DNA from: Pandoraea anhela
GTDB lineage: Bacteria; Pseudomonadota; Gammaproteobacteria; Burkholderiales; Burkholderiaceae
Length of the DNA: 64,000 bases
NCBI RefSeq assembly: GCF_902459655.1
Contig: NZ_CABPSB010000006.1
Coordinates: 1 to 64,000 of the forward strand
Direction: 5' to 3'
Shown here: piece by piece, positions 1 to 64,000 of the stretch
Layout of the letters: every line of letters starts with the position of its first letter
How positions within the stretch are numbered: position 1 is the stretch's first letter
Program-made: the position numbers and the translations under genes
Notes under the pieces: generated by a model
Seen by the model: only the letters and a program-made list of their open reading frames with translations
Database searches by the model: none
Told to the model about the DNA's origin: nothing

Positions 1-330
1 CCGGGCTTTGCAGCCCGTCGCTTCAACTTCGTCGCTGCTTTCGCTGCGTCGCTGTCGTTGCGAGAGACGAGATATTAGTGAAAACCCCGAACCTTGGCAA
101 GCGCTTTGTGAAAATAATTTGAAAAGGGCAAAAAAAGGCCCGCGTCGTGAGCGGGCCGAGATCCATGGGACAGGACACATGGAGGAGACGGGTTCACTGT
201 ATCCCCGCCACCCCCGACGACGCAACGAATGAAATCGCATATGCTTCCCTGAAAGCCTTCCCATATGGAAAGGCCATGCAGGCGTCGATTCCCCGCTATC
301 GCGACATCTATATAGATAAGAGCGTTCGAG
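1..330. other. Left-edge leader region without a clear gene
   Basis: No convincing protein gene is visible. Frame 1 is open from the left edge to a TAG at 76-78, so a gene tail entering from the left is possible but unsupported. From 79 the composition becomes AT-richer. A hairpin at 137-157 and another inverted repeat at 255-274 (gccttcccatatggaaaggc) lie in the segment, and a perfect 12-bp palindrome, atctatatagat, sits at 306-317 just before the first gene. The palindrome could supply a -10 element on either strand. Confidence 0.4.
130..157 (-). terminator. Intrinsic-terminator-like hairpin reading leftwards
   Basis: Arms ggcccgc (137-143) and gcgggcc (151-157) form a perfect 7-bp stem with a 7-nt loop. 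On the minus strand the stem is followed by a run of seven T (positions 136-130). The orientation requires transcription coming from the right on the minus strand. The next protein gene on that side (331) is on the plus strand, so no coding gene feeds it. Confidence 0.5.
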
Positions 331-2019
331 ATGCTTCCTTCGCAGGCCCTCCGCCGCTTTCACGCGCTGTTGCCCCATTGGTCAGGAACACACCGCTCGC
401 GCCGTTGGCCCGCGTTCGGATGGCGGCGCCTCGCGACACTCATTCCGGCAGCGCTCATTCTGGCCGCCTGCACCTCGGTGCGACCACCGGCGGAGCCGTC
501 GCCATGGACGGCCCATACGCCGGCGACGACGCCCGGCGCGCTCGCATCGGCGCTCGCGCCCGCCGTGCAGGCTCATCCGGGACAGTCCGGCTTCCAGTTG
601 CTGGCGACGGGCACCGCCGCGTTCACCACCCGTCTCGCGCTCGTCCAGTCAGCGCAGCATAGCCTCGATGTTCAGTACTACAGCGCGGGCGAGGACATTA
701 CCGGCCGACTGCTGCTGCAATCGCTACTCGACGCCGCCCACCGGGGCGTGCGCGTTCGCATGCTGGTCGACGACATCAACCGTCGCCACACCGATCCGGC
801 CTTCGCCGCGCTGGACCAGAGCCCCAACATCGAAATCCGCGTTTTCAACCCGTTCGGCACGCTCGACACGACGTTGCTCCAACGCGCCGGGAATCTGATC
901 ACCCAATTCGATCAGCTGAACCGTCGTATGCACAACAAGGCACTGGTCGCCGACAACCAACTGGCCATCGTCGGCGGGCGCAATCTGGGCGACGAATATT
1001 TCGACGCCAACCCCGACCTTTCCTTTCGCGACTTCGACTTGCTGTGCGCCGGCCCCGTAGTCGACGCCATCTCCCGCAGCTTCGATCACTTCTGGACCAG
1101 CCCGCAGTCCTACCCGCTCACGCAAGTGCAGTCCAGGATCGACAACGAGACGCTGGATGCCACCCGCGACGCCCTCGCCCAACACTGGCGCGACGCCGAC
1201 ACCGTGCCCGCCGGCCACGACGCACTCCATCAACCGCCCCTCGCCGCCAGCCTGCGCGACGGCACCGTCCCGCTCTTCTGGGCGCCCGCCGAACTCGCCG
1301 CCGACACCCCCGACAAACTGGACGCCCCCGCCACCGAGACGCAAAGCGCACCGGCGGACAAGCTGCGACAGCTCGCGGCGAACGCGCAGCGCGAGGTCCT
1401 GATCATCTCCCCTTATTTCGTGCCGCTCGACGGCGGCGTGCGATTCCTGTCGACATTGGCGCAACGCGGCGTCAGCGTGCGCGTGCTGACGAACTCGCTC
1501 GCCGCCACCGACGTCGTGCCCGTCCACGCCGGTTACGCCCGCTACCGTCCGGCCCTGTTGCAAGCCGGCATCGCGTTGTACGAGTTCAAACCCATCCGGA
1601 GCGACGACGGCGAGCGTCAGCCCCGTCGGGTGACGTTCGGCGGCTCCTCCCGGGCGAGTCTGCACGGCAAGGCGTATGTGATCGATCGGCGTGACGTCGT
1701 CCTCGGCTCGTTCAACCTCGACCCGCGCTCGGTACGTCTGAACACGGAACTGGCGATCGTGATCCATAGCCCGGAGTTTGCCGAACGAATGGCGCGCATC
1801 TTCGAGCGAGCGACATCGCCACGCGCGAGCTTTCGCGTCGAAATCGCCCCCACGGGCACCACGCCGCCCACGCCCACCCCACCGACGATGCTCCCGCTGC
1901 GGTGGGTCGGCGAAGACAACGGCCAGCCGCGAACGTTCGACGTTGAACCCTATGCCTCCTTCTGGCGTAATGCCGTAGCAGGCGCGTTCACTTTGCTCCC
2001 CAGCGACGACTTGCTCTGA
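331..2019 (+). CDS. Phospholipase D / cardiolipin synthase-like lipoprotein
   Basis: 562 residues. The N-terminus is basic, then hydrophobic, and ends in a lipobox (L-A-A-C, Cys47), so an envelope-anchored lipoprotein is predicted. Two HKD motifs typical of the phospholipase D superfamily are present: H201-N-K203 with D208, followed by GGRN, and H445-G-K447 with D452, followed by GSFN. Paired HKD motifs form one phosphatidyl-transfer active site. Family members act as cardiolipin synthases (ClsC/YmdC-like) or phospholipases. Length is somewhat above the roughly 470 residues of ClsC, partly from a Pro/Ala/Thr-rich stretch after the lipobox and a variable middle. The first ATG is used; the ribosome site before it is weak. 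It is a monocistronic plus-strand gene convergent with the TonB receptor. Whether it makes or degrades phospholipid cannot be told from sequence. Confidence 0.85.
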   Translation: MLPSQALRRFHALLPHWSGTHRSRRWPAFGWRRLATLIPAALILAACTSVRPPAEPSPWTAHTPATTPGALASALAPAVQAHPGQSGFQLLATGTAAFTTRLALVQSAQHSLDVQYYSAGEDITGRLLLQSLLDAAHRGVRVRMLVDDINRRHTDPAFAALDQSPNIEIRVFNPFGTLDTTLLQRAGNLITQFDQLNRRMHNKALVADNQLAIVGGRNLGDEYFDANPDLSFRDFDLLCAGPVVDAISRSFDHFWTSPQSYPLTQVQSRIDNETLDATRDALAQHWRDADTVPAGHDALHQPPLAASLRDGTVPLFWAPAELAADTPDKLDAPATETQSAPADKLRQLAANAQREVLIISPYFVPLDGGVRFLSTLAQRGVSVRVLTNSLAATDVVPVHAGYARYRPALLQAGIALYEFKPIRSDDGERQPRRVTFGGSSRASLHGKAYVIDRRDVVLGSFNLDPRSVRLNTELAIVIHSPEFAERMARIFERATSPRASFRVEIAPTGTTPPTPTPPTMLPLRWVGEDNGQPRTFDVEPYASFWRNAVAGAFTLLPSDDLL

Positions 2020-2085
2020 GCCGCCGGTCGCGGCCACAGAACCTCCGCATCGGCCACAGCCGTCAAGGCATGACGTCAGGCGCGC

Positions 2086-4674
2086 TCAAAACTCGAACGT
2101 CGCCGATAACGTCGCGGAACGCGCATCGCCGATGGCGACGACGGTCTGACTCACGCTCGACGGGTAATACGTTTTGTTGAACACATTCTTGACGTTGAGC
2201 TGATAGTGAACGGGATGACGTCCGATCTTGGTATCGTACGTGGCGAACACATCGGCGACGAAGTACGCCGGCAGCGTGAAACTGTTCGCCGAATCGCCCG
2301 GACGCGACCCGATATAACGCCCGACCGCGCCGAGACGCAGATTGCCGCTGCCGTCGCCAAGCACCGGCCCCCAGTCGTACACCCCGGCCAGCGACGCCGT
2401 ATGTCGGGCCGCGTTCACCAGCGTGTTGCCCGTGTAGATCGGGTCGTCGGTGATCTTCGCGTCGATGAATGCGTAGCTTGCGATCACGTTCCAGCGCTGC
2501 CCGATGCGCCCCGACACGTCCAGTTCGACGCCGCGCGAGCGCGCAGCCCCCGACGTGCGCCAATCCAGCGTGCTGCTCCCCGGCACGGCCTGCGACACGA
2601 GCACGTTGCGTTTGTCGATGTTGAACACCGCCAACGTGCCGCTCAGCCCGTTCGGCATATCGAGCTTCGCACCGACCTCATACGATTTGGCGTGCTCCGG
2701 CGGCACGTTCGAATCGATGACCACACCCGTCGACAACGGCGCGATGGTGGACGTGGGCTTGAGCGACTCCGAGTAACTGCCGTAGAGCGACAGATAGTCC
2801 CGCAACTTATAGACGACGCCCGCACGCGGCAGCCACTTCGAATCGCTGATATTCGTATTGGCCTTGAACGGCCGCCCCTTGCCCGCGATCTGGCTATAGG
2901 TCAGCAATCGCACCCCGCCCACGACAATCCATCGATCGCTCACGTGTATGGCGTCCTGGAAGAAGAGCGACGCATCGTGCAGCGTATCCGTCTGATCGCT
3001 ATCGCTGGCGGACACGGTCGTTGGAATCACCTCGCAGCCGTACACCGGGTTCAGATAGGAGAACGTGCACTTCGCCGCCTGACGAATCAGGTCGCGCCGA
3101 TAGATGCGTCGATACTCCCAATCCCCGCCGAACTGCAAGTCGTGACGCATGCCCGCGAGCGTGACCTTACCGTCGAGGTAAGCCGTGCCGAAGCTGTCGG
3201 TGCTGTCCGAGCCGAGCGTGCCGTCGTTGCTGCGCGAGACGATCCCCGTCTTCGCATTCACACCGGTGATACGTAACTGTCCCGCGTCGTAAGTCTCCGT
3301 GTTGTAGCTGTAGCCGAAGTGCGCCTTCCAGTCGGGATTGAACTGATGATCGACCGTGATCTGCGCCAGATGGGACTGTCCTGCCATCTCGTTATGCACA
3401 TCGTCCAGACGCTCACGTGCCGGAATCGCGAGCGGCTTGTTCGTCGTCGGATCGAGCGCGGTGCCGCGATCGAACGGCGTCAGGAAGTTGCGGTACTCGT
3501 AAGACGCGACGACTTGGGTATCGCGTCCGTAATAGGCGAGCGTCGGCGCCACGAGCGTTTCGCGCTGCGACCCGAAGGCCCGCCAGTACTGCTGGTTGTT
3601 CTGATCGACGACCAGCCGGTAGGCCAGCCTCGAATCGCCGATGGGGCCGGTCGTGTCGAGCGTCTCTTCCATGCCGTTCTTGCCGTGACCGTAGGTCGTG
3701 CCAGCCACGCTCACCGCCGTATAAGGCTTGAGCAGCGGACGCTTGCTCACCACGTTGATCACACCGCCCGGATCCATGATCCCGTAGAGCAGCGACGTCG
3801 GCCCCTTGAGCACCTCGACCGAATCGGCGTTCGCGTTCAGCCCGCGGCCCTGCACGAGCGGCATGCTGTTGTGCATGATCGAGCCGTCGCGGTTGCCGCC
3901 GAAGCCGCGCTTGAGCAGCGTGTCCTGCGTACTCGCCAGCGTATTGCCCTGCACGATGCCGCTGACGTTGATGAGTGCGTCGTCGAGCGTGCGGGCGCGC
4001 TGGTCCGCGAGCACCTGATGCGGCACGACATTGATGGCCTGCGGAATGTCGAGTACCGGGGCGTCGGAGCGGGTGACGTTGGCGTCTGCCGGCATGCGGT
4101 ACGCGTCGGACCAGGCCTGCGCCTGCACATGCGTAGTCGGCAGGGCGATGTCGCTCGCCCCACCATCTGCCGCCGCCGTCAACACCGTCGAGGCAACGGG
4201 CGCAGCCTGCGGCACCAGCGTATAGCCTGCCCCCTGCGGCGACGCCGTCAGCCCGGTGCCCGCCAGCAACTGGCCGAACGCGCCCGGCACGTCGAAACGC
4301 CCCTGCACGCCGGGGCTCAGACGCCCCGTGGTCAGCGCAGGCGAGTATGTCAGCAGGATGCCCGCCTCACGGCCGAAGCGCGTGAGCGCGGCGTCGAGCG
4401 GGCCGGCCGGAATGTCGTAGCTGCGGGCGGTGGCTCTGGCTGCGGCGTCGGACTGGGCCGTTGTCTGCGCATGGGCGACGTCTGGCCGGAATGTCGACGC
4501 GAACGCGGCGAAGGTGAGCGCGACGCCAGCGCAGATGCGGCGTCGATGCCAACCGGCGGTGGGAGAGGACGGCCGCGGCAAGCGGGGCAAGAGGGGCAAG
4601 GCGGACAGGGGGGACAGGGGGGGCAAGTGCGGCAAACGCAGGCAGCGCAACGATTCAGGTAACACGACGGCCAT
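2086..4674 (-). CDS. TonB-dependent siderophore receptor with STN signalling domain
   Basis: 862 residues, an outer-membrane transporter for a ferric siderophore. After a signal region (hydrophobic core around residues 48-70) comes an STN domain (about 85-155) beginning at the S-Y-D-I-P-A-G-P-L-type motif. That domain talks to FecR-type regulators. A plug domain follows (about 190-310, including L-K-G-P-T-S-L-L-Y-G), then a beta barrel ending in aromatic Phe (A-T-F-E-F). The overall pattern is that of FpvA/FoxA/FhuE-like receptors; the siderophore is not identifiable. It lies downstream of fecI and fecR on the same strand, consistent with transmembrane signalling control of its own expression. 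The first 40 residues contain a Leu-Pro-x repeat encoded by 9-bp tandem repeats, so the true start is uncertain and could lie downstream at a non-ATG codon. Confidence 0.9.
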   Translation of the reverse strand: MAVVLPESLRCLRLPHLPPLSPLSALPLLPRLPRPSSPTAGWHRRRICAGVALTFAAFASTFRPDVAHAQTTAQSDAAARATARSYDIPAGPLDAALTRFGREAGILLTYSPALTTGRLSPGVQGRFDVPGAFGQLLAGTGLTASPQGAGYTLVPQAAPVASTVLTAAADGGASDIALPTTHVQAQAWSDAYRMPADANVTRSDAPVLDIPQAINVVPHQVLADQRARTLDDALINVSGIVQGNTLASTQDTLLKRGFGGNRDGSIMHNSMPLVQGRGLNANADSVEVLKGPTSLLYGIMDPGGVINVVSKRPLLKPYTAVSVAGTTYGHGKNGMEETLDTTGPIGDSRLAYRLVVDQNNQQYWRAFGSQRETLVAPTLAYYGRDTQVVASYEYRNFLTPFDRGTALDPTTNKPLAIPARERLDDVHNEMAGQSHLAQITVDHQFNPDWKAHFGYSYNTETYDAGQLRITGVNAKTGIVSRSNDGTLGSDSTDSFGTAYLDGKVTLAGMRHDLQFGGDWEYRRIYRRDLIRQAAKCTFSYLNPVYGCEVIPTTVSASDSDQTDTLHDASLFFQDAIHVSDRWIVVGGVRLLTYSQIAGKGRPFKANTNISDSKWLPRAGVVYKLRDYLSLYGSYSESLKPTSTIAPLSTGVVIDSNVPPEHAKSYEVGAKLDMPNGLSGTLAVFNIDKRNVLVSQAVPGSSTLDWRTSGAARSRGVELDVSGRIGQRWNVIASYAFIDAKITDDPIYTGNTLVNAARHTASLAGVYDWGPVLGDGSGNLRLGAVGRYIGSRPGDSANSFTLPAYFVADVFATYDTKIGRHPVHYQLNVKNVFNKTYYPSSVSQTVVAIGDARSATLSATFEF
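4575..4646. repeat. Degenerate 9-bp tandem repeat at the 5' end of the receptor gene
   Basis: About eight 9-bp units related to ggggcaag plus one base run head to tail. On the minus strand they encode a repeated Leu-Pro-x pattern before the signal peptide of the TonB receptor. Unit-number change would keep the reading frame. Confidence 0.65.
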
Positions 4675-4892
4675 GATGTGAGATCTCGTACAGGCAGGAG
4701 AGAAGGTTTCACTTCCCTTGTCACGCGAGACCGACGAAACAGCTCACTGACCGTACAAAAAATCCGAAAAAAGTGGGGAGCAACCTGCAGCGCCCCGCCA
4801 GACGGGCGCCCGGCATGCCTGAACGGCCGCCGGCCGCCGGCCACCCGCCGACCCACACGGCACGGCCCCGTACCGGGGAGCAGCGCCGCCCC

Positions 4893-5921
4893 TTAGCTAC
4901 GTGGTCCGACCGTCACCCAATACCGGGTGACGGACACGACCGACACCGGTAACGCGTGCGGCAGCACACCGAGAACGGCGTCGGTGTCCGCCAGCGGATA
5001 CGTGCCGGACACGCGCAACGACGCCACCGCCGGATCGCAACGCAAATAGCCGCGCCGATAGCGCGACAGCTCCGCGAGGAAGGCGTCCAGCCGCAGGTCC
5101 ACGGCAACGAACATGCCGTCGGCCCACGCGCCGTCGCCATCGGCGAGCGGCAGCACCGCCCCGACACCGAGCGCATCGAATTGCGCCTGCTCGCCGGCAC
5201 GCACGATCCGAGCGCCCGCCGCGTCGTTGTCCAACGCCCCGGGGGCGACGCGAACCGCGCCCTCGAACACTTGTAGCGAGACGTTCGTCTCCTCTTGCGG
5301 CTGGCGCACCACGAAGCGCGTGCCCATGGGCTGGAGCGTGCCGTGCGATGTCGTCACGACCAGCGCGCGCGGCGGCGCATGCCCGGCATCCTTGCCGGTC
5401 GTCACCATGATTTCGCCTTCGATGAGCGCGATGCTTCGCACCTTCCCGTCCATCGACAGCCGCACCGCGCTACGCGTATTGAGAACGAGTGTCGTGCCAT
5501 CGGCCAGACGCAATGTGCGACGCTCGCCCACGCCGGTCCGCGCGTCCGCACGCAGCCGCTGAATCGCCATCGGATCGCTCGCCACCCATGCCCCGCCGCC
5601 GACGAACAGCGCGCCAGCCATGGCCTTCACCGCCATACGGCGCGCCCGCGAACGCGGCGCACGCAACGCCGCCTGCGCGAGCGCCGCGCCGAGCGTGCCC
5701 GACGCATGACGCATGCGCGCATCCGCATGCTCGATATGACGCCATGCACGCTCGTGTTCGGGGTGCGCCTCGCGCCAGCGCGCGCACGCGGCGCGCAACG
5801 TGTCGGTGGCGTCGCCGCTTTGCAGCGTCACCCACCATTCGACGGCCTGCTGCGCAATCCCGGCATCGAAGGACGAGGAGGAGGATGGGGAGGAGGACGA
5901 GGACAAAACGGCGCGCGTCAC
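4893..5921 (-). CDS. FecR-type anti-sigma/sigma regulator
   Basis: 342 residues from a GTG start at 5921. That start was chosen because it overlaps the fecI stop by 4 nt (GTGA) and removes a low-quality N-terminal extension of 55 residues. Order: a Ser-rich N-terminus, a DUF4880-like cytoplasmic segment (with the E-W-W and H-P-E-H-E-R-A-W-R signatures), one hydrophobic segment (A-V-K-A-M-A-G-A-L-F-V-G-G-G), then a periplasmic FecR domain (T-L-R-L-A-D-G-T, later G-T-R-F-V-V-R) and a short C-terminal part. FecR proteins bind the STN domain of the cognate receptor and control the ECF sigma factor at the inner membrane. It sits between fecI and the receptor gene. The poly-Ser start comes from a gaggag-type microsatellite near 5870-5902. 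Confidence 0.87.
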   Translation of the reverse strand: MTRAVLSSSSSPSSSSSFDAGIAQQAVEWWVTLQSGDATDTLRAACARWREAHPEHERAWRHIEHADARMRHASGTLGAALAQAALRAPRSRARRMAVKAMAGALFVGGGAWVASDPMAIQRLRADARTGVGERRTLRLADGTTLVLNTRSAVRLSMDGKVRSIALIEGEIMVTTGKDAGHAPPRALVVTTSHGTLQPMGTRFVVRQPQEETNVSLQVFEGAVRVAPGALDNDAAGARIVRAGEQAQFDALGVGAVLPLADGDGAWADGMFVAVDLRLDAFLAELSRYRRGYLRCDPAVASLRVSGTYPLADTDAVLGVLPHALPVSVVSVTRYWVTVGPRS

Positions 5922-6433
5922 GCCGCCTCCATCGCAAAGAAGCACTGCGTTCCTGCGCGCACCAGATGGCGCTTGACCGTCGCCAGCGAAATGCCCAGTT
6001 CGGCGGCGATGTCGGGATGCGTCCGTCCGTCGAGTTGCGCCAGCAGAAATGCGCGCTTGACGAGGGGCGGCAAGCCGTCGAGACATCGGTCGATCTCGAA
6101 CAGCGTTTCTAGGACGATGGCGCGCGCTTCGGGAGACGGGGCGAAGGCTTCGGGCTGTTGGGCGAGCGCGTCGAGATAGGCGCGTTCGATCTGCGCGCGA
6201 CGCCAGTCGTTGTAGAGCACGCGCTTGGCGACGGTCGTCAGAAACGCCCGCGGCGACGCCAGCATACGCGGCGGATCGCGTTCGAGCAGACGAACGAACG
6301 TGTCATGCGCAAGATCGGCCGCACGGTGCGAGCAGCCGGTCTTGCGGTGCAGCCAGCCATACAGCCAGCCGTGATGATCGGTGTAGAGTCCCTGCAACGT
6401 GGTGTCGCGTTGCAGCGTGTCGTCGGCGGGCAT
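5918..6433 (-). CDS. FecI-type ECF sigma factor for iron uptake
   Basis: 171 residues, the usual length for the FecI group. Sigma region 2 is near residues 15-85 (Y-G-W-L-H-R-K, then D-L-A-H-D-T-F-V-R-L-L). Sigma region 4 with its helix-turn-helix is near 110-165 (L-P-P-L-V-K-R-A-F, then G-I-S-L-A-T-V-K-R-H). It should direct RNA polymerase to the siderophore-receptor promoter when FecR relays the receptor signal. It is the first gene of the fecI-fecR-receptor unit. A Fur-box-like sequence overlaps the start of its promoter, so iron repression is expected. The fecR gene begins inside its stop codon, implying translational coupling. Confidence 0.9.
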   Translation of the reverse strand: MPADDTLQRDTTLQGLYTDHHGWLYGWLHRKTGCSHRAADLAHDTFVRLLERDPPRMLASPRAFLTTVAKRVLYNDWRRAQIERAYLDALAQQPEAFAPSPEARAIVLETLFEIDRCLDGLPPLVKRAFLLAQLDGRTHPDIAAELGISLATVKRHLVRAGTQCFFAMEAA

Positions 6434-6486
6434 ACGCCCCTCCTGTCCCCGGGCCAGGTGCGGCCGCGAGGCTCAGGCACCGTTTT

Positions 6487-6511
6487 GCAAATGAGAATCG
6501 TTCGCAGTATA
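6487..6511 (-). promoter_or_regulatory. Fur-box-like operator and -10 element of fecI
   Basis: On the minus strand a TATACT hexamer (6511-6506) is followed directly by gcgaacgattctcatttgc (6505-6487). The gattctcattt core closely matches proteobacterial Fur boxes. An operator overlapping the transcription start is a classical repressing position. No clear -35 element was found. Identification is by eye. Confidence 0.65.
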
Positions 6512-6620
6512 ACAAACAAGTCCCGGGGACACGGGATGGCCTGTCGCCCGCTTCGGCTACGCGTGGTGCGTATGCCACAACCGGCGTTCCGACCGTCCGA
6601 CGACATGGATCGGCAACCGA

Positions 6621-7334
6621 TCAGTAATAGGCGTCTTCCAGCAGCATGTCTTCGAAGAACGCGCCGAAGCGGTTCTGCGGATCGCGCAGGTGGATTTCCA
6701 GAATCCAGCGCATGGCCGACGGCGTCGTTTCGAAGTCGGCAAGCGAGCCGGTATGGATGGCCGCGTGCGGGAAGTCCGAGACGCGATGCCCCGGCAGATC
6801 GAAGTTCAGTGTCCAGCCCATGCGACGGGCGACCTCGTCCGCATGGGCGTAAAGCGCCTGTCCCGTCGCCCCCTCGCGCTGCCACTTCCGGCGCACGTCG
6901 TGGAACAGCGTTTCGGCGTCGCGGGCACAGCGTTCGTATTCTGCGTGTTCGCCAACGACGAAACTCGCGCCACCGTCGCCCTCCCACGCGTCGAAGCGTG
7001 GCGCGATGTCGATGAAGAAGATGTCGTTCTCAGCGAGCACCACGCCCGGCTCGGACGGCTGGCGCATCGGCTTGAGGGTGTTGGCGCCGAAGCGCACGCG
7101 GGTCGGATGCCAACTGAGTTCCAGACCGGCCGACACCAGCACGTCGCGGGCCATGGCGACAGCGGCTTCCTCGACCATGCCGGGCTGCACGTTGGCCGCA
7201 ATGTCGCCGATCGCGGCGCGGGTCTTGTTGCGGGCGGCAAGCATGCCGTCGACGGAGAATGCCGGGCCGACACGTTCGGCGAGCGAGGCTTCGTCGGGAT
7301 AGCGGACGGCGGAAGAAGGGGCTTGATTCGACAT
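6621..7334 (-). CDS. M24-family metallopeptidase (Xaa-Pro aminopeptidase/creatinase fold)
   Basis: 237 residues, consisting almost wholly of the pita-bread catalytic domain. Metal-ligand positions of the M24 family are recognisable in order: Asp in F-F-I-D-I-A-P, Asp in E-G-D-G-G-A-S-F, His in G-H-R-V-S-D-F-P-H, Glu in I-L-E-I-H-L and Glu in F-E-D-M-L-L. It lacks the N-terminal domain of classical prolidases and creatinases, so it belongs to the short single-domain forms. Members cleave Xaa-Pro dipeptides or hydrolyse C-N bonds in small molecules; the substrate is unknown. It is monocistronic and divergent from the GlxA-type regulator. Confidence 0.85.
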   Translation of the reverse strand: MSNQAPSSAVRYPDEASLAERVGPAFSVDGMLAARNKTRAAIGDIAANVQPGMVEEAAVAMARDVLVSAGLELSWHPTRVRFGANTLKPMRQPSEPGVVLAENDIFFIDIAPRFDAWEGDGGASFVVGEHAEYERCARDAETLFHDVRRKWQREGATGQALYAHADEVARRMGWTLNFDLPGHRVSDFPHAAIHTGSLADFETTPSAMRWILEIHLRDPQNRFGAFFEDMLLEDAYY

Positions 7335-7659
7335 CGTGACCTCTCAAGGAGCAAGTGTTGGGGGCGGGCGGCGACGGCCGATGCCGCCGCTCACCGCCAT
7401 TGTCGAAGCGCAGCCCTCACGCGCCGGACCCCGCGTGCGGCCCGATTGGGCCAACCAGCGGCATCTTCGCGCCAGCGTCCGGCCGACGCGTTGCCGATAT
7501 GCCGCTTTCTGCCAAAATGGGTCGCATCGCTGCCAGCAGGGCACCGCTGTCTGCGGCTTTCGTTCAGGCCGTCGTTCACGCTTTCGTTCTGGCTTGCGTT
7601 CTGGCTTTCGTTCGCGCCGTCGTTCGCCGTCTCTGCCGCTACCCGTTTCCCGAACCGTC
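7335..7659. other. Intergenic region with 12-bp tandem repeats
   Basis: The 325-bp gap between two divergent genes holds their promoters. Its right part (7556-7627) is a tandem repeat; the rest shows no gene. No clear sigma-70 pair was identified. Confidence 0.5.
7556..7627. repeat. Six 12-bp tandem repeats
   Basis: Six head-to-tail units of the gctttcgttctg type (variants gctttcgttcag, gccgtcgttcac, gctttcgttctg, gcttgcgttctg, gctttcgttcgc, gccgtcgttcgc) end 32 bp before the regulator start at 7660. Related units in inverted orientation lie at 8738-8769 on the other side of the gene. Confidence 0.75.
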
Positions 7660-8631
7660 ATGATCCGTAACGTTGTCCTCCTCGTTTTCCCCGGCGTGCA
7701 GTCGCTCGATGTCAGCGGTCCGCTCGACGTCTTCGCAGAGGCCAACCGCTTCCTGCTTCCGGGCGACCACTATCAGACGGAAGTCGTCGGCACGCAACAC
7801 GGTGCCATTGCCTGCTCGAACGGCATGACGTTGCTGCCGCGCCGTCACTACCAGGATGTCGGCGGACATGTCGATCTGCTGCTGGTCGCGGGCGGTCCCT
7901 CGCTGCTGAGCGACGATCTCGGCCCGAACGTCTACCGCTGGCTCACCGACATGGTCCCGCGCGCGCAACGCTACGGTTCGATCTGCAACGGCGCGCTGAT
8001 TCTGGCGGCGGCCGGGTTGCTCGACGGCAAGCGCGTGACCACGCACTGGAACGATGTCGACGTATTGGCCGAGCGCGCGCCCGGCGCGACCATCGAGGCC
8101 GATCGGCTGTTCATTCAGGACGGGCGTCTGTACACCTCCGCAGGCGTGACTGCGGGCATCGACCTGTCGCTGCATCTGCTCGCGCAGGATCACGGGCAGG
8201 AGGTGGCGTTGAATGTGGCGAAACGGCTGGTGGTCTTCACGCAGCGCGCAGGCGGACAGTCGCAGTTCAGCCCTTACCTGACCCCCTACGCCGAGCCGAA
8301 TTCGCCCGTCGCGCAGGTGCAGCAGTACGTGCTGGCGCATCTGGCCGAGCCGTTGTCGGTCGGCGATCTGGCGGCAGTGGCGAAGATGAGCGTGCGCAAC
8401 TTCTCGCGCGTGTTCGCGCGCGACGCAGGCGTGACACCGGCCGACTTCGTGAGCACCGCCCGTGTCGATGCGGCGCGGGTGATGCTCGAGAACGGCAACG
8501 CACCGCTCAAGACGGTGGCATGGGAATGCGGCTTCGGCGATCCGCACAACATGCGCAAGGTGTTTCAGCGTCGCTTCGGCGTCTCGCCGCAGCAGTACCG
8601 CGAGAACTTCGGGCAGCCGCAACAAGGATAA
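7660..8631 (+). CDS. GlxA/FtrA-type transcriptional regulator (DJ-1/PfpI domain plus AraC HTH)
   Basis: 323 residues from the ATG at 7660. The longer upstream open frame only translates the tandem repeats. Residues 1-190 form a class I glutamine amidotransferase-like (DJ-1/PfpI) domain with a nucleophile-elbow Cys (S-I-C109-N-G-A). Residues about 225-320 carry two AraC-type helix-turn-helix motifs (L-S-V-G-D-L-A-A-V-A-K-M-S, then G-F-G-D-P-H-N-M-R-K-V-F). GlxA-type regulators sense small metabolites and activate nearby catabolic genes; candidates here are the divergent M24 peptidase or the flavoprotein downstream. The ligand is unknown. Confidence 0.88.
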   Translation: MIRNVVLLVFPGVQSLDVSGPLDVFAEANRFLLPGDHYQTEVVGTQHGAIACSNGMTLLPRRHYQDVGGHVDLLLVAGGPSLLSDDLGPNVYRWLTDMVPRAQRYGSICNGALILAAAGLLDGKRVTTHWNDVDVLAERAPGATIEADRLFIQDGRLYTSAGVTAGIDLSLHLLAQDHGQEVALNVAKRLVVFTQRAGGQSQFSPYLTPYAEPNSPVAQVQQYVLAHLAEPLSVGDLAAVAKMSVRNFSRVFARDAGVTPADFVSTARVDAARVMLENGNAPLKTVAWECGFGDPHNMRKVFQRRFGVSPQQYRENFGQPQQG

Positions 8632-8928
8632 GGCTGGACCGGGCTGGACCGGGCCGCGCATTCGCCCGTCACGGATCACCCGCGACGCGACGAACGCCGC
8701 GCGCCCCGGCAGCGCAACGCCAGCGTGCCGGGAACGCGCGAATGAAAGCACGAACGAAAGCGCGAATTCATGAAGCGGGGTCGGGAGCCACGCGGAATAA
8801 TTCGGGGGCGCGTCGCGTGCAGAAGATGGCACATGCGCCGTGCATCGTCGACAAGCATTGCTCCACGACGGCGTGCGATGGAACCCCACGCCGCCACACT
8901 GACGACATCCCGTCTCCCGAGTCATCTC
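8632..8928. other. Intergenic region with inverted copies of the 12-bp unit
   Basis: This 297-bp stretch holds no gene. At 8738-8769 a segment reads, on the minus strand, as further gctttcgttcg-like units, the reverse of the repeat upstream of the neighbouring regulator. Confidence 0.5.
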
Positions 8929-10128
8929 ATGCCAACCCCGAACCCGGCGAACGAAACGATCGACGACGCCACCGCGACTTTCGTCGCAGCGGCGCATGCC
9001 CTCGGTCCGCGCATCGCGGCACATCGCGACGCCTTGTCACGCGGCCCGGATCTGCCGCCAGAGATTGCCGACGCACTGGCACGGGCCGGCCTGACCCGAT
9101 TGTGGCTGCCGCGCAATCTCGGCGGTGCCGAATTGCCTCCCGTCGACTATTTCCGCGTCATCGAAGCGCTCTCCACTCACGATGCGTCGGTCGGCTGGAG
9201 CGCCAGTATCGCCTCGACGGGCTGCCGTGCGGCGGGTCTCCTCGCGCCATCCGTGGCCACCGATCTGCTGGGCGCCGGCGGCTTTGTCGCCGGAAGCCTC
9301 AGCCCCACGGGGCGCGCCGTTCGCGAGGGGAACGGCTGGCGCATCTCAGGGCGTTGGCCATGGGCGAGTTTCATTACTTACAGCACGGTCACTGTCGCGA
9401 TCTGCATCGAACACGACACCAATGGCGTGGCATGTACCGCGCCGGACGGCTCACCCGCGCTCCGAGGCGTGATGCTGCCGACGTCGCAGGTGACGGTTCG
9501 AAACACATGGGACGGCAGCGGATTGCGCTCGTCCGGCAGCCACGATTTCGACATCGACGACGTGCGTGTGGACGACGCGAGCACGTTTTCCCTCGCACGA
9601 TTCGAAGCCACGCCCCATCAGGCCGGCGCGCTCTATGCGCTGCCATTCATCACGATGTTCGCGCTGGGAATCACGGCGGTCTCGCTGGGGATCGCTCGCG
9701 GCTCGATCGATGCGTTGATCGACCTCGCGCAACACAAAGTGGCCGCAGGCATGCAGGCGCCGCTGCGCGAGCGCGCGAGCGTTCAGGCAAGCGTGGCGAA
9801 AGCCGAACTCGCGCTGCGCTCGGCTCGCGCCTTTCTCTTCGAGACGGTCGACGTGCTGTGGACGCAGCAGGTGTCGGGGCGTGCGGCCGACATGACCCAG
9901 CGCGCCCTGGCACGAATGGCCAGTTTCAATGTCGTGAACGTCGCCAAAGACGTCGCGCAGATGTGCTTTTCCGCCGCCGGCGGATCGGCGGCGCGCAATG
10001 CTGCGCCGTTCGGCCGTCAGTTACAAGACGCGCAGGTCATCGCTCAGCATCTCGCCTTCGCCCCGGAGCATCTGGAGATTTCGGGACGCCTGCTGCTCGG
10101 CATGCCCGCAGGCACATTCCGCTTCTGA
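8929..10128 (+). CDS. Acyl-CoA dehydrogenase-like flavoprotein (type-2 C-terminal domain)
   Basis: 399 residues from the ATG at 8929; an in-frame ATG at 8878 is a possible alternative and neither has a strong ribosome site. The N-terminal alpha domain (E-I-A-D-A-L-A-R-A-G-L-T-R-L-W-L-P), a beta domain (W-R-I-S-G-R-W-P-W-A-S) and an all-alpha C-terminal domain match the acyl-CoA dehydrogenase superfamily. The C-terminal half resembles the type-2 group, which includes FMNH2/FADH2-dependent monooxygenases (DszC- or HpaB-like) as well as dehydrogenases. The domain order and overall length fit a flavin-dependent oxygenase at least as well as a beta-oxidation dehydrogenase. No flavin reductase gene adjoins it. 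It converges on the LysR gene, so it may or may not belong to the catabolic cluster behind that gene. Confidence 0.75.
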   Translation: MPTPNPANETIDDATATFVAAAHALGPRIAAHRDALSRGPDLPPEIADALARAGLTRLWLPRNLGGAELPPVDYFRVIEALSTHDASVGWSASIASTGCRAAGLLAPSVATDLLGAGGFVAGSLSPTGRAVREGNGWRISGRWPWASFITYSTVTVAICIEHDTNGVACTAPDGSPALRGVMLPTSQVTVRNTWDGSGLRSSGSHDFDIDDVRVDDASTFSLARFEATPHQAGALYALPFITMFALGITAVSLGIARGSIDALIDLAQHKVAAGMQAPLRERASVQASVAKAELALRSARAFLFETVDVLWTQQVSGRAADMTQRALARMASFNVVNVAKDVAQMCFSAAGGSAARNAAPFGRQLQDAQVIAQHLAFAPEHLEISGRLLLGMPAGTFRF

Positions 10129-10179
10129 GTCGCTTCCTGGCGTCTTGGCTGCTTCGCTTCCTCTTAGGCGCTTAGGCAC

Positions 10180-11163
10180 TCAGGCGCGTGGACGTTTCGA
10201 TCGAGGCCGCAACGCCGGCGTCCCCGCCCCGCCTGCGCGCCTTCCCCAATTGCCACTGCCCAAAGCGTCCACCACCGACACCACGAACTGCCGGAACCAC
10301 CGTATTCCCTCGTCCGCGTCGAACGCCTGATGCCAGTGAACCGTCGACTCCGCCTCGGGCGCGTCGATCGGCAACGGGTAAATCGCGAACTTCCCGGACG
10401 CGTTCAGGATTTGCGCCACGCCCCTGGGCAACGTGGCGACCCAATCGGTCCTCTCGAGGATCTCGGGCACGATCGTAAAGTGCGGCACGCTGATCGCCAG
10501 GCGCCGCTGTAGTCCTCCGCCACTCAGCGTCTCTTCGATCACGAAATGACTCGAATCCGTCGACGTCACCGCGATGTGGGACATCCCCAGAAACTGCTCG
10601 CGCGACAGCACGCGCGCGGGCAACCCCGGTCGCTTGCGTGTCATGCATGCGTATGTCTCGCGGAACATCACAATGTGGTTCGTCATGCCTTTGAGCGTCG
10701 GCAAATTGCCGATCGCAAAATCGAGCTGACCGAGCCTGAGCCGTTCTTCCACCTCGCTCGCATCGACCTGCTCGACGGACAACCGCACGTGCGGCGCGGC
10801 ATGCTGGAGCGCCTCGCACAATCTCGGCAGGAACACCTGAACGCCGATGTCGCTCATCGAAAGCCTGAACTTTCGCGTGCTCGTCTGCGCATCGAACACC
10901 TTGTCGTGATTGAGCACTTCCTGAATGGAGACCATCGCCCGGCCCAACGGCACCGCCAACCGCTCTGCGGTGGGCGTGGGCAACATGCCATCCGGTGTGC
11001 GCACGAACAACGGATCGTCGAACAACGAACGCAAACGCGACAACGCATAGCTCGTCGCCGGTTGCGACAAACCGATGCGCTCTCCCGCCCGCGTAATGTT
11101 GCGCGCTTCAAGGACCGCGTGGAAAACCCGAAGCAAGTTCAAGTCGACGTCTTTGATATCCAT
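10180..11163 (-). CDS. LysR-family regulator (NahR/LinR/PcpR-like)
   Basis: 327 residues from the ATG at 11163, at the typical M-D-I-K-D-V-D-L-N-L-L-R-V-F start. A winged helix-turn-helix occupies residues 6-65 (A-R-N-I-T-R-A-G-E-R-I-G-L-S-Q-P-A-T-S). The effector-binding domain runs from about 95 to 300. The N-terminal pattern is that of the NodD/NahR/LinR group, which activates aromatic or other catabolic operons on binding the substrate or an intermediate. It is divergent, across a 90-bp gap, from the acyl-CoA ligase gene, the classical arrangement for a LysR protein controlling its neighbour operon. The effector is unknown. Confidence 0.9.
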   Translation of the reverse strand: MDIKDVDLNLLRVFHAVLEARNITRAGERIGLSQPATSYALSRLRSLFDDPLFVRTPDGMLPTPTAERLAVPLGRAMVSIQEVLNHDKVFDAQTSTRKFRLSMSDIGVQVFLPRLCEALQHAAPHVRLSVEQVDASEVEERLRLGQLDFAIGNLPTLKGMTNHIVMFRETYACMTRKRPGLPARVLSREQFLGMSHIAVTSTDSSHFVIEETLSGGGLQRRLAISVPHFTIVPEILERTDWVATLPRGVAQILNASGKFAIYPLPIDAPEAESTVHWHQAFDADEGIRWFRQFVVSVVDALGSGNWGRRAGGAGTPALRPRSKRPRA

Positions 11164-11253
11164 GGCATTTATGGCGATGATATTTACGATGCATTTGACG
11201 GATATGTTACCCATTTCTAGACTTCCTGACATTCATCGAAGGGGTATCAGGAC
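11164..11253. promoter_or_regulatory. Divergent promoter region between LysR gene and catabolic operon
   Basis: A 90-bp AT-rich segment in otherwise GC-rich DNA. It contains partly symmetrical sequence around atgcat (about 11189-11194) flanked by tttacg and tttgac. A LysR operator is expected here; exact boxes cannot be fixed by eye. Confidence 0.5.
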
Positions 11254-12879
11254 ATGGGTTGTATCGAAACCATCGTTGCGCAAACCGAAGCGGCAACGCA
11301 CGCGCCAGGCACGAGCCATACGCTTGCCGCGCTCCTCAGTGCGCGCACTGCGAGAAACGCGAGCGCGCCACTTTTCTCCGACCGCCATACGATCTTGACC
11401 GGCGCCGACGCCACCTTGATTGCCGCCCGTCGCGCAGGCACGCTCGCGGCACATGGCATCAAGCGCGGCGATCACGTTGCCCTGTTGTGCGGCAATCGCG
11501 TCGAATTCATCGAAATGGTGCTCGGTTGCGGGTGGCTCGGGGCTGTCGTCGTGCCCATCAACACCGCCTCACGCGGCTTCCAGCTCGCACACATTCTTCG
11601 CAATAGCGGTGCGCGACTTCTCATTGCCGAAGCTGCGCTGGTGGACTCGGTCAACGCGCTCGACGCGGACGACTTGCGTCTGGAAAACGTCTGGCTGATC
11701 GACGAGCCGACGCCGGAAGCCCTCGCGCCCGTGTGGCCCACCATGCCCTTGCCGCCGTTGGGAGACGCGGTGCCCGCAGCCCCGCTGACTGACGGCGATC
11801 CGTTCGCCATTCTGTATACGTCGGGCACGTCCGGCGTTTCCAAGGGCGTCGTGTGCCCTCACGCCCAGTTCTATTGGTGGGGGAAAAATACCGGAGGCGA
11901 TCTCGGCATCGTCAAGGGCGACGTTCTGTATACCTGCCTGCCGCTGTTTCACACCAACGCCCTCAACACCTTCTTCCAGGCGCTGATTCTCGATGCCATG
12001 CAAGTCGTCGATCGCCGTTTCTCAGCAAGCGGATTCTTCGACTCGCTGGTCGACACCGGGGCGACAGTCACTTACGTGCTGGGTGCGATGGTGCCAATTC
12101 TGCTGGGTCGCGCCCCGTGCGCGAATGAGCGAAAACACAACGTGCGCATTGCGCTGGCCCCCGGGGTTCCCGGGAACTTTCATCGTGACTTTACGGAGCG
12201 CTGCGGCATCACGCTGATCGACGGGTTCGGTTCCACCGAGACCAACAGCGTGATCGGCGGCGACGTGACTGCGCAGCGTGTGGGTTTCATGGGTCGTCTC
12301 GCAGCGGGCTTCGAGGCACGGGTGGTCGATGCGAACGACCTGCCCGTGCCGGACGGTGAACCCGGGGAATTGATCCTGCGTGCCAACGAGCCGTTTGCTT
12401 TTGCCAGCGGCTATCACGCCATGCCCGACAAAACCGTGGAGGCGTGGCGCAATCTTTGGTTTCACACCGGCGATCGCGTCATCCGAAGCGAAGACGGCTA
12501 TTTCCGTTTTGTCGATCGACTCAAGGATGCCATTCGACGCCGCGGCGAAAACGTCTCGTCTTTCGAAGTGGAACAGGTTCTGCTCAGTCACCCCGGCATT
12601 GAAACCGCCGCCGTATTTGCGGTGAAGTCGTCGCTTGCCGAAGACGAGGTAATGGCCGCGGTCGTGCCGTGCGCCGGGCACACCATCGATCCCCTCGATC
12701 TGATTCGCTACTGCGAACCAAGACTGCCCTACTTCGCGGTGCCTCGCTACCTTGACATCGTGTCGGACCTGCCGAAGACCGAGAACGGAAAGATTCAGAA
12801 ATTCAAGCTGCGCGAGGCCGGCGTGAGCGCCTCGACATGGGATCTCGAAACATCGGGATACCGCCTTAAACGCGCTTGA
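11254..12879 (+). CDS. Acyl-CoA ligase (AMP-forming, CaiC-like)
   Basis: 541 residues. This is an ANL-superfamily enzyme that would activate a carboxylic acid with ATP and CoA. The phosphate-binding loop Y-T-S190-G-T-S-G-V-S-K-G is intact. The adenylation core has G-F-G-S-T-E-T, then the Y/F-x-T-G-D region (W-F-H-T-G-D-R-V), the hinge (V-D-R-L-K-D-A-I-R-R-R-G-E-N) and the C-terminal catalytic Lys in T-E-N-G-K-I-Q-K. It resembles crotonobetaine/carnitine-CoA ligases and other medium or branched acid ligases; the substrate is not predictable. It is the first gene of the cluster divergent from the LysR regulator and probably provides the CoA thioester used by the thiolase-like and SDR proteins downstream. 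Confidence 0.88.
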   Translation: MGCIETIVAQTEAATHAPGTSHTLAALLSARTARNASAPLFSDRHTILTGADATLIAARRAGTLAAHGIKRGDHVALLCGNRVEFIEMVLGCGWLGAVVVPINTASRGFQLAHILRNSGARLLIAEAALVDSVNALDADDLRLENVWLIDEPTPEALAPVWPTMPLPPLGDAVPAAPLTDGDPFAILYTSGTSGVSKGVVCPHAQFYWWGKNTGGDLGIVKGDVLYTCLPLFHTNALNTFFQALILDAMQVVDRRFSASGFFDSLVDTGATVTYVLGAMVPILLGRAPCANERKHNVRIALAPGVPGNFHRDFTERCGITLIDGFGSTETNSVIGGDVTAQRVGFMGRLAAGFEARVVDANDLPVPDGEPGELILRANEPFAFASGYHAMPDKTVEAWRNLWFHTGDRVIRSEDGYFRFVDRLKDAIRRRGENVSSFEVEQVLLSHPGIETAAVFAVKSSLAEDEVMAAVVPCAGHTIDPLDLIRYCEPRLPYFAVPRYLDIVSDLPKTENGKIQKFKLREAGVSASTWDLETSGYRLKRA

Positions 12880-12955
12880 CGCCTCAGATTTCCCGCCCCC
12901 GACGTCACCGTGCGCTCACGTCGCTGAAGGGTACGGTACTGCGCGCGGGGCAATC

Positions 12956-12981
12956 GTAACGTCTCTATGTAACGTCTCTAC
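12956..12981. repeat. Perfect-core 13-bp tandem duplication
   Basis: Units gtaacgtctctat (12956-12968) and gtaacgtctctac (12969-12981) are directly adjacent, about 40 bp before the permease start. They may be a regulatory site or a chance duplication. Confidence 0.6.
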
Positions 12982-13018
12982 ATGCGTGCATCGACAGGTG
13001 CACCACCAGGAGCTTCAG

Positions 13019-14353
13019 ATGGCAAGCACGCAAACGTATAGCGGCCCGGAATCAGGCGGGACGGTGGCTAATGTCGATGAGCGATCGCTTCGGCGCATTG
13101 TGTTCGCGTCGGTGATAGGCAACGCGTTGGAATGGTACGACTTCTTTCTGTACAGCACGGCCGCCGCACTGGTCTTCGGCGATCTGTTCTTCCCGAAAGG
13201 GACCGACCCGCTTCTCGGCACCCTGGCCGCGTTCGCCGGCTTTGCCATCGGGTTTGCCGCTCGCCCGCTCGGCGGCGTTCTGTTCGGCCACATCGGCGAC
13301 AAGTTCGGGCGCAAGGGCGCGCTTGTCTGGACCCTCTCCATCATGGGCGGGGCCACGTTTCTGATCGGCCTGCTGCCCACTTACGCCCAGGCAGGCTTCT
13401 GGTCGCCGGTCTTGCTGATCGTACTGCGCATCCTGCAAGGCATTGCCGCCGGCGGTGAGTGGGGCGGTGGCGTTCTGATGATCAGTGAGTCCGCGCCTGC
13501 CGAGAAACGCGGCTATTACGCCTCATGGAGCCAGATCGGCGTGGGCGGCGGTTTCGTGCTCTCCGCCGCCGTTTTTTACGTCGTGCAGATGTTGCCGAAG
13601 GACGCATTCCTGAGCTGGGGCTGGCGTATCCCGTTCGTGCTGTCCATCGTCATCTTCGGCGTTGGGGTGTACATCCGTTCCCGTCTTCCCGAAAGTACGG
13701 AGTTTTCGAAAGCGGAAGCGGCCGGCAAGACCGTACATGCGCCGTTGCTCGATGTCATTCGCAAACACCCCAAGGAAATTCTGATGGCCATGGGACTGCG
13801 CGTGGCGGAGAACGGCGGTTCGTACATCGTCGTCGCGTTCGCGCTGGTCTACGGAAAATTCATTGGGGTCTCCAACGAGGTCATGCTCGGCGGCCTGATC
13901 GTTTCGATGATCGCCGAACTCTTTACGATTCCGTTTTGGGGCCGGCTGTCCGACCGCTGGGGCCGCAAGCCGGTTTATATGATCGGCGCAATGGGCTTCG
14001 TCGTGATGGCATTCCCGTTTTTCTGGATGCTGGACACCCATACCCCCGCGATGATCTGGCTGGCGTTCATGGTCGGCAACGCGGTTTGCCACGGCGCGAT
14101 GATCGGCACCCAACCCAGCCTGATGGGCGAGCTGTTCAGCACCGAAGTGCGCTATTCGGGCATGGCGCTCGGGCACGAAGTCGCGTCGGTGTTTGCGGGT
14201 GGCCTCTCGCCGTTGATCGCAACCGCGTTGCTGGCGCATTACCACGCCTCCTGGCCAATCGCGCTGCTGATGATGTTCCTGGGCGCGGTCACGGTGGTTT
14301 CCCTCTTGTTCACACGGGAAACCACGCGTCAGGTCAAACGACAAGGGTATTGA
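13019..14353 (+). CDS. MHS-family metabolite:H+ symporter (MFS)
   Basis: 444 residues, about 12 predicted membrane segments. The start at 13019 has an AGGAG ribosome site (13008-13012) six bases upstream. Family signatures are clear: G-N-A-L-E-W-Y-D-F-F-L-Y in helix 1, A-R-P-L-G-G-V-L-F-G-H-I-G-D-K-F-G-R-K around loop 2-3, and G-W-R-I-P-F at the central loop. The MHS group takes up small carboxylates, osmolytes or aromatic acids (ShiA, PcaT, KgtP, ProP). It lies between the ligase and the thiolase-like gene and stops one base before the latter starts, so it probably imports the acid that the ligase activates. Confidence 0.9.
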   Translation: MASTQTYSGPESGGTVANVDERSLRRIVFASVIGNALEWYDFFLYSTAAALVFGDLFFPKGTDPLLGTLAAFAGFAIGFAARPLGGVLFGHIGDKFGRKGALVWTLSIMGGATFLIGLLPTYAQAGFWSPVLLIVLRILQGIAAGGEWGGGVLMISESAPAEKRGYYASWSQIGVGGGFVLSAAVFYVVQMLPKDAFLSWGWRIPFVLSIVIFGVGVYIRSRLPESTEFSKAEAAGKTVHAPLLDVIRKHPKEILMAMGLRVAENGGSYIVVAFALVYGKFIGVSNEVMLGGLIVSMIAELFTIPFWGRLSDRWGRKPVYMIGAMGFVVMAFPFFWMLDTHTPAMIWLAFMVGNAVCHGAMIGTQPSLMGELFSTEVRYSGMALGHEVASVFAGGLSPLIATALLAHYHASWPIALLMMFLGAVTVVSLLFTRETTRQVKRQGY

Positions 14354-14354
14354 G

Positions 14355-15539
14355 ATGACGTACCGCGATTTTGACGGCGCGCTGATCGCCGCCGGCGTCG
14401 AAGTACCTTATCAACGACGCGCCACAGAAGGTACGACGGGAGATCTGCTCGCGGACGCATTCTCCCGAGCACTCGCCGAGTCGGGCTTCTCGACAAAGGA
14501 CATCGACGGTCTGGGCGTTGCAGCCTTTACCCTGGCCCCGGACCATGCCGTCGACATGGCATGGCGACTCGGGTTGCGTCCGCGCTGGTGCATGGACGAC
14601 TGCCACGGCGGCGCGAGCGCCATCAACATGCTCCAGCATGCGGTACGCGCGATCCAGTGCGGCGACGCCAACGTCGTTGCGCTGCTCTCGGGGGACCGCT
14701 TCGAAGCGTCCGACTTCAAGCAGTTGGTCGATCACTACAACCTGACGACACGCCATTTACTAAGACCGCTCGAAACGGGCGGACCCAATGCCGTGTTCGC
14801 GATGCTCACGCAACGCCACGCCCGGCGGTTCGGTTTGACGCCGCGTGACTACGGCGCACTGTGCGTCGCGCAGCGCGCATGGGCAGCGCAAAACCCCAAC
14901 GCCGTCTATCGCAGCCCGATGACGCTCGCGGATTACCTCGAAGCGCCGCTCGTCGCCGACCCGCTGAGGCGTCTTGACTGTGTGCCGGTGGTCTGCGGCG
15001 CCAACGCCGTCATCGTCGCGCGTGCCGACCTCGTCCGCCGTAAGCCCAACATTCGCAACGTACGCAACGTTCGCATTCGCGCCGTGCAGAGCCTCTACAA
15101 CACGGATCATCAGGCGGGCGACGGGTTGACCACGCCACTCGCCGCCGTGGCGCCGGCGCTCTGGCAGCAGGCAGGTGTGGCGCCGAGCGATATGGATGTC
15201 ATCTCCGTGTACGACGACTACCCGGTCATGGCGTTGATCCAGCTCGCCGACCTCGGTTTCGCACCCGACGGCGACATGCGCGCCTTGCTCGCGCGCATTG
15301 CCGCGCGTGAACTGAACGTCAACACGTCGGGGGGGCAATTGTCTGCCGGGCAGGCCGGCGCGGCGGGTGGGATGCACGGGCTCGTCGAGGCCGTGACGCA
15401 GTTGCGGCACGGTGCCGGCGAGCGCCAGGTGGCCGGTGCTCGTCTGGCCGTCGTCAGCGGTTACGGCATGGTCGAGTATCGCTACGGCATGTGCGGCAAC
15501 GCCGTGGTGCTTGAAGGCGTTACAGGAGAAGCCTCATGA
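14355..15539 (+). CDS. Thiolase-like protein (SCP-x/Ltp2 type) lacking canonical Cys and His
   Basis: 394 residues with a thiolase fold of the SCP-x/lipid-transfer type. The position of the nucleophilic Cys in true thiolases appears to be Gly86 (C83-H-G-G-A-S-A, with a Cys three residues earlier), and the catalytic G-H-P motif near the C-terminus reads G-Q333-A. A Claisen thiolase mechanism is therefore unlikely. Proteins of this type paired with a DUF35 partner include the Ltp2 retro-aldolases that shorten CoA-linked side chains. The next gene, overlapping by 4 nt (ATGA), is exactly such a DUF35 partner, so an obligate complex is likely. The start is one base after the permease stop. Confidence 0.8.
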   Translation: MTYRDFDGALIAAGVEVPYQRRATEGTTGDLLADAFSRALAESGFSTKDIDGLGVAAFTLAPDHAVDMAWRLGLRPRWCMDDCHGGASAINMLQHAVRAIQCGDANVVALLSGDRFEASDFKQLVDHYNLTTRHLLRPLETGGPNAVFAMLTQRHARRFGLTPRDYGALCVAQRAWAAQNPNAVYRSPMTLADYLEAPLVADPLRRLDCVPVVCGANAVIVARADLVRRKPNIRNVRNVRIRAVQSLYNTDHQAGDGLTTPLAAVAPALWQQAGVAPSDMDVISVYDDYPVMALIQLADLGFAPDGDMRALLARIAARELNVNTSGGQLSAGQAGAAGGMHGLVEAVTQLRHGAGERQVAGARLAVVSGYGMVEYRYGMCGNAVVLEGVTGEAS

Positions 15540-15838
15540 CGTTGTCGGTATTTCAGTGCAATGACTGCGATCACACACTCTTCCCTGCGCGCTACCTCTG
15601 CCCGAGCTGCGGCGGCGCCGACTGGCGAAGCGTGCCGATCCCCCAGGGCATCGTGTCGGAGGCGACCGTCGTCCGTCAACGCGTGGGGCAGCCCAACGCC
15701 GCGCCCCTTTATCTCGCGAGCGTGATCAGCATGGCCGGCCCCATCGTCATCGCGCGCTCGGGCGCTGCGCTTCATGCGGGCGATGTCGTCAATCTGACCA
15801 TCGATGCTGCCGGCGCCATCTTGGCGTCACGCATCTGA
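15536..15838 (+). CDS. DUF35 zinc-ribbon/OB-fold partner protein
   Basis: 100 residues. The N-terminal rubredoxin-like zinc ribbon has C-x2-C (C-N-D-C, residues 8-11) and C-x2-C (C-P-S-C, residues 22-25), followed by an OB-fold. DUF35 proteins are non-catalytic or scaffold partners of thiolase-superfamily enzymes (archaeal thiolase/HMG-CoA synthase complexes, ChsH2-Ltp2 in steroid degradation). The ATG lies inside the stop of the thiolase-like gene, giving translational coupling and likely 1:1 production. Confidence 0.85.
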   Translation: MTLSVFQCNDCDHTLFPARYLCPSCGGADWRSVPIPQGIVSEATVVRQRVGQPNAAPLYLASVISMAGPIVIARSGAALHAGDVVNLTIDAAGAILASRI

Positions 15839-15856
15839 TGGCGGCCCGACGAGGAA

Positions 15857-16582
15857 ATGATGATGCAAATCGAAGGATCCGTCGCCTTTGTCTCGGGCGC
15901 CAATCGCGGTGTCGGCGCATGTTTCGTGCAAACGCTGCTGGCACATGGCGCTCGAAAGGTCTACGCCGGGGCTCGCGACGTGGCGCTTGTGCCCACGAAC
16001 GACAGCCGCGTCATACCGGTGAAACTGGACGTCACCCGTGCCGAGGACGTAGCGCATACTGCGGACCTCGCAAGCGACCTCAACCTGCTCGTCAACAACG
16101 CAGGCATCAACCGCCTCGTTCCGCCGTTCTCCGCCCGGCATGTAGACGCCGCCCGTGCGGAAATGGAAGTGAACTACTTCGGAACGTTGAACATGACGCT
16201 GGCGTTCGCACCGGCGCTCAAACGGCAAGGCGGCGCAATCATCAACGTGCTGTCGATCCTGGCACGCGCCACATTACCGGCCATGACGTCGTTGAGCGCA
16301 TCCAAAGCCGCTGCGCTCCGCATGACCGAAGGCATGCGCGCCGAACTCGGCCCCCACGGCGTGCGCGTGCTCGCCGTGATGCCCGGCGCGATAGACACCG
16401 ACATGATGCGCGATGTTGACGACACGCCCAAGCTCGCACCGTCCGAGGTCGTGCTCGCCACATTGGCAGCGCTCGGCGACGGCACTGACGACGTCTATGT
16501 CGGCGATATGGCCAGACAACTGGCGTGCGGGTTGGCCACGGATCGAAGCGCGGTGCTCAAGCGATTGGCCGGGAACGGCTGA
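15857..16582 (+). CDS. Short-chain dehydrogenase/reductase fold protein with catalytic Tyr replaced
   Basis: 241 residues, normal length for a classical SDR. The nucleotide-binding motif S-G-A-N-R-G-V-G and the structural N-N-A-G are intact, and Ser133 and Lys150 occupy the catalytic Ser and Lys positions. The catalytic Tyr position, 13 residues after Ser133 and four before Lys150, is Leu146 (codon ttg). That residue normally donates the proton, so ordinary ketone reduction or alcohol oxidation should be impaired. The first of three adjacent Met codons is used, after a GAGGAA ribosome site. It follows the DUF35 gene by 18 bp in the same operon. It may be an NAD(P)-binding accessory protein, an enzyme with changed chemistry, or inactive. 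Confidence 0.8.
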   Translation: MMMQIEGSVAFVSGANRGVGACFVQTLLAHGARKVYAGARDVALVPTNDSRVIPVKLDVTRAEDVAHTADLASDLNLLVNNAGINRLVPPFSARHVDAARAEMEVNYFGTLNMTLAFAPALKRQGGAIINVLSILARATLPAMTSLSASKAAALRMTEGMRAELGPHGVRVLAVMPGAIDTDMMRDVDDTPKLAPSEVVLATLAALGDGTDDVYVGDMARQLACGLATDRSAVLKRLAGNG

Positions 16583-16635
16583 CCTGTCGGTTCGATCGTC
16601 CGAATCGATTCGGCATATTGCAAAGGAAGAAAAGC

Positions 16636-17874
16636 ATGACTGGACAAACCATCGAAATCGCGGCCGAGGACGGGAAGTCGTTTTCGGCTTATCTGGCAAC
16701 CCCCAAGCACGGCAAGGGCCCGGGGTTGATTCTGTTGCAGGAAATCTTCGGCATCAACGGCTTCATGAGGGAGACCGCCGACCGGTTCGCAGAAGAGGGT
16801 TATGTGGTCGTGGTCCCGGATTTGTTCTGGCGCATGGCCCCGGGGACCGTACTCGGTTACGGCGAAGCCGACTTCGCGCGCGCCCTCGAATTGAACGAAT
16901 GCCTCGATCTCGGCAAAGCCATCGAGGACGTGGGGGCGACCGTCGAGGCACTGCGCGCCTTGCCGCAGCAAATCGGCAAGATCGGTGCGGTCGGTTACTG
17001 TCTGGGTGGGAAACTGGCGATGTTGGCCGCTGCGGCGACGGACATCGATTGCGCCGTCAGCTATTACGGCGTCGGTCTCGAAGCCTTCCTCAACGAAGTG
17101 CCGCAGATTCGCTGCCCAATGGCGTTTCACTTTGCCGGGAACGACGCCCTGTCGCCACCTTCCGTGCGCGAGACCGTCATCGCTGCGCTATCGGAGAACC
17201 CGCTCGTCGAACATTATGTTTATGCGGATTGCGATCACGCTTTCGCGACGCCCGAGCGCGAGCATTACGACAAGCCCGCGTCGATCATGGCGTACTCGCG
17301 CACCATCGCCCTGCTGCGCAAGGTGCTCGGTCCGGTGTACGACCTGAACGCCCTCTGGGAGCTGCATTGTTACCACGAGTTCGAGTCGCGCGACGTCGAC
17401 GCGATCATGCCCACCATGATCGACAAGCCTTACGTCAATCACATCCCGACATTGACCGGTGGCGTGGGGCACGACGAGCTAAAGCGCTTCTACAAGTACC
17501 ACTTCGTGCATGCGAACCCTGCCGATACACGCTTCATTCCGATATCGCGAACGATCGGGGCCGATCGCATTGTCGACGAATTCATCTTCTGCGCCACCCA
17601 CGACCGTGAGATCGACTGGATGCTCCCGGGGATCGAACCCACGGGCAAATACATCGAAGTCGCCATGCTCGCCGTCATCTGCTTTCGCGGCGACAAGCTG
17701 TACAACGAACACATCTACTGGGATCAGGCCACGGTACTGGTGCAGACCGGCCTGCTCGATCCCACCGGATTGCCCGTCGCGGGCATTGAAGCGTCGCGCA
17801 AGCTGCTCGATGAGCGTCTGCCAAGCAACACGTTGATGCGCAACTGGTCGTCAAGCGAAGGCAAGCCGATCTGA
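16636..17874 (+). CDS. Dienelactone hydrolase fused to an NTF2/SnoaL-like domain
   Basis: 412 residues from the ATG at 16636, with AAGGAAGA ribosome site at 16623-16630. Residues 1-235 are a complete dienelactone hydrolase (alpha/beta hydrolase) with the triad Cys122 (G-Y-C-L-G-G), Asp170 (G-N-D) and His201 (D-H-A-F). The second part (about 255-405) looks like an NTF2/SnoaL-type cone (Y-H-E-F-E-S-R-D, D-E-F-I-F-C-A-T-H-D, W-D-Q-A-T-V-L-V-Q). Dienelactone hydrolases open lactones made in aromatic degradation. SnoaL-like domains can be polyketide cyclases or hydrolases, or simply binding folds. The fusion suggests two successive or cooperating steps. It follows the SDR by 53 bp. Confidence 0.85.
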   Translation: MTGQTIEIAAEDGKSFSAYLATPKHGKGPGLILLQEIFGINGFMRETADRFAEEGYVVVVPDLFWRMAPGTVLGYGEADFARALELNECLDLGKAIEDVGATVEALRALPQQIGKIGAVGYCLGGKLAMLAAAATDIDCAVSYYGVGLEAFLNEVPQIRCPMAFHFAGNDALSPPSVRETVIAALSENPLVEHYVYADCDHAFATPEREHYDKPASIMAYSRTIALLRKVLGPVYDLNALWELHCYHEFESRDVDAIMPTMIDKPYVNHIPTLTGGVGHDELKRFYKYHFVHANPADTRFIPISRTIGADRIVDEFIFCATHDREIDWMLPGIEPTGKYIEVAMLAVICFRGDKLYNEHIYWDQATVLVQTGLLDPTGLPVAGIEASRKLLDERLPSNTLMRNWSSSEGKPI

Positions 17875-17911
17875 CGCTTCGGCGTCTTCCGATGATCGGG
17901 ATATCCATTCG

Positions 17912-17969
17912 ACTAACAATTAGTAATCCTAAAAAATGAATTAATACATGTCCGCCATCATCTGGCGGA
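17912..17969. promoter_or_regulatory. Palindrome and hairpin upstream of the porin
   Basis: ACTAAcaaTTAGT at 17912-17924 is an interrupted palindrome in an AT-rich patch. A hairpin with 7-bp arms tccgcca (17951-17957) and tggcgga (17963-17969) follows, without a T run. The first could be an operator for the porin or part of its promoter. The second may end the upstream operon or protect the porin mRNA. Confidence 0.45.
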
Positions 17970-18006
17970 TTCCTCCCGCAACGCGATCACGATACGGGTG
18001 TTCAGT

Positions 18007-19131
18007 ATGAAACTCAGGTTTGGATGTCTCGCGATTTTCATGAGTGTTTCCGTGCCCGCATCGGCACAGACGTCGTTCACCATTTACGGCGTCATCTCCG
18101 ACGGCATCGGCTATTTCAGCAACCAGTCGGGAAGTTCGGGCGTTCAGCTCGTGAGCGGGGCGAATCAGAACAATCGACTCGGGTTTCGGGTCAATGAGGA
18201 CATTGGCGGCGGGTGGTCGACCATCGCCACATTGGAAAACGGCTTCGATATCAATCAGGGCAAGTTCGGTCAGTGCGGTCGAATGTTTGGGCGGCAAGCC
18301 TTCGTGGGACTGTCGAGCAGGACATACGGCACGCTCACCGTCGGCCGGCAATACGACGTGCTGTGGGATTACCTCGATCGTATCGAGCCACAGTCGATGG
18401 GGCCGGGATTGGCGACGAGCATCGGCAGCAACGACAACATCGAAGGTAACTTCCGCTATAGCAACTCCGTGAAGTACAAGAGTCCGGAATGGAACGGTCT
18501 GGCGTTCGAGACGATGTATGCGTTCAGCAACAAGGCCGGCGCGTTTGAGCAGAACCGGGCCTTCAGTGCCGGTGTCAATTACACCCGGGGGCGTCAACGA
18601 TATGCCCTGACTTACCTGGAGATCGATCGTCCTGGGACGTCAAACCCGTCGGGTGCCGTCAGCGACGATTATTCGGGTGGCGCGTTCCAGTTGTTCCACA
18701 CCAGCCCGATAGATTCCCGCGTCGGGGTAGCGCGCCAGCGCGTTGTCGCCGGCGGCGCCGAGTACGCGTTCGGTAAAACACAGATCGGTGGCATCGTGTC
18801 CGATGTGCGCTACGCCTACCTCGACGGCACCAGCCTGCATATCAACAATGTCGACCTCACGGTCGTGTACAACGTCACCCCGGCGCTGGCGGTCTCGGCG
18901 GCCTACGTCTATTCGCTGGGTCATTACGGTGGCATCGACGCAACCTCGCACTGGAACCAGGGACAACTGAGCGCAGACTACTTCCTTTCAAAGCGGACCG
19001 ATATTTACGCCTACGTGAACTATGTCAGAGCGTCGGGCCCGCTGGCGACGGCCGTCTTGTTCCTCGCCTCTGCCGCGTCGAGCAACAAGGAGCAGACCGC
19101 ATTCGTCGCAGGTATTCGGCACCGATTCTGA
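18007..19131 (+). CDS. General outer-membrane porin (Omp32/OmpC-like trimeric type)
   Basis: 374 residues from the ATG at 18007. A GTG nine bases upstream would only add three residues. A signal peptide of about 22 residues ends at A-S-A, followed by Q-T-S-F-T-I-Y-G, the typical first strand of beta-proteobacterial porins. The sequence is rich in alternating hydrophobic strands, with R-Q-A-F-V-G-L-S and L-T-V-G-R-Q-Y-D before the constriction-loop region, and ends in G-I-R-H-R-F with the C-terminal Phe needed for assembly. It follows the catabolic operon by 132 bp and precedes the metallo-hydrolase. A role in letting the cluster's substrate through the outer membrane is inferred from position only. 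Confidence 0.88.
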   Translation: MKLRFGCLAIFMSVSVPASAQTSFTIYGVISDGIGYFSNQSGSSGVQLVSGANQNNRLGFRVNEDIGGGWSTIATLENGFDINQGKFGQCGRMFGRQAFVGLSSRTYGTLTVGRQYDVLWDYLDRIEPQSMGPGLATSIGSNDNIEGNFRYSNSVKYKSPEWNGLAFETMYAFSNKAGAFEQNRAFSAGVNYTRGRQRYALTYLEIDRPGTSNPSGAVSDDYSGGAFQLFHTSPIDSRVGVARQRVVAGGAEYAFGKTQIGGIVSDVRYAYLDGTSLHINNVDLTVVYNVTPALAVSAAYVYSLGHYGGIDATSHWNQGQLSADYFLSKRTDIYAYVNYVRASGPLATAVLFLASAASSNKEQTAFVAGIRHRF

Positions 19132-19245
19132 AGCCGTGACGGTCGTGTTGCCGGACGCGCCGAACGGATCGGTCGGCATATCGATACCCTATCAACATGC
19201 GGCGCACGCATGACGCGTGCGCTGTTCAACAGGCGACACACGAAA

Positions 19246-20199
19246 ATGTCACACGATTTTTCCGACAGGACCGGACAACCCATGGCCTTCGAGATGAAGG
19301 TCGGGAAAGTGGTGGTTACCGTCATTGTGGAGTCTTGCGCTCCGCTGCTCGCGTTAAGCGAAATTTTCCCCGGTGCGACCGACAGCATGCTTGCCGAGAT
19401 CCGCACGGGCGACACCGACGCATGGTTCGACAAATCGTCCGACAGGCTCGTGGTCGCGATCCAGGGGTTTGTCGTGCGCAGCGAAGGAAAGATCATCGTC
19501 GTCGACACCTGTGTCGGCGACTGCAAGTCGCGGGTACGCGACGTGTTCGATCACGCTACGCAGGGGTGGCTGGAAAGGCTGGCCGAGAGCGGGACGCATC
19601 CGGCGCAGGTCGACACCGTAGTCTCCACCCATTTTCACGTCGATCACGTGGGGGGCAATACCCGGAGGGTGGACGGTCGATGGCAGCCCAGCTTTCCCAA
19701 CGCACGATACCTGTTCGTCGAAGCCGAACTCGATTTCTGGCAAGGTGACGGTGGAGCTGCGGGTATCGCGCGCACCGGCGACTACCTCGGCGACAGTATT
19801 CGCCCGATCCTCGATGCAGGCCTGGCGGACATTGTCGCCGGCGATCACCGCATCACCAGCGAGGTCAGTCTGATGCCCACGCCGGGACACTCGCCGGGTC
19901 ACGTTTGTGTCGTCATCGAAAGCGCAGAGGACTGCGCCATCCTGAGTGGCGACATGTTCCACTCGCCGTTGCAATGCCGTCACCCGTCGCTGAGTACGCG
20001 TTTTTGCGACGACCCCGCGCAATCGGCCGCCACGCGCATCGCCTTCGTCGAACAGAACGCCGACCAACGCACGCTGGTGATTCCGGCACATTTCCCATTC
20101 CCGAGCGCCGGGCATCTGTGTCGTGATGCTCATGGCACGCACTTCAGGTTTGTCGACCGCGACGCGCTCACGTGGATTCCCACCCATATCCCGTCTTAG
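19246..20199 (+). CDS. Metallo-beta-lactamase-fold hydrolase
   Basis: 317 residues from the ATG at 19246. An in-frame ATG at 19210 would add 12 residues and ribosome sites do not decide between them. The binuclear metal motif H129-F-H131-V-D133-H134 is intact, as are downstream His (P-G-H-S-P-G-H), Asp (S-G-D-M-F-H) and His (I-P-A-H-F). No signal peptide is seen, so it is cytoplasmic. The class includes quorum-quenching and other lactonases, glyoxalase II-like thioesterases and arylsulfatases. Next to a dienelactone hydrolase fusion, a lactone or thioester substrate is plausible. It is the last gene of the putative cluster, 114 bp after the porin. Confidence 0.82.
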   Translation: MSHDFSDRTGQPMAFEMKVGKVVVTVIVESCAPLLALSEIFPGATDSMLAEIRTGDTDAWFDKSSDRLVVAIQGFVVRSEGKIIVVDTCVGDCKSRVRDVFDHATQGWLERLAESGTHPAQVDTVVSTHFHVDHVGGNTRRVDGRWQPSFPNARYLFVEAELDFWQGDGGAAGIARTGDYLGDSIRPILDAGLADIVAGDHRITSEVSLMPTPGHSPGHVCVVIESAEDCAILSGDMFHSPLQCRHPSLSTRFCDDPAQSAATRIAFVEQNADQRTLVIPAHFPFPSAGHLCRDAHGTHFRFVDRDALTWIPTHIPS

Positions 20200-20263
20200 G
20201 CACCTTCCGGTGCCCGTCTCCAGGCCCCATCCTCAGACGCGGCACCTCTCCACGCCCCCGGGC

Positions 20264-20291
20264 GCCTCTCGGTACCTTGCCTCTCGGTACC
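20264..20291. repeat. 13-bp direct repeat, period 15
   Basis: The sequence gcctctcggtacc occurs at 20264-20276 and again at 20279-20291, in a pyrimidine-rich spacer between the metallo-hydrolase and the paa promoter. No function is evident. Confidence 0.6.
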
Positions 20292-20352
20292 CGGCCTCTT
20301 TGCCTCTTTTAGGCATCTCCAAATACCTCCGCGGCTTAATGGAAAACATTTA

Positions 20353-20380
20353 TTGACCGACCGGCCGGTCGGTTTATAAT
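20353..20380 (+). promoter_or_regulatory. paaA promoter with PaaR operator in the spacer
   Basis: A sigma-70 pair TTGACC (20353-20358) and TATAAT (20375-20380) is separated by 16 bp. The 18-bp perfect palindrome accgaccggccggtcggt (20356-20373) fills that spacer and overlaps the -35 box. The sequence matches the GACCGGNCGGTC-like sites of TetR-type PaaR repressors, and a TetR gene lies downstream at 25423. Binding would block RNA polymerase until phenylacetyl-CoA releases the repressor. The sequence is seen; the binding is inferred. Confidence 0.82.
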
Positions 20381-20418
20381 GCGTTCCATATCCCCACATG
20401 CCGCGGAGGCCTTCCTCT

Positions 20419-21435
20419 ATGTATACGCAAGCCATCGATCTGGCCGGCAACAGCCCCAAGGGCGCAGGCGTTACCCTCGCCCTGAGTGAGGCCGAGCAGG
20501 CGCAGCAAGCTCGCTTCGACGCGCGTGTCGCCGACGAGCAGAAGATCGAGCCGCAGGACTACATGCCCGCCGAGTACCGCAAGACGCTCGTGCGCCAGAT
20601 CTCGCAGCATGCGCATTCGGAAGTCGTCGGCATGCTGCCGGAAGGCAACTGGATCTCGCGCGCCCCGAGCCTCAAACGCAAAGCCATTCTGCTCGCCAAA
20701 GTCCAGGATGAAGCCGGGCACGGCCTCTATCTGTACTCCGCCGCCGAAACGCTCGGCACCTCGCGCGATCAGATGATCGATGCCCTGCACAGCGGCAAGG
20801 CCAAATACTCCAGCATCTTCAATTACCCCACGCTCACGTGGGCCGACGTCGGCGTGATCGGCTGGCTTGTGGATGGCGCCGCCATCATGAATCAGGTGCC
20901 GCTGTGCCGCTGCTCGTACGGCCCTTACGCGCGCGCCATGATCCGCGTGTGCAAGGAAGAGTCGTTCCACCAGCGTCAGGGCTTCGATGCCCTGCTCTCG
21001 ATGATGCGCGGCACGCAAGCCCAGCGCGACATGGTGCAGGAAGCCGTGAACCGCTGGTGGTGGCCGGTGCTGATGATGTTCGGTCCGAGCGACAAGGACT
21101 CCATCCACAGCACGCAGACCATGAAGTGGGGCATCAAGCGCATCTCGAACGACGACCTGCGTCAGAAGTTCGTCGACGCAGCCGTCGAACAGGCCCGCGT
21201 GCTCGGCGTGACCTTCCCCGATCCGGATCTGAAGTGGAACGAGGCCCGCAAAGCGCACGACTACGGTGAGATCGACTGGAGCGAATTCTGGCGCGTGGTC
21301 GGCGGCGACGGCCCGTGCAACAAGGAACGTGTCGGCACCCGCGTGGCTGCCCACGAAAAAGGCGCCTGGGTGCGCGAAGCCGCCCTCGCCCACGCCGCCA
21401 AACAGCGCCAGCGCGCCGAGAAGCAGGCCGCCTGA
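20419..21435 (+). CDS. paaA: 1,2-phenylacetyl-CoA epoxidase, catalytic subunit A
   Basis: 338 residues from the ATG at 20419, with GGAGG ribosome site at 20404-20408. PaaA is the diiron subunit of the phenylacetyl-CoA monooxygenase, which epoxidises the aromatic ring of the CoA thioester. Ferritin-like metal-ligand motifs are visible: D97-E98-A-G-H101 and C-K-E180-E181-S-F-H184. It is first in the operon paaABCDE, in the usual order, and expressed from the PaaR-type promoter 39 bp upstream. It is slightly longer than E. coli PaaA because of the N-terminal 25-30 residues. Confidence 0.97.
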
Positions 21436-21482
21436 GCGTTTAACGCCAGTCACGCCGCCCTCACAAGACATCAGGAACGATC

Positions 21483-21779
21483 ATGACGCAAGCAAGCAAC
21501 AAGGAATGGCCCCTCTGGGAAGTGTTCGTGCGCAGCAAAATGGGCCTCGAACACAAGCACAGCGGCAGCCTGCACGCCGCCGACGCCGAAATGGCGCTGC
21601 GCATGGCGCGCGACGTCTACACGCGCCGTCAGGAAGGTGTGAGCATCTGGGTGGTCCCGTCGGTCGCCATCACGGCGTCGGCACCGGAAGACAAGGCCGA
21701 ATTGTTCGATCCGGCCGCCGACAAGATCTATCGTCATCCGACCTTCTACCAACTGCCGGAAGAAGTGAACCACATGTAA
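21483..21779 (+). CDS. paaB: 1,2-phenylacetyl-CoA epoxidase, subunit B
   Basis: 98 residues, the family's normal length. Begins with W-P-L-W-E-V-F-V-R, typical of PaaB. It is a small non-catalytic subunit of the epoxidase complex, bridging A-C heterodimers. It lies 47 bp after paaA on the same transcript. Confidence 0.96.
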   Translation: MTQASNKEWPLWEVFVRSKMGLEHKHSGSLHAADAEMALRMARDVYTRRQEGVSIWVVPSVAITASAPEDKAELFDPAADKIYRHPTFYQLPEEVNHM

Positions 21780-21864
21780 GCGGCCGCGCGCCGACGGACG
21801 CCACAACGTGGTCGAACCCGTCAAGGGCGCGCAGCACGCGACACCCCCAGCGAGACCCCAGAAC

Positions 21865-22668
21865 ATGAAACCGACGCAGGAACATCTGTCCTATCTGCTG
21901 CGCCTCGCCGACAACGCGCTGATCCTCGGTCAGCGCAACGCGGAATGGTGTGGTCACGGCCCCGTGCTGGAAGAAGACATCGCCCTCACGAACCTGAGCC
22001 TCGACCTCATCGGCCAGGCCCGCATGCTCTATCAGCACGCCGCCAGGCTCGAAACGGAACTCACCGGCTTCGCCAAGCAGGAAGACGACTACGCCTTCTG
22101 GCGCGACGAATTCGCCTTCCGCAACTGGACGCTCGTCGAACTGCCCCACTACGGCCCGACGGCCGGCACCACGGCTGCCGAGCGCGACTACGCCGTCACC
22201 ATCGTGCGCAACTTCCTCTACTCCGCCCTCATGGTCGAAGTGTGGCAGGCGCTCACCCGGTCGGCAGACGAGGAACTCGCAGCCATCGCCGCCAAGTCGG
22301 TCAAGGAAGCGCATTACCACCTGCACCACGCACGCGACTGGCTCGTGCGCTTTGGCGACGGCACGCAAGAGTCGCACCGCCGCGCGCAGGCCGCCCTCGA
22401 CTATCTCGTGCCGTACATGAACGAGATCTTCAAGCGCGACGCCCTCGAAGACACGGTAGTAGCCGCCGGTACGGGCGTCACGATGGCCGAGCTGAAGGAC
22501 GCCTGGCAAGCCACCGTCAGCGACACCCTCACCGAAGCCACGCTGACGGCGCCGGTGGGCGGTGCGTTCGAGAGCACGGGCAAGTTCGGCCATCACTCCG
22601 AGCACATGAGCTATCTGCTCGGCGAGATGCAGGGAGTGGCCCGTCAGCATCCCGGCGCGAGCTGGTAA
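21865..22668 (+). CDS. paaC: 1,2-phenylacetyl-CoA epoxidase, structural subunit C
   Basis: 267 residues from the ATG at 21865 (start of the conserved Y-L-L-R-L-A-D-N-A-L-I-L-G-Q-R segment). An upstream in-frame GTG at 21808 would add 19 unconserved residues. PaaC has the same ferritin-like fold as PaaA but no diiron centre, and it pairs with and stabilises PaaA. The E-W-C-G-H-G-P and H-Y-H-L-H-H-A-R motifs are typical. The paaB-paaC gap is 85 bp; paaD begins 16 bp after its stop. Confidence 0.96.
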   Translation: MKPTQEHLSYLLRLADNALILGQRNAEWCGHGPVLEEDIALTNLSLDLIGQARMLYQHAARLETELTGFAKQEDDYAFWRDEFAFRNWTLVELPHYGPTAGTTAAERDYAVTIVRNFLYSALMVEVWQALTRSADEELAAIAAKSVKEAHYHLHHARDWLVRFGDGTQESHRRAQAALDYLVPYMNEIFKRDALEDTVVAAGTGVTMAELKDAWQATVSDTLTEATLTAPVGGAFESTGKFGHHSEHMSYLLGEMQGVARQHPGASW

Positions 22669-22684
22669 GCCCCCGGCGCACATC

Positions 22685-23293
22685 ATGCCCACGACGAACC
22701 TGTTTGCCGACCCGATGACGAATCTGCCGCTCACGCCCGCCGTTGCGCCGGACGTCCTGACGCCGGCGTCGGAGGCGTCGCTGCCGCTCGCGTGGCAAAC
22801 GCTCGACGCCGTGCCCGACCCGGAGATTCCCGTCGTGTCGATCCGGGAACTCGGCATTCTGCGCGATGTGCGCGTCGTCACGAACGATCAGGGCGCGACA
22901 GCCTTCGAAATCGTGATCACGCCGACGTACTCCGGTTGCCCGGCCATGCAGCAGATCGCCGAGGACATCGCCGCCGCCATGACCCGCGCCGGCCTCGGCC
23001 CGTGGCATGTCAAGACGGTGCTCGCGCCCGCCTGGACGACCGACTGGATCAGCCCGGAAGCCCGCGAAAAGCTGCGCGGTTACGGCATTGCGCCGCCCAC
23101 CGGGGCACAAGCCGTCTCGGCAGACGTCCCGCGCAAGATCACGTTCTACGGCCGCCCGAAAGACGGCGTGCCCTGCCCGCATTGCGGCTCGCACGATACC
23201 GAAGTCGTCTCCGCCTTCGGCTCGACCGCCTGCAAGGCGCATTACCGTTGCCGTTCGTGCCAAGAGCCGTTCGACTACTTCAAGCCATATTGA
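22685..23293 (+). CDS. paaD: Phenylacetyl-CoA epoxidase accessory protein D (MIP18/DUF59 fold with zinc finger)
   Basis: 202 residues. The N-terminal MIP18/DUF59-type domain contains D-P-E-I-P-V-V-S and the Cys in Y-S-G-C-P-A-M. A C-terminal zinc-ribbon has Cys164/Cys167 and Cys189/Cys192. PaaD is thought to help assemble the metal centres of the epoxidase system rather than catalyse. The N-terminus carries roughly 30 extra residues rich in Pro/Thr. It is fourth in the operon. Confidence 0.94.
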   Translation: MPTTNLFADPMTNLPLTPAVAPDVLTPASEASLPLAWQTLDAVPDPEIPVVSIRELGILRDVRVVTNDQGATAFEIVITPTYSGCPAMQQIAEDIAAAMTRAGLGPWHVKTVLAPAWTTDWISPEAREKLRGYGIAPPTGAQAVSADVPRKITFYGRPKDGVPCPHCGSHDTEVVSAFGSTACKAHYRCRSCQEPFDYFKPY

Positions 23294-23325
23294 TTGGCCA
23301 GATTGACCCGACTGGGAAGCCCACG

Positions 23326-24414
23326 ATGACGACCCCGCAATTCCATTCGCTGACGATTCGCGAAATCCGGCCCGAAACCGCCGACGCCATCTCCATCGCC
23401 TTCACGGTGCCGGACGCGCTGCGCGACGCCTATCGCTTCACGCAAGGCCAGTTCCTCACGCTCAAGACCGACATCGACGGCGAAGAAGCCCGTCGCTCTT
23501 ACTCGATCTGCGTTGGCGTGCCCGAATACGAGGCCACGGGCGAACTGCGCGTGGGCATCAAGCGCGTGCCGGGCGGCAAGTTCTCCAACTTCGCGAACGA
23601 CAATCTCAAACCGGGTCAGCAAATCGACGTGATGACGCCGGACGGCCGCTTCTTCACGCGCCTGTCGGCGGACCACGCCAAGCATTACGTCGGCTTCGCC
23701 GGCGGCTCGGGCATCACGCCGATGCTCGCGCTCATCAAGACGACGCTCGCCGCCGAACCGGATAGCCGGTTCACCCTTGTCTACGGCAACCGCTCGGTGC
23801 CCGCGATCATGTTTGCCGAGGCGCTCGAAGACCTGAAGAACACGTATCTGGGCCGCCTGCGTCTGTACCATGTGCTGTCCGACGAAGCCCAGGAAGTCGA
23901 GTTGTTCAACGGTTTGCTCGATCGGGACAAGTGCGCGGCGTTTCTGGACACGCTCATCCCGGCATCGAGCATCGATGAGGCCTTCATCTGCGGCCCCGGC
24001 CCGATGATGGACGCCGCCGAAGCCGCGCTGGCCGCCGCCGGCGTCGCCAAGGAAAAGATCCACGTCGAGCGCTTCGGCGTGCCGTCGCCGCAAGCCGGTG
24101 CCAAGCCGGTCGTCATCACAGACGACACGCCCATGGCCGAACTGGTCGTCGTGATGGACGGCAAGGAACGCCGTCTGCGTCAGCCGTACGAGGGGCAGAG
24201 CATTCTCGACACCGGCCTGGCCGCCGGATTGTCGCTGCCCTACGCCTGCAAGGGCGGCGTGTGCTGCACGTGCCGCGCGAAGGTGCTCGAAGGCGAAGTG
24301 GCGATGGACAAGAACTACACGCTGGAAGATAACGAAATCGAACAGGGCTTCGTGCTGACGTGCCAGGCGCGCCCGCTCACGGAACGCGTGGTGGTGAGTT
24401 ACGACGAGCGCTGA
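23326..24414 (+). CDS. paaE: Phenylacetyl-CoA epoxidase reductase subunit
   Basis: 362 residues from the ATG at 23326. Order: FAD-binding domain (R-S-Y-S-I-C, residues about 10-110), NAD(P)-binding domain (G-G-S-G-I-T-P, then C-G-P-G-P-M-M), and a C-terminal plant-type [2Fe-2S] domain with Cys308, Cys313, Cys316 and Cys346 (C-x4-C-x2-C-x29-C). It passes electrons from NADPH to the diiron site of PaaA. Last of the five epoxidase genes; no terminator is visible after it. Confidence 0.96.
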   Translation: MTTPQFHSLTIREIRPETADAISIAFTVPDALRDAYRFTQGQFLTLKTDIDGEEARRSYSICVGVPEYEATGELRVGIKRVPGGKFSNFANDNLKPGQQIDVMTPDGRFFTRLSADHAKHYVGFAGGSGITPMLALIKTTLAAEPDSRFTLVYGNRSVPAIMFAEALEDLKNTYLGRLRLYHVLSDEAQEVELFNGLLDRDKCAAFLDTLIPASSIDEAFICGPGPMMDAAEAALAAAGVAKEKIHVERFGVPSPQAGAKPVVITDDTPMAELVVVMDGKERRLRQPYEGQSILDTGLAAGLSLPYACKGGVCCTCRAKVLEGEVAMDKNYTLEDNEIEQGFVLTCQARPLTERVVVSYDER

Positions 24415-24624
24415 TCGGTCGGTAACGGGGTGAGGTGGTGGGGCGGTGGGGCGTCTCTTGCCGGGTCGAACGTCCGTTTACCGTAGTGTGCGAACGCCAC
24501 GCGATCTAAGGTCAACACGGGCCAATACAGGTGAAAGCCGCCTGAAATCCCGCCAATGTGCCGATGATGTCCGGCATTACGGGGGCGTCAACCCGAGGTA
24601 GCGGGAATACCGTAAACTACCGGC

Positions 24625-25413
24625 ATGAATACCATCCATGTCGTCTGTGGCGATATTGCCGCGCAGCAGTTGCGCGCGGCGATGGCGCAAGCGCAACGCG
24701 CCGACCCCGTCCTTGTCCTGCGTGACGATCTGGCCATCGGCCCGTTGCGCGAGATCGACGAGAACGAACGGCAACGTGCCGCTTTCTGGCAGCGCGTCGC
24801 ACCGTCGGCCGGTCGCGATTACGCGGGCGAATTGCGCGAAGCGCTCGTGTCGCTGCAACGCCTCGTCGAGGGCGACAATGCGGTAGTCTGCTGGCATGGA
24901 GACAGCGCGTGCGATCAGTTGATGCTGCGTCGCGTGGCCTTCATGCTTCGCAGCACGCCTGCCCGTCTGAACGAAATCGCCTTGCGCGGCAGCGATCTGA
25001 GCCCCGCCGGTCACGCGAGCGACGCCAACCGCCGGACCAGCGTCGGCATGTACTCCCCGGATGTGCTGGCCCAACGGTTCGCACGCATCGCCCCGATTTC
25101 GTTACTTCGCATCGGACGGCTATCGCTGGAATGGCGGGCGCTCAAGCAAGTGAATACGCAGGTGCGGCGCTGGGTGCACAACACGTTCGAAGGCGCGACC
25201 TTCGCGGAGATCGACGATCAGATTCTCGCGCGCGCCCCGGTCGCCTGGACACCGATGGCCGCGTTTCTCGGCGAACTGATGCCCCGCATCGAAGGGTTTT
25301 TCGCCACGGACAGTTTTCTTTTGTGGCGCTGCCGCGAACTCGGTGCGGCAGGCCGGCTAGCGCTACGCGGCGACACCACAGCCGCTAGCGCGTGCGATTT
25401 ACGACTGGAGTAA
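24625..25413 (+). CDS. DUF1835-family protein
   Basis: 262 residues of unknown function. The start M-N-T-I-H-V-V-C-G-D-I-A-A and the R-D-D-L-A-I-G-P-L segment are the DUF1835 signature; the C-terminal part (W-T-P-M-A-A-F-L-G-E-L) resembles the associated DUF3658. No signal peptide, membrane segment or known catalytic motif. The stop is 9 bp before paaR, so the two genes are probably cotranscribed, separately from or as an extension of paaABCDE (210-bp gap after paaE). The location between epoxidase and regulator suggests a link to phenylacetate metabolism or its control; the biochemical role is unknown. Confidence 0.8.
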   Translation: MNTIHVVCGDIAAQQLRAAMAQAQRADPVLVLRDDLAIGPLREIDENERQRAAFWQRVAPSAGRDYAGELREALVSLQRLVEGDNAVVCWHGDSACDQLMLRRVAFMLRSTPARLNEIALRGSDLSPAGHASDANRRTSVGMYSPDVLAQRFARIAPISLLRIGRLSLEWRALKQVNTQVRRWVHNTFEGATFAEIDDQILARAPVAWTPMAAFLGELMPRIEGFFATDSFLLWRCRELGAAGRLALRGDTTAASACDLRLE

Positions 25414-25422
25414 CCCCCGTTT

Positions 25423-26091
25423 ATGGCACGTACCAAAGCGCCCGATCACGAATCGCAGCGCGAACAGATTATCGACGTCGCCGCCGACGCGTTTGCCCGC
25501 GCGAGTTATCCGAGCACGTCGATGTCCGAACTGGCCGCCGCCTGCGGCACGTCCAAAGCTCGCCTGTATCACTACTACGCCAGCAAGGACGCCATCCTCT
25601 TCGATCTGCTGGAGCGCTACACCAAGCGCCTGATGCTGATCGTCACCGAGGTCGAAGCGCTCGGCCAGCGTCGTGGTCTGTCGGAACGCGATACGTTTCA
25701 CGAGCTGATCCGCGCCTTCCTGGACGAGTACGAGACGTCGCAGACGCGTCACATCGCGCTGCTCAACGACGTGAAATTCCTGAACGACGAGCAACGCGAG
25801 ATCGTGTTGAACCGTCAGCGCGATGTCGTCGCCGCATTTGCACGCCAGCTCACACGAGCCTTCCCCGAACGCGTGGCCAAGCATAATCAGACCGCGCTCA
25901 CGATGATGCTGTTCGGCATGATCAACTGGACGTTCACGTGGCTCAAACCCGGCGGCCGCATGCGGTACCGCGACTTCGCCAACGAAGTGATCGCCGTGCT
26001 CGAACACGGTCTGGCCGCCCCGCTGCCCGAGGGCGTCGATGCCGGAATTTCGGCACCGGCACCGGCCACGCCATCGCGCATCCAAAGTTAG
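25423..26091 (+). CDS. paaR: TetR-family repressor of the paa operon (PaaR-type)
   Basis: 222 residues. TetR helix-turn-helix at residues about 12-58 (F-A-R-A-S-Y-P-S-T-S-M-S-E-L-A-A-A, then S-K-A-R-L-Y-H-Y-Y-A-S-K-D). The ligand-binding helical domain follows. In beta-proteobacteria PaaR is a TetR protein that releases its operator on binding phenylacetyl-CoA. The perfect palindrome in the paaA promoter is a suitable operator. No full site is seen in front of this gene. A strong intrinsic terminator follows its stop. Confidence 0.87.
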   Translation: MARTKAPDHESQREQIIDVAADAFARASYPSTSMSELAAACGTSKARLYHYYASKDAILFDLLERYTKRLMLIVTEVEALGQRRGLSERDTFHELIRAFLDEYETSQTRHIALLNDVKFLNDEQREIVLNRQRDVVAAFARQLTRAFPERVAKHNQTALTMMLFGMINWTFTWLKPGGRMRYRDFANEVIAVLEHGLAAPLPEGVDAGISAPAPATPSRIQS

Positions 26092-26111
26092 CAAGTAATC
26101 ACTCACACAAG

Positions 26112-26136
26112 AAGGGCGTTAATGCGCCCTTTTTTG
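26112..26136 (+). terminator. Intrinsic terminator after paaR
   Basis: Arms around gggcg (26114-26118) and cgccc (26125-26129) are followed by a T run. It lies 20 bp after the paaR stop. Confidence 0.85.
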
Positions 26137-26267
26137 TTGCCTCGCAACAACTCCATTGAAAATGCCTCGGATCACCGGATCCAGAAAAGACGCCATGCGT
26201 CAGCGACTTAGACGCTTACCTCCACAGTCAACGTATATTTCCTAGGGTTTTTACCTATCCGATCGGG

Positions 26268-26273
26268 TATAAT
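26268..26273 (+). promoter_or_regulatory. Candidate -10 element for the GNAT gene
   Basis: A consensus TATAAT 55 bp before the start codon, in an AT-rich patch. No clear -35 box at 16-18 bp. Confidence 0.45.
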
Positions 26274-26328
26274 TCTTTTGCGTCGCACAATGCAGTGCAC
26301 GTACTAAAGAATACTCAAGGATTACGCC

Positions 26329-26985
26329 ATGACTGCCCCGAACCACACGCCCGACGTCGCCCGCGCGACGGTTGCCGCCAACGAGCGGTCGAGCGTGCTG
26401 ATTCGTGAGCTGACGTCCGGCGATGTCCACCGTCTGCAGCGCCACTTTCTGGCGCTCGGCGAAGAGGACCGCCTGCTACGTTTCGGGCAGGCTGTCTCCG
26501 ACGACGTGATTACCCGTTACGTCGCCAGCCTCGACTTTTCCCGTGACAGCGTTTTCGGCGTCTATGACGACAACCTCGCGCTCGTCGCGGTGGCGCATGT
26601 CGCGCAGTTGCCCGAAGGCAAGAACGGCCGTGTCGCGGAGTTCGGCGTCTCGGTGCTCGAATCGGCCCGTGGCCGTGGCATCGGTTCGCGTCTGTTCGAG
26701 CGGGCGGCGATCCACTGCCGCAACAAGCGCGTCGACACCCTTTACATGCATTGCCTGTCGCGTAACGCACGCATGATGCGTATCGCCAAGAAGGCCGGTA
26801 TGGAAATCAACTTCGCGTACGGCGAAGCCGACGGTTATCTGAGCCTGCCCCCGGCCGACACGCAATCGATGCTCTCGGAAATGATGCAGGAGCAGATTGC
26901 GGCATTCGATTACGCGCTCAAGCGTCAGGTACGCAATGCGCGGCGTCTGGTCGGCGCGCTTCTGCCGAATCAACGCGCTGCCTGA
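26329..26985 (+). CDS. GNAT-family N-acetyltransferase
   Basis: 218 residues. Acetyl-CoA-binding motif A is clear: V-S-V-L-E-S-A-R-G-R-G-I-G-S-R-L-F. The N-terminal I-R-E-L-T-S-G-D and the L-Y-M-H-C-L-S-R-N region fit the fold. A C-terminal helical tail of about 45 residues extends beyond it. The acceptor substrate is unknown. Monocistronic, ending in a strong terminator shared with the convergent Lrp-type gene. Confidence 0.85.
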   Translation: MTAPNHTPDVARATVAANERSSVLIRELTSGDVHRLQRHFLALGEEDRLLRFGQAVSDDVITRYVASLDFSRDSVFGVYDDNLALVAVAHVAQLPEGKNGRVAEFGVSVLESARGRGIGSRLFERAAIHCRNKRVDTLYMHCLSRNARMMRIAKKAGMEINFAYGEADGYLSLPPADTQSMLSEMMQEQIAAFDYALKRQVRNARRLVGALLPNQRAA

Positions 26986-27020
26986 GATCGCTCGAACGTA
27001 CCCGAGCGTTGCGCCTCATG

Positions 27021-27047
27021 AAAAACCCGGCCTTGGCCGGGTTTTTT
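27021..27047. terminator. Bidirectional intrinsic terminator
   Basis: Perfect arms cccggcc (27026-27032) and ggccggg (27035-27041), with A run on the left and T run on the right. It can serve both the GNAT gene (+) and the convergent Lrp/AsnC gene (-). Confidence 0.9.
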
Positions 27048-27075
27048 GTCTTCGTCAGAATGAAATGCACGTCGA

Positions 27076-27564
27076 TCAGGGAAGCGGCAACGCCGTCGTC
27101 TCTTTCAACTGGTCGAGGACGAAGCTGGTTTTGACGTCGACCACGCTGGGGTGCACGAGCAGATGCGTCTGCATGAATCGCGAGAAGTGCGCCATGTCGC
27201 GCACATGCACCCGCAGCAGATAGTCCATGTCGCCCGCCATCGCGTAACACCCGACGACTTCCGGCCAGGAATCGACCACGCTGCGGAAGTGCTCGATGAC
27301 CGAGCCGCCCTGCCCGTCGCCGGGATGTCGTTTGTCGAGCCGCACACTCACGTAAGCCAGCAGCCCGAGTCCGAGGCGCGTGGGCTCGAGCAGCGCGACG
27401 TAGCCGCGAATCACGCCCGCCTCTTCGAGGCGACGGATGCGCCGCAGGCATGGGCTCGGCGAGAGACGCACCTGTTCGGCGATTTCGAGGTTGGAGAGGC
27501 GTCCGTTGCTTTGCAGCAAGGCAAGAATGCGCCGATCGATCTTGTCCAGTTCCAGTTTTGACAT
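27076..27564 (-). CDS. Lrp/AsnC-family transcriptional regulator
   Basis: 162 residues. N-terminal helix-turn-helix (D-R-R-I-L-A-L-L-Q, then L-S-P-S-P-C-L-R-R-I-R-R-L-E) and a C-terminal RAM ligand-sensing domain (V-V-G-C-Y-A-M-A-G-D-M-D-Y-L-L-R-V). Family members respond to amino acids and regulate their metabolism. The nearest metabolic candidate is the indolepyruvate oxidoreductase about 1 kb away, a link that is position-only inference. Monocistronic. Confidence 0.9.
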   Translation of the reverse strand: MSKLELDKIDRRILALLQSNGRLSNLEIAEQVRLSPSPCLRRIRRLEEAGVIRGYVALLEPTRLGLGLLAYVSVRLDKRHPGDGQGGSVIEHFRSVVDSWPEVVGCYAMAGDMDYLLRVHVRDMAHFSRFMQTHLLVHPSVVDVKTSFVLDQLKETTALPLP

Positions 27565-27694
27565 ATATCTCCCTATTATTGGTATTTATGCGCAATATTA
27601 TTGCGCAATTCTCCACTTATAAGGAAGTGTAAGGCGCAAAAACGTGGTTACAAGAGATTACAGCGCAGGCGAGCCGTGATCGACGCAAAGAAAA

Positions 27695-27723
27695 AAGGCG
27701 CTTGCCTGAATCGGCAGCGCCTT
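27695..27723 (-). terminator. Intrinsic terminator of the small secreted-protein gene
   Basis: Arms aaggcgct (27695-27702) and agcgcctt (27716-27723), with an inner tgcc/ggca pairing. A-rich sequence on the left gives a T run on the minus strand. It lies about 85 bp after the stop at 27809. Confidence 0.82.
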
Positions 27724-27808
27724 ACGCTTGAGGAGTGTATCGCCACGCAACGGGTATGGCCGTGATGGCAACGCACTCAGGGGGATCAGGCCGAAATCAC
27801 GATGTGAC

Positions 27809-28027
27809 CTAGCGGCGCTGGAATTCGCGCGGGTCGATCGTGCGCTGGTCGAACGGGCCTTCGTAACGCTGCGGCGTCTGGGTGGTGCGCTGTTGCGTCA
27901 TTGCGCTCGCCGGGGTCGATTCGGCCACCTTGTCGCGTGCCAGTTCGTCTGCGCGAGCGACGCTGACTTCCAGCGTCAGGAACGACGCGGAAACCAGCAG
28001 GAATTTGGCGATATTTCGTCGGTTCAC
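27809..28027 (-). CDS. Small secreted or periplasmic protein of unknown function
   Basis: 72 residues from a GTG at 28027. A strong AGGAG ribosome site (28037-28033 on the minus strand) five bases upstream decides the start over the open frame that continues to 28051. A signal peptide is clear: N-R-R-N basic end, hydrophobic F-L-L-V-S-A-S-F-L-T-L-E-V-S-V and cleavage near A-R-A. The mature part of about 45 residues is hydrophilic, Gln/Arg/Thr-rich, without cysteine. No family was recognised. It has its own terminator, supporting real expression. Confidence 0.7.
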   Translation of the reverse strand: MNRRNIAKFLLVSASFLTLEVSVARADELARDKVAESTPASAMTQQRTTQTPQRYEGPFDQRTIDPREFQRR

Positions 28028-28645
28028 AGTGACTCCTTTCTTACGTATCACTTTTTATGCGAGGCGCACGGATGTGCGCGCGGAGAACGTATACAACGTA
28101 TTGAACGTCTCAAGTAACGCGTTAGTGAGCATTTTGCCCGCCACGTTCCCGCTTTCCCCGAACCGTTACACGTTGTTACCCCCGTGTCAGAAGGCGCCGA
28201 CAAGCGGACGGTTGCCGACATAATCGCGACACAATGCTGCCATATTGCAGCAATTTCCCCAATCAAAAATGCGTCGCTATGCCGCACCTGCCGCTTATGT
28301 GAGGGGTGGGACGTGGGGAAACGGCACGCAGGCGGCAGACAGGGTTTACGCCAGACGTCTGACGTTTACGTAAACGTCATAATCCTCGCTATACTGCGCT
28401 CGATCGGCAACCTATGAGACGTCACCGCCACCGTCGGGCAACGCCATGACACCGGTGATACCATGAGGCCGACTGGCATCAGCATCACGAAAAAAGGCCC
28501 CGCCCACCGAGTGACATCACGTCTGTGAGTCCTCGGGACAAGCGACGAAAAGGCCGGCATTCACGCTGCCGTCCTGCTTCACAAGAGCGGGAGGGGCAGG
28601 AAGTTTTGGCGATCCCAAAATCAGTGAGAGTGAGGAGCACACCCC
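28028..28645. other. Long regulatory intergenic region before the indolepyruvate oxidoreductase
   Basis: 618 bp without a convincing gene. It contains an inverted repeat gctgc/gcagc at 28236-28251, overlapping palindromes at 28352-28379, a candidate -10 at 28390-28395, and then about 250 bp of leader to the gene start, where the ribosome site gtgaggag precedes the ATG. Confidence 0.6.
28352..28395 (+). promoter_or_regulatory. Promoter with overlapping palindromic operators
   Basis: The 10-bp palindrome cagacgtctg (28352-28361) overlaps a perfect 20-bp palindrome tgacgtttacgtaaacgtca (28360-28379). TTTACG inside it (28365-28370) and TATACT (28390-28395) form a -35/-10 pair with a 19-bp spacer. 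That long spacing is typical of MerR-activated promoters, and the tttacgtaaacgt core resembles sites of MerR-type LiuR regulators of amino-acid catabolism. The regulator is not in the window. Confidence 0.6.
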
Positions 28646-31600
28646 ATGAACGCCCCCGTCAATCCGAGTTTGCTGGCCGCACTAGAATCGGTCACGCTCG
28701 ACGACAAGTACACGCTCGAGCGCGGTCGCGCTTACATGAGCGGCATCCAGGCCCTGGTCCGACTACCGATGTTGCAGCAGGCGCGCGACGCTGCGGCAGG
28801 GCTCAACACCGCCGGCTTCATCTCGGGTTATCGCGGCTCGCCGCTCGGCGGTCTGGATCTGTCGCTATGGAAGGCCAAGCAGCACCTCGCCGGCCATAAC
28901 ATCGTCTTTCAGCCGGGGCTGAACGAAGACCTCGCCGCCACCGCCGTGTGGGGCTCGCAGCAGGTCAATCTGTATCCCGCCAAGTTCGATGGCGTGTTCT
29001 CCATGTGGTACGGCAAGGGCCCGGGCGTGGACCGTTCGATGGACGTGCTCAAGCACGGCAACTCGGCCGGTTCGTCCAAGCACGGCGGCGTGCTGGTGCT
29101 CGCCGGCGACGACCACGCCGCCAAATCCTCCACTCTCGCGCATCAGTCCGAACACGTCTTCAAGGCAGCCGGCATTCCGGTGCTGTTTCCGTCGAACGTG
29201 CAGGAGTACCTCGATTACGGCCTTCACGGCTGGGCAATGAGCCGTTACTCCGGCTTGTGGGTCGCCATGAAGTGCGTGACGGACGTGGTCGAGTCGTCGG
29301 CCTCCGTGCTCATCGATCCGCACAACGTCGACATCCGCCTGCCGAACGATTTCCTCATGCCGCCCGACGGCCTGAACATCCGCTGGCCCGATCCGCCGCT
29401 GGTGCAGGAAGCGCGCATGATCGACCACAAGTGGTATGCCGGCCTCGCCTACGTGCGCGCCAACAAGCTCGACCGCGTGACGATCGACTCGCCCAACGCC
29501 CGCTTCGGCATCATGACCGGCGGTAAGGCGTATCTCGACGTGTGCCAGGCGCTCGCCGATCTCGGTCTGGACGACGCCACGTGCCAGCGCATCGGCATCC
29601 GTCTCTATAAAGTGGGCTGTGTGTGGCCGCTCGAAGCGCAGGGCGCGCGCGCGTTTGCACAAGGACTTCAGGAAATTCTGGTGGTCGAGGAAAAACGTCA
29701 GATCCTCGAATATCAGATCAAGGAAGAGTTGTACAACTGGCGCGACGACGTACGTCCGCGCGTGTACGGCAAGTTCGACGAAAAGGACGGCGCCGGCGGC
29801 GAATGGTCCGTGCCGATGGCCAACTGGCTGCTGCCCGCGCACTACGAACTCTCGCCGGCGCTGATCGCCAAGGCGATCGCCACGCGTCTGGAAAAATTCG
29901 AGCTGCCGAGCGACGTGCGCGATCGCATCGCAACGCGTCTGCGCGTGATCGAGGCGAAGGAGCAGGCACTGGCCAAACCGCGCGTGGCGGCGGAGCGCAA
30001 GCCATGGTTCTGCTCGGGCTGCCCGCACAACACGTCTACCAACGTACCCGAGGGCTCGCGCGCCATCGCCGGGATCGGCTGCCACTACATGACCGTGTGG
30101 ATGGACCGCAAGACCGACACCTTCTCGCAGATGGGCGGCGAAGGGGTGCCCTGGATCGGCCAGGCGCCGTTCTCGTGCGACGAACACATCTTCGCGAACC
30201 TCGGCGACGGTACGTACTTCCACTCGGGTCTGCTCGCGATTCGCGCGGCGATCTCGTCGAAGGTCAACATCACCTACAAGATTCTGTACAACGATGCGGT
30301 CGCCATGACCGGCGGCCAGCCCGTCGACGGCACGCTCACCGTGCCGCAGATCGTGGCACAGGTCGACGCGGAAGGCGCCGCGAAGATCGTCATCGTGACG
30401 GACGAGCCGGAAAAGTACGACGGCGTGAAGCTCGTCGGCGACGTGCCCGTCTATCACCGCAGCGAACTCGACCGCGTGCAGCGGGAGCTGCGTCTGGTGA
30501 AGGGCACGTCCATTCTGATCTACGACCAGACATGTGCGACCGAGAAGCGCCGCCGCCGCAAACGCGGCGCGTACCCCGATCCGGCAAAGCGCGTGGTCAT
30601 CAACGAGTCGGTCTGCGAAGGCTGCGGCGACTGCTCGGTGAAGTCGAACTGTCTGTCGGTCGAGCCGCTGGAAACGGAGTTCGGCACGAAGCGTCAGATC
30701 AACCAGTCGACGTGCAACAAGGACTTCTCCTGCCTGAACGGCTTCTGCCCGAGTTTCGTGACGGTGGAAGGCGGGCAGCTTCGCAAGCCGAAGACGGCAC
30801 AGGTCGATAGCAGCGGTCTGCCGCCGTTGCCCGAACCGGCGCTGCCGGCGATTACGCGTCCGTACGGCATTCTCGTGACGGGCGTGGGCGGCACGGGCGT
30901 CGTCACCATCGGCGGCCTGCTCGGCATGGCGGCGCATCTGGAGAACAAGGGCGTCACCACGCTCGACGTGACCGGCCTCGCCCAGAAGGGCGGCGCGGTG
31001 ACGAGCCACGTGCAGATCGCCTTGCAACCCGAAGACATCCATGCGACGCGCATCGCCATGGGCGACGCGCGCGTCGTGATCGGCTGCGACGCCATCACCA
31101 CGGCCAGCGACGACACCCTGTCACGCGTGCAACACGGTGTGACGAACATCGTGGTGAACAGCGCCCATACGCCGACGGCCGAGTTCATCCGCAATCCGAA
31201 CTGGCGCTTCCCCGGTTCGAGCACGGAGAACGATATCCGCGCGGCTGCCGGTGAGAGCGTCGATTTCGTCGATGCCAATCATCTGTCGCTGCGTCTGCTC
31301 GGCGACACCATCTACACGAACCCGTTCGTGCTCGGCTATGCATGGCAGAAGGGATGGGTGCCGCTGTCGTACGCCGCGCTCAATCGCGCCATCGAACTCA
31401 ATGGGGTGGCCATCGAGAAAAACAAGCAGGCGTTCGAATGGGGACGTCGCGCGGCGCACGATCTCGCGAGCGTGCGCAAACTCGCGCAGCAAAACGAAGC
31501 GCCGGAGTCGTCGGCCACGGGCGGCAAGCTGATCACGCTGCACTCGCCGCGCGCGCTCGACACGCTGATCCAGCGTCGCTACGACCAGCTCGTGGCGTAT

Positions 31601-32212
31601 CAGGACCGCGCGTATGCCGAGCGTTTCAAGCAGACGGTCGACCGGGTGCGCGCCGCCGAGGCGGCCCTGCCGAACGACGCCTCGCAAATGCCGCTGACCG
31701 AAGCCGTCGCCCGCGCGCTGTACAAGCTCATGGCGTACAAGGACGAGTACGAAGTCGCACGTCTGTACACCGACCCGGCGTTCATGAAGAAGATCCACGA
31801 GCAGTTCGAGGGCAACTTCTCGCTGCGCTTCCATCTGGCGCCGCCGTCGCTCGCAAAGCACGACGACAAGGGGCATCTCGTCAAGAAGGCCTATGGCCCG
31901 TGGATGATGAAGGCGTTCGGTGTGCTCGCGAAGTTCAAAGGCCTGCGCGGTGGGGCGTTCGACATCTTCGGCCGCACGGCGGAGCGTCGCATGGAACGCG
32001 CGCTGATCGGCGAGTACGAAGCGCTGGTGAACGAACTCGTGGCGCACCTGAACGAACGCAACCTGTCGCTGGCCGTGCAACTGGCCGAGTTGCCGCAGGA
32101 AATGCGCGGCTACGGCCACGTGAAGGAGCAGAACGTGGCGGCCACGCGCATCAAGTGGACGAAGTTGCTCGCGCAGTTCCGCGACGGTGGCTCACACCGG
32201 GTCGCGGCCTGA
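28646..32212 (+). CDS. Indolepyruvate ferredoxin oxidoreductase, single-chain fusion
   Basis: 1188 residues, joining in one chain the alpha, beta and gamma parts that are separate IorA/IorB subunits in archaea. Order: N-terminal pyrimidine/CoA domains (about 20-420), TPP-binding half with C456-S-G-C459-P-H-N and G-I-G-C-H-Y, an iron-sulfur segment with C657-x2-C660-x2-C663-x5-C669 and a later cysteine group (C-N-K-D-F-S-C-L-N-G-F-C), a gamma domain from about 740 (G-V-G-G-T-G-V-V-T), and a C-terminal DUF6537-like region. It oxidatively decarboxylates aryl 2-oxo acids (indolepyruvate, phenylpyruvate) to arylacetyl-CoA and reduces ferredoxin. Its phenylacetyl-CoA product would be the substrate of PaaABCDE nearby. 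It is monocistronic with a strong terminator. Confidence 0.92.
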   Translation: MNAPVNPSLLAALESVTLDDKYTLERGRAYMSGIQALVRLPMLQQARDAAAGLNTAGFISGYRGSPLGGLDLSLWKAKQHLAGHNIVFQPGLNEDLAATAVWGSQQVNLYPAKFDGVFSMWYGKGPGVDRSMDVLKHGNSAGSSKHGGVLVLAGDDHAAKSSTLAHQSEHVFKAAGIPVLFPSNVQEYLDYGLHGWAMSRYSGLWVAMKCVTDVVESSASVLIDPHNVDIRLPNDFLMPPDGLNIRWPDPPLVQEARMIDHKWYAGLAYVRANKLDRVTIDSPNARFGIMTGGKAYLDVCQALADLGLDDATCQRIGIRLYKVGCVWPLEAQGARAFAQGLQEILVVEEKRQILEYQIKEELYNWRDDVRPRVYGKFDEKDGAGGEWSVPMANWLLPAHYELSPALIAKAIATRLEKFELPSDVRDRIATRLRVIEAKEQALAKPRVAAERKPWFCSGCPHNTSTNVPEGSRAIAGIGCHYMTVWMDRKTDTFSQMGGEGVPWIGQAPFSCDEHIFANLGDGTYFHSGLLAIRAAISSKVNITYKILYNDAVAMTGGQPVDGTLTVPQIVAQVDAEGAAKIVIVTDEPEKYDGVKLVGDVPVYHRSELDRVQRELRLVKGTSILIYDQTCATEKRRRRKRGAYPDPAKRVVINESVCEGCGDCSVKSNCLSVEPLETEFGTKRQINQSTCNKDFSCLNGFCPSFVTVEGGQLRKPKTAQVDSSGLPPLPEPALPAITRPYGILVTGVGGTGVVTIGGLLGMAAHLENKGVTTLDVTGLAQKGGAVTSHVQIALQPEDIHATRIAMGDARVVIGCDAITTASDDTLSRVQHGVTNIVVNSAHTPTAEFIRNPNWRFPGSSTENDIRAAAGESVDFVDANHLSLRLLGDTIYTNPFVLGYAWQKGWVPLSYAALNRAIELNGVAIEKNKQAFEWGRRAAHDLASVRKLAQQNEAPESSATGGKLITLHSPRALDTLIQRRYDQLVAYQDRAYAERFKQTVDRVRAAEAALPNDASQMPLTEAVARALYKLMAYKDEYEVARLYTDPAFMKKIHEQFEGNFSLRFHLAPPSLAKHDDKGHLVKKAYGPWMMKAFGVLAKFKGLRGGAFDIFGRTAERRMERALIGEYEALVNELVAHLNERNLSLAVQLAELPQEMRGYGHVKEQNVAATRIKWTKLLAQFRDGGSHRVAA

Positions 32213-32265
32213 ACGCCTCGCCTGAACCCCGACTCACGCGGTCGGGGTGAGGCATTCGCCCAATG

Positions 32266-32305
32266 AAAATCCCGCCGGCGCGCGAGCGTCCGGCGGGATT
32301 TTTTT
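32266..32305 (+). terminator. Intrinsic terminator after the indolepyruvate oxidoreductase gene
   Basis: Arms aatcccgccgg (from about 32268) and ccggcgggatt (to about 32300), then seven T. A second dyad, ccccgac/gtcgggg, precedes it at about 32227-32247. The A-rich left side means it may also stop maeB transcripts coming from the right. Confidence 0.9.
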
Positions 32306-32385
32306 ATGCGCTACCGACTCGCGCGCACATCGGGCGAAGGTCCATCAAGGCCCGTCCAGGCCCGTCAGGCGCGCTGGCCCGGGCA

Positions 32386-34665
32386 TCAACGCGTGACGTT
32401 CGCCGCGGCGACGGCCGTCATGTTGATGATACGGCGCACGGTAGCGGCCGGCGTCAGGATGTGAACCGGCTTGGCGCAGCCCAGCAGGAACGGGCCGACC
32501 GTCACGCCTTCGCCGCCCGTCATCTTGAGCAGGTTGTACGTGATGTTCGCCGCTTCCACGTTCGGCATGACGAGCAGGTTCGCTTCGCCGGCCAGACGCG
32601 ACGCCGGGTAAGCCGCACGACGGATCGTCTCCGACAGGGCGGCGTCGCCGTGCATTTCGCCGTCGACTTCCAGTTGCGGGGCACGCTCGGCGAGCAGTTC
32701 GGCGGCGCGCGCCATACGCTGGGCCGATGCCGACTTCACGCTGCCGAAGTTCGAGTTCGACAGCAACGCCACCTTCGGGGCAATGCCGAAGCGCTCGATT
32801 TCCTTCGCGGCCAGCACCGTCATCTCGGCGAGTTGCTCCGACGTCGGCACTTCGTTCACGTACGTGTCGCTGATGAACAGGTTGCGCTTTTCCAGCATCA
32901 GCAGATTCATCGCGGCGTAGTTATCGACACCGGCTGCACGGCCCAGCACCTGATCGACGACATCCAGATGACGATGGTACGTATCGATCATGCCGCAGAT
33001 CATGCCGTCCGCTTCGCCCAGACGCACGAGAATCGCGCCGATGAGCGTGTTGTCCTTGCGCATGGCGGCCTTGGCGACTTCCGGCGTCACACCATGGCGC
33101 GCGCCGAGGTTGTGATATTCCTGCCAGCAGCGCTGATAACGCGTGTCGTCTTCCGGATTCACGATCTCGAAGTCGACGCCCGGCTTGAGCTTCGAGCCGA
33201 TCTTTTGCAGACGCATTTCCACCACGGCCGGACGACCGATGATGATCGGTTTGGCGATGCGCTCGGCCAGCACGAATTGCGCGGCGCGCAGCACGCGCTC
33301 GTCTTCGCCTTCGGCGAACACGATGCGGGCGGCGTCGTTACCGAAGCGTGCACGCGCGGCGGCGAACACCGGACGCATGATGAAACCGGTGCGATACACG
33401 GTCGTGCCGAGTTGTTCGCGGTAGGCGTCCATGTCCTCGATCGGACGCGTGGCCACGCCCGAGTCCATGGCGGCTTGCGCCACGGCCGGTGCGATCTTGA
33501 TGATCAGACGCGGATCGAACGGCTTCGGAATGATGTACTCCGGGCCGAATTCGAGCGACTGGCCTTCATAGGCGCGCGCGACTTCTTCGCTCTGCTCCTC
33601 TTCCTGCGCCAGTTCGGCGATGGCACGCACGGTGGCGAGCTTCATTTCTTCCGTGATGGTGGTGGCGCCCACGTCGAGCGCGCCACGGAAGATGAACGGG
33701 AAGCACAGCACGTTGTTGACCTGGTTCGGGTAGTCCGAACGGCCGGTCGCGATGATGCAGTCCGGACGCGCTGCCTTGGCGGCTTCCGGGCGGATTTCCG
33801 GCTCGGGGTTGGCGAGCGCGAGAATCAGCGGCTTCGGACCCATCGTCTTGACCATGTCGGCGCTCAGCACGCCGGCGGTCGAGCAGCCCAGGAACACATC
33901 GGCGCCGTTGCTGGCGTCGGCCAGCGTACGGGCTTCGGTCGCCACGGCATAGCGCGCCTTGCTCTCGTCGAGCTTGTCGCGGCCGGTATGGATCACACCC
34001 TTCGAGTCGAGAACGAGAATGTTCTCCTTCTTCAGACCGAGGTTCACGAGCAGGTCCAGACACGCGATGGCGGCGGCGCCCGCGCCCGAGCAGACCAGTT
34101 TCACCTTGCCGATATCCTTGCCGACGACCTTCAGGCCGTTGAGGATGGCGGCCGAGGCGATGATGGCGGTGCCGTGCTGATCGTCGTGGAAGACCGGAAT
34201 CTTCATGCGCTCGCGCAGCTTCTTCTCGATGTAGAAGCACTCCGGCGCCTTGATGTCTTCGAGGTTGATGCCGCCGAGCGTGGGCTCGAGCATGGCGATG
34301 GCTTCGACCAGCTTGTCCGGATCGTGTTCGGCGAGTTCGATGTCGAACACGTCGATGCCGGCGAACTTCTTGAACAGGCAGCCCTTGCCTTCCATCACCG
34401 GCTTGGCGGCGAGCGGGCCGATGTTGCCCAGACCCAGCACGGCGGTGCCGTTGGTGATCACACCGACGAGGTTGCTGCGCGACGTGTAGCGGTTGGCCGC
34501 GAGCGGGTCTTCGGCGATGGCTTCGCAGGCGTAGGCCACGCCGGGGGAGTAAGCCAGGGACAGATCGATCTGGTTCGACAGCGGCTTGGTCGGCGTCACC
34601 GAGATTTTGCCCGGACGCGGGTTCTCGTGGTACGCCAGGGCGCTTTGTTTCAGTTGTTCATCCAT
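32386..34665 (-). CDS. maeB: NADP-dependent malic enzyme with phosphotransacetylase-like C-terminus
   Basis: 759 residues from the ATG at 34665 ([10 protein letters not shown]). The longer frame upstream adds 15 unconserved residues. It decarboxylates malate to pyruvate, making NADPH. The malic N-terminal domain (S-L-A-Y-S-P-G-V-A), the NAD(P) domain (G-A-G-A-A-A-I-A-C) and, from about residue 430, a phosphotransacetylase-like domain (G-R-P-A-V-V, then G-C-A-K-P-V-H-I-L) are in the usual MaeB order and length. The C-terminal domain is usually regulatory (acetyl-CoA) rather than catalytic. Monocistronic. Confidence 0.95.
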
Positions 34666-34990
34666 ATCTCGATACCTAATGACTTGGCGACGATCGGGCC
34701 GGTGCCGCATGCGGGCAGCAAAAGGACTCGGTCGTCTTTTGACGGATCACGGCGGGAGGAAGAAGCCAACCGGAGGGATTCGGCGATTGTGTCGTCGACG
34801 GGGTTCTTCTCGGCGCGATGGCGTGATGACCATCGCTTCCCCGATCCTGGAAACCGCGCTCACACGCGTCGGACCGGGGGACTGACAGTGGCCGGTGCAC
34901 ACCGCAGGACGCAAAGTGTACACCTTGCGATGAAACCATGATGCGGCACGCGCGACAGGGCGACGCGTGCAGCGCAATACTGCATGGGCC
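34666..34990. other. Intergenic region upstream of maeB
   Basis: 325 bp between two minus-strand genes. A dyad gcacgcg (34946-34952)/cgcgtgc (34964-34970) just after the permease stop may end that transcript, though no T run follows. The rest must hold the maeB promoter, which was not resolved by eye. Confidence 0.4.
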
Positions 34991-36247
34991 TTACTGCAGC
35001 GCTTCGCCGCGACGCTCCGGAATCAGGAGCAGCGTGGCCAGAATGTCCAGTACGTAAATACCGGCAAGGAAGACGAGCGCGATCTTGAACGAGAACGCCG
35101 CCGCCAGCGCGCCGACCGTCAACGGTCCGAAACCGCCCACGGCGCGGCCGATGTTGAACAGCACGTTTTGCGCCGTTGCACGCGCCGCCGTCGGATACAG
35201 CTCCGAGATCAGCGCGCCGTAGCCGCCGATCATCCCGTTCACGAACATGCCCATCACCGCGCCGCCGATCAGCAGCGAGAACTGCGACTGAAGCTGCGCA
35301 TACACGAACACCATCACGACGGCGCCGATCTGGTACGTGATGAACGTGGGGCGACGACCGAAGCGATCCGCCAGACGGCCGAACAGCCAGATGCCGAACG
35401 CCATGCCGAGCACGGTCACCGCCGTCCACATGGCGGACTTGGTGAGCGAATAGCCGAACGTCTTCGACAGATACGACGGCATCCAGATCATCAAGCCGTA
35501 ATAGCCGAAGTTCTGCACCGAGCAAAGCAACGCCACGCCGAGGCTCGCGCGCGTGGTGGCGGCGTCCTTGACCAGCAGCTTGAGCGGCGCGTGCTCACGC
35601 GGTTGCTGTTGCTGTGCGAGGAACATTTCCGGCTCGCCGAGCGTGCGGCGCATGACGAACGACACCACGGCCGGCAGCAGACCGATGGCGAACATGCCGC
35701 GCCAGCCGATGACCGGCAGCAGCAGCGGCGTGAGCAGCGCGGCGGCGAGCACGCCCGCCTGCCAGCCCAGCCCGACGAACGACGAGGCGCGCGCCCGACG
35801 CTCCGGTGCGCACGCTTCCGCCGCGAGCGCCATGCCGATGCCGAACTCCCCGCCCAGCCCGATACCGGCAATCGTCCGGTACGCCAGCAGATCCCAATAG
35901 CCCTGCGCCAGCGAGCACAGGCCGGTGAAGACCGCGAACAGCAAGATCGTCCACGACAGCACGCGCACGCGGCCGAAGCGGTCGGAGAGCATGCCGAAAA
36001 CGATGCCACCGACGACCGCGCCGATAAGGGTCCACGTGACGAGCGCCCCCGACTGCGCGCTGGAGAGCGCCAGATCGGCCGCGATGGCCGGCAGGATGAA
36101 GCCGAGGATCAGCAAGTCAAAGCCGTCCATGGCGTAACCGATGGCCGACGCCCACAGGGCGCGGTTCGCATAGGCGTTGTCGTGCTTTGCGGCGGTCGGC
36201 GTCGGGCTGCCCGGTGTGGCAAGGGAAGGCGAGGAATCGTGGCGCAT
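34991..36247 (-). CDS. MFS transporter, aromatic acid:H+ symporter (AAHS) type
   Basis: 418 residues from the ATG at 36247 (M-R-H-D-S-S-P-S). The frame upstream of it runs into G/C-rich repeats. About 12 membrane segments. The helix-1 motif A-M-D-G-F-D-L-L-I-L-G-F and the loop 2-3 motif G-M-L-S-D-R-F-G-R match the AAHS group (PcaK, BenK, MucK), in which the membrane-embedded Asp of D-G-F-D is needed for transport. Likely imports an aromatic or other carboxylic acid; the substrate is unknown. Monocistronic. Confidence 0.87.
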   Translation of the reverse strand: MRHDSSPSLATPGSPTPTAAKHDNAYANRALWASAIGYAMDGFDLLILGFILPAIAADLALSSAQSGALVTWTLIGAVVGGIVFGMLSDRFGRVRVLSWTILLFAVFTGLCSLAQGYWDLLAYRTIAGIGLGGEFGIGMALAAEACAPERRARASSFVGLGWQAGVLAAALLTPLLLPVIGWRGMFAIGLLPAVVSFVMRRTLGEPEMFLAQQQQPREHAPLKLLVKDAATTRASLGVALLCSVQNFGYYGLMIWMPSYLSKTFGYSLTKSAMWTAVTVLGMAFGIWLFGRLADRFGRRPTFITYQIGAVVMVFVYAQLQSQFSLLIGGAVMGMFVNGMIGGYGALISELYPTAARATAQNVLFNIGRAVGGFGPLTVGALAAAFSFKIALVFLAGIYVLDILATLLLIPERRGEALQ

Positions 36248-36689
36248 TGTGGCGTGGGGGCTTGGGGTGGGGTGGCGTCGGGTGGCTTCGGGTGGTGTCT
36301 GGCCGGGTCCGAATTTCGGCGAGAGTGTATGCCTGTCATAAAGGCTCGGCAACTGTCTCTTTTTTTGGATTCATCTGTCGTTGCCATTTTTTCATATGCG
36401 CGGTGCGCGCACTCATTGCGGATATCACGATCCGACAATGTACGCTCAGTGCATAATTGGCGTCGCATCTGCTGAAACTTGTGGCATAATTCGCGTTTAA
36501 GCGCAGGCGGGTCGTTGCAAGACGCACCGCCCGCCGCCTCAGTAGGTGTTTTGGCCGCGCACAGCGATCCATCGACATATCGACAATCGACATATGGGCG
36601 ATGGGCGACACGCCGCCGACTCACCCATGACACCCATGACTCCGGGCTGCACGCCGCACGGCGCGGCAGCTACGCTAAGGAACCGCATC
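36248..36689. other. Divergent intergenic region (permease/pyrE) with G-run cluster
   Basis: 442 bp. A G-run cluster lies at 36256-36292, then AT-rich DNA. CATAAT hexamers at 36452-36457 and 36485-36490 are candidate -10 elements for pyrE, in similar contexts (gtgcataatt and gtggcataatt). The last 200 bp is a pyrE leader of no evident structure. Confidence 0.45.
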
Positions 36690-37379
36690 ATGATTGGCAT
36701 CGACCGCCAGGCGATTTCCGACATCACCGCAAAGATCCTGCTCGAAGTGGGCGCGGTGCATTTCAACGCCGAGAAGCCGTACATCTTCACCTCGGGCTGG
36801 GCCAGCCCGGTCTACACCGACTGCCGCAAGCTGATCTCGTACCCGCGCGTGCGCCGTACGCTGATGGACTTCGCCGAGGCCATCATCATTCAGGACGTGG
36901 GCTGCGAGCAGTTCGACACGGTCGCCGGCGGGGAAACCGCAGGTATTCCGTTCGCTGCCTGGATCGCCGACAAGCTGATGCTGCCGATGCAGTATGTGCG
37001 CAAGAAGCCGAAGGGTTTCGGCCGCAATGCGCAGATCGAAGGCGATCTGCCGGAAGGCTCGCGCGTGCTGCTCGTTGAAGATCTGACGACGGACGGCCGC
37101 AGCAAGATCAACTTCTGCAAGGCGCTGCGCGAAGCCGGTGCGAAGGTGAACCACGTGTTCGTGATCTTCCACTACGACATCTTCCCGGAGAGCCGTCAGG
37201 TGCTCAAGGACATCGACGTGCAACTGCACTCGCTCGCCACGTGGTGGGACGTGCTGCGCGTGGCCAAGCAGCAGAACCACTTCGACACGAAAACGCTGGA
37301 CGAAGTGGAGAAATTCCTGCACGCGCCGGCCGAGTGGTCGGGCGCGCACGGCGGCGCCACGTCGTTCCCGAAGGACTAA
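36690..37379 (+). CDS. pyrE: Orotate phosphoribosyltransferase
   Basis: 229 residues from the ATG at 36690, with TAAGGA ribosome site; the frame extends upstream but that part is unconserved. Converts orotate and PRPP to orotidine monophosphate in pyrimidine synthesis, in the cytoplasm. The PRPP loop [11 protein letters not shown] is present, as is [12 protein letters not shown] near the N-terminus. Length and variant PRPP loop match the form found in Burkholderiales rather than the E. coli enzyme. Monocistronic, with a good terminator. Confidence 0.93.
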
Positions 37380-37434
37380 GCCCTTCGGCCACGCGAATGG
37401 CAACGCGCATAGTATTCGCTTGAGAGGCGAGGAT

Positions 37435-37467
37435 GGTCAGCCGCGAACACGGCTGGCCGTTTTTTTA
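37435..37467 (+). terminator. Intrinsic terminator after pyrE
   Basis: Arms ggtcagccg and cggctggcc (one G-T pair) with a 6-nt loop, followed by seven T, about 55 bp after the pyrE stop. Confidence 0.9.
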
Positions 37468-37559
37468 TGGTGAGCGTCGGTTGCGCGCTGTGCCGCAGGC
37501 CGGCGGTGCATCATTTGCGGGATGGGCTTTATCCGCATCACGTGCTGGAGGGAACCCCC

Positions 37560-37958
37560 ATGTTGACTTCGGTCGTCGCTATCGGTGTGGGCGCTGCGCT
37601 CGGCGCACTGCTGCGCTGGGCGCTCAGCGTACACCTGAACGCCATCCTGCCCACGCTCCCTCTCGGCACGCTCACCGCCAACCTCGGCGGCGGCTATCTG
37701 ATCGGCATCGCCGTCGCGCTGTTCAGTCACATTCCGTCGATACCGGTCGAGTGGCGTCTGTTCATCGTGACCGGATTTCTCGGCGGCCTCACCACCTTTT
37801 CCACGTTTTCCGCGGAAGTCACCGGATTGCTGCGCGAAGGCCAGCTCGGCTGGGCATCGCTCATCGTGATCGTGCACGTCGGCGGCTCGCTCATCATGAC
37901 GCTGCTTGGCATGGCCACGGCGACCCTGCTCGTCCAATGGTTGCGTCCCGCGGTGTGA
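37560..37958 (+). CDS. crcB: Fluoride exporter CrcB/Fluc
   Basis: 132 residues from the ATG at 37560, with GGAGGG ribosome site. Four membrane segments and the family signature [13 protein letters not shown] are present, with the early G-A-L-L-R-W. Works as a dual-topology dimeric fluoride channel at the inner membrane. A single gene, as expected for a homodimer. No clear fluoride riboswitch was found in the 93-bp leader after the pyrE terminator. Confidence 0.93.
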
Positions 37959-37963
37959 TCGCG

Positions 37964-38863
37964 TCAGGCGAGCAGCATCACGAGCTTTACGTCATCGTGC
38001 CCCGACAACCGGAACGTGACCTGTGCGAAGTCGATGTCGCCCCGCACGGGATGATGGAAGCCACGCCGCCCGCCTTCACGCTCGACGACATCCTGCTGCG
38101 ACCAGAGCGCGGCGAACACCGGACTTTCCCGTTGCAGGGCGTCGGTCAGCGCGCGCACGGGAGTGTCGTCGAGATATGCGCTGCATTCGGCACGAAATTC
38201 GGCGACGACGCGTCGCGCTCGGCGCTCCCAATCCTGAATCAACGTTCGCGCACCCGCATCGAGAAAGATGTAGCGCAGCAGGTTTTTCGTGCCGGCGCCC
38301 CCGGATACGCCCGGCGTGTCCAACCATCCACGAAAGAGGTCGGCAGCGGCGGCGTTCCACGCGAGCATGTCCCAGCAGCGATCGAGCGCATAGGCCGGGG
38401 CCGCGACGGCGGCCACTGCGGCCTGCACCTGCGCCGCCGCGTGATGCGGCAACGGCGCCGCGCCACGTTCCGGATCGCGCTTGCCCGCGAGATCGAAAAG
38501 ATAAGCCCGTTCGGCGCGCGAGAGCCGTAACGCGCCGGCGACAGCCGCCAGCGCGCCGGCCGAAATCGACACTTCGCGTGCCTGCTCGATCCAGGTGTAC
38601 CAGGTCGACGATAAGCCGCACAACTGCGCCACTTCCTCGCGCCGCAGCCCCGGTGTGCGACGTCGCCCCATCGGCGGCAAACCGACGGCGGCAGGCGTGA
38701 GACGCTCCCGGTGCGCTCGCAGGAAATCGCCCAAGGCGCGACGCTGGCGGGCATCGTCCGCGTGGGGCGCCCGCTCGCCCGGTTCGCCCGGCGGGTCGGG
38801 TGGCGAGGGCGAATGTGAAGCGGGAAACGATGTCGCGTTCGGCGATATAGGGGTAGTTTTCAT
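37964..38863 (-). CDS. Helix-turn-helix regulator with MmyB-like ligand domain
   Basis: 299 residues from the ATG at 38863 (M-K-T-T-P-I-S); the frame upstream is unconserved. XRE-type helix-turn-helix near residues 60-120 (L-R-R-E-E-V-A-Q-L-C-G-L-S-S-T-W-Y-T-W-I-E-Q). The rest is a PAS-like MmyB domain (W-D-M-L-A-W-N-A-A-A) that binds hydrophobic ligands in related proteins. Such regulators usually act on a divergent neighbour, here the methyltransferase gene across 128 bp. Its stop is 5 bp from the convergent crcB stop. Confidence 0.85.
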   Translation of the reverse strand: MKTTPISPNATSFPASHSPSPPDPPGEPGERAPHADDARQRRALGDFLRAHRERLTPAAVGLPPMGRRRTPGLRREEVAQLCGLSSTWYTWIEQAREVSISAGALAAVAGALRLSRAERAYLFDLAGKRDPERGAAPLPHHAAAQVQAAVAAVAAPAYALDRCWDMLAWNAAAADLFRGWLDTPGVSGGAGTKNLLRYIFLDAGARTLIQDWERRARRVVAEFRAECSAYLDDTPVRALTDALQRESPVFAALWSQQDVVEREGGRRGFHHPVRGDIDFAQVTFRLSGHDDVKLVMLLA

Positions 38864-38991
38864 ACCAGGATAAATAGGCAACTTGTACCGGTATCGACGA
38901 GCCATTATCGTGACATTCATCGATGTCGTGCAAGCCCTCGGCATCGGCAACGTCCCCCCAGCATTTCGCCCGACAAACGAAGGAGACTTCC

Positions 38992-39825
38992 GTGAGCGAC
39001 ACCCGCGATACTGGCGATACCAGCAATACCAGCGATTACCGCCGCGCCACAGCCACACCGACCCACGACTCGCACAACGCCGTCGTCACGGGCCAATTCG
39101 GACCGCAGGCCTGCGCCTATCTGACGAGCGCCAACCATGCGCAGGGGGCGGATCTGGAACAGCTCGCCGCCATCGCTCGCGCGCACGCGCAAGCCCAGGT
39201 CCTCGATCTCGGTTGCGGCGCCGGCCATGTGAGTTTCTTCACGGCACCGCACGTCGCGCGCGTCGTGGCTTACGACCTCTCGGCCGACATGCTCGGTGTC
39301 GTCGCTGGCGAAGCAGCAAAGCGCGGGCTGAAGAACATCGACACGCAACTCGGCGCAGCCGAATCGCTGCCGTTCGGCGAGGCGAGCTTCGATCTCGTCT
39401 TCAGCCGCTACAGCGCCCACCACTGGGCCGACGTGGGCGCCGCACTGCGCGAGATGCGCCGCGTGCTCAAGCCGGGCGGACGTGTCGTGATCTGCGACGT
39501 CGCCTCCACCGGGCAACCGCTGCTCGACACGTATCTGCAAGCCGTCGAAGTGTTGCGCGACACCTCGCACGTGCGCGATTATTCGACGGGGGAATGGCTG
39601 GCGATGGCGGCTGGCGCGGGATTCTCGGTGGCGTCGGTCACGCCGCGTACGCTCGACCTCGACTTCGCGACGTGGACGACGCGCATGCGCACGCCGGTGC
39701 CGATGCAGGTGGCCATTCGCGCCTTGCAGACGGCGATGGCCGAGAGCGTGCGTGAACACTTCCGGATTCAGGAAGACGGCTCGTTCACGCTCGACACGGT
39801 GACGCTCGAGTTCGTCGCCGGCTGA
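38992..39825 (+). CDS. Class I SAM-dependent methyltransferase (UbiE/MenG-like)
   Basis: 277 residues from a GTG at 38992, chosen because AAGGAG lies six bases upstream and homology-like sequence begins after it. The SAM-binding motif V-L-D-L-G-C-G-A-G-H and the post-motif A-E-S-L-P-F are typical. Near the N-terminus a short low-complexity D-T-R-D-T-G-D-T-S-N-T run is encoded by near-repeats of gatacc/aatacc. The substrate is unknown. Probably regulated by the divergent MmyB-type protein. Confidence 0.85.
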   Translation: MSDTRDTGDTSNTSDYRRATATPTHDSHNAVVTGQFGPQACAYLTSANHAQGADLEQLAAIARAHAQAQVLDLGCGAGHVSFFTAPHVARVVAYDLSADMLGVVAGEAAKRGLKNIDTQLGAAESLPFGEASFDLVFSRYSAHHWADVGAALREMRRVLKPGGRVVICDVASTGQPLLDTYLQAVEVLRDTSHVRDYSTGEWLAMAAGAGFSVASVTPRTLDLDFATWTTRMRTPVPMQVAIRALQTAMAESVREHFRIQEDGSFTLDTVTLEFVAG

Positions 39826-39865
39826 TCGACGGATCGAGCGACGGATCGAGCCTCGCCGGGCGAGG

Positions 39866-40621
39866 CTACTGCACGCGCGTCGGTCCGTCGCTGTCGTTCG
39901 CGCCGCTGATCTCCGCGGCGTCCGCGAGCAGCGCCACGTAGTGACGCAATGCGCGCACACGCGCCTGCTCGTACAACTGTGCGGCAATGCGATCGGCCAC
40001 GCGCTCGAACGGCGGCATACGCCCTTTCACTCGTCGCTCGATGCGTACCACGTGAAAACCGTAACGCGTATTGACGAGTCTGGGCAGCACGCCGAGCCTG
40101 TCGCCGCAGAACAGCACGAGTTCGAACTCCGGCGCACCGCTGCCTCGCGCGAGCATCCCGAGACTGCCGCCGTCGCGTGCGGATGGGCAATCCGACATCT
40201 TCCGCGCCACCGTCTCGAACGACGACGGTTCCGCGAGCACGGCGTCGAGTGCCGATTGCGCGCGCGCCAGCGTGCTCGAGAGCGGCACACCGGCCGAGAG
40301 CGCAAACAGAATGTGACTGGCCTGCACCTTGTCGCCGACACGGAACTGTCCGGCGTGATCGTGGAAGTACGCGCGGCACTCCGCCTCGGTGGGACGCCGC
40401 ACCTGCACGTCTCGCGAGAACAGCGCTTCGACGACAGCGTCGTCGCTCACGCCTTCGTCCTCTGCGAGCAGGCGCAGATCGCGCGCCCGTTGCCGCAGCA
40501 ACTCCCGACTCACGAGCGCGCGCTGTGCAGCGACTTCCGGATCGGCCGCGTCCCGATGCCGATCGATCTCATCGGCCACGCGGCGCGCGTCGATGACAAT
40601 ACCGTTGACACGCAAAGACAT
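39866..40621 (-). CDS. Parvulin-type peptidyl-prolyl isomerase (NifM/SurA-like)
   Basis: 251 residues from the ATG at 40621, preceded by GGTGGAG; an in-frame TTG 15 bp upstream is less likely. An N-terminal helical chaperone-like region is followed by a PpiC rotamase domain (A-S-H-I-L-F, about 103-205, with G-G-S-L-G-M and Y-G-F-H-V-V-R-I). No signal peptide, so it looks cytoplasmic, as in NifM-type proteins that mature specific metalloenzymes. No nif genes are near; its client is unknown. The next minus-strand gene upstream is the carbonic anhydrase-like protein, about 100 bp away. Confidence 0.83.
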   Translation of the reverse strand: MSLRVNGIVIDARRVADEIDRHRDAADPEVAAQRALVSRELLRQRARDLRLLAEDEGVSDDAVVEALFSRDVQVRRPTEAECRAYFHDHAGQFRVGDKVQASHILFALSAGVPLSSTLARAQSALDAVLAEPSSFETVARKMSDCPSARDGGSLGMLARGSGAPEFELVLFCGDRLGVLPRLVNTRYGFHVVRIERRVKGRMPPFERVADRIAAQLYEQARVRALRHYVALLADAAEISGANDSDGPTRVQ

Positions 40622-40722
40622 GACGAACTCCACCAAAAACGTTCACGGCGACGGCGCTCATGGGGTTCATGAGACTCGCCGGCAGCTTCGTCGAAGCGTA
40701 CCGGCGAGCGGACATGCCGTCG

Positions 40723-41283
40723 TCAGAACTCGTTCTGAATACGACGATAAGCGCGGGCGAGCTGCACGTTCGTGCGGCTCACCGATTCGGAGAACTCACG
40801 CGCATCGACACTGACTTTCGGAATGGTCGCGAGATCCGTTTCGCGACTGATGTGCGTCGTCGACGGGATGTAGAAATTCTCGGGAATGTCCCGCCCGTCG
40901 ACCACGCTGTTGTGCCGAACCACGACGCCGTCGTGCACGACGCAGTTGAACAGCACCGAGTTGAAGCCGATGAACACGTTGTTACCGATGACACACGGTC
41001 CATGCACGATGGAGCGATGCGCGATGGAAGTGTTCTCGCCGATGGAAACGCGTGCGCCGTCTTTCGAATGGATCACGACCCCGTCCTGAATGTTGGAATT
41101 GGCGCCGATCACGATCGGCTCCATCTTGCCGTGCTCATCGACCTCGTCGGCGCGAAGCACCGCATAAGGTCCGATAAAGACGTTCTCGCCGACGATGATC
41201 TGGCCGCACAAAATGGCCGTAGGATCGACAAACGAGGTCTCGTGCACCACGGGATAATCCCCGCGTGGGTTCTTTCGCAGCAT
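40723..41283 (-). CDS. Gamma carbonic anhydrase-like hexapeptide-repeat protein (CaiE/PaaY type)
   Basis: 186 residues from the ATG at 41283, with a GGAG nine bases upstream. Left-handed beta-helix hexapeptide repeats run through the protein (I-I-V-G-E-N-V-F-I-G-P, then V-I-G-N-N-V-F-I-G-F). Histidines in V-I-H-S-K-D-G and A-H-R-S-I-V-H-G-P fit the zinc ligands of gamma carbonic anhydrases. Related proteins are PaaY (thioesterase) and CaiE. The true activity is uncertain. Forms a homotrimer in the family. Confidence 0.83.
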   Translation of the reverse strand: MLRKNPRGDYPVVHETSFVDPTAILCGQIIVGENVFIGPYAVLRADEVDEHGKMEPIVIGANSNIQDGVVIHSKDGARVSIGENTSIAHRSIVHGPCVIGNNVFIGFNSVLFNCVVHDGVVVRHNSVVDGRDIPENFYIPSTTHISRETDLATIPKVSVDAREFSESVSRTNVQLARAYRRIQNEF

Positions 41284-41572
41284 GCTTGAGTAACTCCAGA
41301 CCGCTCGCTCGTACGCCGGACCACGACACGACAGTGCGCACGGACCCAAAGGGTACGCGACACGTTCATGCCGATACTGGCCACGCCGGAATACGCCCTG
41401 TGGGCGAGCGGGGGAAAGGGAACACGGACGGGCGCCGTGATACAGACTCTCTCACCGCCGCGAACGGTATATCGTTGTTTTAGGCGATGGGAGACGGAAA
41501 GGCAAATGGCCGCGATGACGGTGCGGACACCCGTTGCGTGCCGCACACAACGCTGTGCGGCACGAGGAAAAC

Positions 41573-42535
41573 TCAGTGCGTCGGACGCGTAGCCGACGCC
41601 TGCGAAGCGTCGGCGTCGTTGGCGGTGCCCGTCGGGCGACCGCGCCAGTAGCCCGCGAGCAACGAGCCCGAGAGGTTGTGCCAGACGGAGAAGAGCGCGC
41701 CCGGCAACGCCGCCAGCGGCGTGAAATAGAGCTTGCCGAGCGTGGCGGCAAGGCCCGAGTTCTGCATGCCGACTTCGATCGCCAGCGTGCGGCAGATCGA
41801 TTCGTCGAAGCCCAGCAGACGACCGCCCCAGTACCCCCCGGCCAGACCCAGTGCGTTGTGCAGGATGACCCCTACCATGACCAGCGGGCCCACCGTGGCG
41901 ATATGGGATTGATTCGCGCCGACCACGGCGCCGATGATCAGCACGATGGCCACCATCGAGACCAGCGGGAGAAAGCCTTCGATGGCGCGCACCGCACGGC
42001 CGAAGAAGTGGTTGATGAGCAACCCGGCGCCGATCGGCAGCGCCACGATCTGAAGAATCGACAACAACATGCCCTCGATGTCCACGGCAATCGAGGCATC
42101 GACATACAGGCGGGTGAGCAACGGCGTCGCAAACACGCCGACGAGTGTCGACATGGCACTGATTGTGACCGAAAGGGCCACGTCGCCTCGGGCGAGATAG
42201 ATCATGACGTTCGACGCCGTGCCGCTCGCTACGCTGCCCACAAGCACCATGCCCGCAGTCAAGTCGGGGGGCATGTGCAGCACGCGTGCAATGATCCAGG
42301 CGGCCAGCGGCATGACCAGATAGTGCAGCACCACACCCGCAACGATGGGGGCGGGACGGGTGAACACCCGCTTGAAGTCGTCGAACGTCAGTGTGACGCC
42401 CATCGCGAACATCACCACGGTGAGCAGCGCCGTGACGTGCGGCGTAATACCGGTGAAGCTGCCTGGCGAGAAGAAAGCGAAAACGGACAGCAGCGCAGCC
42501 CACAGGGGGAACAGCCGGGTGACACGGGCGATCAT
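41573..42535 (-). CDS. Bile acid:sodium symporter family (BASS) transporter
   Basis: 320 residues with 9-10 predicted membrane segments. Family signatures are visible: [13 protein letters not shown] near helix 2, [12 protein letters not shown] (first crossing) and [10 protein letters not shown] (second crossing), which form the sodium sites. Likely imports an organic anion with Na+, for example pantoate or a 2-oxo acid in other bacteria. The C-terminal 20 residues are polar and low in complexity. Monocistronic. Confidence 0.9.
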
Positions 42536-42789
42536 GAGCGTCTCGGGGGCAAAAAGTTAATATTTTACTTATTTTGCGCAGCCCGCCGGTCCGGGAGGCC
42601 CCGCCGGTGTCTGCCGACGCCGGCGGATGCGAGTCGCCCGTATCGGGACAGGCGTCGTGACACGTGCCGTTGCACGTTTCGCCGCCACCGTCGCGAAGCC
42701 GCTTCGCGGCCTCCCGCAACCCCATGCCGCGGCTCAAATTCATCGGAATGTTGAGCCGCGTGCACATCGTCGATACCTCGGCGAAGCGC

Positions 42790-44481
42790 TTAGTCGCGCT
42801 TCGACTTGCCCATCAACAGAGCGCCGCCGGCACCACCGGCACCACCGGCGCTGTCGCGGCGGGCCGGACGCGAGCCACGCTGAGCGAAGTCGCCCCGCTC
42901 GCCGCCTGCCTGCCCGCGCGCCGTATTCTGCGCACCCTGGCTCTGGCCCTGGCGCGGTGCACTCGCACCCTGCGTGGTGCGGGCCGGCGCGCGTTGCGCG
43001 TCGCCCTGACGCTTGGCCGGCTGACGCTGACCGGCGCCGCCATGGCTTACCGTACCGACATGGATGCCGTTACCACGGGCGGCGTTATTCGCGCCACCAC
43101 TACCACCATTGGCCTGACGACCGCCACGCTCACCGTCGCGACGCGGCTTCGTCTCGGCACCACCCTGCCCCTGCCCTTGTGCTTGACGCGGCGCACGACC
43201 ACCGTCACGGGGCTCACGCGGCGCCCGGGTCGACTGACGCGCGTCATCCCCCCCGCCGCTGCGTCCCCCCCGGCCACCGCCCGCGCCACGGCCACTGCCT
43301 TGCTGATTCTTGCGAATCGGCTGTGCGACGGCATGCGGATCCGGCTCGAAGCCCGGGATCACTTCGCGCTCGATGGTGCGCTTGATGAGACGCTCGATCT
43401 GCTGGAGCAGTTGATGTTCGTCCACGCACACGAGCGAGACGGCTTCCCCGTTCGCCCCCGCGCGGCCCGTGCGACCGATGCGGTGCACGTAGTCTTCCGC
43501 GACTTCCGGCAGATCGAAGTTCACCACGTGCGGCAACTGGTCGATGTCGATACCGCGCGCGGCGATATCGGTGGCGACCAGCACTTGCAGCGTGCCGCTC
43601 TTGAACTCGGCGAGCGCACGCGTGCGGGCGCCCTGGCTCTTGTTGCCGTGAATCGCGAGCGCCGGAATGCCGCCCTTGGTCAGTTGTTCCGCCAGACGAT
43701 TCGCACCATGCTTGGTGCGCGTGAACACGAGCACCTGGAACCAGTTGTGCTCGCGCACGAGATGTTCGAGCAGCTCGCGCTTGCGGTCCCGGTCCACCGG
43801 GTGAATCTTCTGCGCGACGGTCTCGGCCGTCGTGTTGCGGCGCGCGACTTCGATCAGTGCGGGCGACTTGAGCAGCCCGTCAGCGAGTTGCTTGATTTCG
43901 TCGGAGAACGTGGCCGAGAACAGCAGGTTCTGACGTTGCGCAGGCAGCGCCGCCAGCACGCGGCGAATATCGCGAATGAAGCCCATGTCGAGCATGCGAT
44001 CCGCTTCGTCGAGCACGAGAATTTCGACGCCCGACAGATCCACGGTCTTCTGCTGCATGTGATCGAGCAGACGGCCCGGCGTGGCCACGAGAATGTCGAC
44101 GCCGCGCGCGAGTTGCTTGACTTGCGGCACCATCGACACGCCGCCGAACACGGTCATGGACGTCAGACGCAGGTACTTGCCGTACTGCGTGACGCTTTCT
44201 TCGACCTGTGCGGCCAGCTCACGCGTGGGCGTGAGCACGAGCGCGCGCACCGCACGCTTGCCATTGGCGGCGGCCGGACGTGCTCGCGACGAGAGCATTT
44301 GCAGAATGGGCAGCGTGAAGCCTGCCGTTTTGCCGGTTCCGGTCTGTGCACCGGCGAGAAGATCGCCGCCTTGCAGGACGGCCGGAATCGCTTGCAGTTG
44401 AATCGGAGTCGGCTGCGTGTAACCGAGATCGGCTACCGCACGCAGGATGTCGGCCGACAGGCCGAGCGTTTCAAAAGACAT
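42790..44481 (-). CDS. rhlE: DEAD-box RNA helicase, RhlE type
   Basis: 563 residues. Helicase core residues 1-375 carry the Q motif (P-T-P-I-Q), motif I A-Q-T-G-T-G-K-T, motif II D-E-A-D, motif III S-A-T and motif [10 protein letters not shown]. The C-terminal 190 residues are an Arg/Gly/Gln-rich disordered tail that probably binds RNA. Such helicases remodel rRNA and mRNA, often at low temperature. Divergent from a LysR gene across 467 bp, a long leader as often seen in front of cold-responsive helicases. Confidence 0.92.
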
Positions 44482-44948
44482 ATAAAGACCAATGCGCGGA
44501 CGCCACGATGTGTGTCCCCGCGCGTATCGATGTTGTTTGTTCTTGATGGAATGCCCGCGTCGGGCGTGCGAAGCGCATCGCGCTCATCCGGGCGACGCGT
44601 CTGAAGACGCCGGCAAGACAACCCGCCGGCGAATGAAACTCTGCGACTTGGCGGGCAAGACCGTCGCGGGTACGGCCGTGTCTTGAAAGCGCGTAGTTTA
44701 CCATGCGCCCTTTCCCAAGTCAGTCGCCTTCGTACCTCGTCGATGCGCCGGGCGCACACGATTCGGTGCAAACAGGCTCCCGCGAGCCGATATTTCAGGT
44801 AACGACGCAGACAACTACGTTCTACTACGTAAGAATCTGCACACCGCCGGCGCACGTGCATCGCAAATCGCTACACTGGCGCCATTGCCCCCGCGCCGCG
44901 AGCGTTCGACCCGGCGTGCGCCGCGCATTTCAGCCACGAGACGATGCC
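44482..44948. other. Divergent intergenic region rhlE/lysR
   Basis: 467 bp without a supported gene. The LysR side has a direct repeat actacgt at 44814-44820 and 44824-44830 in an AT-richer patch about 120 bp before the LysR start, a possible regulator site. The rhlE side forms a GC-rich leader. Confidence 0.4.
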
Positions 44949-45866
44949 GTGAAATTCGACCTGACCGATCTGCGCCTGTGCCTGCTGGTTGCCGACGCCG
45001 GCAGCATTACCGGCGGCGCCGAGCGCGCCCATCTGACGCTGGCCTCGGCCAGCGCGCGCATTCGCGGCCTCGAAGAGACGCTGGGCGTGGCGCTGTTCAT
45101 GCGGCATCGTCAGGGTGTCATTCCCACGCCCGCAGGTCGCGCCCTGCTCGCTCACGCACGCCGCGTGCTTGCGCAGATCGAGCAGATGCGCGGCGAACTT
45201 GGCGAATACGCCGCAGGCCTCAGGGGGAATGTGCGCATCGCATCCAATACGGTCGCGATGTCCGAATTCCTGCCCGATCTGCTCGGCGCGTTTCTGGCCG
45301 AACATCCGAATGTGGAGATTGCACTGCGCGAGCAGACCAGCCCTGCCGTCGTTCAGGCAGTGCTCGAAGGCGCGGCGGATATCGGCGTCGTCTCCGACTG
45401 GATCGAGTTGACAGGACTGGAGACGGTGCCGTTCCGGCAGGACAGGCTGGTGATCGTCACGCCGCCGGGCCATGCGCTGGCCGCACGCGACGACGTCGCG
45501 TTCATCGACGTGCTCGAGGCCGAATTCATCGGTCTGCCCGAGCAAAGCGCGTTGGCCGAGCATCTCGATGGGCATGCCAGACGGGCGGGACGTCCGTTGC
45601 GCTACCGCCTGCGGCTGCGCGACTTCGACAGTCTGTGCCGTGCGGTCGCCGCAGGCGCTGCGCTGGGCATCGTGCCCCTTAGCGCGGCCCGACGCTCGGC
45701 AGCCACGCTCGGTATCGGCATCGTGCCGCTCGTCGATCCGTGGGCGTTGCGCACCCTCGTGCTGTGCGTGCGCGAGCGCGACGCCCTGCCCGTCTACGCC
45801 CGGCAACTCCTCGAACGCTTGCAAGCCTCGCCCGTCACAGCGAACGATGCCGGCCGGCGACATTGA
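44949..45866 (+). CDS. LysR-family transcriptional regulator
   Basis: 305 residues from a GTG at 44949 (V-K-F-D-L-T-D-L-R-L-C-L), the normal LysR start; the frame upstream is unconserved. Winged helix at residues 5-62 (S-I-T-G-G-A-E-R-A-H-L-T-L-A-S-A-S), effector domain about 90-290. Contains V-V-S-D-W-I-E-L-x-G as in regulators of the CbbR/YeiE-like group. It is not adjacent to an obvious divergent metabolic gene (rhlE is the neighbour), so the target is unknown. Convergent with the uracil permease. Confidence 0.85.
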   Translation: MKFDLTDLRLCLLVADAGSITGGAERAHLTLASASARIRGLEETLGVALFMRHRQGVIPTPAGRALLAHARRVLAQIEQMRGELGEYAAGLRGNVRIASNTVAMSEFLPDLLGAFLAEHPNVEIALREQTSPAVVQAVLEGAADIGVVSDWIELTGLETVPFRQDRLVIVTPPGHALAARDDVAFIDVLEAEFIGLPEQSALAEHLDGHARRAGRPLRYRLRLRDFDSLCRAVAAGAALGIVPLSAARRSAATLGIGIVPLVDPWALRTLVLCVRERDALPVYARQLLERLQASPVTANDAGRRH

Positions 45867-45888
45867 CACGACAGTCGCCACAAACGAA

Positions 45889-45916
45889 AACGGCACGACG
45901 CCATCGCCGTGCCGTT
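45889..45916. terminator. Hairpin between convergent LysR and permease genes
   Basis: Arms aacggcac (45889-45896) and gtgccgtt (45909-45916), placed between two convergent stops. T runs are weak on both sides, so termination strength is uncertain. Confidence 0.55.
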
Positions 45917-45954
45917 CAGCCTCGCCGCGAGCGCGCGGCGCGAGCGCGACAGCC

Positions 45955-47262
45955 TTACATCGCCGCCGGGCGTGACACGCCGCGTCCGCGCAGCAACGCG
46001 TACAGAAGGATCGCGCCGAACGTCGCGCAACCGATGCCGCCGAGCGAGAAGTTGCCGAACTTCAGCGTGAAGTCCCCGGCGCCCAGCACCAGCGTGACCG
46101 CCGCCACGATCAGGTTGCGGTTGTCGGAGAAGTCCACCTTGTTCTGCACCCAGATGCGTGCCCCGGCGACCGTGATCAGGCCGAACACGACGATGGACAC
46201 GCCACCGAGCACCGGCCCCGGAATCGTCTGGATCACAGCGCCGAACTTCGGCGAGAAGCCGAGCACCAGCGCGAGCACCGCCGCGACGGCGAACACCAGC
46301 GTCGAATAGATCTTGGTGACGGCCATCACGCCGATGTTCTCGGCGTACGTCGTCACCCCCGTGCCGCCGACGCTGCCCGACACGATGGTCGCCAGCCCGT
46401 CGCCGAGGAAGGCGCGGCCCATGTAGCGGTCGAGGTTCTGCCCCGTCATGGCGCTCACGGCTTTGATGTGTCCCAGATTTTCCGCCACCAGAATGATGGC
46501 GATGGGGGCGAGCAGCACCATCGCCTCAGGCTTGAACACGGGCGCGGCGAAATGCGGCAGACCGAACCATGCAGCGTTCGCCACGACGGCGAAGTCGATG
46601 GGCTTGCCCAGCCCCATGCCGTTCGTGAGCACGGCGTACAGCACATAGGCCAGCAGCAGCCCGACGAGAATCAGCAGACGCTGCACCATGCCGCGCGCGA
46701 ACACGGCCACGAGGCCGACGCAGAGCACCGTCGCGAGCGCCATCCACGTATCGAAGCTCGTCGCGGACACGCTCTTCACGGCGACCGGCGCGAGATTCAG
46801 ACCGATGACCGCGACGACCGCCCCCGTCACGACCGGCGGCATCAACGCTTCGATCCAGCGCGTGCCGACCGCCATTACGATCAGACCGATGACTGCGTAG
46901 AGCACACCGCAGGCGATGATCCCGCCGAGCGCAACGGGAATGTTCATGTTCGGGCCGCTACCGGCGTAACCGGTCACCGAAATGACCAGCCCGATAAACG
47001 CGAAGCTGGAGCCGAGATAGCTGGGTACACGTCCGCCGACGAGCACGAAGAACAGCAACGTGCCGATGCCCGACATGAAGATCGCGAGGTTCGGATCGAA
47101 GCCCATGAGCAGCGGAGCGAGCACGGTCGAGCCGAACATGGCGACCACGTGCTGCACGCCCATCGCGACGGTCTGCGGCCAGGGCAGGCGTTCGTCGGGG
47201 GCGATCACGCGCCCGGAGGCGGTGTCCTGTTGCTGCCACTTCGGGAAGTAACCCTCTGACAT
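45955..47262 (-). CDS. Uracil/xanthine permease (NCS2/NAT family, UraA-like)
   Basis: 435 residues from the ATG at 47262, with AGGAGA ribosome site; upstream frame is unconserved. About 14 membrane segments. The Q-H-V-V-A-M-F-G motif in helix 1, G-S-S-F-A-F in helix 3 and the NAT region A-E-N-L-G-H-I-K-A-V with G-G-T-G-V-T-T-Y-A-E-N are those of uracil:H+ symporters. Imports uracil or a related base. Monocistronic. Confidence 0.92.
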   Translation of the reverse strand: MSEGYFPKWQQQDTASGRVIAPDERLPWPQTVAMGVQHVVAMFGSTVLAPLLMGFDPNLAIFMSGIGTLLFFVLVGGRVPSYLGSSFAFIGLVISVTGYAGSGPNMNIPVALGGIIACGVLYAVIGLIVMAVGTRWIEALMPPVVTGAVVAVIGLNLAPVAVKSVSATSFDTWMALATVLCVGLVAVFARGMVQRLLILVGLLLAYVLYAVLTNGMGLGKPIDFAVVANAAWFGLPHFAAPVFKPEAMVLLAPIAIILVAENLGHIKAVSAMTGQNLDRYMGRAFLGDGLATIVSGSVGGTGVTTYAENIGVMAVTKIYSTLVFAVAAVLALVLGFSPKFGAVIQTIPGPVLGGVSIVVFGLITVAGARIWVQNKVDFSDNRNLIVAAVTLVLGAGDFTLKFGNFSLGGIGCATFGAILLYALLRGRGVSRPAAM

Positions 47263-47451
47263 GTTCGATCTTCTCCTGTCTGTCTTGCCGTGTCGTGGAA
47301 TGCGCGCGTGTGTCCGCATCATCCCGCCAGGTGCGTAGGACGATGGGAAAAACTGGCCGCAGTGTACGGAGCGCACGCACGGAAGGCAAGGCGAGAAATA
47401 TCGGCTACCTGAGACGTGGGCGCCGCGAGACGGCGCCGGCCTGGCCCGACG

Positions 47452-49275
47452 TCAGCGTCTGGCCAGCCCCTGAAGGATCACGTCCGCCAGACCGGTGTAG
47501 TTGCCGTCGAAATGATGCCCGCCGGGCATCTTCACGATCTGCACACGTTTGGGATCGAGCCCAGGGCAATTGCTGTCGTCCTCGTCGGCCCCGTAGACAC
47601 ACATCGCCATGCCGTCGGGCAACCGGTGCACTTCCGGCCGGATCGGCAACCCGTTCTGGCTCGACATCACCCAGTTGGTCATGCGGAACTCGAAGTCGGC
47701 CTTCTGGCCGAGCCCCATCAGTACGAGCAACCCCACCCGCTCGCGGGCGACGGGCGGCAGCCGGTTGACCATGAACGGCAGCACGTCCGCGCCTTGCGAA
47801 TAGCCGATCAGAATCGCGCGCTTCTTGTTCCAGCGGGTTTGGTAAAAGCGCATGAGACGGTCGATGTCGAGCGCGCCCGACGCCGGTGTGCGCGCGGACC
47901 AGAAGTAGCGCAGCGAATCGACGCCCACGACGGGAATGCCATGTGCGGCCAGTGCGCCGGCGACATCCCGGTCGAGTCCGGCCCAGCCGCCGTCGCCGGA
48001 GAGCAGGATCGCGAAGGTGTCGGCCTGGTTCGCGGCGGGTTTGCCCGTGGCGGGCACCTCGATCACCGGCAGGTCGGCGACAGCGGCCGGCGGGCGCGCC
48101 GTGCCGGCGACATGGTGAGCATTCAGACGGCGGAACGCGTTCTTGTACTGCGTCACCCAATCGGCCAGCACGGGCGTGGGCGACGCCCCCTGCGCCGCGG
48201 TGACGCCACTGGCGTCGATCGCCCCGAGACTGCCGGCCAGTCCGCCCACGAGCCAGCTCGAATTCGGCGTGCGTGCGGCGAACGCCTGCGCCACGTGGTC
48301 CGGGCAGCGCGGGGCCCGGCCAGGGCTGCCCGGACCGGCCGCCGGGCCACCCATGGCGAGCCACGGCGCGCTCATGACCGGCGCGGGCAGCAAGCGCATC
48401 GGCGCACCGCCCGCCGTATGCGTGATGCCGCGTCCGAAATGCACGCCCTCCCCCTGACACAGCGGACGCGACATCGGCAGCACCGGACAGAAGTCGACCG
48501 ACAGCGCGCCCGAGAACGTCTCGTTACCGGCCTGCGCAAGCATCGCGTAGGCGAACGTTCCCCCCACGCCGTCGCCCACGAGAATCGGCGGGGTATAGCC
48601 CGGCAGTTTGACGGCGGCCTCGACCCATCGGCCGAAGTTGTCGAGATCGCCCGCCGCGTAGACGCAGGCGATCTCGTCCTTCGTGTAGTTCGCCATCAGC
48701 CGTGCCGTGTCGATCCCTGCGACGAGCGCCCCGGTGTCGGCCAGCGCGCGGGCCATGCGCTCGGCGCGAGGCGTCCAGCCGTCGTCGTCGGAGAAGAACA
48801 GCACCGTGGCATTCGGCTCGCCCTGCGGGCGGAAGATGGGAACGTTCTCGAAGCGTCCGTGCGTCAGAATCTCCGGCGCCGGATTGCCGCCTGCGCTGCG
48901 AAACGCGGCGGCACTGGCGGCCGCCGCAGCCGCTTGCGGCATGACGGGCGCCGGTGCGCCCGACCCCGCGGCAGACGACTGCGCCACCGGTCCCGCCTTG
49001 GGGGCAGGCTTCAATACGTTCAGCGCATGGCTGCGCGCCTCGGTCGATTGGGACGTCTGGGCCGGCACGGCGGTCGACGTCATCGCCATCGCCATCGCGG
49101 GCATCAGCGCACTCAGGACCGCGCGCGCCATGCGCCGTGTCGGCCAGTAGGCGCGCGGATATCCCACCCGCCCCACCCGCCCCGCCGGACACGCCAGCCC
49201 CGCCCGCATTGCACCGGTCTGGCGGCCAGCCGTCTCGCGTGCCGCCGTCGCCGCTTCGTTCGCGTTGTGCGTCAT
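47452..49275 (-). CDS. acvB: AcvB/VirJ-family serine hydrolase, probable lysyl-phosphatidylglycerol hydrolase
   Basis: 607 residues from the ATG at 49275, which overlaps the mprF stop by 4 nt (ATGA). The N-terminal 50 residues precede a signal segment (A-R-A-V-L-S-A-L-M-P-A-M-A-M-A-M, cleavage near V-P-A-Q), so it is periplasmic. The C-terminal VirJ domain (about 410-605) is an alpha/beta hydrolase with nucleophile Ser493 in G-Y-S-Q-G and His in G-G-H-H-F. A first, degenerate hydrolase-like half has G-D-G-V-G-G at the elbow. In Agrobacterium, AcvB hydrolyses the lysyl-phosphatidylglycerol made by the partner synthase. The overlap with mprF here supports the same role. Confidence 0.88.
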   Translation of the reverse strand: MTHNANEAATAARETAGRQTGAMRAGLACPAGRVGRVGYPRAYWPTRRMARAVLSALMPAMAMAMTSTAVPAQTSQSTEARSHALNVLKPAPKAGPVAQSSAAGSGAPAPVMPQAAAAAASAAAFRSAGGNPAPEILTHGRFENVPIFRPQGEPNATVLFFSDDDGWTPRAERMARALADTGALVAGIDTARLMANYTKDEIACVYAAGDLDNFGRWVEAAVKLPGYTPPILVGDGVGGTFAYAMLAQAGNETFSGALSVDFCPVLPMSRPLCQGEGVHFGRGITHTAGGAPMRLLPAPVMSAPWLAMGGPAAGPGSPGRAPRCPDHVAQAFAARTPNSSWLVGGLAGSLGAIDASGVTAAQGASPTPVLADWVTQYKNAFRRLNAHHVAGTARPPAAVADLPVIEVPATGKPAANQADTFAILLSGDGGWAGLDRDVAGALAAHGIPVVGVDSLRYFWSARTPASGALDIDRLMRFYQTRWNKKRAILIGYSQGADVLPFMVNRLPPVARERVGLLVLMGLGQKADFEFRMTNWVMSSQNGLPIRPEVHRLPDGMAMCVYGADEDDSNCPGLDPKRVQIVKMPGGHHFDGNYTGLADVILQGLARR

Positions 49276-52046
49276 TTCGCAATCATCCCTTTCCAGCCGC
49301 CCCCCACGAGCGACGCCACGTCGGCCAGTGTCAGCATCGGCGCGATGCCGCCCGGAGTCATCAGATAGCGTGTTTCCCATTGCGGATCGAACTTCTCCTT
49401 GAAGCTGCGCAGACCACGGAAGTTATAGAACCGCGCCCCATGCGCGAACATCATCCGGCCGAAGCGATGCCAGCGAGGCGCGAGTTGATGCGTCTGCATG
49501 CCCGACATCGGCGCCATGCCGAGGCCGAAGCGCTGATAGCCCTGCGCCTTGAAGTGCAGCATCAGTTTGGCGAACAGGAAGTCCATCGTGCCCGGCGGGG
49601 CATCGGGCACCTGACGCATCAGGTCGATGCTCGCTTCGATACGCTGCACATCGGGGCACATCAGCGTGGCGAACGCGACGAGCCGGCCGTCGCGACGCAC
49701 GAGCGCCACCGGCTGCCGTGCGACATAGGCGTCGTCGAACGCACCCAGCGAGAAGCCCTTCTCGCGCGTGTGCTGGCGCGCAAGCCACGCATCGGATACC
49801 GGACGCATCTCTGCGAGATGCGGCGCGACGTCCTCAGGCGACACGATCTCCAGCGTCAGTCCCTCACGCTCGCCGCGCGTCACGCCGTGTCGCAAGTTCG
49901 CCCGACGCGAGCCTTGCAGACTGAACTCAGGCAACGAGACGAACGCCTCCTCGCCCAGCTTGTAGGCACGGAGTCCCGCGTCGATATAGAGCGGCAGCGC
50001 TTGCGGACGCGTCTTGTAAAACGCCGCGCGCCCGCCATGCGAATCGGCCAGTTCGATGAAGCGCCATATCAGTTCGGGCCATTCCTTCTGATCGCCCACC
50101 GGATCCGAGAGCGAAACCCACGAGCGGCGATGCTTCGCGTACATGATGAAAGCGTTGCCCGACGGCGAGAACAGGAAGCTCTTGTCGCCCATGAGCGCGA
50201 GGCATGCGTCGGCGGCGGGTTGTTTGCGGATGACGGCCATGGCGCGCGCGAGTTCGTCCTGCGTGGCCGGCACCATCGCGCCGGGCGACTGACGCAGCAA
50301 CTGCCACAACGACAGCCCCAGTCCGATCACCGCAACGACCATGAGCGCGCGCATCGAACGCGGTGCGTCGCCGTCGAACGTGAATTGCCACCAGAGTTGA
50401 TTCGCGTAGCCGACGCGACGGTACGACATGAACATCAGCCAGGTACACGCCCCCAGCACCGAGAGTACGGCGATGATCCAGCCCGGCTCGAACGACTGCG
50501 TGAAGAGCGACGAGCGCCGGTCGAACTGCTTGCGCGAGACGAGCAGCAACGTCGCGAGCACGGCCAGGACGAACAGCTCCGACAAGGCGATGCCCTTCGG
50601 GATCGCCAGCACTGCGGCAATGACGGTCAGCGCGAGCGAGCCCCACCAGGCGGCGTCCAGGCGGTGCAGCAGACCGCGCGCGAGGAACAACATCGACAAG
50701 CCCGCCACGCTGCCCAGCAAGTGCGATACCTCCACGAGGAACAGCGGCACATGGCGGCGCAGGAAGTCCTCGGCGTCGCGCGTGGCGGGCGTCACGCCGG
50801 AAATGAGGAGCATGACGCCTGCGACGAGCGTAAGCGCCGCCAGCAGGCCGGGGAAGAGACGCACGGCCGCGCGTCCGATCGGTGCGGCCGGCCCCTGCCG
50901 CAACTCGAACCCGGCCAGCAGGCACGCCGCGAGCATCAGCGGCAGGAGGTAGTAGATGCCGCGATACAGTACCAGCGCCCCCGCGACCTGACTGATCGGC
51001 GCGTGCCCGTTCGTCGCCAGCAGAATCACCGCTTCGAATACGCCGACGCCGCCCGGCACGTGACTGAGCACACCGAGCGCCATGGCGATGGCGTAGAAGA
51101 CGACGAAGGTCGGCAGATCCACCACCCCGGCGGGCAACAGGCACCACAGCGCAGCGGCAGCCATGCCGAGATCGGCCGCGGAAATGATTAGTTGCCGCAA
51201 CGCCAGGCGTAGCGGCGGCAACGGCATCGTCCACCGCCCGAAGAGCGCCACCGAACGTTTGCGCGCGCACAGCACGAGGAACGCGGCGGCGCCCGCCAGC
51301 AGCAGCACGGCGAACAGTTGCAGCAGCCACGCGGGGATCGGCGCCAGCGCCGAGACGCGCGATGCGCCCCACAACATCCCGAGCGAGCCGAACACCGTCA
51401 TGCCGAGGCCGAATGCGCCCGCGTTGAACGCTACCGCCTGCGCGACCTTCGATGCATCGACCCCGGCGGCGGCGTACATCCGCATGCGCACCGTGCCGCC
51501 CGTGAGCACGCCGAGACCGACGGAGTTGCCCAATGCGTAAGCGATGAACGATGTCAGCACGACCGTCGAGCGCTTGACCCGGGCCCCGGCGAAAGCAAGG
51601 CCGGAGATGTCGTAGCCCGTCAGCGCCGCGTAACTTGCCAGCGTTGCCAGCATGGCAAGCACGAGGCGCGTCGCGGGCGTGTCGTGAATGGCGGCGATCA
51701 CGTTGTCGTAATGCACGTGCCGCAGCATGTGATGCAGCGCATCGAAGACGAACAGGCCGAGCAGGAGAACGCCCGCGACGATGAGCCAGGGGCGCGCCGC
51801 GCTCCAGGGAAAGCGGCGGAGCAGGCGGATGGGGGCGGGCAACGCGCGCCAGGCGTCCTCGATCGGGGACGGCGAGGTCGATAAGGGCGGCGACGGCCAG
51901 GACGATATCGCAGGGACGTCCGGCGGGCCGCCGGCGGCGGATGCCGCAGCGCTGGCGCCTGCGGTGGCCGTGGAACCCGTGGAGGCGGCCACTGAGGAAG
52001 TTGCATCGGCGGGCCGGCTCGGGCGCGCTCGGGGCGGTTCAGTCAT
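49272..52046 (-). CDS. mprF: Phosphatidylglycerol lysyltransferase/flippase MprF
   Basis: 924 residues. A 60-residue Ala/Ser/Pro-rich cytoplasmic N-terminus is followed by a membrane region of about 14 segments (residues about 80-610) that includes the flippase (T-S-F-I-A-Y-A-L-G-N, then L-S-H-V-P-G-G-V-G-V-F-E). A C-terminal DUF2156 GNAT-like domain (about 620-910; S-L-S-D-P-V-G, A-F-Y-K-T-R-P and L-G-M-A-P-M-S-G) transfers lysine from lysyl-tRNA to phosphatidylglycerol. This lowers membrane negative charge and gives resistance to cationic peptides. Full length, both modules present. acvB follows with a 4-nt overlap. Confidence 0.94.
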   Translation of the reverse strand: MTEPPRARPSRPADATSSVAASTGSTATAGASAAASAAGGPPDVPAISSWPSPPLSTSPSPIEDAWRALPAPIRLLRRFPWSAARPWLIVAGVLLLGLFVFDALHHMLRHVHYDNVIAAIHDTPATRLVLAMLATLASYAALTGYDISGLAFAGARVKRSTVVLTSFIAYALGNSVGLGVLTGGTVRMRMYAAAGVDASKVAQAVAFNAGAFGLGMTVFGSLGMLWGASRVSALAPIPAWLLQLFAVLLLAGAAAFLVLCARKRSVALFGRWTMPLPPLRLALRQLIISAADLGMAAAALWCLLPAGVVDLPTFVVFYAIAMALGVLSHVPGGVGVFEAVILLATNGHAPISQVAGALVLYRGIYYLLPLMLAACLLAGFELRQGPAAPIGRAAVRLFPGLLAALTLVAGVMLLISGVTPATRDAEDFLRRHVPLFLVEVSHLLGSVAGLSMLFLARGLLHRLDAAWWGSLALTVIAAVLAIPKGIALSELFVLAVLATLLLVSRKQFDRRSSLFTQSFEPGWIIAVLSVLGACTWLMFMSYRRVGYANQLWWQFTFDGDAPRSMRALMVVAVIGLGLSLWQLLRQSPGAMVPATQDELARAMAVIRKQPAADACLALMGDKSFLFSPSGNAFIMYAKHRRSWVSLSDPVGDQKEWPELIWRFIELADSHGGRAAFYKTRPQALPLYIDAGLRAYKLGEEAFVSLPEFSLQGSRRANLRHGVTRGEREGLTLEIVSPEDVAPHLAEMRPVSDAWLARQHTREKGFSLGAFDDAYVARQPVALVRRDGRLVAFATLMCPDVQRIEASIDLMRQVPDAPPGTMDFLFAKLMLHFKAQGYQRFGLGMAPMSGMQTHQLAPRWHRFGRMMFAHGARFYNFRGLRSFKEKFDPQWETRYLMTPGGIAPMLTLADVASLVGGGWKGMIAK

Positions 52047-52537
52047 GTTTCGGTCGATCCTTCGGCCGGCACGACGTCATCTACGGGACGCCGCCCTCAC
52101 GGCCTGTGGGCGAGTCGGAGCCTGTCTGTCTGGGAGATAGCTTACACCGCGATGCGTAACAGGTCTTGTCGGTGCGCCACTGACAACACCGTCCGGTGAG
52201 CGCCGCCGTCGGTGGCAGCGCCCCGCCAGACGGGCGTTTCCGACCGATAGCTCACGACGCGAGGCAGTTTTGGCAGCGCAATATCGGTGACATCGGCAGC
52301 GCCATCCCCGCCGCGCGGGGCTGTGGCGGGGCGATTGCGCCCGACTATTGATCGATTGACGCGATACATGCAACTTAATGTAAAATGCGCGGGTTTTACT
52401 GGGTACTTACCCGAAGTTTTTCCTAAACTTCGATTTCGAATATCGCCGCAGTGCGGCACGTGCGCACGCCGAACCCTTCTGACTCCGAAGAGAGTCGATA
52501 TGCGGTTCGAAGTTTTGTGCGCGGGGGGAGTGAACGA
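52047..52537. other. Divergent intergenic region mprF/serine hydrolase with dyads
   Basis: 491 bp. TTGACG (52356-52361) with TGTAAA (52379-52384) 17 bp later, or TAAAAT (52381-52386), is a candidate plus-strand promoter. Two consecutive dyads lie in the leader: gggta-ct-taccc (52401-52412) and cgaagttt/aaacttcg (52412-52432). The mprF side shows no clear promoter. Confidence 0.5.
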
Positions 52538-53833
52538 ATGAACGTCGTACGGCATCGCCGTTCGGCAGGGGCACGCAGTACCGCGCAGCAGGGCATGCGA
52601 CTCGATCCGCATGCCCTGTCGCGCGCAATGGGACACGCCCGCGCGTCTGCACGCCGTGTGGTCCTGACGATCCTGCTGGGCACTGCCACGCTGACGGGCG
52701 CGGGTGTCGCGCTCGCTCAAACATCGCAGACACCATCGACCGCCGAGCCGTCGGCTGCGGCTGCCGGCGGCAACAGCGCGGTCGTCGCCTTGCCCTCATC
52801 GGGCGCGGCGAGCGCCATCAAGCCGGCCGTGCCGATCGGTCAATCGACGATCACGCAGGGCGTGGCGCAACTCAAGGAGCGCTACAACCTCTCGCACGTC
52901 TGGCTGCGTACCGAGTCGGACGGCGGTGTGGCGTTGGAGGCCGCCACATCGGGCGACGACGTCCAGCAATTGCTGCCTGTGGCAAGTCTGTCGAAATCGG
53001 TGACGGCCATCGGCATCGCGCTGCTTGTCCAGCAGGGCAAGTTATCGCTCGACGCCAAACTCGGCGACTTGCTCGACGCGTACGCGAAGCAGCATGGCAA
53101 ACCGCTCGACCCGAGCTTGCGCGAGTTGACCGTGCGACGTCTGCTCGCGCATCGTGCGGGCCTGGCGACGAACGGCTTCAACGATCCGGTCAACGGGTTG
53201 TTCAGCGGTCTGGCGATTCGTCGCGTAGGCGGCAGCGCGGACTTCTTCAACTACCTCGACGCAGGCGACGCCAGTCACTCGACGGGCCGCTCCGATTTCG
53301 TCTATTCCAACGTCTCGTATCTGTTGCTCGGCATGGTGATCGAGGCGGTCTCGGGCGAGGACTACAAGGACTTCTGCGAGACCTTCATCTTCGCGCCGCT
53401 GGGCGTGACGGATGCGAAACTGCCCGACAACTGGCGTCTGCTGGCGCCGTTCGCGGGGTGGCAGATGTCGACGGGCGCGCTGCTCAAAGTGTGGCGGGTG
53501 TTCGATATCCGGCGTCCGAGTCTGCTCACGGAGAAAACGCTGGGCGCGCTGTTGCTCGACAAGCAGTCGGGGCCGGTGAACTCGGATCGGGATGTGTATT
53601 ACACGCTTGGCGTGTTCATGCTGCCCGGCGCGGGGGATCGCAGTTACCGCGTGAGTCACGACGGCATCGCGGACTTTTTCCGCACGCAGTCGACTTATTA
53701 CACGGTCGTGGAGAAGACGGTGCCCGGCGACAGCTGGGCGCTCGTGGTGTCGCCGATTCCGTCGCGCGGCCAGTTCGGCGCGATTCAGCGCGACGTGCGG
53801 CGGATCATTCGTCAGGCGCGCCTGGTGCCCTGA
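52538..53833 (+). CDS. Serine hydrolase of the class C beta-lactamase/EstB family
   Basis: 431 residues from the ATG at 52538, preceded by a GGGGGGAG ribosome site. A signal segment lies at about residues 40-63 (R-R-V-V-L-T-I-L-L-G, cleavage near A-L-A-Q), so it is exported. Catalytic motifs of the family are seen: S150-L-S-K153, Y256-S-N258 and H374-D-G in the place of the K-T-G/H-x-G box. The HDG form fits esterases or D-amino-peptidases better than a working beta-lactamase. Plus-strand gene opposite mprF, with its 3' end overlapping the convergent GIY-YIG gene by 29 bp. Confidence 0.85.
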   Translation: MNVVRHRRSAGARSTAQQGMRLDPHALSRAMGHARASARRVVLTILLGTATLTGAGVALAQTSQTPSTAEPSAAAAGGNSAVVALPSSGAASAIKPAVPIGQSTITQGVAQLKERYNLSHVWLRTESDGGVALEAATSGDDVQQLLPVASLSKSVTAIGIALLVQQGKLSLDAKLGDLLDAYAKQHGKPLDPSLRELTVRRLLAHRAGLATNGFNDPVNGLFSGLAIRRVGGSADFFNYLDAGDASHSTGRSDFVYSNVSYLLLGMVIEAVSGEDYKDFCETFIFAPLGVTDAKLPDNWRLLAPFAGWQMSTGALLKVWRVFDIRRPSLLTEKTLGALLLDKQSGPVNSDRDVYYTLGVFMLPGAGDRSYRVSHDGIADFFRTQSTYYTVVEKTVPGDSWALVVSPIPSRGQFGAIQRDVRRIIRQARLVP

Positions 53834-54233
53834 CGCCGGTCGTACCGGTGTCGGGGGCGCGCTCCTCGTACTTTTCGTACTTTTCGCCTGCTTTGCCCTC
53901 GCTCCCCGCATGGACGGAACCGCAGAGATCCGTGAGATCGCAGACGTAGGTCCCCGCGATCAGACCGCGCTTCTGCGACGCGCTCAGTTGCTTGATGCGG
54001 TATTCGGCACGTGAGGCGGCCGAGCGATCCGCAAACGACAGCGAGAGCAGAATCCGCGAGGGCGGATACGCCCGCGTGAATCGCGCGCCCTTGCCCGCCA
54101 CATGCGCCGCATAGCGTGCATCGACGTCGACCGTAATGCCGGTGTAAATCCGTCCACCGGCACACTCCAGCAAGTAGAGAAACCATGGCTTCGGTGCTGC
54201 GGCGCCGGGGGTTTCGTTCGCTGCGTCATTCAT
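53805..54233 (-). CDS. GIY-YIG domain protein (UPF0213/YhbQ-like)
   Basis: 142 residues from the ATG at 54233; a GTG at 54242 would add three residues. The compact GIY-YIG nuclease fold is visible: W-F-L-Y-L-L-E-C, Y-T-G-I-T, then H-V-A-G-K-G-A-R-F-T and A-E-Y-R-I-K-Q-L. YhbQ-like proteins act on damaged or branched DNA; the exact role is unsettled. A C-terminal tail of about 45 residues is low in complexity (E-K-Y-E-K-Y-E-E). Its 3' end overlaps the serine hydrolase gene tail to tail. Confidence 0.83.
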   Translation of the reverse strand: MNDAANETPGAAAPKPWFLYLLECAGGRIYTGITVDVDARYAAHVAGKGARFTRAYPPSRILLSLSFADRSAASRAEYRIKQLSASQKRGLIAGTYVCDLTDLCGSVHAGSEGKAGEKYEKYEERAPDTGTTGVRAPGAPDE

Positions 54234-54565
54234 CGCCAACACGCAAATCTTCTCCGTCGTGTCTTAGGGGGGCTCATGGGGGCCGGCGCTTATTGTAGGC
54301 CTGAAGCGGATTTTCGCCCAACGCCCGCCCCCCTCCGGCTCCCAGCTTTCGGCTTTCGGCTTGCCTACAGCGCATCCCGCATGCCTTGGGGGGGCACCGT
54401 TCTCGACAATCCCCGGCATCGTCCTCTCGCCGCTAGAATGCCAACGTACGTCCACGGTCGTCGCGTTGTGTCCGTCACGCCTTAGCCCCTCGTGACATCA
54501 CTGACATCACTGACATCACTGACATCACCGACACCTCCTGGCCCAACACGAAAACGACAAGCGCC
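54234..54565. other. Intergenic region with 9-bp tandem repeats
   Basis: 332 bp holding divergent promoters. There are G/C homopolymer patches (near 54266-54290 and 54327-54340), a repeated tttcggc near 54349-54360, and a four-copy repeat at 54493-54528. TAGAAT at 54434-54439 is a weak -10 candidate for the transporter. Confidence 0.45.
54493..54528. repeat. Four perfect 9-bp tandem repeats
   Basis: The unit tgacatcac is repeated four times without a mismatch, followed by a partial cgacacctc copy, 37 bp before the transporter start codon, in its leader. Confidence 0.9.
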
Positions 54566-56038
54566 ATGACCGAACCTGCTGCACCGGAGACTTCCCCCGC
54601 ATCTCATACAGCGACCGCTGCCGGGCGCATGCGTCGCGAACGTCTGCGGGCCCGCCTGAAGGCGCTCGCCGGGTATGCCGCCTACGCGGCCCTTGCCTTC
54701 GCCCTGTGGGCCGCCAGCCATGGCAGCGCCACACTCGGATTGACGCCGACGGCCGCGCAGGCCGCCGTGCTCGTGCTTTTCACGATCGGTGCATGGGCGT
54801 TCGGATGGTTTCCCGAACCCGTCACGACCCTCACCTTCTTTCTGTTCGCCGTGCTGCTTCACGTCGCGAAGCCGGAGGTGATCTTCGCCGGCTTTCACTC
54901 GGCTGCGTGGTGGCTCGTCTTCGGCGGCGCCGTCACCGGACTCGCCGTTCGCACCACCGGTCTGGGATCGCGTCTGGCATCGACGGTCTTCGCACTCAAG
55001 CGCCCGACCTACCCGCGCTATGTGGCCTCCGTGCTGATCGCCAGCGTCGGGCTCGCGTTCGTCATGCCGTCCACGACCGGCCGCATTCTGCTCCTGATTC
55101 CCATCGTGCTCGCCCTCGCCGACCGCATCGGTCTCACCGAGGGCCGGCGCGGACGCACCGGTCTCGTCATGATGGTCGCCGCCGCCAGCTACATGCCGCC
55201 GACGACGATCCTGCCGGCCAACATCCCGAACAGCGTGCTGATGGGTGCGGCCGACGCGTTCTACGGCGTGAAGCTGCACTATGCGCCGTACCTGTTACTG
55301 CACTTCCCCATCCTCGGCGCCTTGAAAGCCGTGATCCTCATCTGGGTCGTCTGCCGTCTGTTCCCGGACGACGGCCCGCTCAACGACACCGCGACGACGA
55401 CACCGCCGCCGCTCACAACCGACGCGCGACGCCTGTCCATTCTGCTCGCTCTCGCGCTCGCCGGCTTCGCGACGGACGCATGGCACGGTATCTCACCGGC
55501 GTGGATCTCCGTGGCCGCCGCCATTCTCTGTCTGCTGCCCGCGATTCATATCGTCACACCGAAGACCTTCACCGATCAGATGCAGATCACACCGCTCATC
55601 TACGTCGCGGGTTTCCTCGGCGTTGGCGCCGTGGTCGCAGATACGGGATTGGGGGAAAGGGTGGCGCGCCTTTGTCTGGACGCCGTGGGCATGACGCCCG
55701 GCACGCCGGTCGTCAACGCGGCGTGGCTGATCGCCATCGGGGCGGCCATCGGACTCGTCGCGACCTTGCCCGGTCTGCCGGCGGTGCTCACGCCGCTGGC
55801 GGGACAACTCTCGACGGCGAGCGGCTTGCCGCTCTACACCGTCCTGATGCTGCAAGTGCCCGTGTTCTCGACCGTCCTGCTGCCGTACCAAAGTCCGCCG
55901 ATGATGATCGCCATGCACCTCGGCGGCGTGGGCATGCGCGACGGCACGCGTCTGACCGTCGCCATGACGATCATCACGCTGGTACTGCTCTTGCCGCTGG
56001 ATTACGTTTGGTGGCGCGGGCTAGGCATGCTGCCATAG
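54566..56038 (+). CDS. DASS/SLC13-family anion:Na+ symporter
   Basis: 490 residues. The N-terminal 35 residues are polar, then about 12 membrane segments. DASS-type motifs appear: F-V-M-P-S-T-T-G-R in the first half and, in the second half, T-L-P-G-L-P-A-V-L-T-P with P-Y-Q-S-P-P-M-M. The inverted-repeat S-N-T-type sodium clamps are replaced here by S-T-T and Y-Q-S variants, so ion coupling is uncertain. Likely imports a dicarboxylate, sulfate or other anion. Its leader carries the 9-bp repeat. Its end overlaps the convergent LcrR-like gene by 37 bp. Confidence 0.83.
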   Translation: MTEPAAPETSPASHTATAAGRMRRERLRARLKALAGYAAYAALAFALWAASHGSATLGLTPTAAQAAVLVLFTIGAWAFGWFPEPVTTLTFFLFAVLLHVAKPEVIFAGFHSAAWWLVFGGAVTGLAVRTTGLGSRLASTVFALKRPTYPRYVASVLIASVGLAFVMPSTTGRILLLIPIVLALADRIGLTEGRRGRTGLVMMVAAASYMPPTTILPANIPNSVLMGAADAFYGVKLHYAPYLLLHFPILGALKAVILIWVVCRLFPDDGPLNDTATTTPPPLTTDARRLSILLALALAGFATDAWHGISPAWISVAAAILCLLPAIHIVTPKTFTDQMQITPLIYVAGFLGVGAVVADTGLGERVARLCLDAVGMTPGTPVVNAAWLIAIGAAIGLVATLPGLPAVLTPLAGQLSTASGLPLYTVLMLQVPVFSTVLLPYQSPPMMIAMHLGGVGMRDGTRLTVAMTIITLVLLLPLDYVWWRGLGMLP

Positions 56039-56511
56039 GCCGCCATCGAGGCGGATGCGCCACACGTCGTCATGCGACGCGTGGGCACGCCATTCGGATC
56101 GCGACAGAACACGAGCCAGCGGTCGCCGTCCTCCTCGCGCCAGAAGGCCCCCTCGCGCTCAAGGATCGCGCCGAGCCGCAGCCGCATATCGCGACGCCTC
56201 GGGTCGCTCACCCCCGGCAGGATCATCCCGCGCACGTAGCTCAGATGCGGGACGGTGCGCAACAACGTGCGGATCAGCTGGCAGAAGCGCCGCACGGCAT
56301 GTTCGTTCGACCGCGCGCCGGGGTCGAGCCGAAAATCGGTGATCGTCAGCACATAGCCGGCGGTGAGTTTTTCCAGACGATGGCAAAGGGACAACTCGCC
56401 ATTCTCGACGCGTTGTCCCATCGTGATGTGCATGCGTTCGCAGACCTCCGCGCGCGCCGTGAAACGGTGAGTTCTGAAAAATGCCGCAACGGCGCGCTCG
56501 CAGACTGTCAT
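56002..56511 (-). CDS. LcrR/PcrR-like type III secretion regulator-chaperone
   Basis: 169 residues. It has the size and pattern of the LcrR family of type III systems: a central L-T-I-T-D-F-R/helical segment, V-R-R-F-C-Q-L-I-R-T-L-L, S-Y-V-R-G-M-I-L and a terminal R-L-R-L-G-A-I-L-E-R-E-G-A-F-W. The match is by eye, not a search. It begins 4 bp after the stop of the sctB-like gene, so it is translationally coupled and last in the translocon operon. In Yersinia and Pseudomonas LcrR/PcrR genes lie next to the translocator genes as well. The C-terminal 25 residues are low in complexity and overlap the transporter gene. Confidence 0.6.
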   Translation of the reverse strand: MTVCERAVAAFFRTHRFTARAEVCERMHITMGQRVENGELSLCHRLEKLTAGYVLTITDFRLDPGARSNEHAVRRFCQLIRTLLRTVPHLSYVRGMILPGVSDPRRRDMRLRLGAILEREGAFWREEDGDRWLVFCRDPNGVPTRRMTTCGASASMAAYGSMPSPRHQT

Positions 56512-56515
56512 GGGC

Positions 56516-57208
56516 TTAGCGAATGATGTCGTACATTTTCGTGACTTGCTGGCCGATCATGCCGTACATCGAACGCGACACATCCCGGATATCGGCACTC
56601 GTGGCGTCGATCCGCTGACGCAGGCGCTCGTTGGTGCGCCGTGTCTCCTCGGAGAGCGACATCTCGAATTCGCCGAGCACGTCGTTATCCCGTCCGGCCA
56701 GCGCATCGTCGTTGGAGACGACATCGAAGGGCGACTTCACGAACTGACTCACGCCCTTGGTCGTCTCGCCCACTGCCGTGCCGACGACACGCAGCTTGCC
56801 CAGCTCACTGCCGAAACCCGCCGCGCCCGAGCCCACGCCGCCGACCAGCGAAAAGCTGCCGGAGACGATGCCCCCGATCGCCGACATCAGCCCCGAGTGG
56901 TAATGCGACCGGTTCGCGTTGTACTTCTCGGCACGCGCCGTCAGCCCGCGCTCGAACACCATGGCGTCGTGGCGCGTGCGGTACGCCTGATCGGTGTTGC
57001 GCTCCGCGACCCGCATGGCGAGAAACAGCGCGATGAGCGTCTGTGCCGATTGCAGTCCGTCGACCTTCTCGCGAATGCGCGACACCACGCCCGAGGGTTC
57101 CGCTCCCGCCCCACGGGCTGGCGCACGGTGTGGCGCGTCGAGCGCAGCGCCTTCGTCTGCACCGCGAGGGGTGAGAACTGCCGGCGCGCAACGCATTGTC
57201 ATCGTCAT
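56516..57208 (-). CDS. sctB: Type III secretion translocator SctB (YopD/BopD/IpaC class)
   Basis: 230 residues from the ATG at 57208, with GGAG eight bases upstream. One hydrophobic segment (S-A-I-G-G-I-V-S-G-S-F-S-L-V-G-G-V, residues about 105-130) lies in an otherwise polar helical protein, with a C-terminal amphipathic coil (E-E-T-R-R-T-N-E-R-L-R-Q-R-I-D). This is the layout of the minor translocator that joins SctE in the host-membrane pore. Shorter than YopD/BopD (about 300), which may reflect lineage. Assignment rests on position after SctE, size and hydrophobic pattern. Confidence 0.75.
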   Translation of the reverse strand: MTMTMRCAPAVLTPRGADEGAALDAPHRAPARGAGAEPSGVVSRIREKVDGLQSAQTLIALFLAMRVAERNTDQAYRTRHDAMVFERGLTARAEKYNANRSHYHSGLMSAIGGIVSGSFSLVGGVGSGAAGFGSELGKLRVVGTAVGETTKGVSQFVKSPFDVVSNDDALAGRDNDVLGEFEMSLSEETRRTNERLRQRIDATSADIRDVSRSMYGMIGQQVTKMYDIIR

Positions 57209-57250
57209 ATCCTGCTCCAGAAGTGTTCGGCGCGATGCTTTTCGCGCCGG

Positions 57251-57294
57251 GGTTTCGATAAGGTCTCGATAAGGTCTCGATAAGGTTTCGATAA
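57251..57294. repeat. Four 11-bp tandem repeats between sctE and sctB
   Basis: Units ggtttcgataa, ggtctcgataa, ggtctcgataa and ggtttcgataa run head to tail. A second set with 11-bp spacing (cacgtccggta, catgtccggca, cacgtcctgtg) lies at about 57366-57398. Both fall in the 217-bp gap inside an otherwise tightly packed operon. Confidence 0.85.
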
Positions 57295-57425
57295 GGATCC
57301 GAATAAAGCACCGATCGTGCGAGGCCGGCGGGTGCGCACTGAGCATGTCCTGAGCGCATCCCTTGCACGTCCGGTACATGTCCGGCACACGTCCTGTGAG
57401 TGTGTCGTGGCTGTGCTGTGGCGCC

Positions 57426-58934
57426 TCATGCGCGCGCCGACGACGCCGCCATACGGATGCGCATCTCGCCGGTTTTCTGCACCTGCTCGCCGGCAGAGAC
57501 CGCCATGTCGGTTTGCATGCCGACCAGCGTCTCCATGCGCCGGGCCGTTTGCTTCTTGTCGTCGCCGTTCATCTGCATGAGCATCTGCAACCACACCATG
57601 TCGACGGACAGATCGCGCGCCTCGTTCTGCAACTTCGCACGTTGCACGCCGACGATGCCCTGCCCCAACGCATTGGCCCCGGCAAACGTTCCGCGCACCG
57701 CATGGGAGAGCGACCACGAACCCCGGGCCAATGCGAAGTAGCCCTGCGTGTTCATGCGCGACGTGAACGAACGGGTCAGCCCCTTCGCGCTCACCCCTTT
57801 GCCTCGTGCGACCTGCTTCGCCGCCGTTTTGGCAACCTTGTCGAAGGCGCGCGCCGCCATCTTCTCGATCATCTGCTGCGTGAACTGCTCGGCCATGCGG
57901 TTGAAACCCGCCTTTGCCAACCGACGCGCACTCTGCGTGCCGCTCTGAAGCAACGATCGGCCTACACGCTTGCCGACCCCGTTGCCGACCACGTAACCGA
58001 TTTCGGCAACGACTCTCGTCCTGATCGCCGCGACGGCCGCCTTGTCGCCCGACTTCACCGCCTGCTCCAGCGCCTGCGCGGCGCCCGCCTTGAACACGCG
58101 ACTGGCCGCCTTGGTGGTCGCGCGCTTGGCGAGGAAGCCTTTCACCGACGTACCGAACCCGACGGCCATGCCAAGCATCTGAAAGGCCAGTTGAGCGTGT
58201 CCCCACTTGGCCGCTTCCTTCTCGTGATAAACGGCGTTTTTCGGATCCGTCAGCGCCATCGTCTTGTGATACGCCGCGCCCAATCCGGCGATACCGGCGC
58301 CCACATCGGCCACGCCGCCCGCAATCATCATGGGGTTCATGGTCAGCACGCCCGTCACCACCTTGACCGCGCCGACCACGACATCGACCGCAGCGATCAG
58401 CCAGTCGAACACCACGCCGAAAATGCCGCCCTTGCGGGCCTGATTCGCATCCTCGGTTTTCGCGTCCATCTGCTCGCGATACTTCTGGATGTCTTCCTGA
58501 CGCAGTTTGTCCTGCCGCTCCGCCAGCAATTCCAACGCGCGCTGCGTCGACTTCGCCGTATCCCCCAGCGAGTCCATGGCGATCATCGACGCCATCATGG
58601 CGAGCGTCGACGGATCGACATTTTCCAACGCGGCGAGGTCCGAACGGTTCGCGGCATTCGAGGCGCGCAACGCACGCTCGGCCAGTCCGCTGCCCATCGC
58701 CAGCAAGCGATCGAGCATGCGCGAGAAAGCATCGTTGGCGTCGCGCCAGTCGGCGCCGGCCGGTGTGTCCGGCGCGAAGTCTTCGCTGCCGAGGCAGTCC
58801 GGTCGCTGACGATGCGAGCGCGCCGCCCCGACCGCTTCGGGCGTGGCGTGTGTTCCGTTCGCCGCCGACGCGGGATCGTCGTCACGGGTCGCAATCGGTG
58901 CGTAGCCCGTACCTATGGATTGAATGACTGTCAT
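57426..58934 (-). CDS. sctE: Type III secretion translocator SctE (YopB/BopB/IpaB class)
   Basis: 502 residues. A helical N-terminal third with Ala/Asp-rich coil (L-L-A-E-R-Q-D-K-L-R-Q-E-D-I-Q-K) is followed by two hydrophobic helices with a short turn (F-D-W-L-I-A-A-V-D-V-V-V-G-A-V, then P-M-M-I-A-G-G-V-A-D-V-G-A-G), residues about 170-225. That is the membrane hairpin of major translocators. A long amphipathic C-terminus follows. Inserts in the host membrane with SctB to form the translocation pore. The start codon overlaps the chaperone stop by 4 nt. No signal peptide, as expected for a type III substrate. Confidence 0.85.
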   Translation of the reverse strand: MTVIQSIGTGYAPIATRDDDPASAANGTHATPEAVGAARSHRQRPDCLGSEDFAPDTPAGADWRDANDAFSRMLDRLLAMGSGLAERALRASNAANRSDLAALENVDPSTLAMMASMIAMDSLGDTAKSTQRALELLAERQDKLRQEDIQKYREQMDAKTEDANQARKGGIFGVVFDWLIAAVDVVVGAVKVVTGVLTMNPMMIAGGVADVGAGIAGLGAAYHKTMALTDPKNAVYHEKEAAKWGHAQLAFQMLGMAVGFGTSVKGFLAKRATTKAASRVFKAGAAQALEQAVKSGDKAAVAAIRTRVVAEIGYVVGNGVGKRVGRSLLQSGTQSARRLAKAGFNRMAEQFTQQMIEKMAARAFDKVAKTAAKQVARGKGVSAKGLTRSFTSRMNTQGYFALARGSWSLSHAVRGTFAGANALGQGIVGVQRAKLQNEARDLSVDMVWLQMLMQMNGDDKKQTARRMETLVGMQTDMAVSAGEQVQKTGEMRIRMAASSARA

Positions 58935-59500
58935 GATCGAATCGGTTTTGAGTCGCTATTGAGTGCGTCGCACCGGGCTCGGGCCGAGCGCGCGAGTGGT
59001 TCGTGCTGAGGCGACCGGGCGCAAATGCGCAAGGTGGCGCGATACGCCCGAGCGGCGAATGTCGGATTGCCCATGTGCTCGTAGCTGATACCCGCGAGAT
59101 ATGGTGGGCGCGGATCGGACGCGCAGATCACGCCGGCCTTCGCAAAGCACGGCAACGCCTGCTCGTGCTGTCCGAGGCGCTGGTAGCAAAGTCCCAGTCC
59201 GAACCAGTCGTCGAACGACCATTGGTCGAGCGTCGCGAGAATGAAATACACCCGCTGCGCGCCGGCAATGTGTCCCTGTGCGAAGCGCTGCGCGGCATAC
59301 GCCCGTACGCTCGCGAGATCGGCCTCGTCCAGATCGGCCAGCATGCGCAACGCGCCACCGCGTTCGAAGAAGCGCGTGAGAATGGCGGGCGCGTCCTCCA
59401 TGCGTTCCACGCCCTCCATTCCCTCCATGCCCTGCGCCTGCTGCACGCGCGCGCCGGTGAATTCGCTCGGCTCGATATCCGGGACCATTGGCGTGCTCAC
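58931..59500 (-). CDS. sycD: Type III translocator chaperone, SycD/LcrH/BcrH class (TPR)
   Basis: 189 residues from a GTG at 59500, which overlaps the upstream stop by 4 nt; an ATG at 59488 is the alternative. TPR helices are visible at residues about 65-165 (D-W-F-G-L-G-L-C-Y-Q-R-L-G-Q-H-E-Q-A, then Y-L-A-G-I-S-Y-E-H-M-G-N). Class II chaperones hold the two translocators in the cytoplasm before secretion; the gene directly precedes sctE, as is usual. An M-E-G-M-E-G-V-E-R-M-E-D stretch encoded by near-repeats precedes the TPR region and is unusual. Confidence 0.85.
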   Translation of the reverse strand: MSTPMVPDIEPSEFTGARVQQAQGMEGMEGVERMEDAPAILTRFFERGGALRMLADLDEADLASVRAYAAQRFAQGHIAGAQRVYFILATLDQWSFDDWFGLGLCYQRLGQHEQALPCFAKAGVICASDPRPPYLAGISYEHMGNPTFAARAYRATLRICARSPQHEPLARSARARCDALNSDSKPIRS

Positions 59501-60141
59501 GTGCGCATCGACCCGTTGATCTGGTTGAGCTGCGAGCCCTGCGACGAGTAGATCGTGTTCACGAGCGTCGACGCGCCGTTGTATTCCTGAAGCTTTTTGT
59601 TGATCTTGATCTGATCGACGGTGCGGCTGTCTGACGCCTTCTCGACGAACCCTTCGGCCGCCGCCTTGAGCGAGCGAAGGTTCGCGGCGGTGTACTCGTT
59701 GTTGCCGCCGGTCGGCGCCTGATAGCCGCTCTCGCCCAGACGCTTCGTGCGGTTCTCCCACTGCATCAACGTCTTCTTCGTCCCGTTCTGGTCGACGGAA
59801 ATCTCGATGTTGTGCTTGTCGAAGAAGCCACGAATGCCGTCGCCGAGACCGACCTTCTTCGCGGTATCCGAGCCGATTTCGTTGATCAGCGATTCGATCT
59901 GGTTGGCGGCGTCGCGCGCTTCCTGCCCTTCCTTCTGGCGGCTTTGCATCTCCTGAATCATGTTCTGCGCTTCGCCGTTGTTCATCTCCATCATCAGCAT
60001 CGCGTACGCGGCGAGCGTGCCGTGGAAATCGAGTTTTTCGATGACGCCACCGATGGAGACATCACGAATCAGTCCGCCCATGAGCGGGCTATTGAATGAA
60101 GCCGTACGCAGCGATGTGTTCGTGCCGGAAACAAGGGTCAT
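59497..60141 (-). CDS. Type III needle-tip/filament protein (Bsp22/EspA-like)
   Basis: 214 residues from the ATG at 60141, with AGGAA upstream. Helical, Gln/Asn/Ser-rich protein without signal peptide. The C-terminal 40 residues (T-V-D-Q-I-K-I-N-K-K-L-Q-E-Y-N, then L-V-N-T-I-Y-S-S-Q-G) form a coiled-coil of the kind used by EspA and Bordetella Bsp22 to build the tip filament. The size is close to Bsp22 (about 200). Position directly before the SycD chaperone and translocators matches the Bordetella order bsp22-chaperone-bopB-bopD. Assignment from position, size and helix pattern. Confidence 0.7.
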   Translation of the reverse strand: MTLVSGTNTSLRTASFNSPLMGGLIRDVSIGGVIEKLDFHGTLAAYAMLMMEMNNGEAQNMIQEMQSRQKEGQEARDAANQIESLINEIGSDTAKKVGLGDGIRGFFDKHNIEISVDQNGTKKTLMQWENRTKRLGESGYQAPTGGNNEYTAANLRSLKAAAEGFVEKASDSRTVDQIKINKKLQEYNGASTLVNTIYSSQGSQLNQINGSMRT

Positions 60142-60206
60142 AACGTTGGGTTCCTGAAAATCGGGGTAAGAGGGAAGAATGAAGCATGCCGGTCGTGCGC
60201 CGGCGA

Positions 60207-60572
60207 TCAAAAGCTGCTCACGATCTTCTTCACGATTTCGCCGAGTTTCGAGACGACCGCGTTGTACAGCGTCAGGGTGTTGTCGTAACGGGTTACGAGA
60301 CGCTTCAGATGAATCTGATCGATCGTGCTCGAGGCATCGGATTCCCGCGCGTCGGCGTTGCGCGCGCGCACGTTTGCAAGCCATGCGTCCGCCTGCCCCT
60401 GTAATGCGCCGAGCTGCGCATCCGCCACGGCGATCGCCGAGAGCATCGGATTGTCGGAAAGCGACGACGGGGACGAACGCGGGGGCGGACGCGATGCGTG
60501 GCTCCATGCACCGGGCGTGACAGCGGCGTCGAAATACGCTCGCGCTATCTGCCCCTGGTTTCGGTAGATCAT
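60207..60572 (-). CDS. Small helical type III-associated protein related to the filament protein's C-terminus
   Basis: 121 residues from the ATG at 60572, with GGGAG six bases upstream. The last 45 residues (S-T-I-D-Q-I-H-L-K-R-L-V-T-R-Y-D-N-T-L-T) resemble the end of the next gene's product (R-T-V-D-Q-I-K-I-N-K-K-L-Q-E-Y-N-G-A-S-T): T-x-D-Q-I, alternating basic residues, a tyrosine and a terminal helix. The N-terminal half is different. It may be a second filament, inner-rod or co-chaperone-like component. 65 bp before the Bsp22-like gene, 13 bp after the coiled-coil gene. Confidence 0.6.
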   Translation of the reverse strand: MIYRNQGQIARAYFDAAVTPGAWSHASRPPPRSSPSSLSDNPMLSAIAVADAQLGALQGQADAWLANVRARNADARESDASSTIDQIHLKRLVTRYDNTLTLYNAVVSKLGEIVKKIVSSF

Positions 60573-60585
60573 GGCCGGCTCCCGA

Positions 60586-61005
60586 TCAGGCGCAGGATCG
60601 GCGCACAATCGGTGCGCGTTGGATCGTGGGAGGCGTGGGAGGCGTGGGAGGCGTGGGGGGTGCGGGGGGTGCCGGGGAAGCGTTCGCGGGCGAATCCGCC
60701 CTCAGCCGCTCGACGCTATGCGCCAGTGCGGCGGACAGGCGACGGATCTCGCGCTCGTCACGGCGAAACGGCTCGCTCTGCACGAGCGCTTCGAGACGCT
60801 CGAGTTTTTCGCGCGCCTGCGGCGTGCCGGCGGCTTCGAGGCGCGCGACCTCGTCGAGCACCGTCTGATACGCCTGCATCTGCCGGTGCAGCTTCTGGCC
60901 GACGCTTCGCATCTCGGCACAGGCACGTTCATACTGCGCGAGCACATCGTCCGCCTCGGCAGACAGGGGAGCGGCTTGGGAAGGTTGTTGCGACGGTTCA
61001 GACAT
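60586..61005 (-). CDS. Coiled-coil protein heading the translocon operon
   Basis: 139 residues from the ATG at 61005, with a GGAGG ribosome site (61017-61013 on the minus strand). The middle (residues about 17-105) is a helical coiled-coil rich in Glu, Arg and Gln. The C-terminal tail is a Pro-rich repeat (P-P-A-P-P-T-P-P-T-P-P) encoded by 9-bp tandem repeats. No family was recognised with confidence. Position suggests a tip-protein chaperone or LcrG-like regulator. First gene of the island, 220 bp from the end of the oxoprolinase gene. Confidence 0.6.
   Translation of the reverse strand: MSEPSQQPSQAAPLSAEADDVLAQYERACAEMRSVGQKLHRQMQAYQTVLDEVARLEAAGTPQAREKLERLEALVQSEPFRRDEREIRRLSAALAHSVERLRADSPANASPAPPAPPTPPTPPTPPTIQRAPIVRRSCA
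60627..60662. repeat. 9-bp tandem repeat coding for a Pro-rich tail
   Basis: Units gtgggaggc (three near-perfect copies), then degenerate ggggggtgc-type units. They encode P-P-T-P-P-T-P-P on the minus strand. Confidence 0.8.
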
Positions 61006-61147
61006 GAAAACGCCTCCGTACGTTGCGGTCAGTCAATCGAGACATGTCGCATCGTACGGAGGCGTTGGAGACGCGCCTTTGCAAAGCCCGCTATCCCTTC
61101 CGGGAACCGGTCCTGCTTCAGTCATTTCCCAGTAACGCAGAGGTCAC

Positions 61148-61170
61148 GCGCATCGCGTTGCACGATGCGC
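61148..61170. terminator. Strong hairpin downstream of the oxoprolinase gene
   Basis: Arms gcgcatcg (61148-61155) and cgatgcgc (61163-61170) with 7-nt loop, 55 bp after the oxoprolinase stop on the minus strand. No T run follows, so it may terminate only partly or act as an mRNA 3' end. Confidence 0.45.
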
Positions 61171-61224
61171 GGCCCCTTATGTGGTGGGGCGCAGCGGGGC
61201 GCGGCGGGCACGCCGGCGAGGCCC

Positions 61225-64000
61225 TCACGCCTGACCGAAGCCCCCCCCTCCCGGCGTTTCGACGACGAAGATGTCGCCCGGCTGCATTTGCGTACGACCG
61301 ATATGCGCCAGCGCTTCCCGCGAGCCGTCCACGCGTTCGACGTAGTTGGCGCCCAGCGCGCCGGCACCGCCGCCCTGCGCACCGAACGGTGCGTACACGC
61401 GGTTGTTCGAGAGAATCGATGCCGTCATCGGCGTCAGGAAACGAATGCGTCGCACGGCGCCGTTACCGCCCTGCCAGCGTCCCTGACCGCCCGAACCCGT
61501 GCGGATACGGTGGCTTTCCAGACGCACCGGATAGCGCCACTCCAGCACCTCCGGATCGGTCAGACGCGAGTTCGTCATGTGCGTCTGCACGGCGTCGGCG
61601 CCATGGAAGCCATTACCCGCGCCGCTACCGCCCGAGATAGTCTCGTAGTACTGATACGTCTCGTTGCCGAACGTGAAGTTGTTCATCGTGCCCTGGCTCG
61701 ACGCCACGCTGCCCAGCGCACCGTAAAGCGCGTTGGTGATGGCCGACGACGTCTCCACGTTGCCCGACACCACGGCAGCCGGGAACACCGGGTTGAGCAT
61801 CGACCCTTGCGGCACGATCACCGTCAGCGGCTTCAGGCAACCGGCATTGAGCGGAATGTCGTCGTCCACCAGCGTGCGGAAGACGTACAGCACGGCCGCC
61901 ATACACACCGCGCGCGGCGCATTGAAGTTGTTCGGCAACTGCGCCGACGTTCCGGTGAAATCGATGGTGGCGCTTTTCGTCGCCTGATCGACGCGAATCG
62001 ACACTTCGATCACCGCCCCGTTATCCAGCGGATAACGATAGTGACCGTCGGCCAGCGCGCCGATCACGCGGCGCACGGCCGCTTCGGCGTTGTCCTGCAC
62101 GTGGTCCATGTAGGCGAGCACGACGTCGCGACCGAAATCGGCCACCATGCGACGCAGTTCGTCGACCCCCTTCTGGTTCGCCGCGACTTGCGCGCGCAGA
62201 TCCGCCATGTTCTGGTCGATGTTGCGCGCCGGGTAGCGTGCACCGGCGAGCAACTCGCGCGTTTCACGATCGCGCAGTTCGCCGGCGGCCACGAGTTGCC
62301 AGTTGTCGATGAGCACACCTTCCTCCTCGACGTGGGTCGAGTCGGGCGGCATCGAGCCCGGCGTAATGCCGCCGATATCCGCATGGTGACCGCGCGAGCC
62401 AACGTAGAACAGCGGTTCGGGCGCGCCGACACGCGTGGCGTCGTCGTCGCTCTTGACGAACACGGGCGTGATCACCGTGACGTCCGGCAAGTGCGTGCCG
62501 CCGTGATACGGATCGTTGAGCATGAACACATCGCCTTCGCGCATCTTGCCGCGATTGCGCTCGATCACAGTCTTGATGCTCTCGCCCATCGAGCCGAGGT
62601 GCACGGGCATGTGCGGCGCGTTGGCGATGAGATTGCCGTCGCGATCGAACAGTGCGCATGAGAAGTCCAGACGCTCCTTGATGTTCACCGAGTACGCCGT
62701 GTTTTGCAGACGCAACCCCATCTGCTCGGCAATCGACATGAAGAGGTTGTTGAAAATTTCCAGGCGTACCGGGTCTGCCTGCGTGCCCAGACCGCGTTGG
62801 GTCTCGCGCGGCACCACACGCGTGAGCACGAGATTGCCTTGCCCCGTCATCTGCGCTTGCCAGCCCGGCTCGACCACCGTCGTACCGCTCTTTTCCGCAA
62901 CGATGGCGGGACCGTCGATGGTGTCGCCCGCGAGCAGGGTGTCGCGCTCGAACAGCGATGCCTCATGCCAGGCGCCGCCCGCGTAGAGCTTCACCTGATC
63001 CGCCGGCTGCGGCACACCGGAGGTGCGCGCTTGCAGCGGCGTGATATCGACCGGGGCGTCCGACAGGCCGATCGCTTCAACCGACGCCACTTCGACGATC
63101 AGCGCCGCACCGTCCATCAGGAACGAGTAGCGCTGGCGATACGCCGCTTCGAACGCGGCGCGCATTTGTTCGACACTGCCGAACGGCACGGCGATCGCCG
63201 AGTCCGTGCCCGCATAGCGCACGTGAACGCGACGCACCGTCTCGATGCGCGACGGCGGCACACCTTGCGCGAGCAGCACGTTGACCGCTTCGTCCGCGAG
63301 CGCACCGAGGGCGTCTTCCAGCGCGATGAGACCGTCGTTGCCCAGCGGCGCCTCGATCATGCGCTCGCGCATGGCGGTCTGGTCGGCCAGCCCCATGCCG
63401 TACGCCGACAACACACCGGCGAGCGGATGCGCGAAGACCTTGGTCATGCCGAGGGCATCGGCCACGCCGCAGGCGTGCTGACCGCCTGCACCGCCGAACG
63501 TCGTCAGCACGTAACGGCTCACGTCGTGGCCGCGTTGCACCGAGATTTTCTTGATGGCGTTGGCCATTGCGCCGATCGCGATTTCGAGGAAACCTTCCGC
63601 GAGCGCTTCGGGGGTTTGACGACGCCCCGTCGCCTTCTCGATCTCGGCGGCCAGCGCGGTGAACTTCTCGACGACGACGTCGCGATCGAGCGGTTCGTCG
63701 GCGTTCGGGCCGAAGACCTTCGGGAAGTGCGCCGGCTGAATCTTGCCGAGCATGACGTTGCAGTCGGTGACCGCGAGCGGGCCGCCGCGACGATAGGCCG
63801 CCGAGCCCGGGTTCGCGCCGGCCGAGTCCGGCCCCACACGCAAGCGCGTGCCGTCGAACGACAGCACCGAACCGCCACCGGCCGCCACGGTGTGAATGCT
63901 CATCATCGGCGCGCGCATGCGCACACCGGCGACCTGCGTCTCGAACACACGCTCGAACTCGCCGTTGTAGTGCGAAACGTCGGTCGACGTGCCGCCCATA
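61225..64000 (-). CDS. Hydantoinase/5-oxoprolinase family protein (HyuA-HyuB fusion), 5' end missing
   Basis: About 925 residues are visible; the frame stays open to the right edge, so the N-terminal part (roughly 250-300 residues by family length) lies outside. The visible start M-G-G-T-S-T-D-V-S is the internal HyuA phosphate-binding motif, not a start codon. HyuA continues with F-G-G-A-G-G-Q-H-A-C. HyuB begins near visible residue 410 (L-E-I-F-N-N-L-F-M-S-I-A-E-Q-M-G) with N-D-P-Y-H-G-G-T-H-L-P-D and H-H-A-D-I-G-G, and ends in T-P-G-G-G-G-F-G. The single-chain form is typical of ATP-dependent 5-oxoprolinases, which open pyroglutamate to glutamate; hydantoin or acetone-carboxylase-like substrates are possible. 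No link to the type III genes is evident. Confidence 0.9.
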   Translation of the reverse strand, partial: MGGTSTDVSHYNGEFERVFETQVAGVRMRAPMMSIHTVAAGGGSVLSFDGTRLRVGPDSAGANPGSAAYRRGGPLAVTDCNVMLGKIQPAHFPKVFGPNADEPLDRDVVVEKFTALAAEIEKATGRRQTPEALAEGFLEIAIGAMANAIKKISVQRGHDVSRYVLTTFGGAGGQHACGVADALGMTKVFAHPLAGVLSAYGMGLADQTAMRERMIEAPLGNDGLIALEDALGALADEAVNVLLAQGVPPSRIETVRRVHVRYAGTDSAIAVPFGSVEQMRAAFEAAYRQRYSFLMDGAALIVEVASVEAIGLSDAPVDITPLQARTSGVPQPADQVKLYAGGAWHEASLFERDTLLAGDTIDGPAIVAEKSGTTVVEPGWQAQMTGQGNLVLTRVVPRETQRGLGTQADPVRLEIFNNLFMSIAEQMGLRLQNTAYSVNIKERLDFSCALFDRDGNLIANAPHMPVHLGSMGESIKTVIERNRGKMREGDVFMLNDPYHGGTHLPDVTVITPVFVKSDDDATRVGAPEPLFYVGSRGHHADIGGITPGSMPPDSTHVEEEGVLIDNWQLVAAGELRDRETRELLAGARYPARNIDQNMADLRAQVAANQKGVDELRRMVADFGRDVVLAYMDHVQDNAEAAVRRVIGALADGHYRYPLDNGAVIEVSIRVDQATKSATIDFTGTSAQLPNNFNAPRAVCMAAVLYVFRTLVDDDIPLNAGCLKPLTVIVPQGSMLNPVFPAAVVSGNVETSSAITNALYGALGSVASSQGTMNNFTFGNETYQYYETISGGSGAGNGFHGADAVQTHMTNSRLTDPEVLEWRYPVRLESHRIRTGSGGQGRWQGGNGAVRRIRFLTPMTASILSNNRVYAPFGAQGGGAGALGANYVERVDGSREALAHIGRTQMQPGDIFVVETPGGGGFGQA

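What the first reader, a model, noticed from the sequence alone, without database searches (positions are those of the whole stretch)
56002..61005. Isolated type III secretion translocon island
Seven minus-strand genes make a compact set: coiled-coil protein, small helical protein, Bsp22/EspA-like filament protein, SycD chaperone, SctE, SctB and LcrR-like protein. Most are joined by 4-nt overlaps or gaps of a few bases. The order filament-chaperone-SctE-SctB matches the Bordetella bsc locus (established knowledge). No ATPase, ring, export or needle gene lies within the flanks, which are a transporter and an oxoprolinase. Either the apparatus is encoded elsewhere, or the set is a detached host-membrane pore module.
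Basis: partly seen in the sequence, partly recalled or inferred. Interest (0 to 1): 0.72.

Follow-up and report, generated by a model that had tools for sequence, protein, structure and literature searches.

The report
Translocon detached from its injection machine
In Pandoraea bacteria the genes for the host-touching tip of a Salmonella SPI-2-like protein injection machine sit over a megabase away from the genes for the machine itself, and related species appear to have swapped whole versions of that tip while keeping the same machine.

Summary
The island is real. Profiles place it with the SPI-2 (Ssa-Esc) translocon: coil protein in the SseA position, two EspA/SseB-like proteins (one shortened here), SscA-type chaperone, SseC-type SctE, SseD-type SctB, and SseE rather than LcrR. 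The matching apparatus is on another contig without translocators. Of 32 genus genomes, 28 carry a translocon at this site and an SPI-2-type apparatus locus; 27 keep full SctV and one has an internal apparatus deletion; 4 have neither. In nine genomes of known contig length the two lie 1.14-1.36 Mb apart. In other genera they are mostly one locus. New here: (1) three species carry, between their own promoter region and SseE, a cassette whose tree conflicts with the flanks, while the one apparatus compared looks unchanged; (2) a hairpin masks the Shine-Dalgarno of the operon's first gene in 26 of 28 islands, too stable on prediction to be a thermometer. A pore module without a machine is unlikely. 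New variant of a known kind.

The parts
61076..61132 (-). Conserved promoter-region footprint (CTGGGAAATGACTGAAG ... CCGGAAGGG ... CTTTGCAAAGG)
   Evidence: aligned in 17 Pandoraea leaders; first box occurs once in the genome at up to 2 mismatches; no convincing counterpart in ten apparatus loci, several of them fetched only in part
61009..61066 (-). Leader hairpin, 14-bp outer stem, masking the Shine-Dalgarno (61013-61020) of the first gene
60586..61005 (-). p1: coiled-coil protein in the SseA position (putative filament chaperone)
   Evidence: no convincing family hit; hhalign 93.1%, E 3.2e-7 to coil proteins at the same place in G083 (a Burkholderiaceae genome), Pseudomonas farris and Rouxiella
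60207..60572 (-). p2: second EspA/SseB-like protein, central part missing in this copy (121 aa; 161-185 aa in ten of the eleven relatives aligned, 133 aa in P. nosoerga)
   Evidence: model of a full-length relative aligns best to EspA filaments
59497..60141 (-). SseB/EspA-like filament protein
   Evidence: Pfam EspA 3.3e-11, NCBIfam SseB 7.5e-13
58931..59488 (-). SscA/SycD-type translocator chaperone
   Evidence: LcrH_SycD 4.6e-27, SscA 1.2e-24
57426..58934 (-). SctE (SseC-like large translocator)
   Evidence: Pfam SseC 1.7e-31; NCBIfam PRK15362 8.9e-76; profile hit to AopB 6.2e-10
57251..57296 (.). 11-bp tandem repeat, 4.2 copies, between SctE and SctB
56516..57208 (-). SctB (SseD-like small translocator), start chosen by homology
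   Evidence: NCBIfam SseD 1.4e-12; Pfam SctB2 0.0037
56002..56511 (-). SseE-like protein
   Evidence: NCBIfam SseE 1.2e-21

Best explanation
This is the translocon operon of an SPI-2-type (Ssa-Esc) type III secretion system whose apparatus genes lie at a second fixed chromosomal site. Inferred mechanism: the apparatus at C23 builds the basal body and needle; its gatekeeper and SctV first let out the translocon substrates brought by the island's chaperones (p1 for the EspA-like proteins, SscA for SctE/SctB); the EspA-like proteins extend the needle and SctE/SctB form the pore. Because these contacts are between proteins, the genes need not be neighbours. Detachment lets the translocon evolve apart: at least one Pandoraea lineage carries a cassette (p1 to SctB) of another allele class between its own promoter region and SseE, with an apparatus like that of its kin. 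The operon has its own conserved promoter footprint and a leader hairpin that closes the ribosome site of its first gene, so translation probably needs an opening factor. Shown: gene families, location, co-occurrence, tree conflict, hairpin conservation. Inferred: secretion, pore formation, chaperone pairing, the hairpin's role.
For: Families. Own genome: SPI-2-type apparatus at C23:4-25.7 kb, by profile SctF, I, J, L, W, D, C, V, N, R, S, T, U and an SsrB-like regulator, with SctK and SctQ named by position only; EspA Pfam hits only the island, SseC Pfam hits the island and the SPI-1-type locus. Census of 32 genus genomes: 26 with SctE at 58-100% identity, 2 more (G132, G140) with a divergent translocon between the same flanks, and an apparatus locus in the same 28; neither in G010, G048, G072, G137. 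Same island flanks in 28 of 28 (transporter not found in two) and same left flank of the apparatus in the 26 of 28 looked at (only partly matched in G140). In G062 only this SctV and the presumed flagellar one were found (8 of 11 candidates scored). Named loci: 16 of 16 Pandoraea have no apparatus gene in the fetched stretch; 19 of 24 others have at least four. SctV and SctE trees put Pandoraea in one clade each, near the same relatives. Empty apparatus site in the 3 of 4 lacking genomes examined. Exchange. Hairpin.
Against: No expression, secretion or pore data. The island's promoter footprint has no counterpart at the apparatus, so co-regulation is not shown. G121 (probably P. aquatica) keeps the translocon though its apparatus lost SctD, SctC, the regulator, SctV and SctN. 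No NCBIfam cut-off is reached by the seven products. The two groups used in the tree-conflict tests were named after identities had been seen, so their p-values are descriptive; that the apparatus did not follow the exchange rests on one genome of the exchanged group (G082). SctE trees hold long branches (G132, G140), whose place is unsure, and the wider SctE group has only 83/69 support. In the hairpin's shuffle control two of five measures are not above chance (176 and 391 of 500 shuffles as high).
Confidence: 0.85

Rival explanations
1. The island is a self-standing membrane-pore module that works without a type III machine.
For: No apparatus gene near it in 16 of 16 named loci; G121 (probably P. 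aquatica) keeps it with a broken apparatus.
Against: Presence agrees with the SPI-2-type apparatus locus in 32 of 32 genus genomes (28 both, 4 neither); SycD-type chaperone and EspA-like filament proteins belong to type III export.
Confidence: 0.04
2. The island serves one of the other type III systems of the cell (SPI-1 type on C2, the HrpD6-bearing one on C1).
For: No SseC-family match was found at the C1 system.
Against: C2 has its own SipD-, SipC- and SctE-like genes; in G062, which has the island, only the SPI-2-type and the presumed flagellar SctV were found (8 of 11 candidates scored); translocon families match SPI-2.
Confidence: 0.04
3. The translocon classes reflect very fast divergence under selection, not exchange of a cassette.
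For: Salmonella SseC and SseD are reported as differentially evolved between serovars (PMC2585142, abstract).
Against: SseB+SctE+SctB tree and flank tree conflict with 100/100 support on both sides; DNA identity to P. commovens falls from 87% to 65% at the SctB/SseE border and returns to 77% and 85% past p1, and over SctB, SctE and SseB it is lower than that to P. terrigena in 12 of 12 bins of 250 bp, though the flanks are not; class II cassettes are 72-80% alike in SseB, SctE and SctB between lineages that are apart by flanks.
Confidence: 0.15
4. The leader inverted repeat is a DNA operator or a terminator of the upstream oxoprolinase gene, not a translational lock.
For: It is a palindrome just after a co-directional gene; in the window a TTTT follows it.
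Against: G-U pairs replace G-C at several positions, which breaks DNA symmetry but keeps RNA pairing; the T run is not conserved; it covers the Shine-Dalgarno.
Confidence: 0.35
5. The island is an ordinary decaying fragment of a broken locus.
For: p2 has lost its central part here and in P. nosoerga; one sampled apparatus is deleted.
Against: p1, SseB, SscA, SctE, SctB and SseE are found in order in 16 of 16 named species and full SctV in 27 of the 28 genomes with the island.
Confidence: 0.04

Closest known systems
Salmonella SPI-2 translocon (sseA-sseB-sscA-sseC-sseD-sseE), Ssa-Esc family
   Same: Profile families and order SseB-SscA-SseC-SseD-SseE, with a coiled-coil gene ahead of the filament gene (the full Salmonella gene order is recalled).
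   Different: In S. arizonae SscA, SctE and SseE lie in one locus with seven apparatus genes (L086); here the set is over 1.1 Mb away, has a second EspA-like gene and a hairpin leader.
SPI-2-type loci of Burkholderiaceae, Pseudomonas, Chromobacterium and Providencia
   Same: Closest relatives of SctE (27-36%) and of SctV (52-60%, Pseudomonas SctV not fetched); tandem EspA-like genes also in Pseudomonas farris and Rouxiella.
   Different: Translocon and apparatus mostly in one locus (about 7-19 kb between SctE and SctV where both lay on one contig).
Chromobacterium violaceum Cpi-1/Cpi-1a split
   Same: A type III system divided between two chromosomal clusters, with a joined arrangement in sister species (PMC5686120, passages).
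   Different: There it is an SPI-1-like system and the needle-complex genes are the detached part; here it is SPI-2 type and the translocon is.
Yersinia lcrF RNA thermometer (PMC3280987, start of abstract in a listing; details recalled)
   Same: A hairpin masking the ribosome site of a gene of type III secretion.
   Different: lcrF encodes a regulator and its hairpin opens at body temperature; here the masked gene opens a translocon operon and the hairpin is predicted to stay closed to 65 C.

Membership tests
SPI-2 (Ssa-Esc) translocon operon | EspA/SseB-type filament protein | tested here: met
   Pfam EspA 43.8 bits over the 23.4 cut-off; NCBIfam SseB 7.5e-13 but under its equivalog cut-off
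SPI-2 (Ssa-Esc) translocon operon | SycD/SscA-type chaperone between filament gene and SctE | tested here: met
   LcrH_SycD 4.6e-27 (94.4 bits against cut-off 104.8), SscA 1.2e-24
SPI-2 (Ssa-Esc) translocon operon | SseC-type SctE | tested here: met
   Pfam 110.5 bits over 30.2; PRK15362 8.9e-76, under its cut-off
SPI-2 (Ssa-Esc) translocon operon | SseD-type SctB | tested here: inconclusive
   NCBIfam SseD 1.4e-12 but below its cut-off; Pfam SctB2 18.1 bits under 26.5; position and order fit
SPI-2 (Ssa-Esc) translocon operon | SseE after SctB | tested here: met
   NF052421 1.2e-21, under its equivalog cut-off
SPI-2 (Ssa-Esc) translocon operon | SseA-type chaperone ahead of the filament gene | tested here: inconclusive
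   no family hit; coil at the same place as SseA; hhalign to other genera's coils 93.1%
SPI-2 (Ssa-Esc) translocon operon | linked to its apparatus (usual arrangement, not a requirement) | tested here: not met
   0 apparatus genes in 16 of 16 named Pandoraea loci; 1.14-1.36 Mb apart in nine genomes of known contig length
SPI-2 (Ssa-Esc) translocon operon | secreted, forms filament and pore | not testable with these tools
   needs secretion and translocation assays
   no LcrR family reported at E up to 1 in Pfam or NCBIfam, SseE instead; that an LcrR model is in these libraries is recalled
Bordetella bsc translocon | Bsp22/BopD/BopB relatives closer than SPI-2 ones | not tested
   no Bordetella locus was fetched; best NCBIfam hits of the translocon genes were SPI-2 models or the general SycD model
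RNA thermometer | hairpin masks the Shine-Dalgarno | tested here: met
   SD unpaired probability 0.000 at 37 C in the window and at most 0.022 in six further leaders; below 0.01 in 0 of 24 rough gene proxies of the window
RNA thermometer | opens near host temperature | tested here: not met
   predicted closed at 65 C in four leaders

The most novel reading that the evidence does not exclude
In Pandoraea the host-contact end of an SPI-2-type injectisome has become a separately inherited and separately controlled genome module: cassettes of filament, chaperone and pore genes are exchanged between species at one fixed site, between a resident promoter and SseE, and fit one and the same apparatus lineage; a translational lock in the leader keeps the exchanged cassette under the host's own timing.
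Probability: 0.45. Interest if true: 0.78.

Novelty: new variant of a known kind. Interest (0 to 1): 0.6.

Why it matters
Type III systems are usually treated as units inherited whole. A genus-wide, stable separation of translocon from apparatus, with evidence that the translocon was exchanged while needle and gatekeeper were not, makes the question of how tightly tip and machine must co-evolve directly testable. It also bears on annotation: a published gene-order comparison reports that the Ssa-Esc cluster of Pandoraea faecigallinarum does not share Salmonella translocons (PMC9967039, passages); the chromosomal apparatus of G109, which one search identifies as that species, has its translocon over a megabase away, though that paper's cluster may be the plasmid one.
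Full report

The machine. The genome (6.05 Mb, 61 contigs) has three SctV genes besides one presumed flagellar on C6. C23:4-25.7 kb holds an SPI-2-type apparatus. By profile: SctF (2.3e-9, just under cut-off), SctI, SctJ, gatekeeper SctW, a SpaK-like chaperone, SctD, SctC, an SsrB-like regulator (PRK15369 1.1e-72), SctV, SctN, SctL, SctR, SctS, SctT and SctU; SctK, SctQ and an SsaH-like gene are named by position only, and an AraC-like regulator stands first. No EspA or SseC match lies there. C2 holds an SPI-1-type system with its own SipD-, SipC- and SctE-like genes; C1 holds one with an HrpD6-type gene.

How general the split is. Of 32 genus genomes searched, 26 have SctE at 58-100% identity to the window's. 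Two more (G132, G140) have a 25-32% identical SctE between the same flanking genes. The other four (G010, G048, G072, G137) have none. So 28 have both loci, 27 of them with full SctV, and 4 have neither. The island lies between the oxoprolinase and the GIY-YIG/beta-lactamase-like genes in 28 of 28; the transporter was not found in two (L065, G120). The apparatus has the same left neighbour in the 26 of 28 looked at (only partly matched in G140; G136 and G138 not looked at). In G048, G072 and G137 the two genes that flank the apparatus are about 80-90 bp apart, an empty site; G010 was not examined for this. Distances, taking the contigs as circles: G133 1.14, G120 1.16, G109 1.22, G128 1.26, G131 1.27, G134 1.28, G139 1.30, G101 1.31, G130 1.36 Mb. 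In G062 no SctV other than this type and the presumed flagellar one was found (8 of 11 first-look candidates scored), so the island has no other known machine to serve there.

Named genomes. A scan of genome contigs with the SctE alignment gave 40 loci, 16 of Pandoraea and 24 of others. All 16 Pandoraea loci have no apparatus gene in the fetched stretch of 10 kb on each side of SctE. Of the 24 others, 19 have four or more apparatus genes in the stretch; of the five with none, four are near contig ends (one of these has SctV about 19 kb away on a contig of the same length), and Parashewanella curva remains open. In the family search of 120 genomes, six of eight genomes of other genera with an SctE hit have SctE and SctV about 9-16 kb apart; in two the contigs are broken.

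One origin. The SctV tree (33 rows) and the SctE tree (38 rows) each put chromosomal Pandoraea in one clade (100/100; 88/95), near Burkholderia, Chromobacterium, Providencia and Winslowiella and away from Salmonella and Yersinia. The wider group has 89/86 support in SctV and only 83/69 in SctE, and G132 and G140 sit on long SctE branches. This fits one SPI-2-type system that came apart before the T3SS-bearing Pandoraea species separated, without proving it.

Cassette exchange. By the flanking genes, P. anapnoica, P. aquatica and P. commovens group with the window's strain, P. capi, P. captiosa, G109 and G101 (100/100). By SseB+SctE+SctB they group with P. nosoerga and G133 (100/100). Forcing either group onto the other data set is rejected (p-AU 8e-12 and 2e-92; the groups were chosen after identities were seen). 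SseE, the last gene, follows the flanks (94/94). The DNA profile against P. commovens falls from 87 to 65% at the SctB/SseE border, stays at 27-78% through the island, and is 77% in the promoter region and 85% beyond; over SctB, SctE and SseB it is lower than the profile against P. terrigena in 12 of 12 bins (42-78% against 55-88%), although P. terrigena is no closer in the flanks. The apparatus does not seem to take part: G082 (probably P. anapnoica) is as close to the window's strain as G109 in needle (81 and 83%), gatekeeper (82 and 81%) and SctC (89 and 85%); this rests on one genome of the exchanged group.

Control of the operon. Upstream of the first gene 17 aligned leaders share a footprint that has no convincing counterpart in ten apparatus loci; its first box occurs once in the genome. 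Between it and the start codon lies an inverted repeat whose 14-bp stem covers the Shine-Dalgarno. RNA folding of the window's leader has z -6.5, and of six relatives -2.8 to -5.4. Over 20 leaders 90% of cells pair against 26-55% when slid; 3 pairs show a change on both sides, and G-U replaces G-C at several positions. The shuffle control is mixed: 17 of 500 shuffles reach the paired percentage, 1 the number of two-sided cells, 3 the covariation score, but 176 the number of two-sided pairs and 391 the number of pair types. Six more census islands show it (G120, G130, G131, G133, G134, G139; Shine-Dalgarno unpaired at most 0.022), so 26 of 28; G132 and G140 do not. None of 24 rough gene proxies of the window has its Shine-Dalgarno closed below 0.01 (the first gene itself is not among them). 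Leaders of two apparatus operons and of the coil genes of G083 and P. farris do not show it; the S. arizonae sseA leader folds weakly (z -2.4). It is predicted closed up to 65 C in four leaders, so a thermometer is unlikely; a protein or RNA that opens it, or translation coupling, is my guess.

Literature. Searches showed no paper that describes this split or exchange, as far as their capped listings go. Pandoraea type III genes are counted or named in PMC10939042, PMC5064223 and PMC8490769 (passages). PMC9967039 says the P. faecigallinarum Ssa-Esc cluster has another gene order and does not share Salmonella translocons (passages). PMC5686120 describes the Cpi-1/Cpi-1a split (passages). PMC3854505 reports SscA as the chaperone of SseC, PMC6168863 the SsaV-SsaL switch from translocon to effectors, and PMC2585142 SseC and SseD among differentially evolved genes (abstracts and outlines).

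Verdict. New variant of a known kind.

Noticed in passing
G000 contigs C23, C2, C1 (L009-L014): The genome carries three type III systems besides the presumed flagellar one: SPI-2 type, SPI-1 type (SipD/SipC-like genes) and one with an HrpD6-type gene.
   Followed up: partly
L052 (P. faecigallinarum plasmid NZ_CP011808.2) and L110 (P. oxalativorans, plasmid NZ_CP011518.2 by length): Plasmid-borne second SPI-2-like systems; the first has an SscA-like gene about 6 kb from SctV.
   Followed up: partly
L117 (G121, probably P. aquatica): Apparatus locus with an internal deletion from mid-gatekeeper to the gene before SctQ while the translocon island is kept.
   Followed up: partly
L107:6307-8064 (G140): A 585-aa protein at the island site whose C-terminal part resembles EspA-like proteins by eye, with a large N-terminal addition; Pfam finds no family.
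   Followed up: partly
L093 and L112 (Parashewanella curva): Translocon and SPI-2-type apparatus on contigs of different length: possibly a second unlinked case, or a contig break.
   Followed up: partly
window 57251-57296: 11-bp tandem repeat in the SctE-SctB gap; a length not divisible by three, upstream of the chosen SctB start.
   Followed up: no
window 56002-56038: The SseE gene and the convergent transporter gene overlap at their 3' ends; a similar overlap shows in G109.
   Followed up: no
L073:7347-9360 and L078:6927-8705: Two EspA-like genes each, with near-identical ends and different middles, in Pseudomonas farris and Rouxiella.
   Followed up: no
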